Assembly (NCBI GenBank): GCA_018816555.1
Contig: JAHIVT010000032.1
Location: forward strand, 18,155 to 82,154
Direction: 5' to 3'
DNA: 64,000 nucleotides
Source of the DNA: Pseudomonadota bacterium
GTDB taxonomy: Bacteria > Desulfobacterota > Desulfobulbia > Desulfobulbales > SURF-16
Each line of letters starts with the position of its first letter. The first letter of the stretch is position 1. Made by a program: the position numbers and the translations under genes. The notes beneath the pieces were generated by a model. That model had not been told where the DNA came from. It saw only the letters and a program-made list of their open reading frames with translations, and ran no database searches. Positions 1 through 64,000 of this stretch are shown here, piece by piece.

Positions 1-1
1 G

Positions 2-331
2 GCCAAAGCCGAAATGATCGACACCGGCAGCATCGTCACCATGGCTAAGCAGGAAAACACCCGGGCCCGGGTCATATCCTTTCTGGAGAGGCAGGATGTG
101 CAGCAGGCCATGGAACTGCAGGGTGTTGCCGCTGAGGAAGCCAGGCAGCGGGTTGCCGCCCTGTCCGATGCCGAGTTGATGCAGATCGCCCAGGCCATGG
201 ATCAACTGCCCGCCGGCGGTGACGGCTTAGGCGCGATTATCGGCGCCGCGCTCCTGATCTTTATCGTCCTGCTCATCACCGATATTGCCGGGCTGACCCA
301 CGTCTTCTCCTTTGTCAATCACCGCAGATAA
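2..331 (+). CDS. PA2779-family protein, 5'-truncated by window edge
   Basis: The reading frame is open to the left edge, so the ATG at 14 is probably internal. The residues before it (AKAE) look like the end of a signal peptide with an AxA cleavage site. The mature part has a helical region rich in Gln and Ala, the motif AALSDAEL, a DQLPAGGDG stretch and one C-terminal membrane helix (about residues 72-92) ending near VFSFVNHRR. This matches the PA2779 family of small exported proteins of unknown function as I remember it. It lies 5 nt before a PA2778-type peptidase gene, the usual neighbour. The function is unknown; the family call rests on motif and context. Confidence 0.8.
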   Translation, partial: AKAEMIDTGSIVTMAKQENTRARVISFLERQDVQQAMELQGVAAEEARQRVAALSDAELMQIAQAMDQLPAGGDGLGAIIGAALLIFIVLLITDIAGLTHVFSFVNHRR

Positions 332-336
332 CAACC

Positions 337-1329
337 ATGGGCGCCATTCTCCACGCCGGCGGCAGAAAGGCTGCCGGCCTGATGCTTCTCATGTGCCTGC
401 TGGCTCTTTCCGGCTGCGGCATGCTAACCCAGCAACCCTCGCCCTGGCAGGATGACGCGCCGGAGCGGGTGACCATTGCCGCGGTACCCTTCTTTGCCCA
501 GAAGGAGTATCAGTGCGGCCCGGCGGCCCTGGCCATGGTCCTGAACTGGAGCGGTCTGAAGCTTACTCCGGAGGAACTTGTTTCCGAGGTGTATACTCCG
601 GGCCGGGAAGGCAGCCTGCAGTCCGCCCTGGTCAGCGCGGCGCGCCGCCATGGCCGGGTAGCCTATCCCATCTCCGGCATGGATGTGCTGGCAACGGAGC
701 TTGCCGCCAACCATCCGGCCATCGTGCTGGTCAACCTGAGTCTGGACTTTTACCCCAAATGGCATTACGCCGTGGCCGTGGGCTACGACCAGCCGGCCTC
801 AGAAATTATTTTACATTCCGGCACCATTGCCAATGAGCGGCTCTCCCTGCGGATTTTCAACAATATCTTTGAACGCAGCGACTATTGGGGCCTGCTGGTC
901 CTGCCACCGGAAGAGCTGCCTGCCACCGCCCGCGAGGAGGCTTGGATCGAGGCGGTTCTCGGCCTGGAACGGGCGGGCCAGAATAAGGCCGCTATCCGCG
1001 CCTACAAGACCGCCCTCGACAGGTGGCCGGAAAATTTCTCCGCCTGGATCGGGCTCGGCAACTGCCAATACCGGCTGGATGATCTGGAGGCAGCAGCCAA
1101 GTCCTTTGGCCGGGCCATCCGGCTCGATCCCAAGTCAGGCCCTGCCTTAAATAATCTGGCCTATGTCTTGTGGAAACTGGGCCGGCGCAATGAGGCCCTG
1201 AAGCTGGCCCGACAGGCGGTGGCCCTTGGCGGACCGCTGCAGGAAAAATTTCAGAAGACCCTGAACGAAATTGAGAACAACCCCAGCCCATCCTCCACGC
1301 CTCGACCCAGGAAAGGCCTTGTCAGATAA
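337..1329 (+). CDS. PA2778-family C39-like cysteine peptidase lipoprotein with TPR tail
   Basis: 330 residues. A lipoprotein signal ends in LSGC with the lipidated Cys near 27. A C39-like peptidase domain follows: Cys60 in QCGPAALAMV and His143 in WHYAVAVGYD give the Cys-His pair. The C-terminal third (about 205-310) consists of TPR-like helices (FSAWIGLGNCQYRL, PALNNLAYVLWKLG). It should act as a membrane-anchored periplasmic peptidase or peptidase-like scaffold. Its substrate is unknown. The PA2779-type protein directly upstream is the likely partner. The stop overlaps the 3' end of the convergent GIY-YIG gene by a few bases. Confidence 0.85.
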   Translation: MGAILHAGGRKAAGLMLLMCLLALSGCGMLTQQPSPWQDDAPERVTIAAVPFFAQKEYQCGPAALAMVLNWSGLKLTPEELVSEVYTPGREGSLQSALVSAARRHGRVAYPISGMDVLATELAANHPAIVLVNLSLDFYPKWHYAVAVGYDQPASEIILHSGTIANERLSLRIFNNIFERSDYWGLLVLPPEELPATAREEAWIEAVLGLERAGQNKAAIRAYKTALDRWPENFSAWIGLGNCQYRLDDLEAAAKSFGRAIRLDPKSGPALNNLAYVLWKLGRRNEALKLARQAVALGGPLQEKFQKTLNEIENNPSPSSTPRPRKGLVR

Positions 1330-1603
1330 GGGGGAGCTGTGCCGTATTGATCAGCTCCTTCTTTCTGGTCAGCGGCATCTTCTTTAACTGATATTCCCGT
1401 TTTGCCGCAGCTGACCGCGAGGCAGCCGGCTCCGCGTAAACCAGCTCAACCGGCCGGCGGGATCGGGTATATCTTGCCCCGCCTTTGGTGGAATTATGCT
1501 CACTGATGCGCCTGGAAAGGTTACGGGTAATCCCGGTGTAATACGTGCCGTCTCGGCAACAGACGATATAGACCTGCCAGCTGTTTTCTTCTTTTTCCAT
1601 CAT
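1322..1603 (-). CDS. GIY-YIG nuclease-superfamily protein
   Basis: About 93 residues from the ATG at 1603. The single GIY-YIG domain is seen as VYIVCCRDGTYYTGITRN (the two YI/TG strands), followed by RRISEHN with the conserved Arg and His. It is a UPF0213/YhbQ-like stand-alone nuclease domain. The ORF track starts it at 1861, but that extension is low-complexity Arg/Gly/Ser sequence read out of frame over two other genes. The start at 1603 overlaps the stop of the upstream microprotein (TGATG), which suggests translational coupling. The cellular role of such single-domain proteins is poorly defined. Confidence 0.85.
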   Translation of the reverse strand: MMEKEENSWQVYIVCCRDGTYYTGITRNLSRRISEHNSTKGGARYTRSRRPVELVYAEPAASRSAAAKREYQLKKMPLTRKKELINTAQLPLI

Positions 1604-1698
1604 CACAAGAACGGACAGAGGCCGACCCATAACAGAATGAGGCCGAGGGCGACCACCACCATGACCGCGACCAGAAGCACCATGGCTTTCCTGTTCAC
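1603..1698 (-). CDS. 31-residue single-pass membrane microprotein (candidate)
   Basis: Too short for the ORF track. A GTG at 1698 opens 31 codons encoding MNRKAMVLLVAVMVVVALGL followed by a few more hydrophobic residues, then a CPFL end. This is one membrane helix with a positively charged N-terminus. A GGGGGAAA Shine-Dalgarno-like stretch lies just before the start. The start overlaps the stop of the DUF2007 gene (GTGA), and the stop overlaps the ATG of the GIY-YIG gene (TGATG), so three genes form a coupled chain. I recognise no family. The overlaps at both ends and the clean hydrophobic helix argue that it is translated. Confidence 0.6.
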   Translation of the reverse strand: MNRKAMVLLVAVMVVVALGLILLWVGLCPFL

Positions 1699-2021
1699 TT
1701 TCCCCCCGGCTCCGGCCGGCTGGCCCCGCAGCGCCAGCACTGGCTGAATTGTCCTTCGATCTCTTCATGGCAGTCAGGACATTGCCAGGGGTCTGTTGGG
1801 ATGTTGTCGGTGCGCAGAATCTCCTCAACCACTTGCCGGCACTCTTCATATCTGCCGTCATCGATCAGCCACAACTCAGGCCAGCATTCAATGGGCGGCA
1901 GCTCGCCGGTGGCGGCGGAGAGAAACTGATTCCTGATCACGGTTCGGATGCCGTGGCTGTCAAGCACATCCTTTACCAGGCCGACCATGGTAATATTGGG
2001 CGCGCTGTAAACTTTTTTCAC
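1695..2021 (-). CDS. DUF2007 domain protein with C-terminal zinc ribbon
   Basis: About 108 residues from a GTG at 2021, chosen because the family begins at (M/V)KKVYSAPN and AAAGGA lies about 9 nt upstream. The ORF-track start at 2060 adds 13 residues of poor quality. The N-terminal DUF2007 fold (KVYSAPNITMVGLVKDVLDS) is annotated as a putative signal-transducing domain. The C-terminus carries CPDC and CWRC pairs spaced as a zinc ribbon. It is the first gene of the coupled trio with the microprotein and the GIY-YIG nuclease. The biochemical function is unknown. Confidence 0.75.
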   Translation of the reverse strand: MKKVYSAPNITMVGLVKDVLDSHGIRTVIRNQFLSAATGELPPIECWPELWLIDDGRYEECRQVVEEILRTDNIPTDPWQCPDCHEEIEGQFSQCWRCGASRPEPGGK

Positions 2022-2069
2022 CGATAAAATCCTTTGCCGGCCGAGGCAGCCGACAGGCATGCTCCCCGC

Positions 2070-2528
2070 TCAATCGGCCAGTTGCGCCTTGGCCTGCATT
2101 TTGGCATCAATCAGCTGCTTATGGGTTAAACGCAGGAGGTTTGCCAGTTTATGGGCAAAATGATCTTCATGGGCCTCAAGCCGCCCATCGGCAAAAATGA
2201 TGCGCCAGACAGCCTCCATCAACGCCGTCTTTTCCTCCATGGAGTAATGCTGATTCATCTGGTTGGTGAATTGCCAGAGATCAAAGGCCTTGTCCCGTTC
2301 CGCCCCGGCAAGCTCGATCAGTTCCTCAACATATTCCTGGGGAAAATTGAATTCAGACCTCAAGGTATCAATCACATGGGCCATTTCCTCCGCGGTACAC
2401 TCATCGTCAATATGGGCGGTTTCCAGCAGCAGGACACCAGCGGCGAGGTGGGTTTTGTCTGCCACCCCTTTGCCCCGCTCTTTCTCAGCCGGTCCGCCGC
2501 TGATAATTTTTTTTATCAGATCAAACAT
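2070..2528 (-). CDS. TerB-family (tellurite resistance TerB-like) protein
   Basis: 152 residues and soluble. It is an all-helical TerB-like domain with acidic metal-binding-type motifs: LLLETAHIDDECTAEE near the N-terminus and FADGRLEAHEDHF near 115-127. These correspond to the D-x-E helices typical of TerB. In other bacteria the domain occurs in stress or metal-linked complexes, but single TerB proteins are mostly uncharacterised. It is upstream of and co-directional with the DUF2007 gene. No other ter genes are present, so a tellurite role should not be assumed. Confidence 0.8.
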   Translation of the reverse strand: MFDLIKKIISGGPAEKERGKGVADKTHLAAGVLLLETAHIDDECTAEEMAHVIDTLRSEFNFPQEYVEELIELAGAERDKAFDLWQFTNQMNQHYSMEEKTALMEAVWRIIFADGRLEAHEDHFAHKLANLLRLTHKQLIDAKMQAKAQLAD

Positions 2529-2610
2529 GCCTCACCTTTATGTCAGCCGTTTCACTCATTTTTGTGGCAGATGCCGGCCAGCAATCCACCTTGTAATGTT
2601 TTTTCCCACC

Positions 2611-2639
2611 ATAATGGGTAATATTCCGATAGAAAACAA
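2611..2639 (-). promoter_or_regulatory. possible sigma-70-type promoter for the TerB gene
   Basis: On the reverse strand TTGTTT and CATTAT are separated by 17 nt, in the AT-rich gap about 85 nt upstream of the TerB start. The hexamers are only moderate matches, so this is a weak prediction. Confidence 0.3.
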
Positions 2640-2727
2640 TAATTTTAAAAATTGCCCGAGGCAGGGCCGCAATCCCGGGACAAGTGAAGAAATGGAGGAG
2701 GCGTCCGGGAAGCACATTCTCCGGCAC

Positions 2728-3663
2728 TTACCACAGCAGCCGACGTTCTGAGCTGAACTCCATGGTTTTTGCGGTGACCGGATCACGGAAACGCACCGTC
2801 TCGGCCAGAAGCTGCAGAGGCCGGTCAAAATCGTCTTCAACCTCCGGCAGCAGCTCAGGATAATATCTGTCGTTGATGATGCCAAAACCCAGACCGCTCA
2901 TATGCACCCGCAGCTGATGTTTCTTGCCTGTTTCCGGCTGCAGGAGAAAGCGTCCCCGATTTTCTTTCCTTTCCAGAAGCCTGATCCTGGAGCAGCTGTT
3001 CACCGGACCCGGGACGGTTTGCATTCTAAACCAGGGCTGGCCCTCCTTCAGCCGGTTTGCTACCAGCCATTCCGTCTGCCGCGGCTGGACATGGCAGTCG
3101 GCCACCGCCTGATAGGTTTTTTCCACCTGACCGTGCATGAAAAGGTCATGGTAAAGCCCCCTGCTTTCCCGGTTGGCGGAAAACAGGACAATTCCCGCGG
3201 TTTCCCGGTCGATTCTGTGCAGCGGCACAAGATCGCTATTGCCCGTTTTCTTTTTCAGCCGGTGCAGCAGACATTCGTTCACATAGGGGCCTGCTGGAAC
3301 GACGGGCAGGAAATGCGGCTTGCAGGCCACCAGCAGCTCGTCATTTTGAAAGACAATCTTTTCCACAAAGGGGATGACCGGCTCCCTGGCCACCTCCCGA
3401 AAGTAGTGAATTTTTTTGCCGGGCACATACAAGGTCGCAAAGGTTACAGGCCGACCGTCACCTTCGAGAACTTTGCCTCCGGCAATGCGCTTCTCCCAGC
3501 TTCCCCTGGGCACACCTGGAAACCGCAGCTGCAGAAAATCCAGCAGGGAAGGATAAGGTTCCGCCCTTTGCGGCAGGGTAACGGTGGAAAAATAATCGCT
3601 CAGAGTCATAGGCAATGCCCGCCAAGGGTGATCGGCCCGGCAGTTTTTTAGTTTTTCAGCCAT
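2728..3663 (-). CDS. RluA/YfiI-family RNA pseudouridine synthase
   Basis: 311 residues. The catalytic motif HRIDRETAG (Asp near 152) and the flanking EKTYQAV strand define the RluA family, which isomerises uridine to pseudouridine in rRNA or tRNA. An S4-like N-terminal segment (SWEKRIAGGKVLEGDG) precedes the catalytic domain. The target site cannot be read from sequence. The first ATG sits in the last unit of a CAGCCAT tandem repeat, where upstream units contribute ATGs that terminate after four codons. An alternative start is the ATG at 3609 (MTLSDYF), so the first 18 residues are uncertain. Confidence 0.85.
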   Translation of the reverse strand: MAEKLKNCRADHPWRALPMTLSDYFSTVTLPQRAEPYPSLLDFLQLRFPGVPRGSWEKRIAGGKVLEGDGRPVTFATLYVPGKKIHYFREVAREPVIPFVEKIVFQNDELLVACKPHFLPVVPAGPYVNECLLHRLKKKTGNSDLVPLHRIDRETAGIVLFSANRESRGLYHDLFMHGQVEKTYQAVADCHVQPRQTEWLVANRLKEGQPWFRMQTVPGPVNSCSRIRLLERKENRGRFLLQPETGKKHQLRVHMSGLGFGIINDRYYPELLPEVEDDFDRPLQLLAETVRFRDPVTAKTMEFSSERRLLW

Positions 3664-3712
3664 CAGCCATCAGCCATCAGCCATCAGCCATCAGCCATCA
3701 GCCATCAGCCAT
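3657..3712. repeat. heptanucleotide tandem repeat (CAGCCAT)x8
   Basis: Eight perfect copies of a 7-bp unit. On the reverse strand each unit is ATGGCTG. The last unit supplies the annotated start codon of the pseudouridine synthase gene. Related degenerate sequence occurs at 36080-36150. Confidence 0.95.
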
Positions 3713-3792
3713 CAATCCTATTGCTCACCCACGCTTTAATCAAGTTTTTTCTGACTCAGCCACAGCCGCCTTGGGGCAAATATGCAAAGTGG

Positions 3793-3821
3793 TTGAATTG
3801 CCTTGATGTTTTGGCTATAGT
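3793..3821 (+). promoter_or_regulatory. sigma-70-type promoter for the DAC-like gene
   Basis: TTGAAT, a 17-nt spacer and TATAGT lie about 85 nt upstream of the ATG at 3905. This is a close match to the housekeeping consensus. Confidence 0.55.
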
Positions 3822-3904
3822 CTGGCCTAGCGAAATTTTTCATCAAGGGCCTTTTCCATCGTAAGGAAAATTGTGGCCGCACAAACCTTTGCGTATCGGC
3901 AACC

Positions 3905-5341
3905 ATGCAGGATAAAGCGTTCATACATCAGTGCATATTCAACGCCCTTGACGGGGTGCAGGACGGTCTTTCCCGTTTTTCAGGCCCCAGCCGGGTCGCC
4001 CTGCTCTATGCCATAGGTGCGGCGGACCAGATCCATGTTGTCGATCCTCAGAACTTACTGCAGGGACATGAGCCCAAACTGAAAGAACTCTTTCTGGACT
4101 CGGACGATTGGCGCTCCGGGCCGGCCAATCCCTCCAGAATAGATGGCTTTAAACAGTTTCATCCGGTAAAAAATCTCGATCTGGCCGGCCTTATTTCCTA
4201 CGGAGCCCGTTCCAATATCATCTTTTACCAGATATGGTTCACCGAGCACCATCCGGACATGTGCTCCATCGGTCCCACCGAATGCTGGCTGGAACATGCA
4301 GCCTGGCTGCTGGCCCATGACCTGGGCACGGACAGTGATCTCTATACCCGCACAACCGGCTATGTGCTGCGCGGCTACGGCACCCATGCCGTACGGGATT
4401 TCATGGTGGATGAGATGAATGTTTTTCTCGGCTGGGATACCTACATCCGCATCTACCCCATTCTCGATGCCGTGCTGGGTATCTCCGAAACCAGGGAAGA
4501 AGGGGCCTGGCCCAAGGGTGAACTGGTTTTTGTCGAACCACATGCCGTCGAGCAAATGGACTTCATGGTTCAGTTTCCCCACGAAGGCCGGCCCCAGCTC
4601 AGTAATTTCAAGCATGTGCGCAAGATTCTGCAGGCCGTGGAAAATTCCGACCGCCGCCTGGTTTCCAACGGCCAACATATCGTCGGCATTACCACCGCCG
4701 CCCTGCCCCCTTTCCATATCATCGCCGACTTTCGCCGAGGCTACGGCTTTCTCAGCTTAAACGACAAGCCAGTGTGCAGTTTTTTCAACGGCAGCTTCCA
4801 TTCAACGACCCACAAAGCCAAACTGGTGCAACTGGAGGAGCTGCTGCTGGAAACCTCTTTGGAACTGACCTGCACCCATCACCTGTTTCAAATCATCGCC
4901 GCCCTGGTCCACAGCGCAGAAACCGAAAAACACGGCTGCACCCTGGTACTTGACCTCAATCCCCAGCCCATCGAGATTTCCGGCCAGCGCCTGGAGCACC
5001 CCCTGGACCTGCGCCAGCCCTCTATTCTGGAACTGGCCAAATCCCTGGCCAAGGTTGACGGCGCCCTGCACATCGGCACGGATATGCATCTGCACTCCTT
5101 TGCCTGTCTACTTGACGGTCGTACCGTGCCCGGCGAAGACCGTTCCCGGGGGGCACGCTACAACTCGGCCCTGCGTTTCAGCTCGGAACACAGTGATATC
5201 ATCGTGGTCGTGGTATCGTCCGACCGACCGGTTTCCATCATCAAGGAAGGCGTTGAGGTGAGTGCCCAATGCCAGTTGAAACCGGTGGCCAGATATATCG
5301 CCTCGCCCCCCACCCTGACGGCCTGGCTGGCCGAAAAGTAA
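3905..5341 (+). CDS. DisA_N/DAC-like (diadenylate cyclase-related) domain protein
   Basis: 478 residues with no signal peptide or membrane helix. The C-terminal part (about 375-455) resembles the DAC nucleotide-binding domain: DGALHIG at 385 corresponds to the DGA motif, and GARYNSALR at 416 to the region that carries RHR in DisA and CdaA. Here the second Arg is replaced (RYN), so cyclase activity is uncertain. The N-terminal 370 residues match nothing I can name; they include SYGARSNIIFYQIWF and FADFRRGYG-like segments. Such architectures are often described as putative DAC-type sensor proteins. It is either a c-di-AMP synthase or a nucleotide-sensing relative. It appears monocistronic behind its own promoter. 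Confidence 0.6.
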   Translation: MQDKAFIHQCIFNALDGVQDGLSRFSGPSRVALLYAIGAADQIHVVDPQNLLQGHEPKLKELFLDSDDWRSGPANPSRIDGFKQFHPVKNLDLAGLISYGARSNIIFYQIWFTEHHPDMCSIGPTECWLEHAAWLLAHDLGTDSDLYTRTTGYVLRGYGTHAVRDFMVDEMNVFLGWDTYIRIYPILDAVLGISETREEGAWPKGELVFVEPHAVEQMDFMVQFPHEGRPQLSNFKHVRKILQAVENSDRRLVSNGQHIVGITTAALPPFHIIADFRRGYGFLSLNDKPVCSFFNGSFHSTTHKAKLVQLEELLLETSLELTCTHHLFQIIAALVHSAETEKHGCTLVLDLNPQPIEISGQRLEHPLDLRQPSILELAKSLAKVDGALHIGTDMHLHSFACLLDGRTVPGEDRSRGARYNSALRFSSEHSDIIVVVVSSDRPVSIIKEGVEVSAQCQLKPVARYIASPPTLTAWLAEK

Positions 5342-5920
5342 AGGGGTCGCATATCCGCTGAAACCCCACCCTGAGGCAGGCAATCGCCTCTATCGCCGTC
5401 TCCCAAAGCTACAGTGAAAGCCTTTCCGCCATGGTCCATTTACACCCAAGAACCTTGCTAGGCTTAAGATTCCCCCTTTTCCCGACAGATAAAAAAAATA
5501 CTATTTATCATCTTTGCATTTGACAAATGAACGAGATCATCTGAACATATACCATGCCCCTATGACTTGACAAATCCCCCCGCTTCCCGGGATGCCTATC
5601 CCGGAACCAGCTGGATTAAAAGAAAATTCCGGGCATATAATCCTTGAGCTGATAACTCCACCGCTCAATTATGACAGCTTTTGCGCAGGCTGCCACGGGG
5701 ACGATGGACATGATCATCCGTATCTTTTCTCGCCTCAGTTCTACTTGCATACCCCGCAGCTACCTGCCGGTGAAAACACACTTCCGGTATTTTACCATCC
5801 TGACCAGTCGGATTTTTTTAGATCTGTTTTGGTATGAGCATTCAGTTTGCAGTGTCGTAATATGCGCAGCATTTCAGACTTTTTTTCGCCACAGGGAAAA
5901 CCGGTGAGGAGACACAATAG
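5342..5920. other. intergenic region with short-ORF remnants
   Basis: This 579-nt gap holds a short hairpin (CCGGGAT, gcct, ATCCCGG) near 5588-5605 and several TTGACA-like hexamers without convincing -10 partners. The tracked ORF at 5671-5907 has no recognisable content. One overlapping ORF carries a heme-type motif and is listed separately. Confidence 0.5.
5592..5837 (+). CDS. small ORF with a CAGCH heme-type motif (doubtful)
   Basis: 81 codons. The stretch NYDSFCAGCHGDDGH has the form of a c-type cytochrome heme site (CxxCH followed by Gly-Asp-rich sequence). However, there is no signal peptide, the ATG lies inside a hairpin and no Shine-Dalgarno sequence is visible. It may be the eroded remnant of a monoheme cytochrome, or chance. 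It is kept only because the motif context is better than a bare CxxCH. Confidence 0.25.
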   Translation: MPIPEPAGLKENSGHIILELITPPLNYDSFCAGCHGDDGHDHPYLFSPQFYLHTPQLPAGENTLPVFYHPDQSDFFRSVLV

Positions 5921-7276
5921 ATGGGAAGGCATGACACAGACGGCATATCGCGCCGGGACTTTCTAAAAAATACCGCGCTCACCCTGTCAGGATTAGCGGC
6001 AGCAGCACATGTCCCCGGCTTGCCCCTGGCAACGTCCTCAGCTGCCGCGGCTGATACCCCTGCACCGCTGATCACCATTGAACAGAAGCCGCTGATCAAG
6101 GTGCTCCGCTGGGGGGGCTTTCTGAAAAGTGACGAGGATATCTGGCTGGCGAACACGCGGCGCTGGGAAAAATTGACAGGAGGCCGGGTCATTACCGACA
6201 TCGTCCCCTTCAATGACGTGCGGCCCAAATCCGCCATGGAGGCAACTCTCGGCACCGGTCACGATATCGTGGTCGGCTGGTTTGACGACCCCCATCTCTA
6301 TCCGGATAAGCTCCTGGAACTGACCGATCTGGCCGAATACCTGGGCAGTAGATACGGGGGCTGGTATCCGATATGTGAAACCTACGGTCGCTCTTCACGC
6401 ACCAGTCAGTGGATCGCCCTGCCCATTGGGTGTTCCGGCCAGTGTATCAATTATCGGATAAGCTGGGTCCGCGATGCCGGGTTTGAGACAATGCCCAGCG
6501 ATATCAGCGGTTTTCTCAGATGCTGCAAGGCGCTCAAGGCCAAAGGTCATCCAACCGGCTTTGCCCTGGGCCACGCCGTGGCGGACGCCAATGCCTGGTG
6601 TCACTGGTGGCTGTGGTCCTTCGGCGGCAAGGCTGTTGAAGCCGATGGCCGGACCATCGCCATCAACAACCAGGAAACCCTGCTGGCCCTGGAAACTGCC
6701 CACGAACTCTTTGATACCATGATCACCGGCGTGGATACCTGGCTTGATCCCCATAACAACAAGGCATTTCTGGCCGGCAATATTTCGGTCACCAGCAACG
6801 GCAGCAGCATAGCCTATGCCGCCCGGGAAAAAAATCCGGGCATTGACGCCGATCTGGCTGTCATCAATTTCCCCATCGGCCCGGTGGGCAGACCGGCCGA
6901 ACTTTCCGCCCTGAGCCAGGCCTTTATTTTCAAACACTCCCCCATGCCCAACGCGGCCAGACACTATCTCAGGTTCATGTTTGAGGAAGAGCAATATGGC
7001 CGCTGGATCAGCGGTTCGTCGGGGTATATCTGCCAGAGCCTGAAAAAGTTCTATGATACGCCCGACTGGGTGCAGAATCCGAAAATCACGCCCTATCGGG
7101 AATGCATCAAACGCATGCGCTCCAACGGCCACGCCGGCCCTCTGGGCACAGCATCAGCCGCCGCCATGAGTGAATTCGTCATCGTTGACATGATCGCTGA
7201 TGTCTGCACCGGCAACAAGACACCCCGAGCCGCTGCCCTGCGGGCGGAAAAACGGCTCAGCCGGTTGTATGTCTAG
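5921..7276 (+). CDS. Tat-exported extracellular solute-binding protein (family 1 type), copy 1
   Basis: 451 residues with a GTGAGGAG-like ribosome site before the ATG. The twin-arginine signal SRRDFLK at residues 10-16 is followed by a hydrophobic stretch and an Ala-rich cleavage region near 45. The mature part has the two-lobe look of family-1 binding proteins (WEKLTGGRV, KALKAKGHPTGFALGHAV, WLDPHNNKAFLAG). It should bind a ligand in the periplasm. No permease or ATPase gene is nearby. The next gene is a paralogue of equal length and the one after is a Cache-type sensor kinase, so a sensory role is as likely as uptake. The ligand is unknown. Confidence 0.85.
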   Translation: MGRHDTDGISRRDFLKNTALTLSGLAAAAHVPGLPLATSSAAAADTPAPLITIEQKPLIKVLRWGGFLKSDEDIWLANTRRWEKLTGGRVITDIVPFNDVRPKSAMEATLGTGHDIVVGWFDDPHLYPDKLLELTDLAEYLGSRYGGWYPICETYGRSSRTSQWIALPIGCSGQCINYRISWVRDAGFETMPSDISGFLRCCKALKAKGHPTGFALGHAVADANAWCHWWLWSFGGKAVEADGRTIAINNQETLLALETAHELFDTMITGVDTWLDPHNNKAFLAGNISVTSNGSSIAYAAREKNPGIDADLAVINFPIGPVGRPAELSALSQAFIFKHSPMPNAARHYLRFMFEEEQYGRWISGSSGYICQSLKKFYDTPDWVQNPKITPYRECIKRMRSNGHAGPLGTASAAAMSEFVIVDMIADVCTGNKTPRAAALRAEKRLSRLYV

Positions 7277-7304
7277 GGGGAATTACGATAATGGAGAGGA
7301 GCGG

Positions 7305-8660
7305 ATGACCCGAGATAAAAAACTTTCGCTTTCCCGCCGGGATTTTCTCAAGACATCGGTTGCGGGCCTTGCCGGCATCGGACTGACCTGCGGGTCCTCC
7401 GCCCTGTTCCAGTTCAATCCGCTCCTGGCGGCGGAAATCCCGCCTCCCCGCTTTGAACTGGAATCGCGCCCGGTGCTCAAGGTTCTGCGCTGGATGGGGT
7501 TTGTCAAGAGTGATGAGGAAATCTGGCGGATCAACACGAAAAAATGGGAAATCGCCACCGGCGGCAGGGTGATCACCGATTTCCTGCAATGGGGAGATGT
7601 TCGTTCCACTGCCGCCATGGAATCGCTGCTGGGTTCGGGCCATGATATTGTCTTCGGCTGGTTCGACGACCCCCACCTCTACCCGGACCGACTGCTTGAT
7701 GTCAGCGATGTGGCGGACTATCTCGGCAAAAAATACGGCGGCTGGTATCCGGTATGCGAGGTCTATGGCCGGAATGCCAAAAACAAACAGTGGATCGCCC
7801 TGCCCCTGGGCAGCGCCGGCATCTGTCTGAACTACCGGGTAAGCCAGGTGCAGGAGGCCGGCTTTGCCAAGGTACCCGATGATATTGCCGGATTCCTCAA
7901 ATGCTGCAAGGCGCTGAAGGCCCAGGGCCATCCCACCGGCTTCGCCCTGGGCCATGCCGTGGGTGACGCCAACTCCTGGACCCATTGGTGGTTGTGGTCC
8001 TTTGGCGGCAAGGCGGTTGAAGCGGACGGCAAAACCATTGCCATCAACAGCAGTGAAACCCTGCAAGCCCTGGAAACGGCACGCGAGTTCCATGACACCA
8101 TGATCCCCGGGGTGGAAAACTGGCTTGATCCCCACAACAACCAGGCCTTTCTGGCCGGGCAGATCTCGCTGACCGCCAACGGCAACAGCATCTTTTATGC
8201 CTCCATGCAGAATTTCCCGGATATCAACAGGGACCTGATGACCATGAATTTTCCGGTGGGTCCGGTGGGATTTCCCACCGAACTCTCCCTGTTCAGTCTG
8301 GGCTTTATCTTTAAACATACCCCGGTTCCCAACGCCGCAAAACATTACCTGCAGTTCCTCTTCGAGGAACCGAGCTACGGAGCATGGGAAAGCGGGACCT
8401 GGGGGTTTGTTACGCCGACCTTGAAAGCATATTATGATCTGGCGGCCTGGCACAAGGACCCGCGCATCACTCCTTACCGGGAATGTACGGGCCGCATGCT
8501 GTGGAATGGGTATGCAGGCCCTCTGGGTGCGGCCTCCGCAGCGTCGATGAACGAATATATCATCGTGGATATGTTCGCCGACGTCTGCACCGGCAACAAG
8601 TCACCCAAAACCGCCATGCTGGCGGCGGAAAAAAGGCTGGCCCGCATCTACCGCAGCTGA
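7305..8660 (+). CDS. Tat-exported extracellular solute-binding protein, copy 2
   Basis: The start at 7305 is preferred over the tracked 7200 because GGAGAGGAG lies just upstream and it places SRRDFLK at residues 10-16, exactly as in copy 1. The length is also 451 residues. The two proteins align end to end with shared blocks such as FDDPHLYPD, KYGGWYPVCE and WLWSFGGKAVEADG, so this is a tandem duplication followed by divergence. The gap to copy 1 is 28 nt, consistent with one transcript. It is a periplasmic binding protein with unknown ligand and no adjacent transport machinery. Confidence 0.87.
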   Translation: MTRDKKLSLSRRDFLKTSVAGLAGIGLTCGSSALFQFNPLLAAEIPPPRFELESRPVLKVLRWMGFVKSDEEIWRINTKKWEIATGGRVITDFLQWGDVRSTAAMESLLGSGHDIVFGWFDDPHLYPDRLLDVSDVADYLGKKYGGWYPVCEVYGRNAKNKQWIALPLGSAGICLNYRVSQVQEAGFAKVPDDIAGFLKCCKALKAQGHPTGFALGHAVGDANSWTHWWLWSFGGKAVEADGKTIAINSSETLQALETAREFHDTMIPGVENWLDPHNNQAFLAGQISLTANGNSIFYASMQNFPDINRDLMTMNFPVGPVGFPTELSLFSLGFIFKHTPVPNAAKHYLQFLFEEPSYGAWESGTWGFVTPTLKAYYDLAAWHKDPRITPYRECTGRMLWNGYAGPLGAASAASMNEYIIVDMFADVCTGNKSPKTAMLAAEKRLARIYRS

Positions 8661-8700
8661 CGGACAGCGGACAGACAACTACAATCAGTCGGGGATACCT

Positions 8701-8794
8701 GTTTGACTGTCTCCAACAACCACTCGACAGCCGTACAGTGATGATAACTTCTTGATTTATCGTCACGAGAATACGCTGCCGGGATTTATTACGA
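8701..8794 (-). repeat. dispersed ~95-bp repeat, copy 1
   Basis: Read on the reverse strand it matches 42892-42987 over its whole length, by eye about 80-85% identical. The best-conserved blocks are TCGTGACGATAAATCAAG and CACTGTACGGCTGTCGA. This copy fills the gap between the second binding protein and the sensor kinase. Confidence 0.8.
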
Positions 8795-8801
8795 GTTCAT
8801 T

Positions 8802-11606
8802 ATGTTTCGTAAAACGAGCATCCAAAAAATTACCTTTCTCAGCTTTCTGGTGATCATTTTCGTTTTCACCATCTGTCTGAGCGGTGGCTGGCTTTACGAA
8901 ACATACCGCCATTCCGCCACAGACGTCGATAATTATGAAAATGAGTATCTCCGGGACCGACAATGGTTGATACGCAATGAGGTGGAAAAAATTATCCAGC
9001 TCATTGACTTCGAGAGCAAGCAGCGTGAGAAAGAAGTCCGGGACACCCTGCGTGAGCGGGTCCTGCAGGCCTATACCACAGCCCTGCATATCTATCAGGA
9101 AGACCATGGCAGACTGCCGGAAGCTGAGATCAAGCAGCATATTATAACCGATCTGCGGGCCGGCCGTTTTGATAACGGTCTGGGCTATTATTTCGCCACC
9201 GCAGGCGATGGGGGAGAGGAGCTTATTGCCGATAGCCCGGAACTGGTCGGCCGAAAGCTGACCAATGTGACCGACAGTTCCAGCGCTGACGGGGTGCGTA
9301 ACATGGTGGCCATGGTGACCGGCAACGAGGAGGCATTTTACCAGTATCTGGCCCCCGGCTCCCATGATGAAAAGCAGCCCCGGACCAAGCTGGCCTTTAT
9401 CAAGTATTTCGAACCATTCGGCTGGTATATCGGCACGGCTGCCTACAAGGACGATATCACCCGCGATGTGCAGAAGAAGATCCTGGATTATCTGTACAGC
9501 ATGCAACAGGGTATCGGCACCATCTCTCTCTTTCGCCAAGATGGAATCGCCCTCTTCCATTCCAGCAAGGAAAAAATCGGCCGTAACATGTTTTCCTTCA
9601 CGGACGACAAAGGAATGGAGATTTACCGGCAACTCCTCCATGTTGCGCTGAGTGCCGAGGGTGGCTTTGTCTCATCTGCCTGGGAAGATGATGCAAAAGG
9701 AGACGTGGTGCCGAAAATCGCCTATGCCCGTTCTTATCCGGACTGGCAGTGGATTGTTGCCATTGATACCAATACCAATGACATCCTGGGTTCTCTCCAG
9801 CAAAAGAAGAAACAATTAAAACATCAGATCAACGATTACATCATCAAGGTCCTCATTCTCCTGGTCTTCTTTGTTGGCTTTGTCATTTTCCTGTCCCACT
9901 ACCTTGCCGGCAGGCTTGATAAGGAATTTCAGGCATTCACCGCCTTTTTTCAAGATGCAGCCTCCGGTTACCGGGAGATTGACAGGAAAAGTCTGACCAT
10001 CCGGGAATTCAGAAATCTTGCCGAATCGGCCAACCGGATGATCCGTGACCGCCGAAAAAATGAAGAGGAGATGCTGCGGCTGCGCGCCATGCTCAGCAGC
10101 ATCATCAATTCCATGCCTTCGATTCTTGTCGGTGTCGACCAGGACGGCAAGGTCATCCAATGGAACCGTGAGGCGGAAAAACAGACAGGAATCGCATCAT
10201 CTGCGGCACTGGGCTGCATGCTGAGCGAAGTCTTGCCCCAGCTGGCGGGACAAAAGGAAAATATCCGCAAAGCCCTTGAGAAACGGCAGCCGAAAAATCC
10301 GACAAGGGTTTTTGACCTGCGGGACGGCAAGCCCCACTATGCCGATATCGTCGTCTATCCGCTCTTCGGTGAGGCAGTCGCCGGAGCGGTCATCCGTATT
10401 GATGACGTAACCGAACAGGTTTTTGCCGAGATGGAGAAAACCAACCTTTTGACCCAGCTCCAGCACTCCCAGAAAATGGAGGCCATCGGCACCCTGGCCA
10501 GCGGCATTGCCCATGATTTCAACAACATCCTCACCCCCATACTCGGCTATGCGGATATGATCAAAAATGAAACCCCGGTGGAAAGCCATGTTTGCGCCTA
10601 TCTGAACGCAGTGCTCAATGCCGGCAACCGGGCCAAGGATCTTGTCAGTCAGATTCTCGCCTTCAGCCGTCAAAAGGAGCAGGTCCGTCAGGCTGTCCCT
10701 ATTCACCTGATTGTCAAGGAGGCCTTGAAACTTTTGCGGGCCAGCATCCCCACCACCATTGACATCAAGACCGACATCGCCCCGGACTGTTGCCAGGTGA
10801 TGGCCGACCCCAGCCAGATCCACCAGATTATCATGAATCTCTGCACCAATTCCTACCATGCCATGCGTGCCACAGGAGGAGCGCTGGCGATCGGACTGGC
10901 ACCGATGGATATCAAGCCGGAGGAGACAAAAAATATTTCACCCGAACTGCTCCCCGGCCCTTATGTGCATCTGGAAATAAGCGACACCGGGCATGGTATG
11001 GATCATATGACCCTGGAGCGGATATTCGAACCTTACTTCACCACCAAAAAGGAGGGAGAGGGCACCGGGCTGGGACTTTCCGTGGTTCACAATATCGTCA
11101 AAAGCCATGGCGGCCATATCACGGCAACAAGTGAACTCGGCAAGGGGGCAACCTTTCATGTTTATCTGCCTCGTCTCCCGCAAGGCGAGGCTCCGGTTGA
11201 CCAGGCAATGGAAATCCTGCCCACAGGCAATGAAAGGGTTCTGTTGGTGGATGATGAAGAGGTCATTACGCGGATGGAGGAGTTGATGCTGACCGATCTC
11301 GGCTATGCGGTTACAGCTATGATGGACAGTGAGAAGGCCCTGCAAACTTTCAAGGCCCGGCCACACGATTTCGATCTCATCATCACCGACATGACCATGC
11401 CCCGCCTGACCGGTCTGGAATTAACCAGGGAAATTCTGGCGATCAGACCGGATATCCCCATTGTCATGTGCACCGGCTTCAGTGAGCTGGTCAATGAAGA
11501 GCAGGCCAAGGCCCAGGGCATCAGGGAATTTCTCATGAAGCCCGTGATGAAAAGGGATATGTCCCATGCAATGCGCCAGGCCCTGGATGTTAAGTTGCAG
11601 GCCTAA
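8802..11606 (+). CDS. hybrid sensor histidine kinase (Cache-PAS-HisKA-HATPase-REC)
   Basis: 934 residues. TM1 is at about 11-31, then a long periplasmic Cache-type sensor to about 330 with two related halves (GYYFATAGDG..., ISLFRQDGIALFHSS...), then TM2 at about 350-370. A short HAMP-like linker leads to a PAS domain (about 425-540). HisKA has the phospho-accepting His near 571 in ASGIAHDFNN. The HATPase has the N box near 678, DTGHGM and GEGTGLGLS. The C-terminal receiver has its acceptor Asp near 863 (TDMTMP). There is no DNA-binding output, so a separate regulator or Hpt step is expected. Upstream tandem Tat binding proteins may present the ligand to the Cache domain; that is inference. 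Confidence 0.93.
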   Translation: MFRKTSIQKITFLSFLVIIFVFTICLSGGWLYETYRHSATDVDNYENEYLRDRQWLIRNEVEKIIQLIDFESKQREKEVRDTLRERVLQAYTTALHIYQEDHGRLPEAEIKQHIITDLRAGRFDNGLGYYFATAGDGGEELIADSPELVGRKLTNVTDSSSADGVRNMVAMVTGNEEAFYQYLAPGSHDEKQPRTKLAFIKYFEPFGWYIGTAAYKDDITRDVQKKILDYLYSMQQGIGTISLFRQDGIALFHSSKEKIGRNMFSFTDDKGMEIYRQLLHVALSAEGGFVSSAWEDDAKGDVVPKIAYARSYPDWQWIVAIDTNTNDILGSLQQKKKQLKHQINDYIIKVLILLVFFVGFVIFLSHYLAGRLDKEFQAFTAFFQDAASGYREIDRKSLTIREFRNLAESANRMIRDRRKNEEEMLRLRAMLSSIINSMPSILVGVDQDGKVIQWNREAEKQTGIASSAALGCMLSEVLPQLAGQKENIRKALEKRQPKNPTRVFDLRDGKPHYADIVVYPLFGEAVAGAVIRIDDVTEQVFAEMEKTNLLTQLQHSQKMEAIGTLASGIAHDFNNILTPILGYADMIKNETPVESHVCAYLNAVLNAGNRAKDLVSQILAFSRQKEQVRQAVPIHLIVKEALKLLRASIPTTIDIKTDIAPDCCQVMADPSQIHQIIMNLCTNSYHAMRATGGALAIGLAPMDIKPEETKNISPELLPGPYVHLEISDTGHGMDHMTLERIFEPYFTTKKEGEGTGLGLSVVHNIVKSHGGHITATSELGKGATFHVYLPRLPQGEAPVDQAMEILPTGNERVLLVDDEEVITRMEELMLTDLGYAVTAMMDSEKALQTFKARPHDFDLIITDMTMPRLTGLELTREILAIRPDIPIVMCTGFSELVNEEQAKAQGIREFLMKPVMKRDMSHAMRQALDVKLQA

Positions 11607-11900
11607 AGTCAGAACTCCTGATGTCGCAGCCTAATTTCAATAAGTTATGCACCACACCAAATTCTGTCCTGTAAACAGGTTAAATGCCTAAAATACTTGA
11701 AGTACTTAAAGTGCCTCAAGTTAGCGGCAAACGCCAATAAACCCTTGCGGCCCGAATCTCTCAACCATCTGAACATGCAGCGAAAAAAACTTGTGCTCCG
11801 GGACCGCCATGGTGTATCTGAAGATAATGAAAAAATTGAGAGCAAACGTGGGACATCTGCGTTTTTCCTGCAAATCAAGAATTGATCCACGGGGTGAGGC
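11607..11900. other. intergenic region
   Basis: It contains the short degenerate repeat listed next. The ORF tracked at 11697-11885 begins inside that repeat and has no recognisable features, and I do not call it. No clear promoter hexamers were seen. Confidence 0.4.
11681..11722. repeat. degenerate short tandem repeat of AAGTACTT/AAGTGCCT type
   Basis: Successive units TAAATGCCTA, AAATACTTGA, AGTACTTAAA and GTGCCTCAAG vary around a 9-10 nt theme. It resembles other short-period repeats in intergenic gaps of this window. Confidence 0.55.
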
Positions 11901-13046
11901 ATGAAACCGCTCATCGACACCCAGGAGTTTCTTTCCCTTTCATCCTTTCTTAACTATCAGCTTGCCGGGGAACCCGTCAACTGGCGGGGGATATTAAACC
12001 TGGTGACGAGAGATCATCTGGTCCTGGACAAGGTCTCCCAGGGATTTCTCATGGAGGCGCTGGAGTATCTCGGCGAGGCATACGGCAACCAGAAACGCTG
12101 GTTGGGCCCCCTTGCCATCCTCCATCCCATCCGGGCCTCCGCCCTGCTGGCCAGAGCCCATGACCGACCCAGCACCCTGGATCTGCTCACCGCCCTGCTG
12201 CACGACAAGGAAGAGGATCTGACCCCGGGCAGATACAGCCCCGAGACCTGGCGCAGGCTCGATAACAGATACCGCCAGCTCCTGGAGAAGATCGACTCCC
12301 AGGCCAATTGGTTTCTCAATGAACGCATCGCCTTTCTCACCAAACCCAAGGGCCAGAAGTACACGGAATATCTCGGCCGTCTGCTCACCCAAGCGAGGAT
12401 AACCCCTGAACTTGCGGTCATCAAGCTGGCGGACCGCCTGGACAATACTCTGGATCTGCGCATAGACCTGCAGGATTTCACTGACCGCGCCCGCTGCTTT
12501 CAGGTCATTTTTGATATCCTGTTTGTCAATTCTTACAAAGGGCTGCATCTCAGCCAGGCCCATCCCTCTGCCAGCAGAATCAATGGCGCCAGGCGGCTTT
12601 TCCAGCTCTATAAAAACGTGGTTTTCTTAAGCATGCTGCGGGCGGAAAAACTTCCCCTGGGAGAGGCGGCGCAGAAACTTTTCTATTCCCTGGCCGTGGC
12701 AAGCATCAGGGAGGCCCAGACCATCATGCTGCATATCTTCGCCTACCACCTGACGTCGCCTGCTGATCAACGCGCCTTGCTGCTCGAGGCCATGGAGTAT
12801 TCCCATAGCGGCGGCTGCGACAGCATCAGGGATAAAGGGCCGTCCGTGCTTGACGGCCTTTTCCGCAGACATTTTGTCTATGACAATAAGGAGATGAAAA
12901 GGAAAGGTCTGGATGACCTCTACCATGACAAAAGACTGATGGCGCTCGTGGCAGTCACCTTCCTGATTATTTTTGCCAACTTCATCAACAGCGAGGACTA
13001 TGTGATCAAAGGTATCTCGGCGGATGGCATCATTGCTCAGCAGTGA
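11901..13046 (+). CDS. RSH-like HD-domain protein with C-terminal membrane helix
   Basis: 381 residues. The HD region carries the residues of (p)ppGpp hydrolases: His75 in HPIRAS, HDKEED at 101-106 and ADRLDN at 177-182, which corresponds to ADRLHN in SpoT. No synthetase, TGS or ACT domain follows. Residues 200-340 are helical and unassigned, and 346-363 form one hydrophobic helix near the C-terminus. The protein could be a membrane-tethered small alarmone hydrolase or an HD phosphohydrolase acting on another nucleotide. GGTGAGG lies before the ATG. It stands alone between the kinase and a convergent M48 gene. Confidence 0.7.
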   Translation: MKPLIDTQEFLSLSSFLNYQLAGEPVNWRGILNLVTRDHLVLDKVSQGFLMEALEYLGEAYGNQKRWLGPLAILHPIRASALLARAHDRPSTLDLLTALLHDKEEDLTPGRYSPETWRRLDNRYRQLLEKIDSQANWFLNERIAFLTKPKGQKYTEYLGRLLTQARITPELAVIKLADRLDNTLDLRIDLQDFTDRARCFQVIFDILFVNSYKGLHLSQAHPSASRINGARRLFQLYKNVVFLSMLRAEKLPLGEAAQKLFYSLAVASIREAQTIMLHIFAYHLTSPADQRALLLEAMEYSHSGGCDSIRDKGPSVLDGLFRRHFVYDNKEMKRKGLDDLYHDKRLMALVAVTFLIIFANFINSEDYVIKGISADGIIAQQ

Positions 13047-13100
13047 TGCTTACCGGCAAACGATTCCCATCTTTTAGGGAGTCTGACGCCCAGGCGGCGA

Positions 13101-13988
13101 TCAAATGGCCGACCGCTCCTCCTTCCTTTCCAGCCAGGGGAAAAAATCGTTCAACCGTTCATAAAGGCCGGGAAATTGTCCGGCGAACCAGCCGGTCAGC
13201 CGGTCGGAAAGATTTCTCCGGCTCTCCTCAATGGGCACGGCCTTTCCTGCCAGCTGCAGTTCCAGTCTGTCCGCCCGCTTGTCCGGTGCCGGATGGCTTG
13301 ACAGGAAAGAATGATCATTACCCAGGCCGGCAAGTTTTCGCAAAGCGGTCACCCCGTCCCTTGTCTCATAGCCATTCTTTTTGAGAAATGCCAGACCGTA
13401 ATCGTCCGCCTCTTTCTCCTCCAGCTGGGAGAACTGGGCGCTCATGAGCAGTTCGGAAAAAGCGCCCAGCTGCGAACGGGCCAGCTCGCCCACCGCGCTG
13501 TTCAGGGAGGCGATCCCCTTGCGCATTGCACTGGCCGCATAGGCCAGCTGGATTTTTTTGCGAATATGGTTGCCGGCCACATGCCCCATCTCATGGCCGA
13601 TGACAAAATGCAGCTCGCCGTCGTCAAGCATATCCATCAGTCCGCTGTAGATGCGGATGGTACCGTCGGCCAGGGCAAAAGCGTTGACCTCATCGGCAAG
13701 ATACACCTTATAATTGAAACGGAGGGCGCCTTCCTGCTGATGTTCGCCGACAAGACGCTGCAGCCTTTTGGCGTAAGGGTCGCCGGGTGCAGCGAGTCTC
13801 TGTTTTCCGTCGGCAAACTGCGCCGACTGCAGTGCCAGTTCCCGTACGGTCTCATCCGACAGGGTGACCGCCCTGGCGGCATCGAGGCCCGCCTCGGCCG
13901 CCATCCTGACATCGGTATCCTCGCAACCAGCCAGACCAAGCAGGCAGAGACAGCAGAGCAGGGTAAGCTGCAGGTATTTCCCCATCAT
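13101..13988 (-). CDS. M48-family metalloprotease lipoprotein
   Basis: 295 residues. A lipoprotein signal ends in LAGC (Cys near 22). The zinc protease motif HEMGH is at 132-136, and the third ligand region EKEADDYG is near 191-198, as in BepA/LoiP-type M48C peptidases. There is no integral membrane domain, so it acts in the periplasm tethered to a membrane, probably in envelope protein quality control. A second ATG three bases in (13985) is an equally good start. The gene lies downstream of the Mth938-like locus on the same strand. Confidence 0.9.
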   Translation of the reverse strand: MMGKYLQLTLLCCLCLLGLAGCEDTDVRMAAEAGLDAARAVTLSDETVRELALQSAQFADGKQRLAAPGDPYAKRLQRLVGEHQQEGALRFNYKVYLADEVNAFALADGTIRIYSGLMDMLDDGELHFVIGHEMGHVAGNHIRKKIQLAYAASAMRKGIASLNSAVGELARSQLGAFSELLMSAQFSQLEEKEADDYGLAFLKKNGYETRDGVTALRKLAGLGNDHSFLSSHPAPDKRADRLELQLAGKAVPIEESRRNLSDRLTGWFAGQFPGLYERLNDFFPWLERKEERSAI

Positions 13989-14002
13989 GATAGGCCGGCC
14001 GA

Positions 14003-14345
14003 TCAGCAGGTGAGATGGAAACCGGCTGCCACCTGGTATCCTGCGGCAACCAGGCGGTTGAATGTCTCCACTGCACCGGCAGTGGGTTCCGCCAGCAGTT
14101 CAATCCCCCGCCCCTGCAGCTCCGCAGCCAGTTCGCCGCTGACCCGCATGAGACCCGGTTTTCCTTTGCCGATGACCAGATACTTGGGTTGGGCGGCAAG
14201 GATGTCCGCCACATCATCCACGTCCACCACATGTCCTGCCTTGCGCCACCAGTCCGCCACCACCCTGTTGTTGATGATTTTCAGATCGGCGCTGTAAACT
14301 GTTACCGGAGATAACGATCCTGCCAAACGAGTACTCTTCAATCAT
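14003..14345 (-). pseudogene. Mth938/NDUFAF3-like protein gene with an apparent single-base frameshift
   Basis: The tracked ORF (112 residues, TTG start at 14341) contains the family core NNRVVADWWRKAGH and PKYLVIGKGKPG but lacks the family N-terminus. In another frame the ATG at 14345 (AGGGTGA upstream) encodes MIEEYSFGRIVISG, which is exactly the expected N-terminus. The two frames join if one base is missing near 14297-14305. The gene is therefore either frameshifted or the assembly has a one-base error. Intact members are about 115-125 residues long and of poorly defined function; the mitochondrial relative assists complex I assembly. Confidence 0.75.
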
Positions 14346-14418
14346 GGCCATCACCCTGTTTCAGATTATTCCTGGTCATACTCCACACACCATAATCCTG
14401 AGCGGCTGAGACATGCCG

Positions 14419-15312
14419 TCACAGGTCCTGCAGATATTCGGTGCCGTTCAGCTGTCTCATCTGCGTGGTGATCCACCGCCTTCTCTCCATGACATAGGAC
14501 GACGGCTTTCTCGCCTGCAGCACCTTGGGGTTGGGAAGCACGGCAGCAAGCAGGGCCGCATCCCACTTGGTCAGCTCAGCGGGCTTCTTGCCGAAGACGC
14601 TTTCTGCCGCGGCATACACACCATAGATCCCGTCACCGAATTCCGCGATATTGACATAAACCTCAAGAATCCTCTTTTTCGGCCACAGACATTCCAACAA
14701 AACGGTAAAGTAGGCCTCCAGCCCCTTGCGCAGGTAGCTTTTTCCCGGCCACAGAAAGAGATTCTTGGCCACCTGCTGGGTGATGGTGCTCGCCCCCCGC
14801 AGACGGCCTCCCTTCCTGTTTTTTTCCAAGGCCTTGCCGATGGAGTCAAAATCGAAACCGGCATGGCGGGAAAACTTCTGATCCTCCGCCGCTACCACGG
14901 CAAGCGGCAGATTAGGAGAAATCGATTCCCAGTCAACCCAGTGATAGTGGATCCGGCTGCGTGAGTCACTGCTGAAGAGCTGCGCCAGGTGTCCCCCCAC
15001 CATGAAGGCGCTGGTCGGCGGTGCAACCCAGCGCAGAATAAGGACCAGGGCAACTGACAGAACAACGGCGACCAGTAACAGGCGGCCGACAAAAATCATC
15101 AGCCCGGCCGCCCAGCTCCGGCCGAGATGTTTCCTTCTCCGGCTGGCCCGTGAAAATAAAGATCCGACAGCAGTATCCTCCTCACTGTTCAAATAACCGG
15201 CAATGCCCAAGGCAAAACCCCAACAAAACCCCAATTCGGAATACAACCGACAGAGACAACAATAGCGTTTTATCAATGGATGCGCCCGACCGGAAGTGTT
15301 CCCCTGGACCAT
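14419..15312 (-). CDS. mtgA: monofunctional biosynthetic peptidoglycan transglycosylase
   Basis: 297 residues as tracked. One N-terminal membrane helix (about 74-95) precedes a GT51 domain with the catalytic Glu in AAEDQKF (near 143), GASTITQQ (174-181) and the late motif KRILEVYVNIAEFG. It polymerises lipid II into glycan strands at the outer face of the inner membrane, without a transpeptidase domain. The first 70 residues, before the helix, are Cys/Arg-rich and unlike the family, so the true start may lie downstream. A 15-bp inverted repeat brackets the annotated start. Confidence 0.9.
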   Translation of the reverse strand: MVQGNTSGRAHPLIKRYCCLCRLYSELGFCWGFALGIAGYLNSEEDTAVGSLFSRASRRRKHLGRSWAAGLMIFVGRLLLVAVVLSVALVLILRWVAPPTSAFMVGGHLAQLFSSDSRSRIHYHWVDWESISPNLPLAVVAAEDQKFSRHAGFDFDSIGKALEKNRKGGRLRGASTITQQVAKNLFLWPGKSYLRKGLEAYFTVLLECLWPKKRILEVYVNIAEFGDGIYGVYAAAESVFGKKPAELTKWDAALLAAVLPNPKVLQARKPSSYVMERRRWITTQMRQLNGTEYLQDL

Positions 15313-15338
15313 GACGCGGTTAGTGATAAAACGCTATT
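15261..15338. repeat. 15-bp perfect inverted repeat around the mtgA start
   Basis: AATAGCGTTTTATCA at 15261-15275 is repeated in inverse orientation at 15324-15338, with 48 nt between. The tracked start codon at 15312 is inside the loop. It could be an operator, an RNA stem in the leader or a mobile-element trace. Confidence 0.75.
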
Positions 15339-15438
15339 TTATGAATTTTGATAGCTTCGTATTGATGCCCGGAAATACCAGCCGGCTGACTAACTGAAAA
15401 ACCGATTTATCTCGGCACTTCTATTGCGGACGGCCTGG

Positions 15439-17253
15439 TCAAACCTTACCGCCCGCTCCAGCGGCATCTCCCAATGGCAGCGACTCGATGGTCTCCCGCA
15501 TGCTCAGCAGGTCAGAGAAAAACTGGTCGCTTTTATCCGCGATCATCTGCCGGGGAAAGCTCTGGTAATATTCAATACCCTTGAGAAGATTTTCCTTAAT
15601 CTCCTGCAGGTTTGCCGGGGCGCGGAAGACAAGTCCCGAGGCGATTTTGTCCATTTCACCACGGATATAATCGATAAAAATACCGATCTCCCGGATAAAC
15701 ATGTGCGGCCGTTCCGCTCTGGTCAACAGGGAGATTCTTCCGTAAATATGCCCCACCATCTCTTCCAGGGTGACAACCTTACTGAAATTGACAATGTTGG
15801 GGCCGCAGCATATAGCGGGGGTGGCAGTGGGATCGATGCCGGTGGGCAGGGTAATGCAGCCGGCAAGATCATGACAGATACAGGATTTGACCATCAGCCC
15901 TTCACGAAGCTTTTCAAGCAGCGGCATTGGATGCCCTTCCTCCGGCAGCACGGCCAGCTTCTTTTTCTGGTAGGCGCGGGAAGCAAGACAGATGGGCCGT
16001 TCAGTGAATTCCGTATTGATGGAGATATGGCCTTTGGGGCAGGCGGAACCGGGCTTGCCTTCGCTGATCCGCCTGCGCCGCGCCTCCTCACTGGCCGAGG
16101 TGCGCAGGTTCCAGAACGGCACGCCCAGTGGGGAGCTGTCGCTGAGATAGACATCCTCACTGGTGGCCCTGAGCAGTTTCTGTAGATGGGCATCATCAAT
16201 ATTAACGATCTCGGGAACGAGCAGAAAAGGCGTACCCCAGCCTGTGCCGTCGACCCCATAATGGTTAAGCAGCAGCTGATCTTCGGCCGCGGTGCCGATG
16301 CCGCCCTGCACCGTAATGCGCACATCCTGCGGATTGCTGCCGGCCGGCCGGCCCAGCGCGGCAATAGCCTTGACATAAACAGTGTGCAATTTTTCGATAA
16401 GTTCCTGTTTTTTAAGTTTAAACTCCTCGAGGATTGGTCCGAGCAGAAAACCTTTTGATGCAAAGGCATGGCCGCCGCAGTTCAGACCGGACTCAATGCG
16501 GAATTCAGATACCCACATCCCATGCTTTGCCAGGAATTTCCCCTGGATTTCCGCCGAGCGGTAATCGCTGACCTTCAGAACGATCCTTTTTTTGCTGATA
16601 CCGTTTTTGTCCGGGAAAAAATCATCAAAAGAGGCGAGGTAACTGTAGAGGTGTTTATTAATGCCGGCCGAAAAGATAATGGAGGAGCGGACCGTGCTCA
16701 GGGCATAGCCGCGCAGGGCCGCCATGGCATCAGAGAATTCCACCCCCAGCGCCTTGCCGTGGCGGTAATTGACCCGGTCGAGCTTGGTCATGATATTGAC
16801 GTCAATGGTGCCGGGCACGGCATGCTGCCGCAGTACCTGCTGCAGCCTGGCCTTTTCCTCGGCGTCACCCGTGGCAAGCATGGCCAGGTAGTCCTTTTTG
16901 ATCGGCGCTTCCTCGGGCAACATTTCGTAATAGCGGGTGATGTCGCTGCCCGGCGAGAAAGGTGCGGCCTGCAGCTCACGCACCTGGCGCTCGATTAAGC
17001 GGTCCAGCAGATTGAGAAAGGCGGTGATACGCAGGGCTCGGGCATCTTCCTGCCGGCTGGAAATTTCCTCATAGGGTTCTCCTGCCTTCTCGCAATGGTA
17101 TTTCCGCATCTGTTCAATCAGCAGATCATCGACCAGGGAGATGACCGCGCTGATGCCGAATTTTGCCACGCGTAATGCCGTATCAATGGTAAACCCCGTA
17201 CCCATCACCGGGATGTGAAATGTATGCGCACTCCTGAAAACTGAACTAGCCAT
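15439..17253 (-). CDS. conserved uncharacterised protein with TIM-barrel flavoprotein-like motifs
   Basis: 604 residues with no signal peptide. It starts HIPVMGTGFTIDTALRVAKFG and continues with a helical, charged region. In the middle, ITVQGGIGTAAEDQLLL and YGVDGTGWGTPFLLVPE recall phosphate-binding loops of nitronate monooxygenase/enoyl-ACP reductase II-type barrels. The C-terminal third has clustered Cys (GSACPKGH, KSCICHDLAGC, AICCGPN), which may bind metal or an Fe-S cluster. I have seen close relatives labelled hypothetical in Bacteroidota and Desulfobacterota. I cannot name a reaction. The ATG at 17253 is preceded by AAGGGA, very close to the start. Confidence 0.6.
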   Translation of the reverse strand: MASSVFRSAHTFHIPVMGTGFTIDTALRVAKFGISAVISLVDDLLIEQMRKYHCEKAGEPYEEISSRQEDARALRITAFLNLLDRLIERQVRELQAAPFSPGSDITRYYEMLPEEAPIKKDYLAMLATGDAEEKARLQQVLRQHAVPGTIDVNIMTKLDRVNYRHGKALGVEFSDAMAALRGYALSTVRSSIIFSAGINKHLYSYLASFDDFFPDKNGISKKRIVLKVSDYRSAEIQGKFLAKHGMWVSEFRIESGLNCGGHAFASKGFLLGPILEEFKLKKQELIEKLHTVYVKAIAALGRPAGSNPQDVRITVQGGIGTAAEDQLLLNHYGVDGTGWGTPFLLVPEIVNIDDAHLQKLLRATSEDVYLSDSSPLGVPFWNLRTSASEEARRRRISEGKPGSACPKGHISINTEFTERPICLASRAYQKKKLAVLPEEGHPMPLLEKLREGLMVKSCICHDLAGCITLPTGIDPTATPAICCGPNIVNFSKVVTLEEMVGHIYGRISLLTRAERPHMFIREIGIFIDYIRGEMDKIASGLVFRAPANLQEIKENLLKGIEYYQSFPRQMIADKSDQFFSDLLSMRETIESLPLGDAAGAGGKV

Positions 17254-17318
17254 GTCCCTTGAAACGATCCCCGCCTGAAGTAGTGAAAGTGTTTATGCGT
17301 AAGCCCCCACAGGACTTG

Positions 17319-17347
17319 ATCATAATATATAGATGATGATGCGACAA
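17319..17347 (-). promoter_or_regulatory. sigma-70-type promoter for the 604-residue protein gene
   Basis: The reverse strand reads TTGTCG, 17 nt, TATGAT, about 65 nt upstream of the start codon. Confidence 0.45.
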
Positions 17348-17520
17348 AATCAGGAATAAATCAATAGCAGGTTGGGCCGGAAATCTCAAAGAAAATATGC
17401 AACCATGGGGCTGATTTATTTCCTGTTGGAGGCACTAACTTGCTTTTTTATTTATTTTTTTTGCCGTTTTGCCTGGTTCCCCGGATATTTATCTCTACAA
17501 GCTAATTTACGGACAAATTT

Positions 17521-18702
17521 TTAATCTGCCACAGGAACCACAAAGGCGGAAGAGCCTCTGATCAGGCCGACGGCAATCATGGTCAGCCCCAGTACCAGGA
17601 TGCCGATGATGAAAAAAGACCAGTGCAGGCCGAGGAGATCCATGGTGAACCCGGCGCCCAGTGAGCCGCAGAATACCCCGACACTCATGGCCAGGCTGAA
17701 AACACCCATCATGGTGCCCTGGCCATACTGCCGCCCCTCCTCCGTGGCATAGGCGCCCAGTGTCGGCCAAATCATCGCCTCGCCCATGCCGAGCAGAATA
17801 AACAGCCCCAGCAGAAACCAGAAACTGTTCGCCAGAGGCACCAGACACATCACCGCACTGATGATCAGGCAGCCGATCAGCAAGAGTCCGCTCTTATCGC
17901 GGCGGTCGGCCATTCTGCCGAAGGGGGTCTGCAGCAGGGCATTGACCAGGGTCCGGCAGGCGATGACCAGGCCGATCTCCATGCCGCTTGACTGGAACCA
18001 CTGGTGCATGAGCAAGGGCAGAAAGGCCATGGTGGGCACCATGATGATCATGGTGGCCATCCTGGCCAAAAGAATCCCGCCTGTTCTGCGCCGGGTGAGC
18101 ATGCTGCGCAGCGCCTCGATGATGCCCATGCGGCGGATGCCGCGATCCTTGCGCTCCATCACCGGCATTTGGAAAACCACCAGCAGCAGGGCAAGGCAGC
18201 TCAGACCGGCCATGGCGTAAAAGGCGGCTGCCATTCCCCACAGATCGGTGAAAAAACCGCCCAGCAGCGGTCCGCTGCCGATGCCGGTAAAAATGGCGAT
18301 ATTCAGCATCCCCATGTAGCGTCCTTCCTGGCCCACCGGCGCCATGTCGCTGACACAGGCCATGGCAACCGGCACGATCATGGCCGAACCAACGCCATGA
18401 AAGGCCCGGATGACTATCAGATTAATCACCGAGGTGGCCTCGGGCATGGCCAGACCCACCAGGGCATAAACCAGCAGACCGCAGACCAGAAACATCTTCC
18501 TGCCCCAGCGGTCGGACAAATTGCCGACAATGGGCTGGAAAATGCCCCGGGTGATGGAAAAGGCGGCGATGATCAGACCGAGGGCCAGCCCTCCTGCCCC
18601 GAGACTGGCGGCAAAGACCGGCATGACCGGTACGATGATGCCGATGCCGAGCAAAGCAATAAATACCGATAAAAGAAGGGTGCCGAGCAAATGGCCTTGC
18701 AT
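17521..18702 (-). CDS. MFS transporter (DHA1/drug-efflux type)
   Basis: 393 residues with 12 predicted hydrophobic segments. The signature loop between helices 2 and 3 is GNLSDRWGRKMF, matching the GxLaDrxGrkxxl motif. FHGVGSAMIVPVAMACVSD in helices 4-5 and LLGGFFTD match the proton-antiporter motif C region of the DHA1 family. It probably exports small hydrophobic compounds; the substrate is unknown. GAAAAGGA lies about 10 nt before the ATG. It is monocistronic or follows nothing on its strand, and is divergent from the rhomboid gene. Confidence 0.85.
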   Translation of the reverse strand: MQGHLLGTLLLSVFIALLGIGIIVPVMPVFAASLGAGGLALGLIIAAFSITRGIFQPIVGNLSDRWGRKMFLVCGLLVYALVGLAMPEATSVINLIVIRAFHGVGSAMIVPVAMACVSDMAPVGQEGRYMGMLNIAIFTGIGSGPLLGGFFTDLWGMAAAFYAMAGLSCLALLLVVFQMPVMERKDRGIRRMGIIEALRSMLTRRRTGGILLARMATMIIMVPTMAFLPLLMHQWFQSSGMEIGLVIACRTLVNALLQTPFGRMADRRDKSGLLLIGCLIISAVMCLVPLANSFWFLLGLFILLGMGEAMIWPTLGAYATEEGRQYGQGTMMGVFSLAMSVGVFCGSLGAGFTMDLLGLHWSFFIIGILVLGLTMIAVGLIRGSSAFVVPVAD

Positions 18703-19115
18703 GGTGGAAATGGTCCTTTTCCCGCAGATCCGCTATGACAGGAGGGCACTGACCGGGAAAGAGCTTTGCGTCCAGGGGCAAACAAATCCCTGGGAAAGCG
18801 CAGTAAAATGGATAGCTTTGGGCAAACGAGGCGAGATAACGGACAGAGCCGTATCAACCTGCAGGTTTTTATAAAAATAACACATCCGGGCCGAAACTTC
18901 GATCATTAGTCTCAAGCCTGAAACAAAAAATGCTTTCCGCTGTCTGATCATTTAACCGGTTCAGCCGGCAGGACGTGCATTGCACATTTTTAGTCCGGTT
19001 ACAATTTCCTTTCGCGCCAAGAACTGTTAAAGTTGCCTGGAGCCAGGGCATCGTTTTTTTATGCCTCCATTTGCCGATGGCCAATAATCTATCACAACCA
19101 CCAGAGAGATATCGC

Positions 19116-19964
19116 ATGACAACGCTGCACCCCAAAAATTCCATGCTCTGCCCCAACTGCCGCCGCCTCATCAGCCGTGATGAAAAGGTTTGCCCCTATT
19201 GCGGTACGAGCAGGCCCGGTTCCTGGTGGAAAAACAATCGTTTCACCACAGGCTTTACCGATGGGAACCGGATCATCAGCCTGATCACCTACACCAATAT
19301 CGGCATGTATATTCTTTCCCTGCTGCTCAATCCGCGCAGCGCAGGGCTTGCCGTCAACCCCTTCGACTTTCTGTCGCCCAGCAACCGCAGCCTGCTCATC
19401 CTCGGCTCCACCGGCACCGTTGCCATTGACCAGATGCATCGCTGGTGGACCCTTGTGGCGGCAAATTATCTGCACGGCAGTCTCATGCATATCGCCTTCA
19501 ACCTCATCGCCCTGCGGCAGATAGCCCCGCTGGTCATCAATGAATACGGCGGCTACCGCATGTTTATCATCTATACCCTGGGAGGTGTTGCCGGCTTTTT
19601 TCTCTCTTATCTGGCCGGCATTCACTTTACCATCGGCGCATCCGCCTCGGTGTGCAGCCTGATCGGCGCCATGCTCTTTTACGGCAAAAGCCGGGGCGGA
19701 ACATATGGCGGCAATATCTACAGCCAGATCGGGGTCTGGGCGGTCAGTATCTTTGTTTTCGGGATGATCGTACCGGGTATCAATAACTGGGGACATGGCG
19801 GCGGCATGGCGGCGGGAGCTCTACTCGCCTATCTTTTAGGCTACCAGGAGCGGAAAAGGGAAAATATCAGCCACAAATACCTTGCCATCGGCTGCGCGGC
19901 GCTCACTGTGGTGATACTCGCCTGGGCCTCATTAAACGGCATCCTTTACCTGCTGCTGGCCTAA
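19116..19964 (+). CDS. rhomboid-family intramembrane serine protease with N-terminal zinc ribbon
   Basis: 282 residues from the ATG at 19116 (AGAGAGAT upstream). The tracked start at 18975 would add 47 residues before the zinc ribbon. The N-terminus carries CPNC and CPYC pairs (12-29). The rhomboid domain follows with HGSLMHIAFNL (oxyanion His/Asn region), the catalytic Ser in GASAS (176) and the catalytic His in NNWGHGGGMAAG (near 227). It should cleave membrane proteins within the inner membrane. The zinc ribbon probably faces the cytoplasm and may regulate it. The substrate is unknown. Confidence 0.88.
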   Translation: MTTLHPKNSMLCPNCRRLISRDEKVCPYCGTSRPGSWWKNNRFTTGFTDGNRIISLITYTNIGMYILSLLLNPRSAGLAVNPFDFLSPSNRSLLILGSTGTVAIDQMHRWWTLVAANYLHGSLMHIAFNLIALRQIAPLVINEYGGYRMFIIYTLGGVAGFFLSYLAGIHFTIGASASVCSLIGAMLFYGKSRGGTYGGNIYSQIGVWAVSIFVFGMIVPGINNWGHGGGMAAGALLAYLLGYQERKRENISHKYLAIGCAALTVVILAWASLNGILYLLLA

Positions 19965-20029
19965 CAGGACTCCTGCTCCTTTAAGGCAATTTCTTCCCGC
20001 GGTAATGGTCCGGCGCTGACGGGGAGAAA

Positions 20030-20054
20030 GCCCCCTATCTCCGTAACAGGGGGC
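20030..20054 (-). terminator. possible rho-independent terminator of the zf-TFIIB gene
   Basis: A GCCCCC/GGGGGC stem with a 13-nt loop, followed on the reverse strand by TTTCT. It lies 30 nt past the reverse-strand gene. The T-tract is short. It could equally serve the convergent rhomboid gene. Confidence 0.4.
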
Positions 20055-20084
20055 ACATACCATCTGTATCATGGGCCAAAAAAC

Positions 20085-20375
20085 TCAAAAATCAAAAAGA
20101 TCTTTCAGCAATGACTTTTTCTTATACTGTTTACCGTCATGATATTTGTCATGCTTATCGCCAAGGTGATGGCTGTCGCCGTATTTCATGGTTTCGGGCC
20201 TGCGGTTCCGCTCTTCCGGCACAGGAGGCATCTGCGCCGGGGCGGAACGTTCGATAATTTTATCGAGTTCTCCCCGGTCGAGCCATACGCCACGGCACTG
20301 GGGACAATAATCAATTTCCACACCCTGCCGATCAGACATCAGCAGGTCAACAGAAGTGCATACTGGACATTTCAT
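20085..20375 (-). CDS. zf-TFIIB-family zinc-ribbon protein
   Basis: 96 residues from the ATG at 20375, chosen because GTTGGGAG lies directly upstream and it begins MKCPVC as in the family. The zinc site is formed by CPVC and CPQC, followed by the signature GVWLDRGEL. The C-terminal half is charged and rich in His, Lys and Asp and looks disordered. Such proteins are often annotated as zf-TFIIB domain proteins; their role in bacteria is not established. Confidence 0.85.
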   Translation of the reverse strand: MKCPVCTSVDLLMSDRQGVEIDYCPQCRGVWLDRGELDKIIERSAPAQMPPVPEERNRRPETMKYGDSHHLGDKHDKYHDGKQYKKKSLLKDLFDF

Positions 20376-20434
20376 ACTCCCAACTCCTCTCATTTATTGA
20401 CTTATCAATTTGTTAGCGCAGTCTGTCGCTTATC

Positions 20435-20648
20435 ACCATAACGGATCGGCCTTCTCAAAACTCTGAATTCAGCCACGCCGAAAACGAAGTTTGCTCCCCC
20501 TTTTAAATGGGCGAAGACATGTTACGCCGATTTTCCAGACTTGCATGTTTCACGTATTCTGCAAAATACACAAAATAACCACAAAGTGACATAAAAATAT
20601 TGGCGTTTTTACCGTTTGACGCTAAGTTGATTTGACTGAGCAGGGTAA
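20435..20648. other. intergenic region upstream of the cytochrome remnant
   Basis: AT-rich sequence without a gene. I searched it for the missing N-terminal heme motif of the cytochrome remnant and saw none. No clear promoter or hairpin is present. Confidence 0.4.
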
Positions 20649-20834
20649 AAATTATTTTCCGGCCAGAAACCATTGCGCATTACCGAGATCCCATACATCC
20701 GGAAAAAACACCACGAGCTGCAGCAGGATATCTTCAGCAGACAGTCAATCGGCTCCCGCGCCAATTGTCCCGCCTGCCATTCCAGCGCCGAACAAGGTGT
20801 GTATGAGGATGACCTGGTAAAAATTCCCGAATAA
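20649..20834 (+). pseudogene. 3' remnant of a diheme cytochrome c (DHC-like) gene
   Basis: This frame is not in the ORF track because it has no start codon. An open frame after a TAA at 20646 reads through PLRITEIPYIRKKH, then SRANCPACHSSAEQG with a CxxCH heme site, and ends YEDDLVKIPE. That order (RITE-PY, NC-ACH, AEQG, acidic, IP) is the C-terminus of DHC-type diheme cytochromes (PF09626-like) as I remember the family. The first heme motif and the signal peptide are absent upstream. It is probably a truncated relic 14 nt before a convergent DUF1566 gene. Confidence 0.6.
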
Positions 20835-20847
20835 GGAGATCAGGGTT

Positions 20848-21309
20848 TCAACGGGCGGTGCGCACCGGCAGGGCACGCATGCTGCTCGAAGTCCCTTGAT
20901 CAAATGTATTGATCTCACCGGTCATGAAAAAGATGGTCCGCGCCCGGTTGCGCCGGCTGTCCGAGGTCCAGGGACAGCAGCCGGTGAGAGTGATGGCCTT
21001 GAAGGTTTTAAAGCGACTTGCAGAGTTTTGATCAAAAATGGTATCCAGTTCGGCCAAGGTCGGCAGCCGCCAGTCAGTATGGTTGCCGCCCGTAAATTTT
21101 TCACAGTAGAACTTCGCCTGCTCCCAGGTGATATCCTCACCATTATCCGTTGCCGCCCACATGAGACCGGTACTGTGGTCAAGTATGGTATCGCCGCCGA
21201 CAGCCGTAAATCGGCCCTCCTGCATCTGGGACCAGGCCTCCCATCTCAATGAAAATATCGCAAATAGACATGTTGCCATGACAATCAACAGACGACATGA
21301 TTTTCCCAT
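20848..21309 (-). CDS. DUF1566 (Lcl C-terminal-like) secreted protein
   Basis: 153 residues with an N-terminal signal peptide (hydrophobic about 6-24). The DUF1566 fold is recognised by TILDHSTGLMWA, ITWEQAKFYCEKF, HTDWRLPTLAEL and the closing RALPVRTAR. The domain is related to Legionella collagen-like protein C-termini and occurs in exported or surface proteins; its ligand is unknown. A paralogue with a longer N-terminus lies at 26089-26838 on the same strand. The gene runs towards the cytochrome remnant. Confidence 0.85.
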   Translation of the reverse strand: MGKSCRLLIVMATCLFAIFSLRWEAWSQMQEGRFTAVGGDTILDHSTGLMWAATDNGEDITWEQAKFYCEKFTGGNHTDWRLPTLAELDTIFDQNSASRFKTFKAITLTGCCPWTSDSRRNRARTIFFMTGEINTFDQGTSSSMRALPVRTAR

Positions 21310-21667
21310 GGTTATTACCTCTCTCTAGCTGTGCGTGGCGTGCAATTTGCCGGCTTGCCCGGATCCTTGCGGTATTCTTTCTAATGGTGCGTCCAATCAT
21401 AGGAAATGTCAAGTGAGCGCCTGTCAGGGCAGCAGCCTAGTGACAAAATCTATACGTCAGGTCAAAAAATTATCCATTGCATATCAATGAGATGACCAGT
21501 GTATTTTTTTTCACGGTCATTGCCCTTAATCGCCTGGCTGCCGCAGCAGACTACGCCGCGGTTTTTCTTCTTCCCGTAGATATTAAATGCACATTTTCCT
21601 CTTTCCGGTTTATACTGGCGGCCATGGAAACACAGTGAACCTCCAAGCATTTCTACCGGGCATTCTG

Positions 21668-22549
21668 GTGAAAAAGTACCTTCTCCTCACTTTCCTGCTG
21701 CTGGCAGCAATACTTTGCTGCACTGCCGTTGGCGCCTATGCGGGCTCTTATCCTGATCTCGCCGGGAAGAATGTTCATCTGGCCGCCGCCGACAGCCCGG
21801 CAATGGACACCACCTTTCACCTCCCTTTGCTGGGCCGACAGGACGCCAGAAACTATTCCCTGCCGGTTCTTGCCGTGATCCTCGGGCTGGTGGACGGCTT
21901 CAACCCTTGCGCCATGTGGGTTCTGGTTTATCTCATCTCACTGATCATGAGTCTCAAGGACAGAAAAAAGATCTGGTTTCTGGTGGGCTCTTTCGTGGCC
22001 GCCTCAGGCATTCTCTATTTTCTCTTTATGACCGCCTGGCTCAATGCCTTTCTGTTCATCGGCTATCTCAGGCCGCTGACCCTGCTGATCGGGCTTTTTG
22101 CCCTGTGGACCGGCATCAGAAACATCCGGGAATTCATCGTCACCAGGGGCGTGGTGGCCTGCAAGGTCATCGATGGCAAAACAAAAAAGAAAACCATGAA
22201 CAGAATCCAGCTGCTGGTCTCCTCGCCGCTGACCCTGGCCAGTATCTTCGGCATCATTGTCCTGGCCTTTGCGGTAAACTCCATCGAGTTCCTCTGCTCC
22301 GCCGGCATTCCCGCCATCTTTACCCATGTGCTGGCCATCAGCGCGGGGAGCAGCCTGCAGTATTACGCCTATATCCTGCTCTATGTCTTTTTCTTCATGC
22401 TCGATGATCTGGTCATCTTCAGCAGCGCCGTTTTCGCGGTCAACTCCTCTCTCGGTGAGAAATACGCCGGTTACTGCAAAGCAGTGGGCGGCATCATCAT
22501 GGTGGTGCTGGGAGTGCTGCTGACCTTCTTCCCGGACATGCTGCGCTGA
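21668..22549 (+). CDS. CcdA/DsbD-like thiol-redox membrane protein
   Basis: About 293 residues from the GTG at 21668, chosen because VKKYLLLTFLLLAAIL then forms a signal peptide with an AYA cleavage site. The tracked ATG at 21587 adds 27 residues and has no ribosome site. Six or more membrane helices follow. Cys81 in GLVDGFNPCAMW and a second Cys in SIEFLCSAGIP are placed as the redox pair of CcdA-type transporters, which pass electrons from cytoplasmic thioredoxin to the periplasm. No thioredoxin or cytochrome maturation gene is adjacent. The start is uncertain. Confidence 0.7.
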   Translation: MKKYLLLTFLLLAAILCCTAVGAYAGSYPDLAGKNVHLAAADSPAMDTTFHLPLLGRQDARNYSLPVLAVILGLVDGFNPCAMWVLVYLISLIMSLKDRKKIWFLVGSFVAASGILYFLFMTAWLNAFLFIGYLRPLTLLIGLFALWTGIRNIREFIVTRGVVACKVIDGKTKKKTMNRIQLLVSSPLTLASIFGIIVLAFAVNSIEFLCSAGIPAIFTHVLAISAGSSLQYYAYILLYVFFFMLDDLVIFSSAVFAVNSSLGEKYAGYCKAVGGIIMVVLGVLLTFFPDMLR

Positions 22550-22569
22550 AAAATCAATACACAGAAGGC

Positions 22570-22665
22570 TTTTTTCACCACAGAGCACACAGAGATCACA
22601 GAAAAATATTTTTTAATTACGGCAAGTCACCTCGGGGCTTCGTGGCAATTACCCAGTTTTTGCGC
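22570..22665. repeat. TTCACCACAG-type dispersed repeat, copy A (diverged)
   Basis: It shares TTTTTCACCACAGA, AGATCACAGA and the closing CAGTTTTTGCG-like end with 32502-32606. The right arm is eroded in this copy, so the palindrome is poor. Confidence 0.6.
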
Positions 22666-22820
22666 AACAATCCTCCCTTTTTTCCATCAAGATAAGGAAC
22701 AGGCTACATCCCCACCGACAAATTATGGCCTTGCCTTATGACATTCTGATGGAGTAAAAGATACCAAAGAAGACATCAGTAATCGATCTGCCCTTTGTGC
22801 GGCATCAAAAGAGGAATACA

Positions 22821-23048
22821 ATGAAAAAAAATCAGGCACTGAAGATACTTAATCCCACGATCGGCATTCTTATCCTGAGCCAGGCCATTTCCAGCTCCTT
22901 ACACGACTTTTTCCCAAAGGAAGCCTTTGAGGTCATTCATGGCGGAGGAGGCATTCTCCTGGTCTCGGGTGTGGCCCTGCATCTTTACCTGAACTGGAGC
23001 TGGGTACAGGCCACCTATCTGACTAAAAAAGGGCCGCAGTCCTCTTGA
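22821..23048 (+). CDS. DUF4405-like two-helix membrane protein
   Basis: 75 residues from the ATG at 22821, with AGAGGAAT upstream (the tracked start is 24 nt earlier). Two hydrophobic segments (about 11-27 and 42-60) are separated by a short polar stretch. His residues in SSSLHDFF, VIHGGGG and ALHLYLNW have the spacing seen in DUF4405/cytochrome b-like heme-binding membrane proteins. The role is unknown; a heme-binding function is an inference from the histidines. Confidence 0.6.
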   Translation: MKKNQALKILNPTIGILILSQAISSSLHDFFPKEAFEVIHGGGGILLVSGVALHLYLNWSWVQATYLTKKGPQSS

Positions 23049-23965
23049 GCCAGCAGGTCGGAGAAACCCGTCCGGAATCAATGACCGGTTTTCCCGAATG
23101 CAAAGGGGAATACGCAGGGGAAGTTCATGTCGCTCGATGGTGCCTTGAAAAATTTGGCATATGTTTTTGGACACGGAGAGGTGAAAGTAAAAAACACCCC
23201 AAATGGGGTATAAACTCTGCTTACTGGGCATATGTGAGCACTTTTTTTCCGCTGTGACACAATAATCAGACCAGAGGTCAATTTTGTAAGGTTCCCTCCA
23301 GTCGTACCTGCCTCTACTTGATTTTCAATGACAACTAACGATAGTCACAACAAAATTTCGTACTGAAAGTTCAGTCAAGTAGACTGGGTTCTTTGGAGGA
23401 GCTAAACGATTGCAGATAGTCTTTTCATAACGCCCTGCCGCACGCGGCTACTACGTACCATCAGCATATCGCTGCACCCCATTACATTGTTCCCGCCCCT
23501 CACAAAACCGCGCTTGCGCTATTAACGCACACTGCTCCTCAAAAGTACATTTACCAAGGCGCTAACAGATTCACCATGATGCGCGGTTTCGGTAGAGGAA
23601 ACTTCATTTAGGAGTTTTCCAGAATTCTACCAGTTCATGTTTCACGTCTTTATCTTATCTCTTTTCTAAGCAGTAATACCTAAGCCTAAATAAGTAATAA
23701 GGCCGATTCATTTTTCTAGATTTATAACATATATTTACTGTTAAGACGGGAAGCTTGAACATCTGCGAGATGAAGTAACCTTTACCGATTTGTATTTTTT
23801 GTCGCAGGCGAAATTAAAGCCAATTGTAGGCGATGAAAAAAACGAGGTGTACTCCGGTTCTCTCATTAGAGGAGTGCAGAATTGTGCATGAGGCGGACTT
23901 GTATTCTACATGAAGAACAAGGCCGAAGAAAAACAAGAAAAACCTGAAACTAATGGAGTGGTACC
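23049..23965. other. 917-nt AT-rich gene-poor region
   Basis: I see no credible gene. The two short ORFs tracked at 23045-23281 overlap on opposite strands and lack features. A short ACCCC-AAAT-GGGGT hairpin at 23196-23209 is followed on the reverse strand by T6. The stretch 23430-23560 is more GC-rich than its surroundings and has no assignable content. Together with the two gene remnants nearby it suggests an eroded region. Confidence 0.5.
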
Positions 23966-24286
23966 ATGAAAAATCCTATCAAGAAATTATTTGTAATGTT
24001 GGCAATTGGTTTGAGTTTCGTTGCAGTGCAGAGCGTGAGTGCCGAGACGGTGGAAGGAACGATTGAATCAATTTCAACTCGGCCCAATGTAGTCGTGGTC
24101 GACGGAATCGAGGTTTATGGTGTGAAGTTTAATTATCTAGCCAACCAATTTGACATTGTTCTCACGGTAAACCAATACGTGAGTTTTGAAGTTTACGAAT
24201 GGGAATGTACTGCCGGTACAACCGTGCTTAAAGCCTGCGAAATAACGGTTGCCGATGAAACTGTTGCCTTGCGCACGTGCCCGTAA
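23966..24286 (+). CDS. small exported protein of unknown function
   Basis: 106 residues with AATGGAG before the ATG. A typical Sec signal peptide (MKNPIKKLFVMLAIGL, cleavage after VSA near 26) is followed by about 80 residues of beta-rich sequence (GTIESISTRPNVVVVDG, VYGVKFNY) reminiscent of small OB-like folds. Two Cys near 80 and 91 may form a disulfide. I recognise no family. A strong terminator 160 nt downstream supports an independent transcription unit. Confidence 0.65.
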   Translation: MKNPIKKLFVMLAIGLSFVAVQSVSAETVEGTIESISTRPNVVVVDGIEVYGVKFNYLANQFDIVLTVNQYVSFEVYEWECTAGTTVLKACEITVADETVALRTCP

Positions 24287-24445
24287 TCCAGGCGGTATGA
24301 AGCGGAAACCCTGCCGTATGAGCAGAGGTAATCCCGTAGAAGAAGTAATCAATCAGAGGTGCAAGAAGAATTGAGAGCAACAGCAGCCGAATAAAGATTT
24401 CGAAACATTCATTCAGGTGTCCTTCCTGGCTTCTTTAAAAAGGCT

Positions 24446-24473
24446 CCCCCGGTAATGCCGGGGGATTTTTTTT
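24446..24473 (+). terminator. rho-independent terminator
   Basis: A CCCCCGG/CCGGGGG stem with loop TAATG, followed by a run of T residues. Confidence 0.85.
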
Positions 24474-24627
24474 GGAGTCTTGGGTTCGACCATAGGCAAT
24501 AGGCCAATAAGGGAAAATGGAGGACAATTATTTTTACTGCTCAGGTCTCCTGAATTCTACTCTTCCTATTTTTATCAAGGGATCAAGCCGTTGTCCCTGA
24601 TCTGTTAAGCCGACAGCCTTACTGCCC

Positions 24628-24658
24628 TTGACAAGCCTAAGAAAAAGGAGATATCTCC
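24628..24658 (+). promoter_or_regulatory. possible promoter with overlapping palindrome upstream of the PhnD-like gene
   Basis: TTGACA at 24628-24633 is followed after 17-18 nt by a weak -10 (ATATCT/TATCTC). The perfect 12-bp palindrome GGAGATATCTCC (24647-24658) covers that -10 and could be an operator. It lies about 105 nt before the gene. Confidence 0.35.
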
Positions 24659-24763
24659 GGAAAAAATTCTGTGTTACATTTACTGTGGAAATTTAATGAT
24701 CAGAGGGATGTTCTGTTCGCACTGAGTAATAGCGGCCCGCTGTATTAGCTGAAAGAGGATAAA

Positions 24764-25648
24764 ATGAGGATCAGGAAATTGGTTAATAGAGTAGTGGTGT
24801 TTCTATTTTTTTTCTGCCTGCTGGCCGGCGTAAGCCCTGCCGACGAGGCCGGAAAGAAGATTGTCATCGCCGTTTCCCCCTGCAGTGATGTGGCGTTGAG
24901 CTTTAAAAAATTTTATCCGCTGGTCACCTATCTGCAGGCGGAGACAGGATCTGAAATCAAGTTGGTGTATCCTCCGAATATCGCGGAATTTGAAAACCAG
25001 ATCAGGAATAAGGATATTGATTTTGCTTTCCAGGACCCCAATGTGTACGTCAAATTTGCCGGACTCTATGACCAAAATACCCTGGTGAAGGCCCGCAACC
25101 CGAATGGGGGTGACTTGCAGGCCGGTGGGATCATAGCCAGGAAGGACAGTAACATCAATTCAATGAAGGATCTGGTCGGCAAATCCGTCATGTTCGGGCC
25201 CAAGCTTTCCGCCTCCAAATGGGTGGTGGCGAAAATGTTGTTTGAAGAAAACGGTATCGACATCGACAAGGACTTAGCAATGTATGCCAATGGCGGTTGC
25301 TGCGAGGATATCGTCTTTAATGTATTTCTCAAGGCCTTTGATGCAGGGGTGGTATGCGACCATTTTCTTAAAGAGCTTGAGAAAAAACAAGGGGAACTTG
25401 GCGTCAATGCCCAGGAACTCCATGTCATTGCCATGACCAGATGGGTGCCGACCAGGATATTTTCCGCCAGGAAGGACTTAAATAAAGATGTTATCACCAA
25501 GTTCGACAGGGCCTTGCTGAAACTTAACAAAAATAACCCTGAACATGCCAAAATCTTTTCCTCTGCCGGAATTGGAGGTTTTCAGTGGGCAAAGGATGAG
25601 GATTATGACGAGATGCGGGCCCTCATCGGTGAAAAGAAGGTCAGGTAG
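24764..25648 (+). CDS. PhnD/TtuC-like phosphate/phosphonate-type ABC substrate-binding protein
   Basis: 294 residues. The signal peptide ends near SPADE (about 28). The type-2 binding-protein core shows AVSPCSDVALSFKKFYPLVTYL at the N-terminus, DFAFQDPNVYVKF near 88-100, then SMKDLVGKSVMFGPKLSAS. This is the PF12974 pattern for phosphate, phosphite or phosphonate binding. No permease or ATPase gene follows. Instead the next frame is a truncated sensor-kinase N-terminus, a pairing often seen when such proteins serve as sensory ligand-binders. The ligand is unknown. Confidence 0.85.
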   Translation: MRIRKLVNRVVVFLFFFCLLAGVSPADEAGKKIVIAVSPCSDVALSFKKFYPLVTYLQAETGSEIKLVYPPNIAEFENQIRNKDIDFAFQDPNVYVKFAGLYDQNTLVKARNPNGGDLQAGGIIARKDSNINSMKDLVGKSVMFGPKLSASKWVVAKMLFEENGIDIDKDLAMYANGGCCEDIVFNVFLKAFDAGVVCDHFLKELEKKQGELGVNAQELHVIAMTRWVPTRIFSARKDLNKDVITKFDRALLKLNKNNPEHAKIFSSAGIGGFQWAKDEDYDEMRALIGEKKVR

Positions 25649-25688
25649 AAGCGCTGCTTCCGGGAAAGGACGATAAAGAAGGTTGCCC

Positions 25689-25859
25689 TTGGAACTCTAC
25701 CCGCAAAAATGGGTGAAATTCAGCTTACGAACCAAACTGACCTTGTTGATTGAAAGTCTGGTGGTGATTATTGTCGTGGTGACCGGCATTATCACCACCA
25801 TCCGTGAAAAGGAAAGATGTGGCAGGATAAAAATGGGCACTTTTATTAGTTTGGGATAG
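25689..25859 (+). pseudogene. 5' remnant of a sensor histidine kinase gene
   Basis: A TTG at 25689 with AAGAAGG upstream opens 56 codons. Residues 7-40 (WVKFSLRTKLTLLIESLVV, then a second hydrophobic stretch and TTIREKE) are the cytoplasmic lead-in and first membrane helix typical of periplasmic-sensing kinases. The frame then runs into unrelated sequence and stops at TAG 25857. No kinase core follows within the next kilobase. It is most simply a truncated kinase gene once paired with the PhnD-like gene. Confidence 0.6.
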
Positions 25860-26088
25860 CGCTTTGCCTCGCCAAAATTAGCAGTCAATGCATATTAAAT
25901 CCTAACTCGACCAAAAATAGCAGGAAAAGATAGACTGGCAATCTAATGCATTGAATAGAAGAATGAACTTACGATACTTCCTGTGTATACGTAGCATCTA
26001 ACAGTTGAAACGTCATATTGCCAATAACAGCCCAGCTGGTGTACAGGAGGCACGCCCCCTGTACACCAAAGTTCAAATATTCAAAGAA
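25860..26088. other. AT-rich gap after the kinase remnant
   Basis: No gene or clear signal is visible. It includes the junction where kinase-like coding sequence ends, and could hold a degraded mobile-element end; none was recognised. Confidence 0.4.
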
Positions 26089-26838
26089 TCATTTGCCACT
26101 GCGCACCGGCAATACCCGGTCATTGAGGGAGCCAGACTGACTGCCCCAGAAGGGGTAGCCATCGCTGAACGAGAAATGGGTAGCCTCGGAACCGCGAGTC
26201 TCTATAGCCCAAGGACAGCATTTTGAGAGCTTGACAAACGGTGTTATATGGTTAGGACCTGGTTCCTCCTTGTCATACAGCCCGGCCAGTTCAGCCTGGG
26301 TTGGCATGCGCCAATCCGTATATCCACCGCCAGAGTAATCCACGCAATAAACCCTGGCGTCTGCCCAAGTAATGTCACGGCCATTGTCCTTTGCCGCCCA
26401 CATCAGGCTGGTCTGGACATCGGTCACCGTACCGTCTCCGTTATCCTTGAACCGTGCCAGGCGTCTCTCGTCCGCCTCCACTTGGCTGTGCAATTTAAGG
26501 GCGCGATAATAGGATCTCCCTTCCTTGCCGGCCTTGTCCAGATAGGTCTCCAGGTTCTTTTTGGCCTCGGTTGCATGCCTGGTGGCAGCATGGTACCGGC
26601 CGTTCTGGAAATAATACTCCACCGGCAACGTGACCTTAAGTGCCCTGATCTTCTCCAAGTCCTGGGCCGCAGCCTCATAGTCATTACTGTCCAGCTTGAG
26701 CGTTGCCGACAGCAGCAGTCTGTCCGCCTCCATCTCAGGCGGCAACGCCATGGCCGGCATGATAAAGCCGATAAGAACAAAAAAACCAACCGCCACGATA
26801 ATTTTTTGCGACAATGTACTCTCCGGACAAACCCTCAT
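26089..26838 (-). CDS. DUF1566 secreted protein with helical repeat N-terminus
   Basis: 249 residues. A signal peptide (hydrophobic about 12-30, AMA cleavage) is followed by a TPR-like helical section (about 35-115, DYEAAAQDLEKIRAL and HAATRHATEAKKNLETYL). A C-terminal DUF1566 domain has TVTDVQTSLMWA, ITWADARVYCVDY, YTDWRMPTQAEL and DRVLPVRSGK. It is a paralogue of the 20848-21309 protein. A GEMM-I riboswitch with terminator lies about 365 nt upstream on the same strand, with no other gene between, so expression is probably controlled by a cyclic dinucleotide. AAAGGAGGGA precedes the ATG. Confidence 0.85.
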   Translation of the reverse strand: MRVCPESTLSQKIIVAVGFFVLIGFIMPAMALPPEMEADRLLLSATLKLDSNDYEAAAQDLEKIRALKVTLPVEYYFQNGRYHAATRHATEAKKNLETYLDKAGKEGRSYYRALKLHSQVEADERRLARFKDNGDGTVTDVQTSLMWAAKDNGRDITWADARVYCVDYSGGGYTDWRMPTQAELAGLYDKEEPGPNHITPFVKLSKCCPWAIETRGSEATHFSFSDGYPFWGSQSGSLNDRVLPVRSGK

Positions 26839-27203
26839 TGCTCCCTCCTTTTATAAATCTGAATAGGATTAATGTGTTCCATGGGGCCTTTGGTCACAAG
26901 GTAAACATTCTTCAAATTGCTTTAAAAAAATGTTCTTATCAATTCGTTCATCTCACCGCCCCGGGTTATTCATTGCGGATTCACCCTGGCATGCAGAAGG
27001 GTTTTACCCTCATCACATGAAATTTCTAAAAAATTATTCAATCCGTTGATTTCTGGGAGGGGCTGTCAGCAAATCCGTCCCTGCCTGCGAGATCCAAGTT
27101 CATGTTCGATAACAAATACTGCCTCTGTGGTAGTAAGTGGTAGTAATATGTTATTTCTATTTTGCAAATTTCCAATAACCATTAATCAGATTATAGCATT
27201 TAC
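26839..27203. other. untranslated leader between riboswitch terminator and DUF1566 gene
   Basis: About 365 nt on the reverse strand with no credible ORF. A ribosome site (AAAGGAGGGA) is visible only at the gene start. An additional promoter inside this leader cannot be excluded. Confidence 0.45.
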
Positions 27204-27241
27204 AAAAAAACCGAGCTACCCTCATAAATCAGGTAACCCGG
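27204..27241 (-). terminator. riboswitch-associated intrinsic terminator
   Basis: On the reverse strand CCGGGTTACC pairs with GGTAGCTCGG (two G-U pairs) and is followed by T7. The 5' arm is the 3' end of the GEMM aptamer, including its GGTTACC receptor, so aptamer folding and terminator folding exclude each other. Confidence 0.8.
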
Positions 27242-27300
27242 CTCGCTTAAAAGCTCCGTGGCTTTCCGTCCCCATCTTGCGGTGGGTTTGGCTTTATCTC
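27222..27300 (-). promoter_or_regulatory. GEMM-I cyclic-dinucleotide riboswitch aptamer (c-di-GMP-I or cGAMP type)
   Basis: The reverse strand shows the conserved GEMM-I elements in order: GCCAAACCC, a P2 stem closed by a GCAA tetraloop (CCCACC-GCAA-GATGGG), GGACGGAAAGCC, a P3 stem (CGG-AGCTTTTAAGCGAG-CCG) and the tetraloop receptor GGGTTACC. If GC of GCCAAACC pairs with GC of AAAGCC as in Vc2, the base equivalent to G20 is A, as in the GEMM-Ib/cGAMP class known from Geobacter; that assignment is tentative. The overlapping terminator predicts an ON switch upon ligand binding. The downstream gene is the DUF1566 protein. Confidence 0.82.
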
Positions 27301-27454
27301 TATGTTATCCTAACAAATTTCTATGACAATATCAAATATTTGTAAATATGGCAAATTGTCGCGCCTCTGGTGGATGGGATTTCCAGTTGTTGCCAATCAA
27401 TAAGACCGGGAGACAGATTTAATTTTTCTTCCAGACTGAGAGGACTGTGGTTTT

Positions 27455-28417
27455 TTAAAAATGTACAAACCAACGGACATAGATGCGGTCGGCATAGCCG
27501 CCATAGGTATCGTGGGCACTGCCATGATAGAGAAAGGCCCCGGCGTTCACCGTTGATTCGTCGCCGGTGCTGTATTCCACTGCCGGCGCCACAAAAAAGG
27601 AATGATCGTTGAGGCTTTCCACCCCAAGGCAGGTTACGGTCCACAGGATCTTGGGCTGAAAACTGACGCGCACGGCCAGATCATCGCTTTCCAGATCATC
27701 GTTAAAGCGGTATTCACCCATCAGGGTGAGGGAATTGGCAAAACCGTATTCCGCCCCGGCAATGAAGTCGGTGTGGCGGCTGCCGGTTTCCCGATCGTAA
27801 AAACTCCCCCCTTCGCTGCGCAGCTCGATACCCGTATCAAAAAGCTCCCCTTCCACTTCCCAGCCGATGATATCCAGTTTTGTATCATTGTCATAGAGGC
27901 CGACCAAGGCCACATCGGCGAAATCCAGATAGCCCTTGAGACGGGCCTCCCCCTTGTCACGGGACAGGGTACAGTCAAAGTTGGCCAGCTGACCCACGGC
28001 ATTCTCATAGTGCAGGGCCTCGGTTCCCGGCCGTTCCTCGGGCTCCACGGACTGGGAATCAATGGGATTGAAGATGTCGATGGGGTTCCACACCCTACCC
28101 ACCCCCAGGGGGATGCGCTGGCGACCGATGACCCAGAAATGAGTCTCGCCTCGATATTCCAAATAGCCGCGATAGATAGAGGTGTCGTCGGTAAGATTAT
28201 ACGGCTGCTGGACAAAGGCCGCCACATTGTCGATCATCAGTTTGGCGGCAAAGGCTTCATATTTCTCATGCTTAACGGTAATATCAGCCCGCAGCCGGTT
28301 GTAGTCGACAAAACGGGAATTCTCGGCAAAACCGAGGATATTGGTGTTTTCCAGGGCATACTGCGGAACCAGTGCCAGCAGCCCTGCGGCCGCAACCATG
28401 CTAGCCGGGAAACTCAT
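27455..28417 (-). CDS. outer-membrane beta-barrel protein of the Lol-like ABC cassette
   Basis: 320 residues. A short hydrophobic N-terminus (about 5-20) acts as the signal. The rest alternates polar and aromatic residues in strand-like blocks (RGYLEYRGETHFWVIG, EYGFANSLTLMGEYRFND, TVNAGAFLYHG) and ends in WFVHF, a C-terminal Phe of the kind recognised by BamA. It is probably a 14-16-stranded barrel. The gene starts 17 nt inside the ATPase gene, so it belongs to the ABC operon. I expect it to be the outer-membrane component or terminal acceptor of the system. The substrate is unknown. Confidence 0.65.
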   Translation of the reverse strand: MSFPASMVAAAGLLALVPQYALENTNILGFAENSRFVDYNRLRADITVKHEKYEAFAAKLMIDNVAAFVQQPYNLTDDTSIYRGYLEYRGETHFWVIGRQRIPLGVGRVWNPIDIFNPIDSQSVEPEERPGTEALHYENAVGQLANFDCTLSRDKGEARLKGYLDFADVALVGLYDNDTKLDIIGWEVEGELFDTGIELRSEGGSFYDRETGSRHTDFIAGAEYGFANSLTLMGEYRFNDDLESDDLAVRVSFQPKILWTVTCLGVESLNDHSFFVAPAVEYSTGDESTVNAGAFLYHGSAHDTYGGYADRIYVRWFVHF

Positions 28418-29096
28418 CTGCAGTAACCTGCCCGTCTTTCAACAGGATGGAATGTTTCGCCTTGCCGATCACCAGGGGATCGTGGGAGGAGAAGATTATG
28501 GTGATCCTCTCGTCCTGGTTCAAGGACTGCATCATGTCCATCAGCCCTTCCGCGCTTTTTGAATCAAGATTGGCCGTGGGCTCATCGGCTAAAATGAGCT
28601 TGGGGCGGGAGGCCACGGCCCGGGCCACGGCGACCCGTTGCTGCTGTCCGCCGCTCATCTCTCCCGGCAGCTTGTCGAGCAGTTCGGCAATGGCCAGCTT
28701 CTCGGCCACCTCGCGGGTGCGACGATCGCATTCGCTGCGGCTGCGGCCCTGCAGCTGCATGACATACTCGATATTTTCCCTGGCGGTGAGCACCGGGATG
28801 AGGTTATAGGCCTGGAAGACAAAACCGATATGATCGCGCCGCAGCCGGGAAAGAAACTTTTCCTCCACCCCGGTGATCCGTTCACCGTCAAGGAACACAT
28901 CGCCTGCCGTGGGGCTGTCCAGGCCGCCCATAATGTTCAGCAGGGTGGTCTTGCCGCTGCCGGACGGCCCGGAAATAACGACAAATTCTCCCCGGTCAAA
29001 GGTGAGACTGATATCCACCAGGGCCTGCACTTTTACTTCTCGGCCGGGATGAAATATCTTGCTGATCTTTTTCACATCAAGGAAGGGTTGGTTCAT
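28401..29096 (-). CDS. ABC transporter ATP-binding protein (LolD/MacB type)
   Basis: 231 residues. Walker A is GPSGSGKTT, the Q-loop region is FVFQAYNLIPVLTARENI, the signature is MSGGQQQRVAVARA, and Walker B is LILADEPTANLDS. This is the pattern of the LolD/MacB/FtsE group, which power FtsX-fold permeases that extract or push substrates at the periplasmic face rather than import solutes. It lies 47 nt after the second permease and overlaps the barrel gene. Confidence 0.93.
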   Translation of the reverse strand: MNQPFLDVKKISKIFHPGREVKVQALVDISLTFDRGEFVVISGPSGSGKTTLLNIMGGLDSPTAGDVFLDGERITGVEEKFLSRLRRDHIGFVFQAYNLIPVLTARENIEYVMQLQGRSRSECDRRTREVAEKLAIAELLDKLPGEMSGGQQQRVAVARAVASRPKLILADEPTANLDSKSAEGLMDMMQSLNQDERITIIFSSHDPLVIGKAKHSILLKDGQVTADEFPG

Positions 29097-29143
29097 AATC
29101 CTTATCCAATATCGTTAGGCATAAAACACACCATAGACTCCCA

Positions 29144-30367
29144 TCACGCCTTATTAATCGCCTCAATGGGGTTGGCCTTTTTCAACAGGCGCAGGGGAAA
29201 CAGCACGCTGACAAAGGTGGCCAGCATGACCGCGGCAAAGGCGGTGGTAAAATACTGGGCGCGAATGACGGCATAAGTAATCACGTCCATGCCGAACTCC
29301 TCCAGGCCTTCGCCGAAAATGGTCAGATCCAGGCCGTGTCGGTAAAAATAGAGAAGGGTTGCCCCGCCCAGCAGGGACCCGCCCACAAAGCCGCTAAAGC
29401 CCAATATGAAAGATTCAGTGAAGATGATGCCACGCACTTGGTCAAAAGAGGTGCCGATGGCCAGCATGATACCGAATTCCCGCAGGCGCTCCAGCACCGA
29501 CACCAGCATCACTCCGAAGATGCCTAGCCCTGCCACGCCGAAGATCAGCAGGCTCATGACCAGATTAAAACCTTTCATGAGCACCCGGCTCTGCATCAGG
29601 GCCGGATAGAGCTCATCCCAGCTCAGTATCTCCAGGGTGGGAAAATCCCGGCGCAGGGTGTTCTGCACCCCAGGAATGTCCTTTTCGGCCTGGAGAATGA
29701 CGCTGACCTGGGTTACCCCCTCCGGGGTCATGAACAGCTCCCGGGCCTTGCCCATGTCGATAAATACCGCTGATTCGTCCAGGGCCATGTTGTTGGTGCG
29801 CACAATGCCGGTGATGGTCAGGGCAACGGCGGAAACCTCGTGCTCGCTGTTCTGGGCCGAGACGATGAGTTTCCTGCCGATCTTCACCTTGAGTTTTTCC
29901 GCCAGCCTTGCGCCGATGATCGCCCCTCGTTTTTTCGCGCCAAAGCTATACTCACCTTGGGTCAGATAGGTGTCAAGCCTGCCGTGTCTTTGTTCCGTGG
30001 CCAGATCCAGCCCGTAAATCATCACGTTACGCGAATAATGGGCCGTGGCTGCCAGCCCGTCCTGGCGCAGGCGGCGCACAAAGCTCTTCACCCGACGATC
30101 ACCGGCAAGACAATCCGTGATCTGTCCATCCTGCAGAATCAGCCTATTCAGCCCCGGGTCTTCCCGAAAGCCTGCGGCAAAAAGCGACAGCTGCCCGGAA
30201 TCGCTGCGGATGGCGTTGCTGATCATCTGCTCGGTCATGCCGTCATAAATTCCCTCCATGAACAGCAGGCCCCACAGGCTCATGCTGATCATCACCACCA
30301 CCAGCACGGAGCGCGATGATCGGCGGACCAGTGACGCCCAGGCTATGCGGCAAATGGTCCTAAACAT
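29144..30367 (-). CDS. FtsX/LolCE-type ABC permease, second subunit
   Basis: 407 residues from the ATG at 30367, which overlaps the end of the preceding permease by 8 nt; the tracked start at 30442 is inside that gene. The N-terminal helix (RSVLVVVMISMSLWGLLFM) is followed by a periplasmic MacB-PCD-like domain of about 230 residues. Three more helices near the C-terminus (LVMSLLIFGVAGLGIFGVML..., and two beyond 310) complete the FtsX fold. It ends PIEAINKA, the coupling end typical of this family. It probably forms a heterodimer with the upstream permease. Confidence 0.88.
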   Translation of the reverse strand: MFRTICRIAWASLVRRSSRSVLVVVMISMSLWGLLFMEGIYDGMTEQMISNAIRSDSGQLSLFAAGFREDPGLNRLILQDGQITDCLAGDRRVKSFVRRLRQDGLAATAHYSRNVMIYGLDLATEQRHGRLDTYLTQGEYSFGAKKRGAIIGARLAEKLKVKIGRKLIVSAQNSEHEVSAVALTITGIVRTNNMALDESAVFIDMGKARELFMTPEGVTQVSVILQAEKDIPGVQNTLRRDFPTLEILSWDELYPALMQSRVLMKGFNLVMSLLIFGVAGLGIFGVMLVSVLERLREFGIMLAIGTSFDQVRGIIFTESFILGFSGFVGGSLLGGATLLYFYRHGLDLTIFGEGLEEFGMDVITYAVIRAQYFTTAFAAVMLATFVSVLFPLRLLKKANPIEAINKA

Positions 30368-31580
30368 GATGGATCGCCTCGATGGGCTTAAAAGCGTTGA
30401 CCTTGAAGATGGGATAGAGGGTTGCGGAGACCGACAGCACAAACATCACCGCCATGTCCCGCAGGATGACCAGTGGGGCAAAATCGGTGGGCATGGCGGT
30501 GAGCGCCAGCCCGTATTGCTTGAACTGCTCATCAAAGCCTGAAAAGACAATGGGATTGATGTGGAAATAATAGGCGAGCGCACCGCCGATCAGCCCTCCC
30601 AGCAATACGCTGACCAGGCCCAAAAGCACGCTTTCCAGCAGCAGCATGGAAAAAATCTGCCCCGGCCCAGTGCCCACCGCCCGCAGGATGCCGATTTCCC
30701 GCACCCGGGCATAGACCACCAGCAGGGTGTAGATCATCACCACAAAAAAGATCACCATGAAAATGATGGCCAGGGTGATGTAGCCGAAGATGGAATCAAC
30801 CCGCATGGCCTGCACCAGACCGGCCATGGTCTGCTGCCAGCTTGCCGACTCGTATTCCGCACCGAGGCGCTGGCCGATGGCAACCTCCAGGGTGGCCGCC
30901 TCAGCGGGCCGGACCGGCTGGACGATGAAATGGGTGGCGTAATTTTCTGCGGCCATCACACGGTCGAAATAGGGTTTTGCCACAAAGGAGGCCCGGGAAT
31001 CAAAATCAAAGAGGCCGGTTTGAAAGATGCCCTTCACCGTCAGGGTATCAGCGGCAAAGGAATAATCAGCGCCGGTGCCGACAAAGGCCAGCTGATCGCC
31101 CACTCCCACCTTGAGACGTTTGGCCAGTTCGCTGCCCATGTACACCAGGGCTTGATCGGTCGAGGTCAGGTAGCTCCCCTGCTTGAGGGAGGCGGCCAGG
31201 CGGGATACCTGCCTCTCCTTTTCCGGGTCAATAGCGGTGAACATGCCCCCCACCGCCTTCTCTGCCGAGGAAAAAAGAACATAGGATTCAAAACGGGGGG
31301 TGAGTACCTCTATGCCGGGGAAATCCTGGAGACTTTCGCTCACCTGGGCGGCGTCAAAGATCAGGTTCTCCAGGCTGGGATTCTCCCGGAAACCCTGGTG
31401 GGTGATCTGCACGTAGCCAGGGTAGATCTCCACGCTGCTCTGGATCAGGCGCCCATGGGAGCCGTCCATGTAGGCCGTGGCAAAGACCAGCAGAGCGGTG
31501 GTGCAGGCCAGCAGTATCACCGTGATGATGCTGCGTTTCCGGTAGGCGAAGATGTTTCTGATTGCGATCTTGAAAAACAT
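30360..31580 (-). CDS. FtsX/LolCE-type ABC permease, first subunit
   Basis: 406 residues. TM1 is near 17-36 (IITVILLACTTALLVFATAYM), then a large periplasmic domain (about 45-270), then three C-terminal helices beginning GYITLAIIFMVIFFVVMIYTLL. The coupling sequence YARVREIGILRAVGT is typical of MacB/LolC permeases, and the protein ends KPIEAIHHV. Clear sequence relation to the next permease (shared FRENPSL- and PGYVQITH-like openings) suggests duplication and heterodimer formation. A degenerate repeat lies in the 76-nt gap upstream. Confidence 0.88.
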   Translation of the reverse strand: MFFKIAIRNIFAYRKRSIITVILLACTTALLVFATAYMDGSHGRLIQSSVEIYPGYVQITHQGFRENPSLENLIFDAAQVSESLQDFPGIEVLTPRFESYVLFSSAEKAVGGMFTAIDPEKERQVSRLAASLKQGSYLTSTDQALVYMGSELAKRLKVGVGDQLAFVGTGADYSFAADTLTVKGIFQTGLFDFDSRASFVAKPYFDRVMAAENYATHFIVQPVRPAEAATLEVAIGQRLGAEYESASWQQTMAGLVQAMRVDSIFGYITLAIIFMVIFFVVMIYTLLVVYARVREIGILRAVGTGPGQIFSMLLLESVLLGLVSVLLGGLIGGALAYYFHINPIVFSGFDEQFKQYGLALTAMPTDFAPLVILRDMAVMFVLSVSATLYPIFKVNAFKPIEAIHHV

Positions 31581-31583
31581 GTT

Positions 31584-31656
31584 TCAGCGTTCCAACGTTT
31601 GAACGTTCCAACGCTTAAACGTTTAAACGTTTAAACGCTTGATCGCTTAAACGTTC
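31584..31656. repeat. degenerate octamer-like repeat (AACGTTTAAACGTTT)
   Basis: About nine units on the theme CGTTTAAA/CGTTCCAA/CGCTTAAA fill the gap between the LolA-like gene and the first permease gene. Each unit is partly self-complementary. Confidence 0.75.
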
Positions 31657-32448
31657 CTAATCCGAGAAGCGCTTCAGTGCCCGTTTGGTGAAATACTCCT
31701 CATCGATTGGTACGTCAAAGGCTGCCTCGGTTATTTCGATGATGGTCAGGTTGCCGGCCTTTTCTTTATCGTATGGAGTCATCACCCAGCGGGACGGGTA
31801 AAGACGGTCGCCCATCTGCTTCACCTCGGTATACTGCAGGGTTCGCACCAGGGCGCCCTCTTCATCAAAATAGTTGGCCGTGGCCGGCAGCATGTCCTTT
31901 TTGGTCACGGTCATCACCAGCCGGCCCCACACCACGGCCGCATCGGGCCGGGGCAGCAGTTCAATCTCATACTCATCGTTATTTTCCGCAATCAATTTCG
32001 CCTCATAATCCCGGCTGATGGAGCTCTCCCGCACCAGGTCGTCGTTGGTGAAATCCGTGCCCATCCAGCTCTGCAGCATCATGGAGGCGGGGATCTTGAT
32101 AACCTTTTCAATGCGCGGCACATACTGCCACATGGAATCTTTAATCTTGAGAAAGGTGATGCCGTAATCCTTGCCCGGATAGGTGATTTTGATGAAGCTT
32201 TTCTCGTTACCCACGGAATAGCTGTCCATCTTCATGGTGCGGGTGGTACGGCTGGTGGTGATGATCATGGAGAGCGTGAGCACGGCGGTTTTGCCGTTCA
32301 AACGGTCTTCTACTCTTTTGATGATCTCCTGAACGTCATCCGCCGCGTGCAGCGAGGCGGGCATAAAGCAGAGGCAGCACAAAAAAAGGGCACAGGACGC
32401 CATCAAAACTGATGCGCCCTGTGCCCTGTCTGTCGCTGTTTTATTCAT
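31657..32448 (-). CDS. LolA-like outer-membrane lipoprotein-sorting protein
   Basis: 263 residues from the ATG at 32448 (the tracked TTG is 12 codons upstream). The signal peptide is hydrophobic about 14-33 and ends LHAAD. The mature part has the beta-sheet cup pattern of the LolA_like/COG2834 group: LSMIITTSRTTRTMKMDSYS, FIKITYPGKDYGITFLKI, MWQYVPRIEKVIKI and the closing ITEAAFDVPIDEEYFTKRALKRF. Relatives are placed beside RND or FtsX-type exporters and are thought to carry lipidic cargo across the periplasm. It is the first gene of the ABC cassette. The cargo is unknown. Confidence 0.8.
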   Translation of the reverse strand: MNKTATDRAQGASVLMASCALFLCCLCFMPASLHAADDVQEIIKRVEDRLNGKTAVLTLSMIITTSRTTRTMKMDSYSVGNEKSFIKITYPGKDYGITFLKIKDSMWQYVPRIEKVIKIPASMMLQSWMGTDFTNDDLVRESSISRDYEAKLIAENNDEYEIELLPRPDAAVVWGRLVMTVTKKDMLPATANYFDEEGALVRTLQYTEVKQMGDRLYPSRWVMTPYDKEKAGNLTIIEITEAAFDVPIDEEYFTKRALKRFSD

Positions 32449-32501
32449 AATGAATATGACAACTGAAAACGGTCGGTTTGTCAACCACGTAAAAAAGTCT
32501 A

Positions 32502-32606
32502 TTTTTCACCACAGAAAACACGGAGATCACAGAGACCATCTTTTTATTATTTTCGGTTATCTCTGTGGGCTCCGTGAGCTCCGTGGTGAATTCCCGGTTT
32601 TTGCGG
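32502..32606. repeat. TTCACCACAG-type palindromic dispersed repeat, copy B
   Basis: Arms 32505-32535 and 32560-32590 are 31 nt each and match at about 25 positions when one is reversed. They begin and end with TTCACCAC/GTGGTGAA. The left half closely matches copy A at 22570. It lies between the LolA-like gene and the AICAR transformylase gene. Confidence 0.75.
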
Positions 32607-32611
32607 GATGG

Positions 32612-33907
32612 TTAATGCTTAAATGAGCGCTGGCCGGTGAACTTCATGGCCACCTGGGGATTGGCCTGGTTGCAGGCCTCGATGGTTTCAAAATCCCGCA
32701 TGGAACCACCCGCCTGCAGGATGGCGGTCACCCCCTGGCGGATGCCCACGTCCGCCCCGTCACGGTAGGGGAAGAAGGCATCGGAAATCATGGTGGAACC
32801 CGGCAGGCCGGCCCGGTCTTTTTGGGTCTGAGCGTCAATGGCCTCCTTGTCCGCCTTGTCCCGCTTGCCCTGCTCGATCTCCAGCACCATATCGGCATAG
32901 GGGATGCCCAGTTTATCAAAGCAGAGGATATCGGCATATTTGATATAGGCCTTGTGCACGGCAATCTCAGCCACGCCCACCCGGTCCTGCTCGCCGGTGC
33001 CGATGCCCACGGTGCAGCCGTCTTTGACATAAATCACGGAGTTTGACGTGACGCCATGCTCCACGGCCCAGCCGAAGAGCATATCGTCGACCTCGGCCGC
33101 TGTGGGCTGGCGCTCGCAGCGGTATTCCTTGCCCTTGGAGGTGGTGACCGCATCTTTAAGATGTTCGGGTTTACGGATGGAGTTGACCGCGGACTGCTGG
33201 GCGATGATGCCGCCGTCAATCAGGCTCTTGAAATCAACGTAACGGTAGTTTTCAAAGTCAGCCAGTCGGTCGATGCGGGCCATCTTGATCACCCGAAGAT
33301 TCTTGCGGGCCTTAAGGATGTCCAGGGTGCCCTCTTCAAAATCCGGGGCGCAGACCACCTCCAGATAATTACCGCTGAGCAGCTCCGCGGTTTCCCGATC
33401 AACGGCACGGCTCATGATCACCGCTCCGCCGAAGGCGGCGATGCGGTCGGCCCGGTTGGCCCGGTTATAGGCATCGGCCAGGGTCTTGCCGTAGGCCGCA
33501 CCGCAGGGATTGTTGTGTTTGAGGATGACGGCGGCCGGCCGGTCCATCAGATATTTGAGGATGTTCAGGCCGTTGTCGATGTCGGTGAGGTTGATCTTGC
33601 CCGGATGCTTGCCCACCTGCAGCATGTCTTCCACACTGATGCCGCTGACCAGGGCGTTGCCCGGTTCGATGAATTTGCAGTCACCCAGCATCAGGTTGCC
33701 GTTGACCAGCTCGTAGAGTGCGGCCTCCTGGTCCGGGTTCTCGCCGTAACGCACCCCGCGCTCATCAATGGTGCCGTCCTCCATGGGGATTTTCCAGGTT
33801 CTTTTGCGAAAAACCAGGGTCTGATCGCCAAAGGAAATCTTCATTTCCATGGGGAAATGATCCCCTAAAATCGTGGTGTACATCTTTTTCAAATCTTGTG
33901 CAGCCAT
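32612..33907 (-). CDS. stand-alone AICAR transformylase (PurH C-terminal domain type)
   Basis: 431 residues from the ATG at 33907 (AGGAGAGC upstream). It contains only the AICARFT domain of PurH: RYGENPDQ near 54, the catalytic Lys-His in ILKHNNPCG (130-131) and the closing FFPYRDGADVGIRQG. It transfers a formyl group from 10-formyl-THF to AICAR to make FAICAR. The IMP cyclohydrolase (MGS-like) half is missing, so another enzyme must close the ring. It sits 20 nt behind thiH. AICAR-related intermediates link purine and thiamine synthesis, but here co-location is the only evidence for coordination. Confidence 0.85.
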   Translation of the reverse strand: MAAQDLKKMYTTILGDHFPMEMKISFGDQTLVFRKRTWKIPMEDGTIDERGVRYGENPDQEAALYELVNGNLMLGDCKFIEPGNALVSGISVEDMLQVGKHPGKINLTDIDNGLNILKYLMDRPAAVILKHNNPCGAAYGKTLADAYNRANRADRIAAFGGAVIMSRAVDRETAELLSGNYLEVVCAPDFEEGTLDILKARKNLRVIKMARIDRLADFENYRYVDFKSLIDGGIIAQQSAVNSIRKPEHLKDAVTTSKGKEYRCERQPTAAEVDDMLFGWAVEHGVTSNSVIYVKDGCTVGIGTGEQDRVGVAEIAVHKAYIKYADILCFDKLGIPYADMVLEIEQGKRDKADKEAIDAQTQKDRAGLPGSTMISDAFFPYRDGADVGIRQGVTAILQAGGSMRDFETIEACNQANPQVAMKFTGQRSFKH

Positions 33908-33927
33908 AGATAGCTCTCCTCTCTCGG

Positions 33928-35076
33928 TCACAAGGCAGGGGCAGACATTGCTGCGCCGCTGTCCTTTATCTGGAACGTTGCATCCCAGTCCTTGCGGACC
34001 GGGTCATATCCTTTCTGGCAGATATCGGCGCACACCTCCTGCATGGAACGGTGATCACCGACAGAAAATTGCTCCCCTGTAAGCTCGGGGTGGGCATAGC
34101 CGCCCGGCGCCGTGCAGGAGCCGGCGGAATATCTGGTGGGTCCGAGCCCCACCATACCGTCCCGGAAGCGGGCCTCCTCACGGGTTGACAGCAAGAGCCC
34201 CACATCAGGGTCAAAAATACGCAGGGCGAAAATCATTTGGGTCAGCATGCGCTCGTTTACCTTGACCAGCGGCTGAAATCCTCCTTCCGCCGGCCGCAGC
34301 CGGGGAAAGGAAACGGTCAGCGCCGTGCGCCAGTAATGTTTACGCAGCCAGGCGATATGCATCCCCATGGCCAACCCATCCAGCCGCCAGTCGGCCAGGC
34401 CCAGCAGCGCACCGATCCCCACCTCACGCATGCCGGCGGCGGCGGCCCGGGCCGGGGTGGCCAGCCGGTAGTCAAAATCACATTTTTTGCCGGCATGGTG
34501 CACCTGGGCATAAATCCCGCGGTCATAGGTCTCCTGGTAGACGGCCACACTGGTGATGCCGGCGGCAAAGAGACGGGCGTATTCGTCCTCTTCCAGGGGC
34601 TGCACCTCAATGGAGATGGCGGCAAATCGGTTACACAACCGGGTGGCCAGCTCCGCCAGGTAATCCACACCGAGCCGGGCCGGCGCTTCCCCGGCAACCA
34701 GCAGGATATGCTTGAAGCCCCTGCCGAGCAGAATCATGGCCTCCTGCTCGGCCTCTTCCAAGGTGAGAACGCGACGGTCAATTTTGTTGCCCGCGGAAAA
34801 GCCGCAGTAGGCGCAGCGGTTGATACAGAAATTCGACAGGTAAAGCGGGGCATAGATCTGGATGGTGCGGCCGAAACGTCTGGCCGTTATCCGGGCAGAC
34901 CGAGCCGCCAGCTGGGGCAGCAGGTTCTCCGCCGCAGGGGACAGCAGGGCGGCAAGTCCGCTGATATCTATCCGGTCGCCCTTCAGAGCATGTTGCACAT
35001 CGGCTGTATGGCAATGTCTCTGCATCAGCCGCTGCAGTTCGGCAAAATCAGGTATGGTGAATTCTTCTGGGGTCAT
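33928..35076 (-). CDS. thiH: 2-iminoacetate synthase ThiH (radical SAM)
   Basis: 382 residues. The radical SAM cluster site is CINRCAYC (Cys84, 88, 91), followed by GF and the ThiH-type sequence. The C-terminal BATS region has VGLGPTRYSAGSCTAPGGYA. It cleaves tyrosine to dehydroglycine and p-cresol, the anaerobic route to the thiazole precursor, which fits an obligate anaerobe. It follows thiG by 21 nt and precedes the AICAR transformylase by 20 nt. Confidence 0.95.
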   Translation of the reverse strand: MTPEEFTIPDFAELQRLMQRHCHTADVQHALKGDRIDISGLAALLSPAAENLLPQLAARSARITARRFGRTIQIYAPLYLSNFCINRCAYCGFSAGNKIDRRVLTLEEAEQEAMILLGRGFKHILLVAGEAPARLGVDYLAELATRLCNRFAAISIEVQPLEEDEYARLFAAGITSVAVYQETYDRGIYAQVHHAGKKCDFDYRLATPARAAAAGMREVGIGALLGLADWRLDGLAMGMHIAWLRKHYWRTALTVSFPRLRPAEGGFQPLVKVNERMLTQMIFALRIFDPDVGLLLSTREEARFRDGMVGLGPTRYSAGSCTAPGGYAHPELTGEQFSVGDHRSMQEVCADICQKGYDPVRKDWDATFQIKDSGAAMSAPAL

Positions 35077-35097
35077 TTATTCCATCGACAAGGGTGT

Positions 35098-35865
35098 TTA
35101 ACGTAGAAAATCAAGGCCTGTTTCCGGCGAGGAAGCAGCGGCATCCTCGCGCCTTTCGCCGAGTCCCGCCTCATAGGCCTCGCGGCCCGCCTCCACCGCC
35201 AAGGCAAAGGCCCGGGCCATGCGCACCGGATCACCGGCCACGGCAATGGCCGTATTGACCAGCACCGCGTCAGCGCCCATCTCCATGGCCTGGGCCGCAT
35301 GGGAAGGGGCGCCGAGACCGGCATCCACCACCACCGGCACCCGGGCCTGCTCAATGATAATGGCAATCTGGAAGGCGGTGAGGATTCCCTGATTGGTGCC
35401 GATGGGGGAGCCCAGCGGCATGACCGCTGCCGCGCCGGCATCCTGCAGACGCAGGGCCAGTACCGGATCGGCGTTCATATAGGGCAGCACGATGAAGCCC
35501 TCCTTGACCAGTATCTCGGTTGCCTTCAGGGTTTCAATCGGATCGGGCAACAGGGTGCGGGGGTCCGGGGTCACCTCAAGCTTGAGCCACTCCCCGCCGC
35601 CGGCCGCCCTGGCCAGCCTGGCCAGACGCACTGCCTCCGCCGCGTCCCGCGCCCCAGAGGTGTTGGGCAGAAAGAGAAATTTCTTCCGGTCCAGGACACT
35701 CATGATGTCATCGGCGGGATTGGCCAGGTCCACCCGGCGCAATGCCACGGTGACCATCTCGCAGCCTGAGGCGTCCAGGGCCTCCTTCATCACCTTGGGT
35801 GATGAAAATTTCCCCGTGCCACCGAAAAGACGGGACCTGAAAGTCCTGCCGGCAATGGTTAACAT
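35098..35865 (-). CDS. thiG: thiazole synthase ThiG
   Basis: 255 residues. A TIM-barrel enzyme that joins 1-deoxy-xylulose 5-phosphate, dehydroglycine and ThiS thiocarboxylate into the thiazole phosphate of thiamine. The Schiff-base Lys is near 95 in WLKLEVTPD, with the phosphate-binding [10 protein letters not shown] and [20 protein letters not shown]. The start is one base after the thiS stop, so the two are translated together. Confidence 0.96.
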
Positions 35866-35866
35866 G

Positions 35867-36070
35867 TCAACCGCCTCCTACAAAACGTATCAATTCCAGC
35901 CTGGCGCCCTCAGGCAGCACCAAGGTCTCGTACTCATCTCTTTTGATGATGACCCCGTTGCATTCCACAAAAACCGTGTCAGGTTTGACGCCCAGTTCAC
36001 TAAGAAAGGCGATAAGGGTGGTTTCCGGCCGGATCTCTTTTTTTTCATCGTTACAGACAATCTGCATCAT
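35867..36070 (-). CDS. thiS: sulfur carrier protein ThiS
   Basis: 67 residues with a ubiquitin-like beta-grasp fold ([21 protein letters not shown]). It ends in VGGG, supplying the C-terminal Gly-Gly that ThiF adenylates and converts to a thiocarboxylate. The last residue is Gly directly before the stop, as required. It lies between thiF and thiG. Confidence 0.93.
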
Positions 36071-36150
36071 AAATATAGCTCATGGCTGATGGCTCACATG
36101 GCGCAACAGCTTAACAACTTATTAACTTAACAACTCATCAGCTTATCAGC
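36071..36150. repeat. degenerate short repeats between thiF and thiS
   Basis: ATGGCTGATGGCTCACATGGC recalls the CAGCCAT heptamer at 3657-3712. Next to it are overlapping units of TTAACAACTTATTAACTTAAC and CATCAGCTTATCAGCTCA. The whole 80-nt gap is made of such sequence. Confidence 0.6.
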
Positions 36151-36987
36151 TCATTCGCTCTCTTCATCAACACCCAGCAGCAGGCGCAGCACCTGGTTGG
36201 CCTGATGATGGGCGGCAATGCCGACCCTGGGCGCCATGAGTCCCTGGTTGGGGCCAACCTCGGCCTCCCCGTCACCCACCAGGTAGACGCGGGGATGAAT
36301 CCTGCGAGTGACAATGCGGTTATTGTCGCCAAAACCGGCCATGCCCGAGGCCCCCACAAAGCCAACCCCTTTCAGTGCAGTCAGGGCGACCCGCAGAGCG
36401 GCAGGCTTCATCACCGGATCGTCAAAACACTCCACCAGCACGTCCACTCCCTGAAACAGCAGGGGGATGCGTTCTTCGCTCAGGCGTTCGTTAATGGTTT
36501 CCAGGCAGACGTAAGGATTGATCCGGAGGAGAGTGTCCCGCAGAGCCACAGTCTTTGGTAAGCCGATCTGGTCGGCAAAATAATACTGCCGATTGAGATT
36601 GCTCAGTTCCACTACATCATAATCGGCAAGCAGCAACTTGCCAATACCTATTCTTACCAAAGCGACAGCCACCGCGGAACCAAGTCCGCCCAGCCCCATG
36701 ACCCCTGCCACGCCTTTTTTTATGCGGGCCTGGATTTCCTCCCCGTGCCGCTCGGCCAGCACTGCAACAAATTCTTTCCTGTCAGGCACATTCTCCTCCA
36801 GCTTGAAATCAGATACATAATACGCCAAGGCGGTGAAAGCGACCTGTTTATCATACATTTTTGCATTTTTATACCAGGTTTTCGACAAAATGCCATGCAG
36901 GAAAAGAATAAGGCCTGGGCCGCAGGAGACGAAAACCGGCATGCCGGGGCCGCCCTGACCACTGGGAAAGGATTGAAAAGTTTGCAC
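36151..36987 (-). CDS. thiF: ThiF-type sulfur carrier adenylyltransferase
   Basis: 278 residues as tracked from a GTG. The nucleotide-binding loop MGLGGLGSAVAVALVRIG is near 97-114, followed by DYDVVELSNLNRQYY with the Arg and Asp that activate ThiS. LVECFDDPVMK and GFGDNNRIVTRR are typical of this ThiF subgroup. It adenylates the C-terminal Gly of ThiS before sulfur transfer. The first 43 residues are doubtful; an ATG at 36858 is an alternative and neither has a good ribosome site. It is the first thi gene on this strand. Confidence 0.85.
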   Translation of the reverse strand: MQTFQSFPSGQGGPGMPVFVSCGPGLILFLHGILSKTWYKNAKMYDKQVAFTALAYYVSDFKLEENVPDRKEFVAVLAERHGEEIQARIKKGVAGVMGLGGLGSAVAVALVRIGIGKLLLADYDVVELSNLNRQYYFADQIGLPKTVALRDTLLRINPYVCLETINERLSEERIPLLFQGVDVLVECFDDPVMKPAALRVALTALKGVGFVGASGMAGFGDNNRIVTRRIHPRVYLVGDGEAEVGPNQGLMAPRVGIAAHHQANQVLRLLLGVDEESE

Positions 36988-37359
36988 AACAAAACATCAT
37001 GATTTGCGCTCAATATTTTTTTATTATTGATCCCTTTTTAATTGATCCCTTTTTACTGGACAGGCAAGAGTGAATTATCTTCCGCCGCCGGCACAGATAG
37101 CCGCATTTACTTTTATTAACCCCGGCAGTGATGGACAAATCCTGGCAATCCATCCGAAATGTCAGCAGAATTTTCTCCAACCCATGACAAAGAAATAACA
37201 CTGTCTCCAGAAGTATACACTTTTTACCCCTTTCTCCCCTTTCATTTGCTTGAACTTCCTTTATATCCATGATAAGTAGCATGGCAAAGTAACAATAAGA
37301 CTGTGTCTGCGCCCTATCTGGACACTGCTGATTGAAACCGCTGAGGCAAGGAGAACCAC
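36988..37359. other. divergent intergenic region thiF / iorA
   Basis: Contains the promoters of two divergent operons, but I could not fix hexamers with confidence. No TPP riboswitch elements (CTGAGA, ACCTGA) are visible on the thi side. A 15-bp direct repeat is listed separately. Confidence 0.45.
37026..37055. repeat. perfect 15-bp direct repeat x2
   Basis: ATTGATCCCTTTTTA occurs twice without a gap, just upstream of the thiF reading frame. Confidence 0.9.
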
Positions 37360-39174
37360 GTGACGAAAGTCAGCTCAAAAAATAAACAATGGCTGTCGGG
37401 CAACGAGGCGATTGCCCGTGCTGCATGGGAAGCCGGGGTAACTGTTGCATCAGGCTATCCGGGCACACCCTCCACCGAAATACTCGAGAATCTCTGCACT
37501 TATAAAGATGTCTATACCGAATGGGCGCCCAATGAAAAGGTTGCCCTGGAGGTCGGCATGGGGGCTTCCTTTGCCGGTGCCCGGGTGCTGGTCACCATGA
37601 AGCATGTTGGACTGAATGTGGCGGCCGACCCCCTGTTCACCGCCTCCTACACCGGCGTGCGCGGCGGCATCGTCATCATCACCGCCGATGACCCGGAGAT
37701 GCACAGCTCGCAGAACGAACAGGACAACCGCCATTATGCCTATGCCGCCAAGCTTCCCATGCTGGAGCCGTCCGACCCGGCCGAAGCCCGGGAGATGCTC
37801 AAAAAGGCCTTTGAAATAAGCGAGGAATTCGACACCCCGGTGCTCTTCCGCACCACCACCCGGGTGGCCCATGTCAAGGGACTGGTCGCGACCGGCAAAA
37901 GGAAAAAGGGGCCGGTCGCGGTGGCTATCGAAAAGATGCCGGCTAAATTTGTCATGCTGCCCGGCAACGCCCGGATGCGGCGCAGATCCATTGCCGAACG
38001 GATGGAAAAACTGGCTGCATTTGTCGAGACCTTTGCCGCTAACCGTATTGACAAGGGCGATAAAAAAATTGGTTTCATCACCGGCGGCATCTCCTATCTC
38101 TATGTGAAGGAGGCCTTTCCCAAGGCCTCGGTGCTGAAAATCGCCACCACCTGGCCGCTGCCCTTTAATAAGATCCGCGATTTCGCCGCCCAGGTGGATG
38201 AAGTCGTGATCGTGGAGGAGCTTGACCCCTTTCTCGAAACCCATATCAAGGCCGCGGGCATTGCCTGCACCGGTAAAGACAAAATTCCGGCCATGGGCGA
38301 GCTCAATCCCTTTATCATCAAAAAAGCGCTGGGCCAGGAGATCGGCGACATCTTTGCGCCGGTGGATATCCCTCCCCGGCCGCCCAATATGTGCCCCGGC
38401 TGCCCGCACCGCGGGCTTTTCTACAATCTGGCCAAATATGACGTTTTTATTGCCGGCGATATCGGCTGCTACACTCTCGGCTTCCTGCCCCCCCTGTCCG
38501 CCATGGACTCCTGCGTCTGCATGGGCGCAAGTATCGGCGTGGCCCACGGCATGGACAAGGCCCTGGGCGACAAGGCCCAAGGCAAGACCGTGGCGGTGAT
38601 CGGCGACTCCACCTTCATGCACTCGGGCATCACCGGCCTGGTCAACATGGTTTACAACAAAAGCATGTCCACGGTCATCATTCTTGACAACCGCATTACC
38701 GCCATGACCGGCCACCAGGCGAACCCCGCCTCCGGCAGCACCATCACCGGCGAGCCGGCCAATGCCGTTGATCTGACGGAGCTGTGCCGGGCCATCGGCG
38801 TCCAACACGTGCGCACCGTCAACCCGCACGACTTCAAGGAATGTAAAAAGGTCCTGAAAGAGGAGATAGAACGGCCCGAACCGTCCGTCATCATCGCCCA
38901 GGCACCCTGCGTTCTCCTGCCGGAGGAACGCAGACGCCCCAAAACGCCGCTTACCACCATACTGGACAACTGCACCGGCTGCGGCACCTGCGTCCGCCTG
39001 GGCTGCCCGGCCATCAACTGGGTGCCGCTCACCGCCGCCGAGGCCAAAAAAATGGGGAAAAAGGAAAAACAAAAGGGATATGCCCGCATCAGCGTTGAGA
39101 TGTGCAATGGCTGCGGCCAGTGTCTGGCGGTCTGTAAATTCAAGGCCATTGGCAAAGCGGAGGATAATAAATGA
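37360..39174 (+). CDS. iorA: indolepyruvate:ferredoxin oxidoreductase alpha subunit
   Basis: 604 residues, GTG start with AAGGAG upstream. The pyrimidine-binding domain carries GYPGTPSTEILE near the N-terminus. The diphosphate-binding domain has CPGCPHRG, GDIGCYTLG and GDSTFMHSGITGL. The C-terminus has a ferredoxin-like pair of 4Fe-4S sites (CTGCGTC...C and CNGCGQC...C). With IorB it oxidatively decarboxylates arylpyruvates from Trp, Phe and Tyr to arylacetyl-CoA and reduces ferredoxin. It overlaps iorB by 4 nt and leads the arylacetate operon. Confidence 0.96.
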   Translation: MTKVSSKNKQWLSGNEAIARAAWEAGVTVASGYPGTPSTEILENLCTYKDVYTEWAPNEKVALEVGMGASFAGARVLVTMKHVGLNVAADPLFTASYTGVRGGIVIITADDPEMHSSQNEQDNRHYAYAAKLPMLEPSDPAEAREMLKKAFEISEEFDTPVLFRTTTRVAHVKGLVATGKRKKGPVAVAIEKMPAKFVMLPGNARMRRRSIAERMEKLAAFVETFAANRIDKGDKKIGFITGGISYLYVKEAFPKASVLKIATTWPLPFNKIRDFAAQVDEVVIVEELDPFLETHIKAAGIACTGKDKIPAMGELNPFIIKKALGQEIGDIFAPVDIPPRPPNMCPGCPHRGLFYNLAKYDVFIAGDIGCYTLGFLPPLSAMDSCVCMGASIGVAHGMDKALGDKAQGKTVAVIGDSTFMHSGITGLVNMVYNKSMSTVIILDNRITAMTGHQANPASGSTITGEPANAVDLTELCRAIGVQHVRTVNPHDFKECKKVLKEEIERPEPSVIIAQAPCVLLPEERRRPKTPLTTILDNCTGCGTCVRLGCPAINWVPLTAAEAKKMGKKEKQKGYARISVEMCNGCGQCLAVCKFKAIGKAEDNK

Positions 39175-39749
39175 TACCAAGCGGAAACATACTTTTTTGC
39201 GGGGTTGGCGGCCAGGGCATACTGCTGGCCAGCGAGATCACCGCCTTTGCCCTGCTTGAATGCGGCCTGGATGCCAAGAAAAGCGAGGTGCACGGCATGG
39301 CCCAGCGCGGCGGTTCGGTTGTCGCCCACCTCCGCTATGGGAAAAAGGTCTACTCACCGCTCATCGATCCAGGCCAGGCGGACTTCGTTGTGGCCTTTGA
39401 AACCATGGAAGCAGTACGCTATCTGCCTTTTTTGCATAAGGACAGCAAGGTGATCGTCAATACCCACCAGATTGCTCCGCCGGCTGTTGCCACCGGTAAA
39501 ATGGTTTATCCGACCGATTTATTGTCCCAGCTAACCAGCCGCAACATATCGGTCTTTCCTTTGGACGGTTTCAGCATTGCAAAAAAAGTGGGAGAAATCA
39601 GGACGGCAAACCTGGTGCTGGTAGGAGCGCTCTCTACCTTTCTGCCGGTTGCTGAAGATGTTTTTCTTGAGGTGCTGCAAAAAAGGATCCCCAGAAAACT
39701 TGATGAAAACATTGCGGCCTTCAAGGAGGGACGCACGATCACGGCATAG
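39171..39749 (+). CDS. iorB: indolepyruvate:ferredoxin oxidoreductase beta subunit
   Basis: 192 residues. The gamma/beta-type POR domain starts [18 protein letters not shown] and includes [17 protein letters not shown], the usual signature. It forms the partner subunit of IorA. The start overlaps the iorA stop by ATGA. A 32-nt gap precedes the phenylacetate-CoA ligase gene. Confidence 0.95.
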
Positions 39750-39781
39750 CATGCAATGCCATTTTTTTTGGAGAGGGAACA

Positions 39782-41083
39782 ATGATCTATAACGAGGAAT
39801 ATGAAACATTGCCAAGGGAGGCGCTGGAGGCCCTGCAGCTGAAAAGACTGCAGTCCCAGATCGAAAGGATCTATGCCAGAGTCCCCTACTACCGGGCCAA
39901 AATGGATGAATCCGGCGTGGCGCCGGGTGATATCAAAACCCTGGCCGATATCAGCAAGCTCCCCTTTACCACCAAGGAGGATCTGCGCAAGAATTATCCC
40001 TTCGGACTTTTCACCGTGCCGCTGGAAAGGGTGGTGCGCATCCACGCCTCTTCCGGCACCACCGGTCAGCCCACCGTTGTCGGCTATACCAAACGGGACA
40101 TCGCCATCTGGGCTGAACTGATGGCGCGCTGTCTGACCGCTGCCGGGGCGACCCAGAAGGACATCATCCACAACGCTTACGGCTACGGACTATTCACCGG
40201 CGGCCTGGGCGCCCATTACGGCGCGGAAAATCTGGGCGCCACCGTGATCCCTGTCTCCGGCGGCAACACCAAGCGCCAGATCATGCTCATGCGTGACTTC
40301 CGCTCCACCGTGCTGCTCTGCACCCCATCCTATGCCCTGAACCTGGCCGAGGCCATGGTGGATATGGGTATGGATCCCAAAGAGATGGCTCTCAAGGTCG
40401 GGGTCTTCGGGGCCGAGCCGTGGAGTGAAAATATGCGGGAGGAGATCGAAAAGCAACTGGGCATCAAGGCCATTGACATTTATGGTCTGAGTGAGATAAT
40501 CGGACCTGGCGTGGCCATTGAATGCGTGGAGGAGCAAAAAGGCCTCCACATCATGGAAGATCACTTCCTGCCGGAGATCGTGCATCCCGAGACCTTTGAG
40601 CCCCTGCCCCTTGGCGAGAAGGGGGAACTGGTATTCACCACCCTGACCAAAGAGGCCTTTCCGCTCATCCGTTACCGCACCAAGGATTTCTCTCGACTGA
40701 TCACCGCTCCCTGCTCCTGCGCCCGGACATTCTACCGCATGGAGAAGATTACCGGTCGTTCCGATGATATGCTGATCATCCGCGGGGTTAACGTCTTTCC
40801 ATCCCAGATTGAGCATGTACTGATCAGCATCGAGGGTGTGGAGCCCCATTACCAGATCATTGTCCAGAGGGAAGGCACCCTGGACACCATGGAGGTCCAG
40901 GTTGAGGTCAGCGACAGCATCTTTTCAGACGAGGTTAAAACCCTGGAAGGACTGACCAAAAAAATCCAGAATGAGATCAAGGATCTGCTCGGTGTGAGCT
41001 GCAAGGTGAAACTTGTTGAACCGAAATCGATCCAGCGCAGTGAGGGCAAGGCAAAAAGGGTCATTGATAAGCGAAAGATCTAA
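39782..41083 (+). CDS. paaK: phenylacetate-CoA ligase, copy 1
   Basis: 433 residues with GGAGAGGG before the ATG. An adenylate-forming enzyme: P-loop-like [41 protein letters not shown] and the closing KRVIDKRKI. It links arylacetates to CoA at the cost of ATP, or in reverse could conserve energy from arylacetyl-CoA made by IorAB. The second copy at 46597 is clearly related but diverged. The pairing with iorAB is common in anaerobes that use aromatic amino acids. Confidence 0.94.
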
Positions 41084-41176
41084 AGGCTTTTGCAATAACA
41101 CCTCCATTTGAGCACAAGGCATCTTCTAAGCCGTGGTTCAAAAATTACTGTAACATTAGAAATACTGTAAACGGCA

Positions 41177-41231
41177 TAAGGGGCCGTAACGAAATGGCTG
41201 GAAAAGCAATGATTATTTCTTAACGCCCCTT
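41177..41231 (+). promoter_or_regulatory. leader hairpin before the ACT-domain gene
   Basis: Arms TAAGGGGCCGTAACGAAAT and ATTTCTTAACGCCCCTTA pair over about 17 positions with a 19-nt loop, ending 15 nt before the ATG and just ahead of the ribosome site (GCGAGGA). No T-tract follows. It could influence translation. Confidence 0.4.
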
Positions 41232-41246
41232 AAAAGCGAGGAACCT

Positions 41247-41678
41247 ATGAAAGTTGAACAGATAGCGATTTTTTTGGAAAACAGATCAGGACGACTGGCG
41301 GAAATAACCGGGATTCTGGCGGAAAAAGGCATTAACATCCGCGCCATGTCCCTGGCCGACACCTCGGATTTCGGTATTCTGCGGCTGATTGTCAATGATA
41401 CGGAAAACGCACGCAAAGAGTTGAAAGAAAAAGGGTTTACCGTCGGCACCACCAGTGTGGTGGTGGTCGAGGTGAAGGATAAACCGGGCGGACTGGCCAA
41501 TGTCCTGCAGATCATCAAAAAAGCTGATTTAAATATTGAGTATATGTATGCCTTTACGCAAAAAAGCGGCGAGACGGGACTTATTATCTTCCGCTTTGAA
41601 AAAGTCGATGCCGCCATTGACGTCCTGATTAAGGCAGGTATCAGACTGCTGTCCGGGGAAGAGGTTTATGCTATCTAA
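41247..41678 (+). CDS. tandem ACT-domain amino-acid-binding protein
   Basis: 143 residues made of two ACT domains (about 1-70 and 71-143): QIAIFLENRSGRLAEITGIL opens the first and VVVVEVKDKPGGLANVLQII the second. No catalytic domain is attached. Such stand-alone ACT proteins bind amino acids and are thought to sense them. Its position between a phenylacetate-CoA ligase and livK suggests feedback by aromatic or branched-chain amino acids on this operon's products. Confidence 0.9.
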   Translation: MKVEQIAIFLENRSGRLAEITGILAEKGINIRAMSLADTSDFGILRLIVNDTENARKELKEKGFTVGTTSVVVVEVKDKPGGLANVLQIIKKADLNIEYMYAFTQKSGETGLIIFRFEKVDAAIDVLIKAGIRLLSGEEVYAI

Positions 41679-41705
41679 CTAGCTTCACTACTAAATGAAA
41701 AGGAG

Positions 41706-42875
41706 ATGAACATGAAGAGATTTTTTCTTTCCACCGTTACCCTTCTTGCTCTGTGGGCAATGGCAAGCTTTTTTACCATGCCTACTGCTGCCCAGGCAAA
41801 GACGATCAAAGTTGGTGCAATTCTTGCTGAAAGCGGCGGCGCGTCGTTTCTCGGCGGCCCGGAGGCCAGAACCATCAAGATGCTGGCGGATAAAATTAAT
41901 GCCGATGGCGGCATTAATGGCGACACCATCGAACTGATCATCAAGGACTCCGGCGGCAATCCGGAAAAGGCCATCTCCTTCGCCAAACAGCTTATCGAAG
42001 AGGATAAGGTGCTGGCTATCCTCGGACCGTCCACCAGCGGCGAGACCATGAGCATCAAAAAGATCTGTGAGGACGGCAAAACCATTCTCCTCTCCTGCGC
42101 GGCTGCTGAGGTTATCGTTAATCCCGTCGGTAAATATGTCTTTAAAACCCCCCAAAAAGACAGCTATGCCGTCAAAAAAATCTATATGGAAATGAACAAG
42201 ATGGGCATTTCCAAAATTGCCGTTCTGGCCGGCAACACCGGTTTCGGCAAGGCAGGCAAGGAACAGCTTGAGGCCATTGCCCCTGAATTCGGCATCGAGA
42301 TTCTGGCGGCCGAGGTTTATGACAAAGCGGCCACCGATCTCAGCGCCGTTATTGCCAAAATCAGCGCCAACAAGGATATACAGGCTGTAGTCAACTGGTC
42401 CATCGTCCCTGCCCAGGCCATTGTCGCTAAAAACATCCGCCAGGCCGGCTGGAATGTACCCATTTTCCAGAGCCATGGTTTTGGCAACATCAAGTATGTT
42501 GAGGCCGCAGGCGTTGCAGCTGAAGGTATTATCTTCCCTGCCGGCCGCCTGCTGGTAGCCAACACCCTGCCTAATGACGACCCCCAGAAAAATGTCCTGA
42601 TCCAGTACAGGAATGAATATGAGGCGACATTCAAGGAACCGGCCAGCACCTTCGGCGGCCACGGCTACGATGCCATCATGATCCTTGCTGAAGCTATTAA
42701 AAAAGCCGGCAGCACCGACCCGGAGAAAGTGCGTGATGCCATTGAAAACCTGAAAGGCTTTGTCGGCACCGGCGGCATCTTCAACTTCAGTCCCGAAGAC
42801 CACAACGGCCTTGATATTGATTCTTTTGCCATGCTGACCGTCAAAGACGGCAAGTTTGCTCTGTATACCAAGTAA
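41706..42875 (+). CDS. livK: branched-chain-type amino acid ABC transporter binding protein
   Basis: 389 residues with AAAAGGAG before the ATG. The signal peptide is hydrophobic about 8-28 and ends AQAKT. The Peripla_BP_6 fold is seen in KVGAILAESGGASFLGGPEARTI, LGPSTSGETMSI and TFGGHGYDAIMILAEAI. It captures Leu/Ile/Val or, given the operon, possibly aromatic amino acids for LivHMGF. A terminator-like hairpin separates it from the membrane genes, which would favour excess of the binding protein. Confidence 0.93.
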   Translation: MNMKRFFLSTVTLLALWAMASFFTMPTAAQAKTIKVGAILAESGGASFLGGPEARTIKMLADKINADGGINGDTIELIIKDSGGNPEKAISFAKQLIEEDKVLAILGPSTSGETMSIKKICEDGKTILLSCAAAEVIVNPVGKYVFKTPQKDSYAVKKIYMEMNKMGISKIAVLAGNTGFGKAGKEQLEAIAPEFGIEILAAEVYDKAATDLSAVIAKISANKDIQAVVNWSIVPAQAIVAKNIRQAGWNVPIFQSHGFGNIKYVEAAGVAAEGIIFPAGRLLVANTLPNDDPQKNVLIQYRNEYEATFKEPASTFGGHGYDAIMILAEAIKKAGSTDPEKVRDAIENLKGFVGTGGIFNFSPEDHNGLDIDSFAMLTVKDGKFALYTK

Positions 42876-42891
42876 CTGAAATTTGATGGCT

Positions 42892-42987
42892 TCGTAAAAA
42901 GTCCTGGCAACGAATTTTCGTGACGATAAATCAAGTAGTTGTCATGCACTGTACGGCTGTCGAAGGGGTTTTTACGAGACAGTCAAA
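42892..42987 (+). repeat. dispersed ~95-bp repeat, copy 2, with terminal inverted repeats
   Basis: Same family as 8701-8794. In this copy TCGTAAAAA at the left end is mirrored by TTTTTACGA near the right end (42969-42977). It occupies the gap after livK. Confidence 0.8.
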
Positions 42988-43000
42988 TCTTACAGATGTG

Positions 43001-43040
43001 AAAAAGGGGAGTGCCTGAAAACAGGCAATCCCCTTTTTTC
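43001..43040 (+). terminator. intra-operon terminator between livK and livH
   Basis: AAAAAGGGGAGTGCCTG and CAGGCAATCCCCTTTTTT form a long stem with an AAAA loop and one mismatch, followed by T6. It should partly end transcription after livK. Confidence 0.85.
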
Positions 43041-43086
43041 TACCTGCAACCAAGGAGAGCTCTGCTTTTCCGGATCTGATGCACCA

Positions 43087-43977
43087 ATGACATCGCAACT
43101 TTTTATTCAATATCTCTTTGCCGGGATAACCTATGGCAGCATTTACGCAATTGTGGCCATAGGCTTTAATATCATCTACAACACCACCGGCATCATCAAT
43201 TTTGCCCAGGGCGAGTTTGTCATGCTGGGCGGCATGATTGCCATCTCACTGCATGCCATGCTGCCCCTGCCGCTGGCCATCGGCCTGGCGGTGATCATTA
43301 CCATGATCATCGGCGCCCTGATTGAAATAATCTTTATCCGCTGGCTGAAGAATCCCTCCGTTCTGCGTATGATCATCATCACCATCGGTCTCTCCATTCT
43401 GATCAGGGAAGGCGCGCTGCACATCTGGGGTGAAGGAGTGCGCTCCCTGCCCTATTTCAACGGCAATGAGATCTCCACCCTCCGCATCATGGGCACTAAC
43501 ATATCACCCCAGGTGTTGTGGGTGATCGGGTCCTGCTCTGTCATTGTCGCGCTGCTCAGTCTTTTTTTCAAATTCACCTCCCTGGGACAAGAAATGCGGG
43601 CATGCGCGGCAAACCGACTGGCTGCCACCCTGTGCGGTATCAGCACGAAAAACATGGTGACCTTTTCCTTCATGCTCAGCGCAGGAATTGGCGCGCTGGC
43701 CGGCTGTGTGGTCTCCCCCATTACCTATACCCAGTATGACGGCGGCACTCCCCTGGCAATCAAAGGATTCACCGTGGCGGTGCTGGGCGGCCTGGGCAAC
43801 AGCATGGCAGCCGTCATCGCCGGCCTGCTGCTGGGCATTATCGAGGCGTTCAGTGTATCTGTTGTCCCGCTGGCTTTCCAGGATGCCATTTCCATCGCCC
43901 TGCTGCTCACCATCCTCTTTATCCGTCCCCATGGGCTATTCGGCAGCAAAGAGGCGGCAGGATTAAAGGAATTCTGA
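43087..43977 (+). CDS. livH: branched-chain amino acid ABC transporter permease LivH
   Basis: 296 residues with eight or so membrane helices. The family signature GYAIVAIGFNIIYNTTGIINFAQGEF is present in the form IVAIGFNIIYN...INFAQGEFVMLGG near 20-55. The EAA-like loop carries MRACAANRLAATLCGI. One of two inner-membrane channel subunits. It overlaps livM by a TGATG junction. Confidence 0.94.
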   Translation: MTSQLFIQYLFAGITYGSIYAIVAIGFNIIYNTTGIINFAQGEFVMLGGMIAISLHAMLPLPLAIGLAVIITMIIGALIEIIFIRWLKNPSVLRMIIITIGLSILIREGALHIWGEGVRSLPYFNGNEISTLRIMGTNISPQVLWVIGSCSVIVALLSLFFKFTSLGQEMRACAANRLAATLCGISTKNMVTFSFMLSAGIGALAGCVVSPITYTQYDGGTPLAIKGFTVAVLGGLGNSMAAVIAGLLLGIIEAFSVSVVPLAFQDAISIALLLTILFIRPHGLFGSKEAAGLKEF

Positions 43978-45041
43978 TGAAGACCCGCAAATATTTTCCC
44001 ATCTTCGTGCTGGGGCTGGTTCTTGCCGGTATTCAGCAGCTCACCCAGATGACGGGAACGGTTTACTATCTTACCCAGATGACCATGACCACCTACTATG
44101 CGCTGCTCATTATCGGGCTCTGCCTGGTAATGGGTTATGCCGGCCAGATCTCCCTGGGCCATGCCGGCTTCTTTGCCATCGGCGGCTATACCTCCGCCGT
44201 GCTGACCACATATGACCTGACACCATTGCTGAACAACGGCAACAGTTTCATCAGCCTTCTTTCCGCCTCCGGACTGCTGGTTTCCCGCGAAAACCTTTAC
44301 GGCGAGGCACTGCTCTCGGTGAACCCGTGGATTGCCTGTATTACCGCCATCATCGTCACCGTGGTGATCGCCTTTCTCATCGGCATTCCGGTGTTGAAAC
44401 TCAAGGGACACTACCTGGCCATGGCCACCCTGGGTTTCGGCATCATCATCTTCCGGGTAGTGCTTGCCACTGAAATCTTCGGTGAAGCAGACGGCATATC
44501 CGATGTACCAGGCTTTCCCCTGTTTCCCGGCATCATTGTCAACGGCGATTTCAGCAACCGGGTCCAGAACTATTACATTGCCTGTATTCTCTTAATCATC
44601 GGTTTTATTTTGCTGCAGAACCTTATCGATTCACGGGTCGGCAGGGCACTGCGAGCTATCCATGGATCAGAAGAGGCGGCCAACGCCATGGGGGTGAATA
44701 CCTCACGCTACAAACTCTACACCTTTGTCTTAAGCGCTGTTTTTGCCGCCATTGCCGGCATCTTTCTTACTCACTACAACGGCGGTATCGGACCTTCAGA
44801 GGCCGGCATCATGAAGTCGGTTCGCTACGTGGCCATTGTCGCCATAGGCGGCATGGCAAATCTGTGGGGAGCACTGATCATGGCTGCCCTGCTCAATTTC
44901 CTCTCCCTGCGGGGAATGTTCGGCTCCTATGATGATGCGGTTTTCGGTGCCATTCTCATCATCATCATGCTTTTTGCTCCCCATGGTGTGTTACGGCTGC
45001 CACTCTGGCATTTTTTCAAAAAATCTTCGAGCAACACCTGA
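43977..45041 (+). CDS. livM: branched-chain amino acid ABC transporter permease LivM
   Basis: 354 residues with about ten membrane helices. The family motif YAGQISLGHAGFFAIGGYTSA is near 56-76, and the coupling loop RALRAIHGSEEAANAMGVN is near 220. Partner of LivH in the inner membrane. The start overlaps the livH stop; livG follows after 22 nt. Confidence 0.94.
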   Translation: MKTRKYFPIFVLGLVLAGIQQLTQMTGTVYYLTQMTMTTYYALLIIGLCLVMGYAGQISLGHAGFFAIGGYTSAVLTTYDLTPLLNNGNSFISLLSASGLLVSRENLYGEALLSVNPWIACITAIIVTVVIAFLIGIPVLKLKGHYLAMATLGFGIIIFRVVLATEIFGEADGISDVPGFPLFPGIIVNGDFSNRVQNYYIACILLIIGFILLQNLIDSRVGRALRAIHGSEEAANAMGVNTSRYKLYTFVLSAVFAAIAGIFLTHYNGGIGPSEAGIMKSVRYVAIVAIGGMANLWGALIMAALLNFLSLRGMFGSYDDAVFGAILIIIMLFAPHGVLRLPLWHFFKKSSSNT

Positions 45042-45063
45042 ACCGGATGCAAGGTTATCTGCG

Positions 45064-45828
45064 ATGACACTTTTAGATATTAAAAATGTCAATAAACATT
45101 TCGGCGGTCTGCAGGCAGTAAGCCAGGTAAGCTTTACCGTGCAGAAGGGAATGATTAAATCCGTCATCGGTCCCAATGGCGCCGGTAAAACCACTCTTTT
45201 TAATCTTATTTCCGGCAATCTGCCGCTCAGTTCCGGCCAAATTTTTTTTGACGGCAAAGCGATCCATGGGATGCAACCATACCAGATCGCCCGCCGCGGC
45301 ATTTCCCGTACCTTTCAGAATATCAAGCTTTTCCCGGGTTTGACTGCCCTGGAAAATGTTATGATCGGGCGCCATACCCGCAGCCGGGCAGGATTTATCG
45401 CTGGGATGTTCCATTTTCCCGCCACCCGCAGAGAGGAAGATGCCATTCGTGAGAAATCCTTTGAGCTGCTGCAACTTCTCGAAATCAGCCAATATGCCGA
45501 TGTGGATGCCTCAAGCCTCGCCTTTGGCCAGCAGCGTGCCGTGGAATTTGCCAGAGCCCTTGCCTCCGAACCCACTCTTCTCCTGCTTGATGAACCAGCT
45601 GCCGGCTTAAATATCTATGAGACAGCGGAAATCGCCCGCCTGATCATGAAAATTAAATCCCAAGGGATAACGGTTCTCCTTGTAGAACATGACATGTCGC
45701 TGGTCATGGATATTTCCGACCAGATTGTGGTGCTCAGCTTCGGTCAGAAAATAGCCGAGGATATCCCCAGCTCTATCCAGCAGAACAAGGAAGTTATACA
45801 AATCTATCTGGGGGATGCGGATGCTTAA
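45064..45828 (+). CDS. livG: branched-chain amino acid ABC transporter ATPase LivG
   Basis: 254 residues from the ATG at 45064 (the tracked 44929 start lies inside livM). Walker A GPNGAGKTT, ISRTFQNIKLF Q-loop, a short signature LAFGQQRAVEFARAL and Walker B LLLLDEPAAGLN. One of two ATPases driving LivHM. It overlaps livF by 14 nt, or 8 nt if livF starts at its second ATG. Confidence 0.94.
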   Translation: MTLLDIKNVNKHFGGLQAVSQVSFTVQKGMIKSVIGPNGAGKTTLFNLISGNLPLSSGQIFFDGKAIHGMQPYQIARRGISRTFQNIKLFPGLTALENVMIGRHTRSRAGFIAGMFHFPATRREEDAIREKSFELLQLLEISQYADVDASSLAFGQQRAVEFARALASEPTLLLLDEPAAGLNIYETAEIARLIMKIKSQGITVLLVEHDMSLVMDISDQIVVLSFGQKIAEDIPSSIQQNKEVIQIYLGDADA

Positions 45829-46543
45829 AATCAAAAATCTTGAGGCGGGCTACGGAAAACTAAGAGTGCTCAAACGCATCTCCATGCATGTCGACAGCGG
45901 TGAAATCGTCACCATTATCGGGGCAAACGGTGCCGGCAAAACCACCCTGCTCTATACCATAGCAGGCATCATTAAAGCCTCTGCCGGCGACATTATGCTG
46001 CTCGACCATCCCATCAACCAGACAAAACCTGAAAAAATTGTCGCCCGCGGCTGTTCCCTGGTACCTGAGGGACGTCAGGTATTCTCCACCCTTACCGTAC
46101 GCGAGAATCTTATTCTTGGTGGATATGTTCAGTATAAGAAGAACAAGGTAAATACCGATGCGGAACTGCAGCATATTTATGATATCTTTCCTGTTCTGCA
46201 GCAACGCGAAAACCAGCTGGCCGGCACCCTTTCCGGTGGCGAGCAACAGATGCTCGCCATGGGCCGTGCTCTGATGGCCAAACCAAAACTCATCATGCTT
46301 GATGAACCGTCAACCGGTCTGGCACCTCTCATTGTCAAAAATATTTTTAAAATTATTGCCAAGCTGCGTGATGCAGGCAACACCGTCCTGCTTATCGAAC
46401 AGAATGCCAAGGCGGCCCTGGCCATTGCCGATCGCGGCTATGTTCTTGAAACAGGGAAATTTATTCTGCAGGGTCCCTCTGAAGACCTTCTAATCAACAG
46501 AGATGTGCAGCGCGCCTATCTTGGCCGTGAAATCGCGACTTAA
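45815..46543 (+). CDS. livF: branched-chain amino acid ABC transporter ATPase LivF
   Basis: 242 residues. Walker [10 protein letters not shown], signature [15 protein letters not shown] and Walker [13 protein letters not shown]. The second ATG (45821, [12 protein letters not shown]) has GGGG at better spacing and may be the real start. It completes the LivHMGF transporter and is followed after 53 nt by the second phenylacetate-CoA ligase. Confidence 0.94.
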
Positions 46544-46596
46544 GAAACGTAACGAGATGTAACCCATATCCGGTTTATTTTATATGGAGGCTGAAC

Positions 46597-47895
46597 ATGT
46601 ACTGGGATAAAGCAAAAGAATGCATGCCAAGGGAAGACCTGGAGCAACTTCAGTTGGAGAGACTTCAGTCCACCCTTTACCGCGTTGCAACCCATGTCCC
46701 CTTTTATCGGAAAAAATTCAAAGAACTGGCTATTGACCCAGATGGATTCCGTTCACTAGAAGAACTACACAAATTGCCCTTTACCACCAAAGATGACATG
46801 CGTAATAACTACCCCTACGGTCTTTTTGCCGTACCGCTGCGAGACGTGGTGCGTCTGCATGCCTCGTCCGGCACCACGGGCATGGCAACGGTGGTAGGGT
46901 ACACCAAGAACGACCTGAAAAACTGGTCGGATATGGTGGCCAGAATTTTAACGGCCACCGGAGTCGAAGCTGATGACGTAGTGCAGATAGCCTTTGGCTA
47001 CGGCCTCTTTACCGGCGGTTTTGGCCTGCATTACGGGGCTGAACGGGTCGGGGCTTCGGTTATCCCTATTTCCAGCGGCAATACCAAGCGGCAGATCCAG
47101 ATCCTGCAGGATTTTAAAACCACCACCCTTGTCTGCACACCGAGTTATGCCCTGCTTCTAGCCGATACCATGATTGATATGAATATCAACATCAATGCCC
47201 TGCATCTGAAATACGGACTTTTCGGCGGCGAGCCATGGTCGGAAGAGATGCGCACGGAAATAAAGAATAAGCTTGGCATCATCGCAACTGACAATTACGG
47301 GCTCAGCGAGGTCATGGGCCCCGGCGTAGCCGGAGAATGCAGTTACTGCAACGGCCTTCATATCAATGAAGATCATTTTATTGTTGAGGTGATTAACCCG
47401 GAAACACTGGAGCCGGTGGCGCCTGGCGAGTTGGGCGAATTGGTATTCACCACCATCACCAAAGAGGCCTTTCCAGTCATTCGCTATCGTACCAGGGACC
47501 TGGCCAGATTTATACCGGAACCTTGTCCATGCGGCCGAACCTTTCAACGCATGACCAGAGTGATCGGCCGCACCGACGATATGCTCATCATTAAAGGGGT
47601 CAATGTTTATCCCCTGCAGATTGAATCGATCCTCTTTGATATAGAAGGTACAGAGCCACATTATCAAATCATAGTTGAACGCGAGGGTCGACTTGATAAA
47701 GTGACTGTGCTGGTGGAAGTTGTTGAATCGATCTTTTTTGACCAGATGAAAAAGCAGAGACAGCTCGTAGAGCATATCAAAAAACGATTGGCAACAGAGC
47801 TCGGTATCGGCGTTGATGTGAAGCTGGTGGAGGAGAAAACGCTTGAACGCTTTGAGGGGAAGGCAAAACGGGTGATAGATAAAAGAAAGTTGTAA
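46597..47895 (+). CDS. paaK: phenylacetate-CoA ligase, copy 2
   Basis: 432 residues with TATGGAGG before the ATG. Same motifs as copy 1: [31 protein letters not shown] and KRVIDKRKL. The two differ in the active-site surroundings (for example [11 protein letters not shown] against [11 protein letters not shown]), so they may prefer different arylacetates such as phenyl-, hydroxyphenyl- or indole-acetate. It is the last gene of the operon before a strong terminator. Confidence 0.93.
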
Positions 47896-47900
47896 TAAAA

Positions 47901-47924
47901 AAACCCACCTGATGAGGTGGGTTT
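47901..47924 (+). terminator. rho-independent terminator of the ior-liv-paaK operon
   Basis: AAACCCACCT/AGGTGGGTTT with GATG loop and further T residues, 6 nt after the paaK stop. It also works in reverse and may end the convergent cold-shock transcript. Confidence 0.92.
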
Positions 47925-47949
47925 TTATTATGTTATATCTAAAGAAGGT

Positions 47950-48150
47950 TTAGATCTTTTTTACATTTGCAGCTGCCGGTCCTTTCTGGCCGTCGACAAT
48001 GTCAAATTCAACTCGCTGCCCCTCGTTTAATGTCTTAAATCCTTCCTCTTTAATAGCTGAGAAATGTACAAAAACATCATCACCATCTTCTCGCTCAATG
48101 AAGCCGAAACCTTTTGATTCATTGAACCACTTCACTTTACCCTGTACCAT
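47950..48150 (-). CDS. CspA-family cold-shock protein
   Basis: 66 residues from the ATG at 48150 (AAGGAG upstream); the tracked start at 48255 reads through the leader. A single cold-shock domain with both RNA-binding motifs (KGFGFI and VFVHF) and the opening [14 protein letters not shown]. It binds single-stranded RNA or DNA and acts as an RNA chaperone. A leader of some length upstream is usual for such genes. Confidence 0.95.
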
Positions 48151-48255
48151 TACTGCTCCTTCATTCCTATGAGGAATCATTAAAAAATTAACGTTTACAG
48201 ATTTCTCATAGCCAAACAGTTTAACTATCCTTTTCAGTGAGGATACGACCAGCAA

Positions 48256-48491
48256 CTCTGACTAAAAAAAACTGTACCATCAATGTATATATCAAATAAC
48301 AAAAGAATTCACGCAAGGCAATATTTTCTTTGCATTACCACAAAAAAACAACAGCCGGTAAACTTCGTAAAGAATACAGCCTGTTGCAAAAAAGCTCATA
48401 AAAATAAGCGGGCAGCAATAAAAAAAAAGCCTGGGCATTAGTAAATGCCCAGGCTTTTTTGAATTTGCCAAAACTATGATCTCTGAAAAGC
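48256..48491. other. gap between cold-shock gene and ribosomal operon end
   Basis: Very AT-rich. It contains the strong terminator of the ribosomal operon and, on the reverse strand, presumably the cold-shock promoter, whose hexamers I could not fix. Confidence 0.4.
48423..48460 (-). terminator. terminator of the S10-spc-alpha operon
   Basis: A perfect 17-bp stem (AAAAAAGCCTGGGCATT with AGTA loop) flanked by A and T runs, 32 nt past the rplQ stop. Confidence 0.93.
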
Positions 48492-48878
48492 TTAGTTAGC
48501 TGCTTCACCTTCTATGGTCTGCTGATAATTAACCAGCTCGAGAATCGCCATGGGAGCTGCATCACCATTTCGGTTGCCGGTCTGGATTATTCTGGTGTAC
48601 CCGCCTTGACGGTCCTGATATTCAGCTCTCAGCTTATCAAAGAGCTTAGCAACAACCTTTGAATCGCGGATAAAAGCAAGTGCCTGCCTGCGGGCATGCA
48701 GATCACCACGCTTGGCAAGCGTAATCATTTTATCAGCAACCTTACGTACTTCTTTTGCTTTAGGTGTTGTTGTTACGATGCGTTCATGTTCGAGTAAGGA
48801 AGTAACCATGTTGCGAACCATTGCCAGTCTATGGGGAGTGGTTCTACCGAGTCTTCTTCCTGATTTCCGATGCCTCAT
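48492..48878 (-). CDS. rplQ: 50S ribosomal protein L17
   Basis: 128 residues. It opens [20 protein letters not shown] and carries [18 protein letters not shown], the L17 signature. Last gene of the alpha operon, 12 nt after rpoA and followed by a strong terminator. L17 lines the peptide exit tunnel side of the large subunit. Confidence 0.97.
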
Positions 48879-48890
48879 TGCAATACCTCT

Positions 48891-49952
48891 TTATTCATCC
48901 TGATCATCTACAGAAGAAGATGATGCAGGGGGTTCCCATTTGTCTATCTTCATGCCGAGAGAAAGGTCCATTTGTTGCAGAAGCTGCTTGATTTCATTTA
49001 AGGACTTACGCCCAAAATTCTTCGTCTTAAGCATTTCAGCTTCTGTTTTTTGAACAAGTTCGCCGATATAGGTAATCTGTGCATTACGTAAACAATTTGC
49101 AGATCTTACGGAAAGTTCCAGATCTTCCACACTCTTTGAGAGATTGGGATTAATTGATTTTACTTCTCTCACATCAGATTTTTCTTCTTCAGCCTGTTCA
49201 ATCTGATCTTCATTGAAATTAATAAAGACAGCCATCTGTTCTTTAAGAATTTTTGCAGCATAGGCCAGAGCATCTTCCGATTTTACACTACCGTCGGTAT
49301 GAATTTCCATGGTCAGCTTGTCATAATCGGTACGTTGGCCAACACGCGCCTGGCTGACAAGGGTTTTTACTTTCTTAATCGGAGTAAAAATTGCATCAAT
49401 CGGTATGACACCGACACTCTGCTCTTCGGTCTTGTTTTTTTCGGCAGGAGAATAACCTTTTCCCCATTTTACCTCTAATTCGGCGATAAAATGCCCATCA
49501 CCTGTAATGGTGCAGATATGTTTTTCAGGATTCATTACCTCAACAACATTACCGTTAATAATGTCGGCTGCGGTTACAGTCCCTTTTTCACGTTTTTCTA
49601 TTCTTACGGTGACCGAATTATCAGAATTAAGCTTTAGCCGTACCTCTTTCAAATTAAGAATAATCTCTGTCACGTCTTCCAGTATTCCGGGAAGAGTGGA
49701 AAATTCATGCAGAGCACCATCAATTTTTACAGAGGTAATGGCCGCTCCTTGTATAGAGGATAATAATATACGTCGCAATCCATTGCCAATGGTTGTCGCA
49801 AAACCTCTTTCCAGGGGCTGGCAGACAAATTTCCCGTAATTTTCACTATGGGATTCATGATCTACTTCCAAAGGATTTGGATTAATCAGATCATGCCAAT
49901 TGCGATAAAAAGGAGTCGTTTCCTGTGTCAAGATTTCCTCATTTGCCATCAT
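48891..49952 (-). CDS. rpoA: RNA polymerase alpha subunit
   Basis: 353 residues (or one fewer from the second ATG), slightly longer than the usual 330-340 because of an N-terminal leader and an acidic Ser-rich tail. The N-terminal dimerisation domain shows [19 protein letters not shown]. The C-terminal domain that contacts UP elements and regulators has [21 protein letters not shown]. It assembles the beta subunits. It lies between rpsD and rplQ as usual. Confidence 0.97.
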
Positions 49953-49996
49953 ATTTCTCTTGCTGTAAGTTCCAAATAATACAGTTTAATCAACTA

Positions 49997-50626
49997 TTAT
50001 TTAGAATAAAGTTCAACAATCAGCTGTTCCTGAATCGGCATCGTGATTTCCTGACGATCTGGGAGCGCTTTCACCTTACCAGTGTAATTTTTCTGATCCA
50101 GTTCAAGCCAGTTAGGTACGCCACGTCTTGCAACTGCTTCAAGACTATCGTTAATTGTTTCTATCTTGCGGCTTTTTTCACGGATAGAAATCACATCATT
50201 TACAGAAATAAGAAATGAAGGGATATTTACGGTTTTACTATTAACTTGTATATGATTATGCTTAACCAATTGCCGAGCCTGTGTGCGTGAAGATGCATAA
50301 CCAAGCCTGAAAATGGCATTATCCAGACGTCTCTCAAGATATACCAGAAGGTTCTCGCCAGTCACACCTTTTGCGCGTTCAGCCATTACAAAATATCTTT
50401 TGAATTGACCTTCGAGCATTCCATAAATACGGCGAACTTTCTGTTTCTCCCTTAACTGAATGGAGTAATCAGATACTTTTCTCATTCTTGCTTGTCCATG
50501 CTGTCCTGGTGGAAAAGCTCTTTTTTCGAACGCACATTTATCAGAATAACACCTGTCTCCTTTCAGAAACAGCTTTAATTTTTCTCTCCGGCATTGCCGG
50601 CACACAGCACCTCTATATCTGGCCAA
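49997..50626 (-). CDS. rpsD: 30S ribosomal protein S4
   Basis: 209 residues. It begins [20 protein letters not shown], with Cys pairs (CRQC and a later Cys at about 26 and 31) of the zinc-type S4. The S4 RNA-binding domain has [22 protein letters not shown]. It nucleates 16S rRNA folding and in many bacteria represses the alpha operon. Confidence 0.97.
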
Positions 50627-50684
50627 TTTTTACCTCCGTTATTACCGTTCAATAACGTTGCACGCAATATTATATTAAAATGAA

Positions 50685-51074
50685 TTAAACTCTACGTCTC
50701 TTTGGAGGTTTGCATCCATTGTGTGGCACAGGTGTGACATCACAGATCCTGCTTACTTCAAACCCCACAACCTGTAGTGCCCGTATTGCAGCCTCACGGC
50801 CCGGTCCCGGACCCGTAACATTAATTTCAACCTTACGCATACCATGATCCATAGCTACCTTAGCGGCAGTCTCAACCGCATTCTGAGCAGCAAAGGGAGT
50901 ACTCTTTCTTGAACCCTTAAATCCGAGAACACCTGAACTTGACCATGAAATAACATTACCCTGTTTATCGGTAATGGAAATCAATGTATTATTGAATGTG
51001 GATTTGATATGCGCAATACCTTCAGGCACATTCTTCTTTTCTTTACGTTTTGTCTTCTTTTTCGGACTGGCCAT
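50685..51074 (-). CDS. rpsK: 30S ribosomal protein S11
   Basis: 129 residues. [21 protein letters not shown] and the Arg-rich end [10 protein letters not shown] identify S11, which sits on the platform near the mRNA exit. It lies between rpsM and rpsD. Confidence 0.97.
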
Positions 51075-51120
51075 TTATTTCTCCTGTTCAGGTCCGTTGA
51101 TATTCTCAATCTGAAAGATA

Positions 51121-51489
51121 TTATTTTTTCCGGGCACCGGCGGCACGACGTGGTCCTTTCCGTGTCCTGGCATTTGTTTTAGTCCGTTGTCCTCTACAGG
51201 GAAGCCCACGGCGATGTCGTATACCACGATAACAGCCCAGATCCATCAAACGCTTGATATCAAGGGCTACTTCACGCCTCCTGTCACCTTCAACAGAATA
51301 ACCCTCATCCAATATCTTTCTGATACGGACAGCGTCATCATCTGACAGTTCATCACTGTTAAATGTATATGACAATCCTAATTCATCAAGAATTTTTCGG
51401 GCGGTGGTACGGCCAATACCAAAAATATAGGTAAGGGCAATTTCCATATGCTTATTTTTGGGCAAATCAACGCCTGCTATGCGAGCCAA
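51121..51489 (-). CDS. rpsM: 30S ribosomal protein S13
   Basis: 122 residues. [20 protein letters not shown] at the N-terminus and the late [19 protein letters not shown] with a basic tail define S13, which bridges the head of the 30S subunit to 50S and contacts P-site tRNA. It follows rpmJ by 26 nt. Confidence 0.97.
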
Positions 51490-51515
51490 GGTCTACCTCC
51501 TCATTATATTTTCGA

Positions 51516-51629
51516 CTATCCTTGCCGTTGTTTATGCTTTTTAACCTTACAAGAGACCCGCACAACACCTTTGCGCTTGTAAACCTTGCAATCACTGCAT
51601 ATTTTTTTTACAGATGTACGCACTTTCAT
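51516..51629 (-). CDS. rpmJ: 50S ribosomal protein L36 (zinc-binding form)
   Basis: Absent from the ORF track because of its size. 37 codons from the ATG at 51629 to TAG at 51516: it opens [20 protein letters not shown] and ends KHKQRQG. The CxxC, later Cys and His make it the zinc-binding (C+) form of L36. The position between infA and rpsM is the standard one. It starts 3 nt after the infA stop. Confidence 0.96.
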
Positions 51630-51631
51630 GA

Positions 51632-51877
51632 TTATTCCCTGCGGTTGTTTCTACTTTGACTTCTTGCCCTGAATGTTACCCTCCCCCGTGTCAAATCGTA
51701 GGGAGAGAGCTCTACTGTTACGCGATCTCCAGGCAAAATCTTTATAAAATGCATCCTCATCTTACCTGAAATATGAGCTAGGATCTTATGGCCATTATCA
51801 AGTTCAACACGAAACATAGCGTTGGGTAATGGTTCAACAATTGTCCCTTCTACGGTAATGGCCTCTTCCTTAGCCAT
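51632..51877 (-). CDS. infA: translation initiation factor IF-1
   Basis: 81 residues, longer than the usual 72 by a few residues at the C-terminus. A single OB fold: [20 protein letters not shown] and [20 protein letters not shown]. It binds the ribosomal A site during initiation. A 157-nt gap separates it from map, the widest gap in this superoperon. Confidence 0.96.
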
Positions 51878-52034
51878 AAAATTTTGCCTACCTCGCTAAT
51901 AATCAAACATAACTTTAAAAAAAATACTGCAAACAAAACAAACAAAAGCCCCGAAAGACTTTGCAGCGAAAAATGAATTTATTAATATAACCTATTTTAA
52001 TACAAATTTCCACTTTAATTATTATTTATTTGTT
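51878..52034. other. 157-nt gap map-infA
   Basis: Very AT-rich. On the reverse strand GGTTATATT could be an extended -10, with no good -35. A secondary promoter for infA and the alpha genes is possible but not demonstrated. Confidence 0.25.
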
Positions 52035-52796
52035 TTACAGCCCATGGCTTAAAATCAACGGCCCATTTTCCGTTACTGCAACGGAATGCTCAAAATGTGC
52101 AGATAGACTCTTATCATTGGTTACAACCGTCCACCCGTCACCTAATATCTTCACTTCATGAGAACCGGAATTAACCATGGGTTCGATGGCAATGACCATC
52201 CCGGCAAGTAATTTAGGTGATCTGCCGGCCCTCCTATAATTCGGGATCTCGGGGGGTTCATGAAGATGCTGACCTATGCCATGACCAACAAACTGGCGGA
52301 CAACAGAGTAACCTCTTTCCTCAACATAATCCTGCACTGCTTGGGAAATATCGGAAATTCTATTACCGACCTTTACCTGTTCAATGGCCTTATATAATGA
52401 CTCACGGGTAATTTTCAACAGATCTTCTGCCTGGTGATCAATACTGCCCACCGGTACGGTAATGGCAGCATCACCATAATAACCTTTATATTTCACCCCA
52501 AAATCAATACTGAGAATATCACCCTCTTGTAAAATGACCTTTCGAGAAGGGATACCATGCACAACCTGATCATTTATAGAAACACAAAGACTGCCGGGAA
52601 AACCCCGATAACCTTTAAATGCAGGAGTTGCATTATTTTTTCGCGCATATTTCTCAGCCAGCTGATCAAGTTGCAAGGTGGTGACACCTGGAGCAACATG
52701 TTCCTTAAGCATACACAATGTTTGTGCTACTATCTGGTTTGCTTCCTCCATGATTTCCAATTCAGAAGCGGACTTCAAAATGATCGACGAAGTCAT
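52035..52796 (-). CDS. map: type I methionine aminopeptidase
   Basis: 253 residues. The pita-bread fold metal ligands are visible: DFGVKYKGYYGDAA (Asp pair), FVGHGIGQHLHEPP (His), IEPMVN (Glu) and HFEHSVAVTENG (Glu). It removes the initiator Met from nascent proteins. It follows secY directly (15 nt); adk, which lies between them in many genomes, is absent here. Confidence 0.97.
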   Translation of the reverse strand: MTSSIILKSASELEIMEEANQIVAQTLCMLKEHVAPGVTTLQLDQLAEKYARKNNATPAFKGYRGFPGSLCVSINDQVVHGIPSRKVILQEGDILSIDFGVKYKGYYGDAAITVPVGSIDHQAEDLLKITRESLYKAIEQVKVGNRISDISQAVQDYVEERGYSVVRQFVGHGIGQHLHEPPEIPNYRRAGRSPKLLAGMVIAIEPMVNSGSHEVKILGDGWTVVTNDKSLSAHFEHSVAVTENGPLILSHGL

Positions 52797-52811
52797 ACAG
52801 GAGATCCAGGT

Positions 52812-54122
52812 CTATCTTCTGCCCTTAATGCGACCGGATTTTAAAAATCCATCATAATTTCTCGAAATGGAATGGGATTCAATCTGCGACAACGTATCCA
52901 GAGCAACGCCGACAACAATCAGCAGTGCTGTTCCACCGAAATAAAATGGCACATTAAGTTTGTTAATCAAAAGGGTAGGCAATACACATACAAGGCTGAC
53001 GTAAATGGCGCCGATAACTGTAAGCCTGGTAATCACCTTATCAATAAACTCAGCTGTTTTCTTGCCTGGTCTTACACCAGGGACAAAACCGCCATGTTTT
53101 TTAAGATTCTCCGATACATCAATCGGATTAAAAGTAACTGCCGTATAAAAAAAGCAGAAAAATACTATCAATCCGACATAGAGCAGAGTGTGCAGAGGAC
53201 TGCCCCAAGCAAGTTTTGAAGTTATCTCCTGTACCCAGTCAATTTTTATAAATCCGCCTATTGTAGCCGGAAACATCATAATTGAAGAAGCAAAAATCGG
53301 AGGAATAACACCGGAGATATTAATCTTAAGCGGCAAGTGCGATCTCTGTCCACCATACATCTGCCTGCCGACCATTCGCTTGGCATATTGTATGGGTATG
53401 CGGCGCTGGGCTGTTTCAAAGAAAATAATGATTGATATGACAGCTGCCATCATGGCAATGAGAATCGGCAGAAATATTACAGTAATTTCACCGGATCCCA
53501 CCATTTTAAAGGTGTTAACGATGGCAGCAGGCATCCTTGCCACAATACCTGCAAAAATGATCAGCGATATACCATTGCCGATGCCGCGTTCCGTCATCTG
53601 CTCACCAAGCCACATGATAAAGGCCGTACCGGACGTTAACGTCAGCATTGTCATGATGCGGAATTGCCAACCTGGATTAATGACAATCATTTCATTGCCA
53701 ACAGGCGCTACCATGCTCTCAAGACCGGTGCTGATCATCATGGACTGGATAAGACTGAGTCCAACAGTGGCATAGCGGGTATATTGCGTAATTTTTCTCC
53801 GACCGGCCTCACCTTCTTTTGATAATGCCTCAAGCTGTGGTACGACAACGGTCAAGAGCTGGAAAATAATGGAAGCACTGATATAAGGCATGATTCCAAG
53901 GGCAAAAATAGAAAAATTTTCTAATGCACCACCTGAGAACATATTGAACATGCCAAACAGTGTACTGGCGTTTTTTTCAAAAAAAGAGGCAAGGGCCTCT
54001 CCGTTGATACCGGGAGTAGGAATCTGCACTCCGGCTCGGTAAACGGCAAGCATCAACAGGGTAAATGTAATGCGCCTCCTCAAGTCGGGAGTATTTGCAA
54101 CGCTTTGCAGGGCACCGGCCAT
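52812..54122 (-). CDS. secY: protein translocase subunit SecY
   Basis: 436 residues with ten membrane helices. NTPDLRRRITFTLLMLAVYR opens it, GINGEALASFFE forms the plug region, and RIPIQYAKRMVGRQMYGGQRSHLPLKIN is the cytoplasmic loop 4-5 that binds SecA and the ribosome. Central pore of the Sec translocon. It follows rplO by 12 nt. Confidence 0.97.
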   Translation of the reverse strand: MAGALQSVANTPDLRRRITFTLLMLAVYRAGVQIPTPGINGEALASFFEKNASTLFGMFNMFSGGALENFSIFALGIMPYISASIIFQLLTVVVPQLEALSKEGEAGRRKITQYTRYATVGLSLIQSMMISTGLESMVAPVGNEMIVINPGWQFRIMTMLTLTSGTAFIMWLGEQMTERGIGNGISLIIFAGIVARMPAAIVNTFKMVGSGEITVIFLPILIAMMAAVISIIIFFETAQRRIPIQYAKRMVGRQMYGGQRSHLPLKINISGVIPPIFASSIMMFPATIGGFIKIDWVQEITSKLAWGSPLHTLLYVGLIVFFCFFYTAVTFNPIDVSENLKKHGGFVPGVRPGKKTAEFIDKVITRLTVIGAIYVSLVCVLPTLLINKLNVPFYFGGTALLIVVGVALDTLSQIESHSISRNYDGFLKSGRIKGRR

Positions 54123-54134
54123 TATAATCCTCTT

Positions 54135-54575
54135 TTATTCCTCGATTGTACCGCCGGCACTTTCAATCTTTTTGCGAGCGCTCTCACTGACCTTGTCAAC
54201 GACAACAGTGAATTTTTTAGTCAGATCGCCTTCACCGAGGATCTTGATAAAGTTATCCTTGGCACGGATAAGACCGGCAGCAACCAATGCCTGACGATCA
54301 ACTTTGCTGCCTGCTTCCAGTTTGTCGAGATCCTTCACGTTGACAACTGCAAATTCCTTGCGGAAAATATTATTGAATCCACGTTTCGGCAAGCGTCTCT
54401 GCAGGGGCATCTGTCCACCCTCAAAACCACGCTTTACACCACTGCCGGAGCGAGCCTTAAACCCTTTATGACCACGACCTGATGTTTTACCATGTCCGCT
54501 TCCAGGACCGCGGCCCAAACGTTTTCTCTGTTTGGTTGAACCTTTCTGTGGGGATAAGTTTGATAAAGACAACAT
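54135..54575 (-). CDS. rplO: 50S ribosomal protein L15
   Basis: 146 residues. The Gly-rich N-terminal extension GRGPGSGHGKTSGRGHKG is diagnostic for L15, a late-assembly large-subunit protein. Its first base is the last base of the rpmD stop codon (TAATG), so translation is coupled. Confidence 0.97.
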   Translation of the reverse strand: MLSLSNLSPQKGSTKQRKRLGRGPGSGHGKTSGRGHKGFKARSGSGVKRGFEGGQMPLQRRLPKRGFNNIFRKEFAVVNVKDLDKLEAGSKVDRQALVAAGLIRAKDNFIKILGEGDLTKKFTVVVDKVSESARKKIESAGGTIEE

Positions 54576-54757
54576 TATATTTCCTCCACTTCAACAAGAT
54601 GTTGTACCTTGCTCACCATACCTCGAATCTCAGGGGTGTCTTTACGAACAATGGTTTTGTTCGTTTTGGTGAGACCAAGACCCGTGGCAGTGTCACGCAC
54701 TTTTTTGGTGCTGCCGATCACGCTCTTTTTCAAAGTTATTTTAAGCTCATTTGCCAT
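54575..54757 (-). CDS. rpmD: 50S ribosomal protein L30
   Basis: 60 residues from the ATG at 54757 (MANELKITL); the tracked start is two codons earlier. LKKSVIGSTKKVRDTATGLGL and IRGMVSKVQHLVEVEE are the L30 core. It lies between rpsE and rplO. Confidence 0.95.
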   Translation of the reverse strand: MANELKITLKKSVIGSTKKVRDTATGLGLTKTNKTIVRKDTPEIRGMVSKVQHLVEVEEI

Positions 54758-54864
54758 GACCATACCTATGGATAACTAATCGCATTTACAAATACGGATA
54801 TAAATTATGCGGGATTTAACAAAGTAGGAACATTTGCCCAGAAGATACAGCAAATGAAACTAGC

Positions 54865-55371
54865 CTATGAAAGCATATCCTCAACTGCCAACCCACGTTG
54901 TTTTGCTACCTTCTCAACACTACGCAAATTCCTCAAGCCGTCAAGAGTCGCCTTGACAAGATTATGCGGATTATGCGATCCTAGACATTTGGTGAGAATA
55001 TTCTGCACACCAGCGGCCTCAAGAACAGCTCTGACCGCACCACCGGCAATTACACCCGTACCGGCTGATGCAGGCTTGAGCATTACCTTGCCGGCACCAA
55101 ATCTGCCATTTATCTCGTGGGGAATGCTGATTTCATTAATGGCCACGGGTTTCATATCTTTACGTGCCTTCTCGACACCTTTTCGTATGGCCTCAGGCAC
55201 CTGATTCGCTTTACCGAGCCCATAACCAACACTGCCTTTGCCATCGCCTACAACAACAATTGCACTAAAGCTGAAACGACGTCCACCTTTAACAACCTTA
55301 GCTACCCTGTTGATGTATACTATTTTTTCAATAAGCTGATCATCAATCTTATCGCTTTTAAAATCGGCCAA
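54865..55371 (-). CDS. rpsE: 30S ribosomal protein S5
   Basis: 168 residues. [20 protein letters not shown] and [22 protein letters not shown] are the N-terminal double-stranded RNA-binding part; [18 protein letters not shown] is the C-terminal domain. Needed for decoding accuracy and helicase-like mRNA entry. A 107-nt gap to rpmD follows. Confidence 0.97.
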
Positions 55372-55428
55372 CTTACACCCCCAACAATTGCATATAATTA
55401 GAATGATTCATGCTTGAATATAAATTCA

Positions 55429-55794
55429 TTAAAATTCAAGTCCACCTTCACGCGCACCATCGGATAAAGCCTTGACACGTCCATGATAGATGTATCCACC
55501 CCGGTCAAATACGACTTTATTGATGCCCTTTTCGATTGCTTTTTTTGCCAGAAGCATTCCGACCTGATGAGCGGTTGAAATTTTTCCTTTTTCATCTACA
55601 GGTGCGTATGACTTGTCTACTGTTGACATGGAACACATGGTGTGTCCTGCAACATCATCAATCACCTGGGCATAAATATGTTTGGAACTTTTAAAAACAC
55701 GCAGGCGTGGTCTTTCAGCAGTACCTAAAATCTTTTTTCTAATTCTTCTGATACGCTTTTCACGTGCAACAGTCTTCTGATTTGTTCTCGCCAT
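55429..55794 (-). CDS. rplR: 50S ribosomal protein L18
   Basis: 121 residues. [18 protein letters not shown] and [25 protein letters not shown] are typical of L18, the 5S rRNA-binding protein of the central protuberance. It lies between rplF and rpsE. Confidence 0.97.
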
Positions 55795-55829
55795 TGTTTT
55801 AACCTAAATAAAATTCAAAAGTTACTCTG

Positions 55830-56366
55830 TTACTTCGATGCTGACTTACCAGCCTTGCGGACAATATGCTCACCTTCATATCTGATTCCCTTGCCCTTAT
55901 AGGGTTCCGGCTTTCTGATATCACGAATTTTAGCAGCGGTCTGTCCAAGAAGTTCTTTGTCAATGCCCTCAAGGGTAATGGTTGTCTTCTCAACCTTGCC
56001 AGTCACACCATCCGGGAGGATGTATATAACCGGATTGGAGTAGCCGACATTGAGAGTCAATTCGCTTTTTTGCAGGTCAGCCTTATAGCCGACACCTTCA
56101 ATAACAAGTTTCTTGATGAACATTTTTTCTGTGCCGAGAATCATGTTATTGACAAGGGTTCGGGTTAAACCGCTCAAAGCTTGTGTTCTTTTGCTATTAT
56201 CCAAGCATGTTACTGTAATGATACCATCGGCCTGAACAAGACTGATCTCTGGCCGTATATTTCGTTCCAAAGTTCCCTTGGGTCCGGTAACCTTTACATG
56301 TGTACCATTAATATCAACTTTAACCCCAGCTGGTACCGGTATGGGTTGCTTGCCAATCCTTGACAT
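55830..56366 (-). CDS. rplF: 50S ribosomal protein L6
   Basis: 178 residues. Starts MSRIGKQPIPVPAGVKVDI and ends with the L6 signature PEPYKGKGIRYEGEHI and a basic tail. Two related RNA-binding domains; it sits near the factor-binding site of the large subunit. Confidence 0.97.
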   Translation of the reverse strand: MSRIGKQPIPVPAGVKVDINGTHVKVTGPKGTLERNIRPEISLVQADGIITVTCLDNSKRTQALSGLTRTLVNNMILGTEKMFIKKLVIEGVGYKADLQKSELTLNVGYSNPVIYILPDGVTGKVEKTTITLEGIDKELLGQTAAKIRDIRKPEPYKGKGIRYEGEHIVRKAGKSASK

Positions 56367-56455
56367 TGGTCATCTCCACTCTATCTTACAAACTTCATAT
56401 TCACGTAATTAACAAACGGTCGACATCATTGAAGACCGCCCGATCAACTAAAATT

Positions 56456-56854
56456 TTACCAGACAGTACAGAGCAACTCTCCGCCAATACCTTTCTGACG
56501 AGCTTCTCTGTCTGTAAAAATACCGCTTGAAGTAGATATAATAGCTATTCCAAGCCCACTCATAACCTTAGGTATATCACCGGATTTAACATAAACCCGA
56601 CAACCTGGTTTACTCACCCGCTTCAAACCGGAAATCACGGGATTTCTGTTTTGGTCGTATTTCAAGGATATTTTCAGAACGCCTTGCAAGTTATCTTTAA
56701 TAACCTGATAATCGCTGATATAGCCTTCTTTCTTCAAGATCTCCGCCACACCACTTCGCAATTTAGAATGCGGCATCTCAAGAGTTTCAAGCTTTACCAT
56801 TCTGGCATTTCGGATTCTGGTCAGCATATCTGCCAGAGGATCACTTATAGACAT
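56456..56854 (-). CDS. rpsH: 30S ribosomal protein S8
   Basis: 132 residues from the ATG at 56854 (AAAGGAG upstream), beginning MSISDPLADMLTRIRNARM; the tracked start adds 12 unlikely residues. The C-terminal motif SSGIFTDREARQKGIGGELLC is diagnostic. S8 binds the central domain of 16S rRNA and in E. coli represses the spc operon. Confidence 0.97.
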   Translation of the reverse strand: MSISDPLADMLTRIRNARMVKLETLEMPHSKLRSGVAEILKKEGYISDYQVIKDNLQGVLKISLKYDQNRNPVISGLKRVSKPGCRVYVKSGDIPKVMSGLGIAIISTSSGIFTDREARQKGIGGELLCTVW

Positions 56855-56899
56855 GTATCTACTCCTTTTGCAGTCAATCAAAAATGACAATAAGAGCTC

Positions 56900-57085
56900 T
56901 TACCAGCTCGATTTTGTCACGCCGGTTATTTCACCGCGGGAAGCAAGGGATCTGAAACAAATCCTGCACACACCAAATTTACGGATAAATGCCCGTGGTC
57001 TCCCACAAAGTGGACAGCGATTATAAGCGCGCACACCGAATTTCGGTTTGCGCTCACTTTTTGCTATTAAAGATTTCTTAGCCAA
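56900..57085 (-). CDS. rpsN: 30S ribosomal protein S14, zinc-binding short form
   Basis: 61 residues. CPLC and CRIC pairs mark the zinc-binding (C+) form, as opposed to the ~100-residue zinc-free form. [10 protein letters not shown] and [15 protein letters not shown] are typical. It lies between rplE and rpsH. Confidence 0.97.
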
Positions 57086-57105
57086 CCTCTTCCTCCTGAA
57101 CAGTG

Positions 57106-57645
57106 CTATTTATGGAAAGGCATACCCAGCGCAGTTAAAAGAAAACGCCCTTCTTCATCAGTCTTTGCATTGGTTGCAATTGTTATATTAAAACCTTTGA
57201 TTTTATCTATTTTGTCATAATCGATCTCAGGGAAAATAATATGCTCTTTAACGCCGAAAGAGAAATTGCCACGGCCGTCAAAGCCACCGGCTTTCACGCC
57301 TCTGAAATCGCGCACCCTGGGAAGAGCGATATGTACAAGTTTACTCAAAAAATTATACATTTTATCTTTGCGGAGAGTAACCTTGCATCCGATGGGCATG
57401 CCTTCCCTGAGCTTAAATGTAGCAATGGATTTTTTGGCCTTGGTGATGACAGCCTTCTGGCCTGCTATAAGGGTCAGTTCATTTGCCGCCCCTTCAACAA
57501 TCTTGGGGTTTTGTACCGCTTCGCCAAGGCCCATGTTAAGAACGACCTTCTCAATCTTGGGCACTTCCATAATATTTTTATAGCCAAACTCTTTAACGAG
57601 CATGGGTATACATTCTTTTTCGTAATATTCTTGTAAACTTAGCAT
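57106..57645 (-). CDS. rplE: 50S ribosomal protein L5
   Basis: 179 residues from the ATG at 57645 (GGAGG upstream). [19 protein letters not shown] and [21 protein letters not shown] define L5, which binds 5S rRNA and contacts P-site tRNA. The tracked start is four codons earlier. Confidence 0.97.
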
Positions 57646-57671
57646 TATAGCCTCCAATAAACCAAAAGCAG

Positions 57672-58010
57672 TTACGCGCGAGCCTCTATTGATTCACCAC
57701 ATTTCTTGCAAACGCGGACCTTTGTTCCATCTTCCAGACGTGAAATTTTAACTCGCACGGCTTTTGCACACTTGGAACAAATCAGCATCAGATTGGAAAC
57801 ATGCATGGCTGCTTCCATCTCAATAATACCGCCCTGCTGGTTTTGCATATTGGGTTTCATATGGCGTTTGATCATGTTGATTTTTTCAACTTTTGCCTTA
57901 TCAGAGTCAGGATACACTTTAGTTATTTTGCCTACGCGGCCTTTATCCTTACCGGCAACGACCTCAACCTTATCATTGAGTTTCAGATAATTTTTCCCTG
58001 CACCCATCAC
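57672..58010 (-). CDS. rplX: 50S ribosomal protein L24
   Basis: 112 residues. The KOW motif is [41 protein letters not shown] follows. A C-terminal zinc-like pair of CxxC motifs (CSKC, CKKC) is seen, as in some anaerobes. It initiates large-subunit assembly near the tunnel exit. The first few residues (MMGAGKNY) are uncertain. Confidence 0.96.
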
Positions 58011-58086
58011 ACGAACCTCATATATATAAAATTTTCTATCACTTACAGCCTGTCGCTAAAACGTATGTCAAAAATATATCTGACAC

Positions 58087-58455
58087 TTAAAGTACTTCGG
58101 GAGCCAGTGATATTATTTTCATAAATCCTTTAAGTCGCAGCTCACGAGCAACAGGTCCAAAGATCCTGGTTCCTATTGGTTCGCCCGATGCGGCAAGAAG
58201 TACTGCCGAATTCTCATCAAAGCGAACAGAAGTATCATCTTTGCGTTTGATCTGCTTGACGGTGCGAACTATTACTGCACGAAGGACATCACCTTTTTTA
58301 ACCTTGGCATTAGGTATAGCCTCTTTGACTGTAACGACAATGACGTCTCCTACGCGGGCGTATCTTCTCCTGGTTCCTCCAAGCACACGGATACAAAGAA
58401 CTTTCTTTGCACCGGAGTTATCAGCAACATTGAGAACGGTTTCTGTCTGTATCAT
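58087..58455 (-). CDS. rplN: 50S ribosomal protein L14
   Basis: 122 residues. Begins [20 protein letters not shown], with the family block [20 protein letters not shown] and the closing [12 protein letters not shown]. It forms an intersubunit bridge. It follows rpsQ by 94 nt. Confidence 0.97.
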
Positions 58456-58549
58456 ATCTTCACCAACTATTCACCTTGCAGCGAATATTATTGAGTAATA
58501 AAGTAGTTGCGGCTATTGCAATATTTAAACTGAAAAACCAGGAACCTCA

Positions 58550-58816
58550 TCAGACAATTGCTGCTTTTTCTACAATTTTGCGCAATCTCCAGCGTTTGCT
58601 TTTGCTCAAGGGACGACATTCTTCAATCATAACAAGATCGCCGATACTGCAGAGACTTTCCGGATCATCGGCCATATATTTCACTTGCCTGCGAATGTAC
58701 TTTCCATAAAGCTTATGGGGAATCAAACGTTCAGTGCGAATGACAATACTCTTGTCCATTTTGTCGCTTATCACAATGCCGATTCTAGTCTTTTTATGTG
58801 TTTTCTTTTCCACCAT
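58550..58816 (-). CDS. rpsQ: 30S ribosomal protein S17
   Basis: 88 residues. The OB fold carries GIVISDKMDKSIVIRTERL and GDLVMIEECRPLSKSKRWRL, both diagnostic. An early-binding 16S rRNA protein. It follows rpmC by 52 nt. Confidence 0.97.
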   Translation of the reverse strand: MVEKKTHKKTRIGIVISDKMDKSIVIRTERLIPHKLYGKYIRRQVKYMADDPESLCSIGDLVMIEECRPLSKSKRWRLRKIVEKAAIV

Positions 58817-58868
58817 CTGTTTATCCCGCGATATATGAATGTTTTTGATTCACCATCGATCTTTGAAA

Positions 58869-59063
58869 TTAATTTGACTGAAGTTTTTCAGTGATTAACG
58901 TTTTTACTCTCGAAATTTGTCTGCGAAGATCTTTGAGCTTGGCAGTGTTCTCAAGTGGCCTTATACCATGCTGAAATTTTAATTTATTAAGCTCTTCAGC
59001 CAGATCTTTGGATTTGGTTCTCAGATCATCAACACTTAATTCACGGATTTCTTTGGCTTTCAT
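58869..59063 (-). CDS. rpmC: 50S ribosomal protein L29
   Basis: 64 residues. A helical hairpin starting [20 protein letters not shown], with [21 protein letters not shown]. It lies at the tunnel exit and contributes to the trigger factor and SRP docking area. The start overlaps the rplP stop by 4 nt. Confidence 0.96.
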
Positions 59064-59476
59064 AAACTGCTCCTCTTCGAAATAACTTTGGTTGCAAAAG
59101 GAAGTTTATTGCCTGCGAGAGTCAACGCTTTGATAGCCAAACTTTCTTCAACTCCAGTCAGCTCATATAAAATCCGACCAGGTCTGACCGGTGCAACCCA
59201 GTACTCCGGGCTGCCCTTACCTTTACCCATCCTTGTTTCGGCAGGCTTTTTGGTAATAGGCTTGTCAGGAAAGATACGAATCCACATCTTGCCGCCACGC
59301 TTAACGGTTCTGTTAATGGCGATACGGGCTGCCTCGATCTGCTGAGCAGTCATATGACCGCACTGGACAGCTTTCAGCGCGAACTCACCAAAAACCAAAG
59401 ATGAACCGCGCAGGGCAGTGCCTTTCATGCGGCCCTTCATTTGTTTTCTATGTTTAACTTTCTTTGGACTAAGCAT
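59060..59476 (-). CDS. rplP: 50S ribosomal protein L16
   Basis: 138 residues. [19 protein letters not shown] at the start and [22 protein letters not shown] in the middle are diagnostic. It organises the A-site region of the large subunit. The 114-nt gap from rpsC contains a strong hairpin, listed separately. Confidence 0.97.
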
Positions 59477-59540
59477 CGCTACGTTACCTTAATCAATATC
59501 AAGGATATCATTATGATATCTGCTTGGATTTACATTGAAT

Positions 59541-59569
59541 AAAATAAGGTGCCGCATGCACCTTATTTT
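59541..59569 (-). terminator. intra-operon terminator-like hairpin between rpsC and rplP
   Basis: A perfect 12-bp stem, AAAATAAGGTGC with GCACCTTATTTT, and a 5-nt loop, with further T-rich sequence on the reverse strand. It is the only hairpin of this strength I saw inside the superoperon. Confidence 0.6.
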
Positions 59570-59590
59570 CGGAAACAGGCAAAATATCCT

Positions 59591-60244
59591 TTATTCACTG
59601 ACCTGTTCAGAGTCAGCAAGAACTTCGCCCTTAAAGATCCAAACTTTTACACCGATAATGCCATATGTAGTACTTGCTTCAGCAAAACCGTAATCTATAT
59701 CAGCCCGCAGTGTATGGAGGGGCACCCGACCTTCACGAGTCCACTCCCGGCGCGCCATTTCCGCACCGCCTAAACGACCGGAGCAGGCTATCTTAATACC
59801 TTTTGCGCCGAACTTCAAGGCGATATTAACCGCCTTTTTCATTGCCCGGCGAAATGCGATACGTCTTTCGAGTTGCAGGGCAACATTTTCGGCAACAAGC
59901 TGAGCATCAGCTTCAGGACGTCTTACCTCCTGAATGTCTACCACACACTGCCTGTTGGTCAGTTTATCGAGATCACTCTTCAGCGCCTCAATTTCTGTCC
60001 CCTTTTTGCCGATTACGATACCAGGCCTTGCTGTGTGGAGTTTCAGTTTCAGCTTTTCACCGGTGCGAGCAATATTAATTTTTGAAATGCCGGCATGATA
60101 AAGCCTCTTTTTCAAATACTTTCTGATCTTTTGATCTTCCAGTAAATATTTTGCATAATCACGGTCTGCATACCATGTTGATTCCCATGATCGCACAATA
60201 TTAAGGCGAAAACCTATTGGATTAACTTTCTGGCCCAAAACCAT
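59591..60244 (-). CDS. rpsC: 30S ribosomal protein S3
   Basis: 217 residues. [20 protein letters not shown] opens it; the KH domain has [46 protein letters not shown] is the C-terminal signature. It lines the mRNA entry channel. Confidence 0.97.
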
Positions 60245-60324
60245 CCTCCATCACATAAGAATTATGTTTCATTCTACAACCAAAGTAAGGCTGATAAATG
60301 TATCAATCGCCAAAACTCAACAAA

Positions 60325-60657
60325 TCACATTTCATCAAGCACAACAGTAATATGGCTTGACCTCTTTAATATCCTTGAAGCTCTCCCCATGGCTCTGGGG
60401 CGGATACGTTTCAGCATTGGTCCGCCATCGATAAATATTTTTTTAACAAACAAGGTATCAACATCAATTGCCTCATTCTGGCTGGCATTTGCCACAGCGG
60501 ATTCGACAACCTTACGGATAATACGCGCACCTTTTTTCGGAGTGAATTTCAGGGTGTTCAGCGCATTATCAACCTGTTTGCCACGAATCATATCAGCGAC
60601 AAGCCGCGCCTTTTGAGGCGATATTCTTATATTTTTTACAACAGCCTTTGCTTCCAT
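60325..60657 (-). CDS. rplV: 50S ribosomal protein L22
   Basis: 110 residues. [19 protein letters not shown] and [24 protein letters not shown] are the family blocks. The extended hairpin lines the exit tunnel and is a macrolide-resistance hot spot in other species. Confidence 0.97.
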
Positions 60658-60690
60658 CGGTTAATGACTCCTTTTCAGGTGACCGTCTTA

Positions 60691-60966
60691 TTACTTTTTG
60701 CCTTTCCTGTCACCTGCATGACTATAAAATGTCCGCGTCGGTGAAAATTCACCAAACTTGTGTCCAACCATATTTTCTGTGACAAAAATAGGAATAAATT
60801 TTTTCCCATTATGAACAGCAAAGGTTAAACCAACCATTTCAGGAAGGATATCCGAACGCCTGGACCAGGTTTTAATAACCTTGCGGGATCCTGTCTCCTT
60901 TGCGCTTTCAACCTTACTCATTAAATGGTCATCAATAAATGGACCTTTTTTAATTGACCGTCCCAT
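60691..60966 (-). CDS. rpsS: 30S ribosomal protein S19
   Basis: 91 residues. [20 protein letters not shown] and the late signature [18 protein letters not shown] identify S19, a 30S head protein that pairs with S13. It follows rplB by 13 nt. Confidence 0.97.
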
Positions 60967-60979
60967 GCTCTATCTCCCT

Positions 60980-61804
60980 TTATGACCGTTTCTTGACGAT
61001 ATCCTTATCAGATGGCTTCTTCTTCCTCGTCTTGTATCCCTTGGTCGGAATACCCCAAGGTGTACATGGATGACGCCCACCTGAACTTTTACCTTCACCG
61101 CCGCCCATGGGATGATCATGCGGGTTCATGGCAACGCCACGAACCTTCGGCCTGTTGCCTTGCCAACGATTACGTCCTGCCTTGCCGATTTTTTCGCTCT
61201 CATGTTCAATGTTGCCGATCTGTCCGATACAGGCTCTGCACAACCGATGGAATCTGCGAACCTCACCGGATGGAAGTTTAACAAGAACATGATCGCCTTC
61301 TTTAGCCATCAACTGCGCTGAGGCACCAGCACTGCGCACCATCTGTGCACCTTTGCCAATGCGCATTTCAACGTTATGGATAATACTGCCGAGAGGTATA
61401 TTGGCCATGGGCAGGCAATTGCCGACCTTGATGTCAACTTTATCCCCAGCCTCGACAATATCACCTACTTTAATGCCTAAAGGAGAGAGAATGTATCTCT
61501 TCTCTCCATCCGCATAAAAGAGCAGAGCGATATTTGCTGACCGGTTCGGGTCATATTCAATTGCTGCTACCTTGGCAGGAATATTTTCCTTGTCCCTCTT
61601 GAAATCAATTACCCTATATTTACGTTTATGGCCTCCACCTATATGTCTGGCGGTAATGCGTCCATTATTATTACGTCCACCAGATTTTTGCAGCGGTTTA
61701 ACCAAACCTTTTTCAGGTCCGGTTTTTGACAGTTCCGGATTGATAATCGAAACATAGTTTCTTCTACCCGGTGATGTCGGTTTATAGGTCTTCATTGTTG
61801 CCAT
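60980..61804 (-). CDS. rplB: 50S ribosomal protein L2
   Basis: 274 residues. [16 protein letters not shown] at the start and the C-terminal [19 protein letters not shown] signature with the essential His define L2, needed for subunit joining and peptidyl transfer. It lies between rplW and rpsS. Confidence 0.97.
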
Positions 61805-61849
61805 TTCTTACCCCGATTATTTAATTATACGATAAGCAGTAAAGCAAGA

Positions 61850-62140
61850 TTACAGCTGTTCAAGAAAATCAATCTTATGCCCTTCAGCCAGGGTGATAAC
61901 AGCTTTCTTCCAATCCGGACGTTGACCAAAATGGGTGCCGATACGTTTCTGTTTCCCATGCATATTGGCAGTGCGAACCTTGTCAACCTTGACGTTAAAA
62001 AGATGTTCAACGGCCTTTTTGATCTGAATCTTATTAGCCTTTGCATTCACCTTCATCACAACCTGGTTGTTTTCTTCCTGCAATATCATGCCTTTTTCCG
62101 TAAGGCACGGTTTCTTTATGACATTATAGATATCAATCAT
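61850..62140 (-). CDS. rplW: 50S ribosomal protein L23
   Basis: 96 residues. VIKKPCLTEKGMILQEENNQ and VDKVRTANMHGKQKRIGTHFG are typical. It forms the docking site for trigger factor and SRP at the tunnel exit. The start overlaps the rplD stop (ATGA). Confidence 0.97.
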   Translation of the reverse strand: MIDIYNVIKKPCLTEKGMILQEENNQVVMKVNAKANKIQIKKAVEHLFNVKVDKVRTANMHGKQKRIGTHFGQRPDWKKAVITLAEGHKIDFLEQL

Positions 62141-62760
62141 GAAAGCAACCTCTCTTCAAGCTGGCCAATACAAGACTGGAGTAATATTATGTTTTTATGC
62201 AGAAGCACATCATATACATTCACTCCTGCCGTGGGAATCACCTTGTAGCCGACTGCATTTCGTGATGATTTTTCCAGCTTTTCATCATTTTCAGGGATAA
62301 CTATAAGTGCATTGTCAAGATTCAGCGTTCCCATCACACTGACAAAATTTTTCGTCTTGATTTCTTCCAAGTCAAAATTGTCCAGCACCACAAGACGTTT
62401 TTCAGAAAAACGAGAGCTCAGGGCCATTCTCAAACCCAGTCTGCGCACCTTCTTGGTCAGTCTTATGCTGTAGCTACGGGGCTTGGGACCAAAGGCCGTA
62501 CCACCACCGCGCCAAACCGGCGAACGCTTGCTGCCCGAGCGTGCACGACCGGTCCCTTTCTGACGCCAAGGTTTGGCGTTGCTGCCTTGAACCTCAGCAC
62601 GGGTCTTGGTGCATGCATTGCCGGAGCGCTTGTTTGCCAACTGCATTTTGACGATATCGTGGAGAATGTAGGGTTTTACTTCGACGCCGAACAGCGCGTC
62701 ATTCAAATCCACTTCTCCCACTTTTTCATTCTTTATGTTAACTATGCCTGTAACTGCCAT
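62137..62760 (-). CDS. rplD: 50S ribosomal protein L4
   Basis: 207 residues. The tunnel-lining loop shows AEVQGSNAKPWRQKGTGRARSG, followed by SPVWRGGGTAFGPKPRSY. In E. coli L4 also autoregulates the S10 operon; whether that applies here cannot be seen. Confidence 0.97.
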   Translation of the reverse strand: MAVTGIVNIKNEKVGEVDLNDALFGVEVKPYILHDIVKMQLANKRSGNACTKTRAEVQGSNAKPWRQKGTGRARSGSKRSPVWRGGGTAFGPKPRSYSIRLTKKVRRLGLRMALSSRFSEKRLVVLDNFDLEEIKTKNFVSVMGTLNLDNALIVIPENDEKLEKSSRNAVGYKVIPTAGVNVYDVLLHKNIILLQSCIGQLEERLLS

Positions 62761-62781
62761 TTTCCGGCACCTCTTTATCTT

Positions 62782-63411
62782 TTACTTTGTAAAAATCTGA
62801 AGCAATTCGTTTGTCGTGCCAGGCAGGGAACCTTTGATAACCATGACATTCTCTGCATCACGAATATCAACAATTGTCACATTCTTTTTGGTAACAAGAT
62901 TGTTGCCCATCTGGCCAGGCATCTTTTTGCCTTTCACAACTTTGCTGGGCCAGGCACTGCATCCTATTGATCCAGGTGCACGATGAAACATTGAACCGTG
63001 GGATTTGCCTCCGCCCTTGAATCCATGGCGTCTAATAACACCCTGGAAACCGCGGCCCTTAGCAAGTCCAGACACATCGACGATATCACCAATCTTGAAA
63101 AGATCACTGATAAGGATTTGCTGGCCAAGCTCGAATTTCTCCGGATCAGCTACACGGAATTCCTTAACATGATAAAAGCCACCTTTCCCTGCACTATTGA
63201 AATGGCCCATCATAGGCTTGTTGATCCGGGTTTCTTTTTTGGTACCGAAACCAACCTGGATGGCGTTATATCCTTCTTTGCTTTCGGTCTTTTTCTGCAG
63301 CACAACACAAGGACCTGCCTCAACCACAGTTACGCCAACAGCATCACCGACCTCTGTGTAGATTCGGGTCATCCCAATCTTTTTTCCTAATATACCAAGT
63401 GTCCTAGGCAT
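62782..63411 (-). CDS. rplC: 50S ribosomal protein L3
   Basis: 209 residues. Begins LGILGKKIGMTRIYTEVGDA and has the central signature GRGFQGVIRRHGFKGGGKSHGS, whose loop reaches the peptidyl transferase centre. A 101-nt gap separates it from rpsJ. Confidence 0.97.
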   Translation of the reverse strand: MPRTLGILGKKIGMTRIYTEVGDAVGVTVVEAGPCVVLQKKTESKEGYNAIQVGFGTKKETRINKPMMGHFNSAGKGGFYHVKEFRVADPEKFELGQQILISDLFKIGDIVDVSGLAKGRGFQGVIRRHGFKGGGKSHGSMFHRAPGSIGCSAWPSKVVKGKKMPGQMGNNLVTKKNVTIVDIRDAENVMVIKGSLPGTTNELLQIFTK

Positions 63412-63512
63412 GATTCTTATCCTTGTTATTTTTCAGAAAAACAGCCGATAAAAAACATTATCTGCATGATCTTCCGTTTGCCTTATCCATTCAAATCTTA
63501 AAAAGATGTGAA

Positions 63513-63824
63513 TTAAAGCTTAATTTCCACATCAACACCCGCAGAAAGTTCAAGCTTCATTAAGGCGTCGATTGTCTGCTGAGTTGGTTCTAATATATCA
63601 AGCAATCTGCGATGCGTGCGCATTTCAAACTGCTCACGGGATTTTTTATCAACATGAGGTGAGCGCAGTACGCAATACTTGTTGATAGATGTAGGCAATG
63701 GAATCGGTCCCGCAATAGTTGCACCCGTCCTCTTTGCTGTGTCTACTATCTCATGAGTAGATTGATCTAACAGTTTATGATCATAGCCTTTCAGCCTGAT
63801 ACGGATTTTCTGTGTTTGTATCAT
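63513..63824 (-). CDS. rpsJ: 30S ribosomal protein S10
   Basis: 103 residues from the ATG at 63824 (AAGGGAATTAGC upstream), starting [17 protein letters not shown]; the tracked start is six codons earlier. [33 protein letters not shown] is represented by [20 protein letters not shown]. First gene of the S10 group and the NusE partner in antitermination. Confidence 0.97.
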
Positions 63825-63834
63825 GCTAATTCCC

Positions 63835-64000
63835 TTATTCAATAATCTCGTTAATTACACCGGCACCCACTGTACGTCCACCTTCGCGGATCGCAAAACG
63901 AAGTCCGACTTCCATCGCTATCGGGGTGATCAGGTTGCCCTCTACGGTTACGTTGTCACCGGGCATTACCATCTCTACTCCCTCAGGAAGGGTCACAACA
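63835..64000 (-). CDS. tuf: elongation factor Tu, C-terminal fragment (cut by window edge)
   Basis: Too short for the ORF track. The reverse-strand frame, open to the right edge, reads [34 protein letters not shown] and ends GVINEIIE before TAA. That is the C-terminal beta-barrel of EF-Tu. It lies 10 nt upstream of rpsJ, continuing the str operon into S10. Confidence 0.95.

Follow-up and report, generated by a model that had tools for sequence, protein, structure and literature searches.

Riboswitches of the GEMM-I class are anchored by a small set of bases, namely G20, the C22-G45 pair, the A47-A48-A49 run and C92 followed by C93 (PMC3764141). Geobacter metallireducens has a pilM ON switch of the same architecture as the locus described here; it loses binding when C75, its equivalent of C92, is sequestered, and selectivity between c-di-GMP and cGAMP is reported to change with mutations low in P2 (PMC9262584). 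Hypr cGAMP synthases are recognised by the rule of a Ser at one position of the GGDEF domain (PMC6456294), and the C-terminal domain of Legionella Lcl (Lcl-CTD) is an adhesin domain with a C-type-lectin-like fold (PMC11162425). Here we describe a locus on the minus strand of the window, by which we mean the whole 64-kb stretch of DNA that was analysed. It is likely a class-I c-di-GMP riboswitch (GEMM-I) that acts as a transcriptional ON switch for the gene of a secreted TPR and Lcl_C protein; we infer which ligand it binds, in which direction it switches and what the protein does. This reading would tie a secreted lectin-like, adhesin-like Lcl_C family to cyclic-dinucleotide control, with the ligand call of a preliminary description corrected. 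The features of the locus are the following, with the basis of each in brackets.

27350..27363, minus strand: upstream box CGCGACAATTTGCC, with its start 61 nt ahead of the covariance model match (recurrence and conservation)
27307..27335, minus strand: sigma-70-like promoter, TTGATA-N17-TAGGAT (consensus scan, 9/12 matches)
27228..27301, minus strand: GEMM-I (c-di-GMP-I class) aptamer (RF03167, RF01051, covariation)
27208..27244, minus strand: intrinsic terminator hairpin, GAGCCGGGUUACCU / 9-nt loop / GGGUAGCUCGGUUU, its 5' arm being the aptamer 3' strand including C92 (fold)
27204..27210, minus strand: U-run of the terminator, 7 T (sequence)
26839..27203, minus strand: long leader from terminator to gene (kept in both orthologues)
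26959..26994, minus strand: leader element GCATGCCAGGGTGAATCCGCAATGAATAACCCGGGG, 36 nt, nearly invariant in three species (alignment)
26844..26849, minus strand: Shine-Dalgarno AGGAGG (sequence; conserved in orthologues)
26089..26838, minus strand: controlled gene for a predicted exported protein of 249 aa (Pfam, AlphaFold, Foldseek)

Aptamer, pocket bases and ligand

The aptamer was matched by the covariance model RF03167 with 65.6 bits against a gathering score of 59 (E 2.9e-13 for the whole window; minus strand, 27301-27228) and by that of the parent class, RF01051, with 61.1 bits against a gathering score of 35; besides the GEMM-I models, no Rfam family scored above threshold in the 64-kb window. 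The preliminary description had placed a GEMM-I riboswitch with all core elements on the reverse strand and had named a cmsearch with RF01051 as the check. These scores bear it out, and the GCAA stem, GGACGGAAAGCC and GGGTTACC lie where it had located them, with the tetraloop at 27280-27277 of the minus strand. Scores above the gathering threshold, the pocket bases and the tetraloop-receptor architecture are thus all present for membership in RF01051. In the fold of 103 distinct aptamers, 93.9% of cells were paired and 18 of 21 pairs had changes on both sides, with slid controls far below the real alignment; these pairing counts lean towards the aptamer fold, to which the rows had themselves been aligned. 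Folded as a single strand, the 105-nt element as a whole gave a z of -1.83, which is not significant alone; the case for the aptamer is made from covariance model score and covariation and that for the terminator from its own fold.

For Vc2 numbering, the C22-G45 pair, the run A47-A49 and C92/C93 served as fixed points (PMC3764141), together with the covariance model alignment, which gives G20 at 27292, C21 at 27291 paired with G46, the C22-G45 pair, A47 at 27265 and C92 at 27233. A covariance model made from 13 aptamers of the genus yielded 105 aptamers in the source genome and in regions of relatives; A47 is universal among them, and position 20 is G in 93 and A in 12. The preliminary description had read the equivalent of G20 as A, a hint at the cGAMP-preferring GEMM-Ib type. 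This reading was rejected, since the alignment puts G at position 20 where GEMM-Ib has A, and the main argument for cGAMP falls with it. G20, A47 and C92 together form the c-di-GMP pattern, and the ligand of the aptamer is probably c-di-GMP.

Two points count against c-di-GMP. The 21-46 pair is C-G, as opposed to G-C in Vc2, and mutations low in P2 touch selectivity (PMC9262584); moreover RF03167, the best-scoring Rfam model, has G where the RNA has A47. Its consensus carries G21-C46 and a G aligned with A47, whereas the window RNA has C21-G46 and A47, and because these pocket letters are unmatched the aptamer was left out of the c-di-GMP-I-GGC variant (RF03167). A preference for cGAMP (c-AMP-GMP), as in GEMM-Ib, would agree with a delta-proteobacterial GEMM-I group that has Geobacter-like ON-switch terminators (PMC6456294, PMC9262584), and with the tuning of selectivity by bases low in P2 as well (PMC9262584), but it is made distinctly improbable by G20 in the aptamer and in the 93 of 105 relatives, and by the signalling enzymes of the genome. 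The latter, a draft that is 97% complete, has 32 GGDEF matches, 29 of which were read at the Hypr position; the residue is Asp in 27, Asn in 1 and Lys in 1 (a degenerate domain), so that no Hypr Ser/Thr is found among those read. A search with PF18144 found no SMODS CD-NTase in the draft either, leaving neither kind of cGAMP-making enzyme in what was covered.

The sole aptamer of the source genome with A20 (L011:411-505, contig C163) has the canonical G21-C46 and lies upstream of an fn3-like 'FSWTPNTDASLAGYKIYYG' protein, and in relatives this protein family likewise has aptamers with A20 and G21-C46 upstream of it (L174, L170, L228). The L011 aptamer is a candidate for sensing cGAMP, and no Hypr enzyme was seen among the GGDEF domains read in its genome.

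Orientation of the 21-46 pair divides the related aptamers. Overlapping terminators follow 50/68 of those with C21-G46 versus 0/32 of those with G21-C46, and the median distance from aptamer to called start is 208 nt versus 51.5 nt, where individual distances are rough as gene starts were called automatically. The G21-C46 aptamers sit near the start codons of fn3-like and cytochrome genes, and this closeness suggests translational control. Since the aptamers are related to each other, the split may represent one or a few evolutionary events. The combination of G20 with an inverted C21-G46 pair could constitute a lineage-specific and functionally distinct GEMM-I variant, of altered affinity or cyclic-dinucleotide preference and tied to transcriptional ON platforms, while the G21-C46 subtype of the same genomes serves short, probably translational leaders; we regard this as unlikely. 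If the C21-G46 subtype were distinct, the two subtypes would answer different signal ranges or ligands.

Terminator, switching and promoter

The terminator hairpin has 14 pairs at -20.3 kcal/mol (z -4.39, 0/200 shuffles as good), and its pairing takes up the ligand-binding base, C92; the terminator scan overlooked the hairpin owing to its 9-nt loop. The 5' arm had been described as the receptor strand, and the hairpin at 27244-27208 does use the aptamer 3' strand. Overlapping terminators were found for 51/100 related aptamers versus 12/1000 shuffled downstream sequences. Of the 50 related hairpins that pair C92, 49 do so through a C-G pair. As the terminator reuses the aptamer 3' strand and sequesters C92, which is the overlap that characterises pilM-type ON switches, ligand should prevent termination; the ligand-induced antitermination proposed earlier is in this way supported as predicted logic. 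In an unliganded calculation the terminator state, with P2 kept, reached -28.1 kcal/mol versus -10.6 kcal/mol for the bare aptamer secondary structure. That the terminator is so strongly favoured counts against the ON-switch account; it implies a default OFF state, in which ligand must act during transcription (kinetic switching).

By the proposed mechanism, RNA polymerase would start adjoining the aptamer. As long as no ligand was bound, the 3' strand of the aptamer (GAGCCGGGUUACCU, with C92 in it) would pair with GGGUAGCUCGG to form the terminator, and transcription would end at 27204. If c-di-GMP bound G20, A47 and C92 before the 3' arm was made, the 3' strand would be held in P3/P1, the terminator could not form, and polymerase would read through the long leader into the TPR and Lcl_C gene.

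The promoter elements would place the transcription start near the first aptamer base, judging from the position of the sigma-70-like hexamers. The consensus scan alone is at chance level (3 found versus 2.0 expected), and TAGGAT occurs at the same spacing in orthologous and paralogous promoters. The upstream box is kept at the same spacing in both orthologous loci, and a distance of 61-62 nt from its first base to the aptamer is found in many riboswitch promoters. Allowing <=1 mismatch, the box TGCGACAATTTGCC has 33 sites in the source genome versus 0 for the reversed control, and it recurs across the genus; it is likely the binding site of a putative regulator common to many riboswitch promoters of the genus. 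Further copies of the box stand in front of cytochromes, a PilZ-like gene and a PEP-CTERM-like gene. At L285:1941-2016 (minus strand), one copy and a TAGGAT-like -10 are followed by what looks like a decayed GEMM-I aptamer (16.5 bits, E 0.013).

The element lies ~150 nt past the stop codon of an upstream gene on the same strand, as would be expected if it mainly terminated the upstream operon (27455 and beyond) and its aptamer had decayed. This is hardly credible, however, with pocket bases and pairs all intact, with a conserved promoter of its own, and with an element that travels with the downstream and not the upstream gene.

Leader, linkage and the gene product

The preferred ON switch has to act across a long leader. 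The gap from terminator to gene had been given as 365 nt, which is correct (~365 nt to the ATG at 26838), and had been called long; it is ordinary for the subtype, with its median of 208 nt. Orthologous loci were found at L044 (82% protein identity) and L045 (77%), where the aptamer precedes the gene by 320 and 527 nt, respectively; the longer leader (527 nt from aptamer to ATG) carries a ~200-nt insertion. Promoter box, TAGGAT, aptamer, terminator, leader parts and Shine-Dalgarno align across the three species, and none of the neighbouring genes compared from the window was found at L044 or L045. A full-length orthologue is present in 3/6 genomes of the genus, with the aptamer in 3/3. Control of the DUF1566 gene by the aptamer, as first suggested, thus gains from the fact that the two are kept together in two related species despite the long leader.

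The leader element GCATGCCAGGGTGAATCCGCAATGAATAACCCGGGG has one exact site in the window, where none is expected, and among 232 loci it is confined to the present locus and its two orthologues; it matches no known family. A conserved leader peptide at GCATGCCAGGGTGAATCCGCAATGAATAACCCGGGG was rejected, because the 23-aa frame of the window is broken by a stop in one orthologue, and no compensatory changes were seen in the fold of the element among the three sequences. A further ~200 nt of conserved leader is not accounted for by the switch, and this counts against the ON-switch account. If the Lcl_C gene had a promoter within the leader, the aptamer would still answer c-di-GMP and the switch would control a short leader RNA only. 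The length of the leader (365 nt) and its partial conservation speak for such a promoter; it is left with a slim chance, because box, promoter, aptamer, terminator, leader and gene are conserved together in three species whose flanking genes differ and because other loci of the subtype have the same layout (median gap 208 nt).

With the Lcl_C gene again taken as the target of the switch, its 249-aa product has an N-terminal hydrophobic export signal by inspection, TPR-like helices at ~34-129 in the AlphaFold model (pLDDT mostly above 89) and an Lcl_C domain (PF07603, formerly DUF1566) at 136-246, with 56.7 bits against a Pfam cut-off of 34.9. The secreted helical-repeat/DUF1566 protein of the preliminary description agrees with these features. 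The Lcl_C domain is the lower-confidence part of the model, and in a Foldseek search this modest-confidence model matched the C-terminal domain of Legionella Lcl best (8q4e, E 0.011), the next hits being TPR domains and a C-type-lectin-like venom protein; Pfam score and C-type-lectin-like fold agree on the family to the extent that such a model allows. The product is predicted to be exported and is possibly adhesive.

Among 80 related Lcl_C loci fetched, only the two orthologues have the aptamer, and none of the other Lcl_C loci examined in the source genome has a GEMM aptamer. A second Lcl_C gene in the window (20848-21309, minus strand, 60.3 bits) has no GEMM aptamer by Rfam. No paper in the literature searched, outside which the key 2015-2017 riboswitch papers fall, joins DUF1566 and a riboswitch, and within that same scope Lcl_C appears unreported as a riboswitch target.

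Regulon and comparison with known systems

The source genome has 15 GEMM-I aptamers, and one relative has up to 24. Genes downstream of them in the source genome encode multiheme cytochromes, PEP-CTERM-like surface proteins, an fn3-like protein and a GGDEF protein, and 94 first genes in relatives gave Pfam matches to paired CXXCH, fn3, cadherin-like, H-type lectin and GGDEF domains and NCBIfam matches to VPLPA-CTERM. Surface, cytochrome and signalling genes would make up a regulon of 15 members, the Lcl_C switch among them. This deltaproteobacterial genus runs a large GEMM-I regulon over multiheme cytochromes, PEP-CTERM-like and fn3-domain proteins, similar in size to that of Geobacter, but with a c-di-GMP-type pocket in most members. 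Another GEMM-I riboswitch of the source genome has a group II intron directly after its terminator (L031:1483-1600, contig C147; RF01999, 126 bits). Some relatives have tandem GEMM-I aptamers: G014 has a run of three (L202), and G003 has a neighbouring pair (L179).

According to a title cited in PMC11218506, a collagen adhesion protein of Bacillus thuringiensis is under riboswitch control; a c-di-GMP riboswitch and an adhesin are common to that case and ours, and organism and protein family differ. With Vibrio cholerae Vc2 (RF01051) the window RNA has in common the fold, the tetraloop and receptor, G20, A47-A49 and C92, but the 21-46 pair is G-C there and C-G here, and control is translational in Vc2, as against an apparently transcriptional ON switch with an Lcl_C target. 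RF03167 (c-di-GMP-I-GGC) scores best for the window RNA, yet G21-C46 and a G at 47 belong to the model only. The Geobacter pilM (Gmet_0970) GEMM-Ib switch for cGAMP is likewise an ON switch whose terminator, drawn from the aptamer 3' strand, sequesters the ligand-pairing C (PMC9262584, PMC6456294); it has A20 where the window RNA has G20, and the organism studied here has no Hypr GGDEF among those read. The riboswitch belongs to a known class with a well-precedented mechanism, within which we infer its ligand, its switching direction and the role of the protein.
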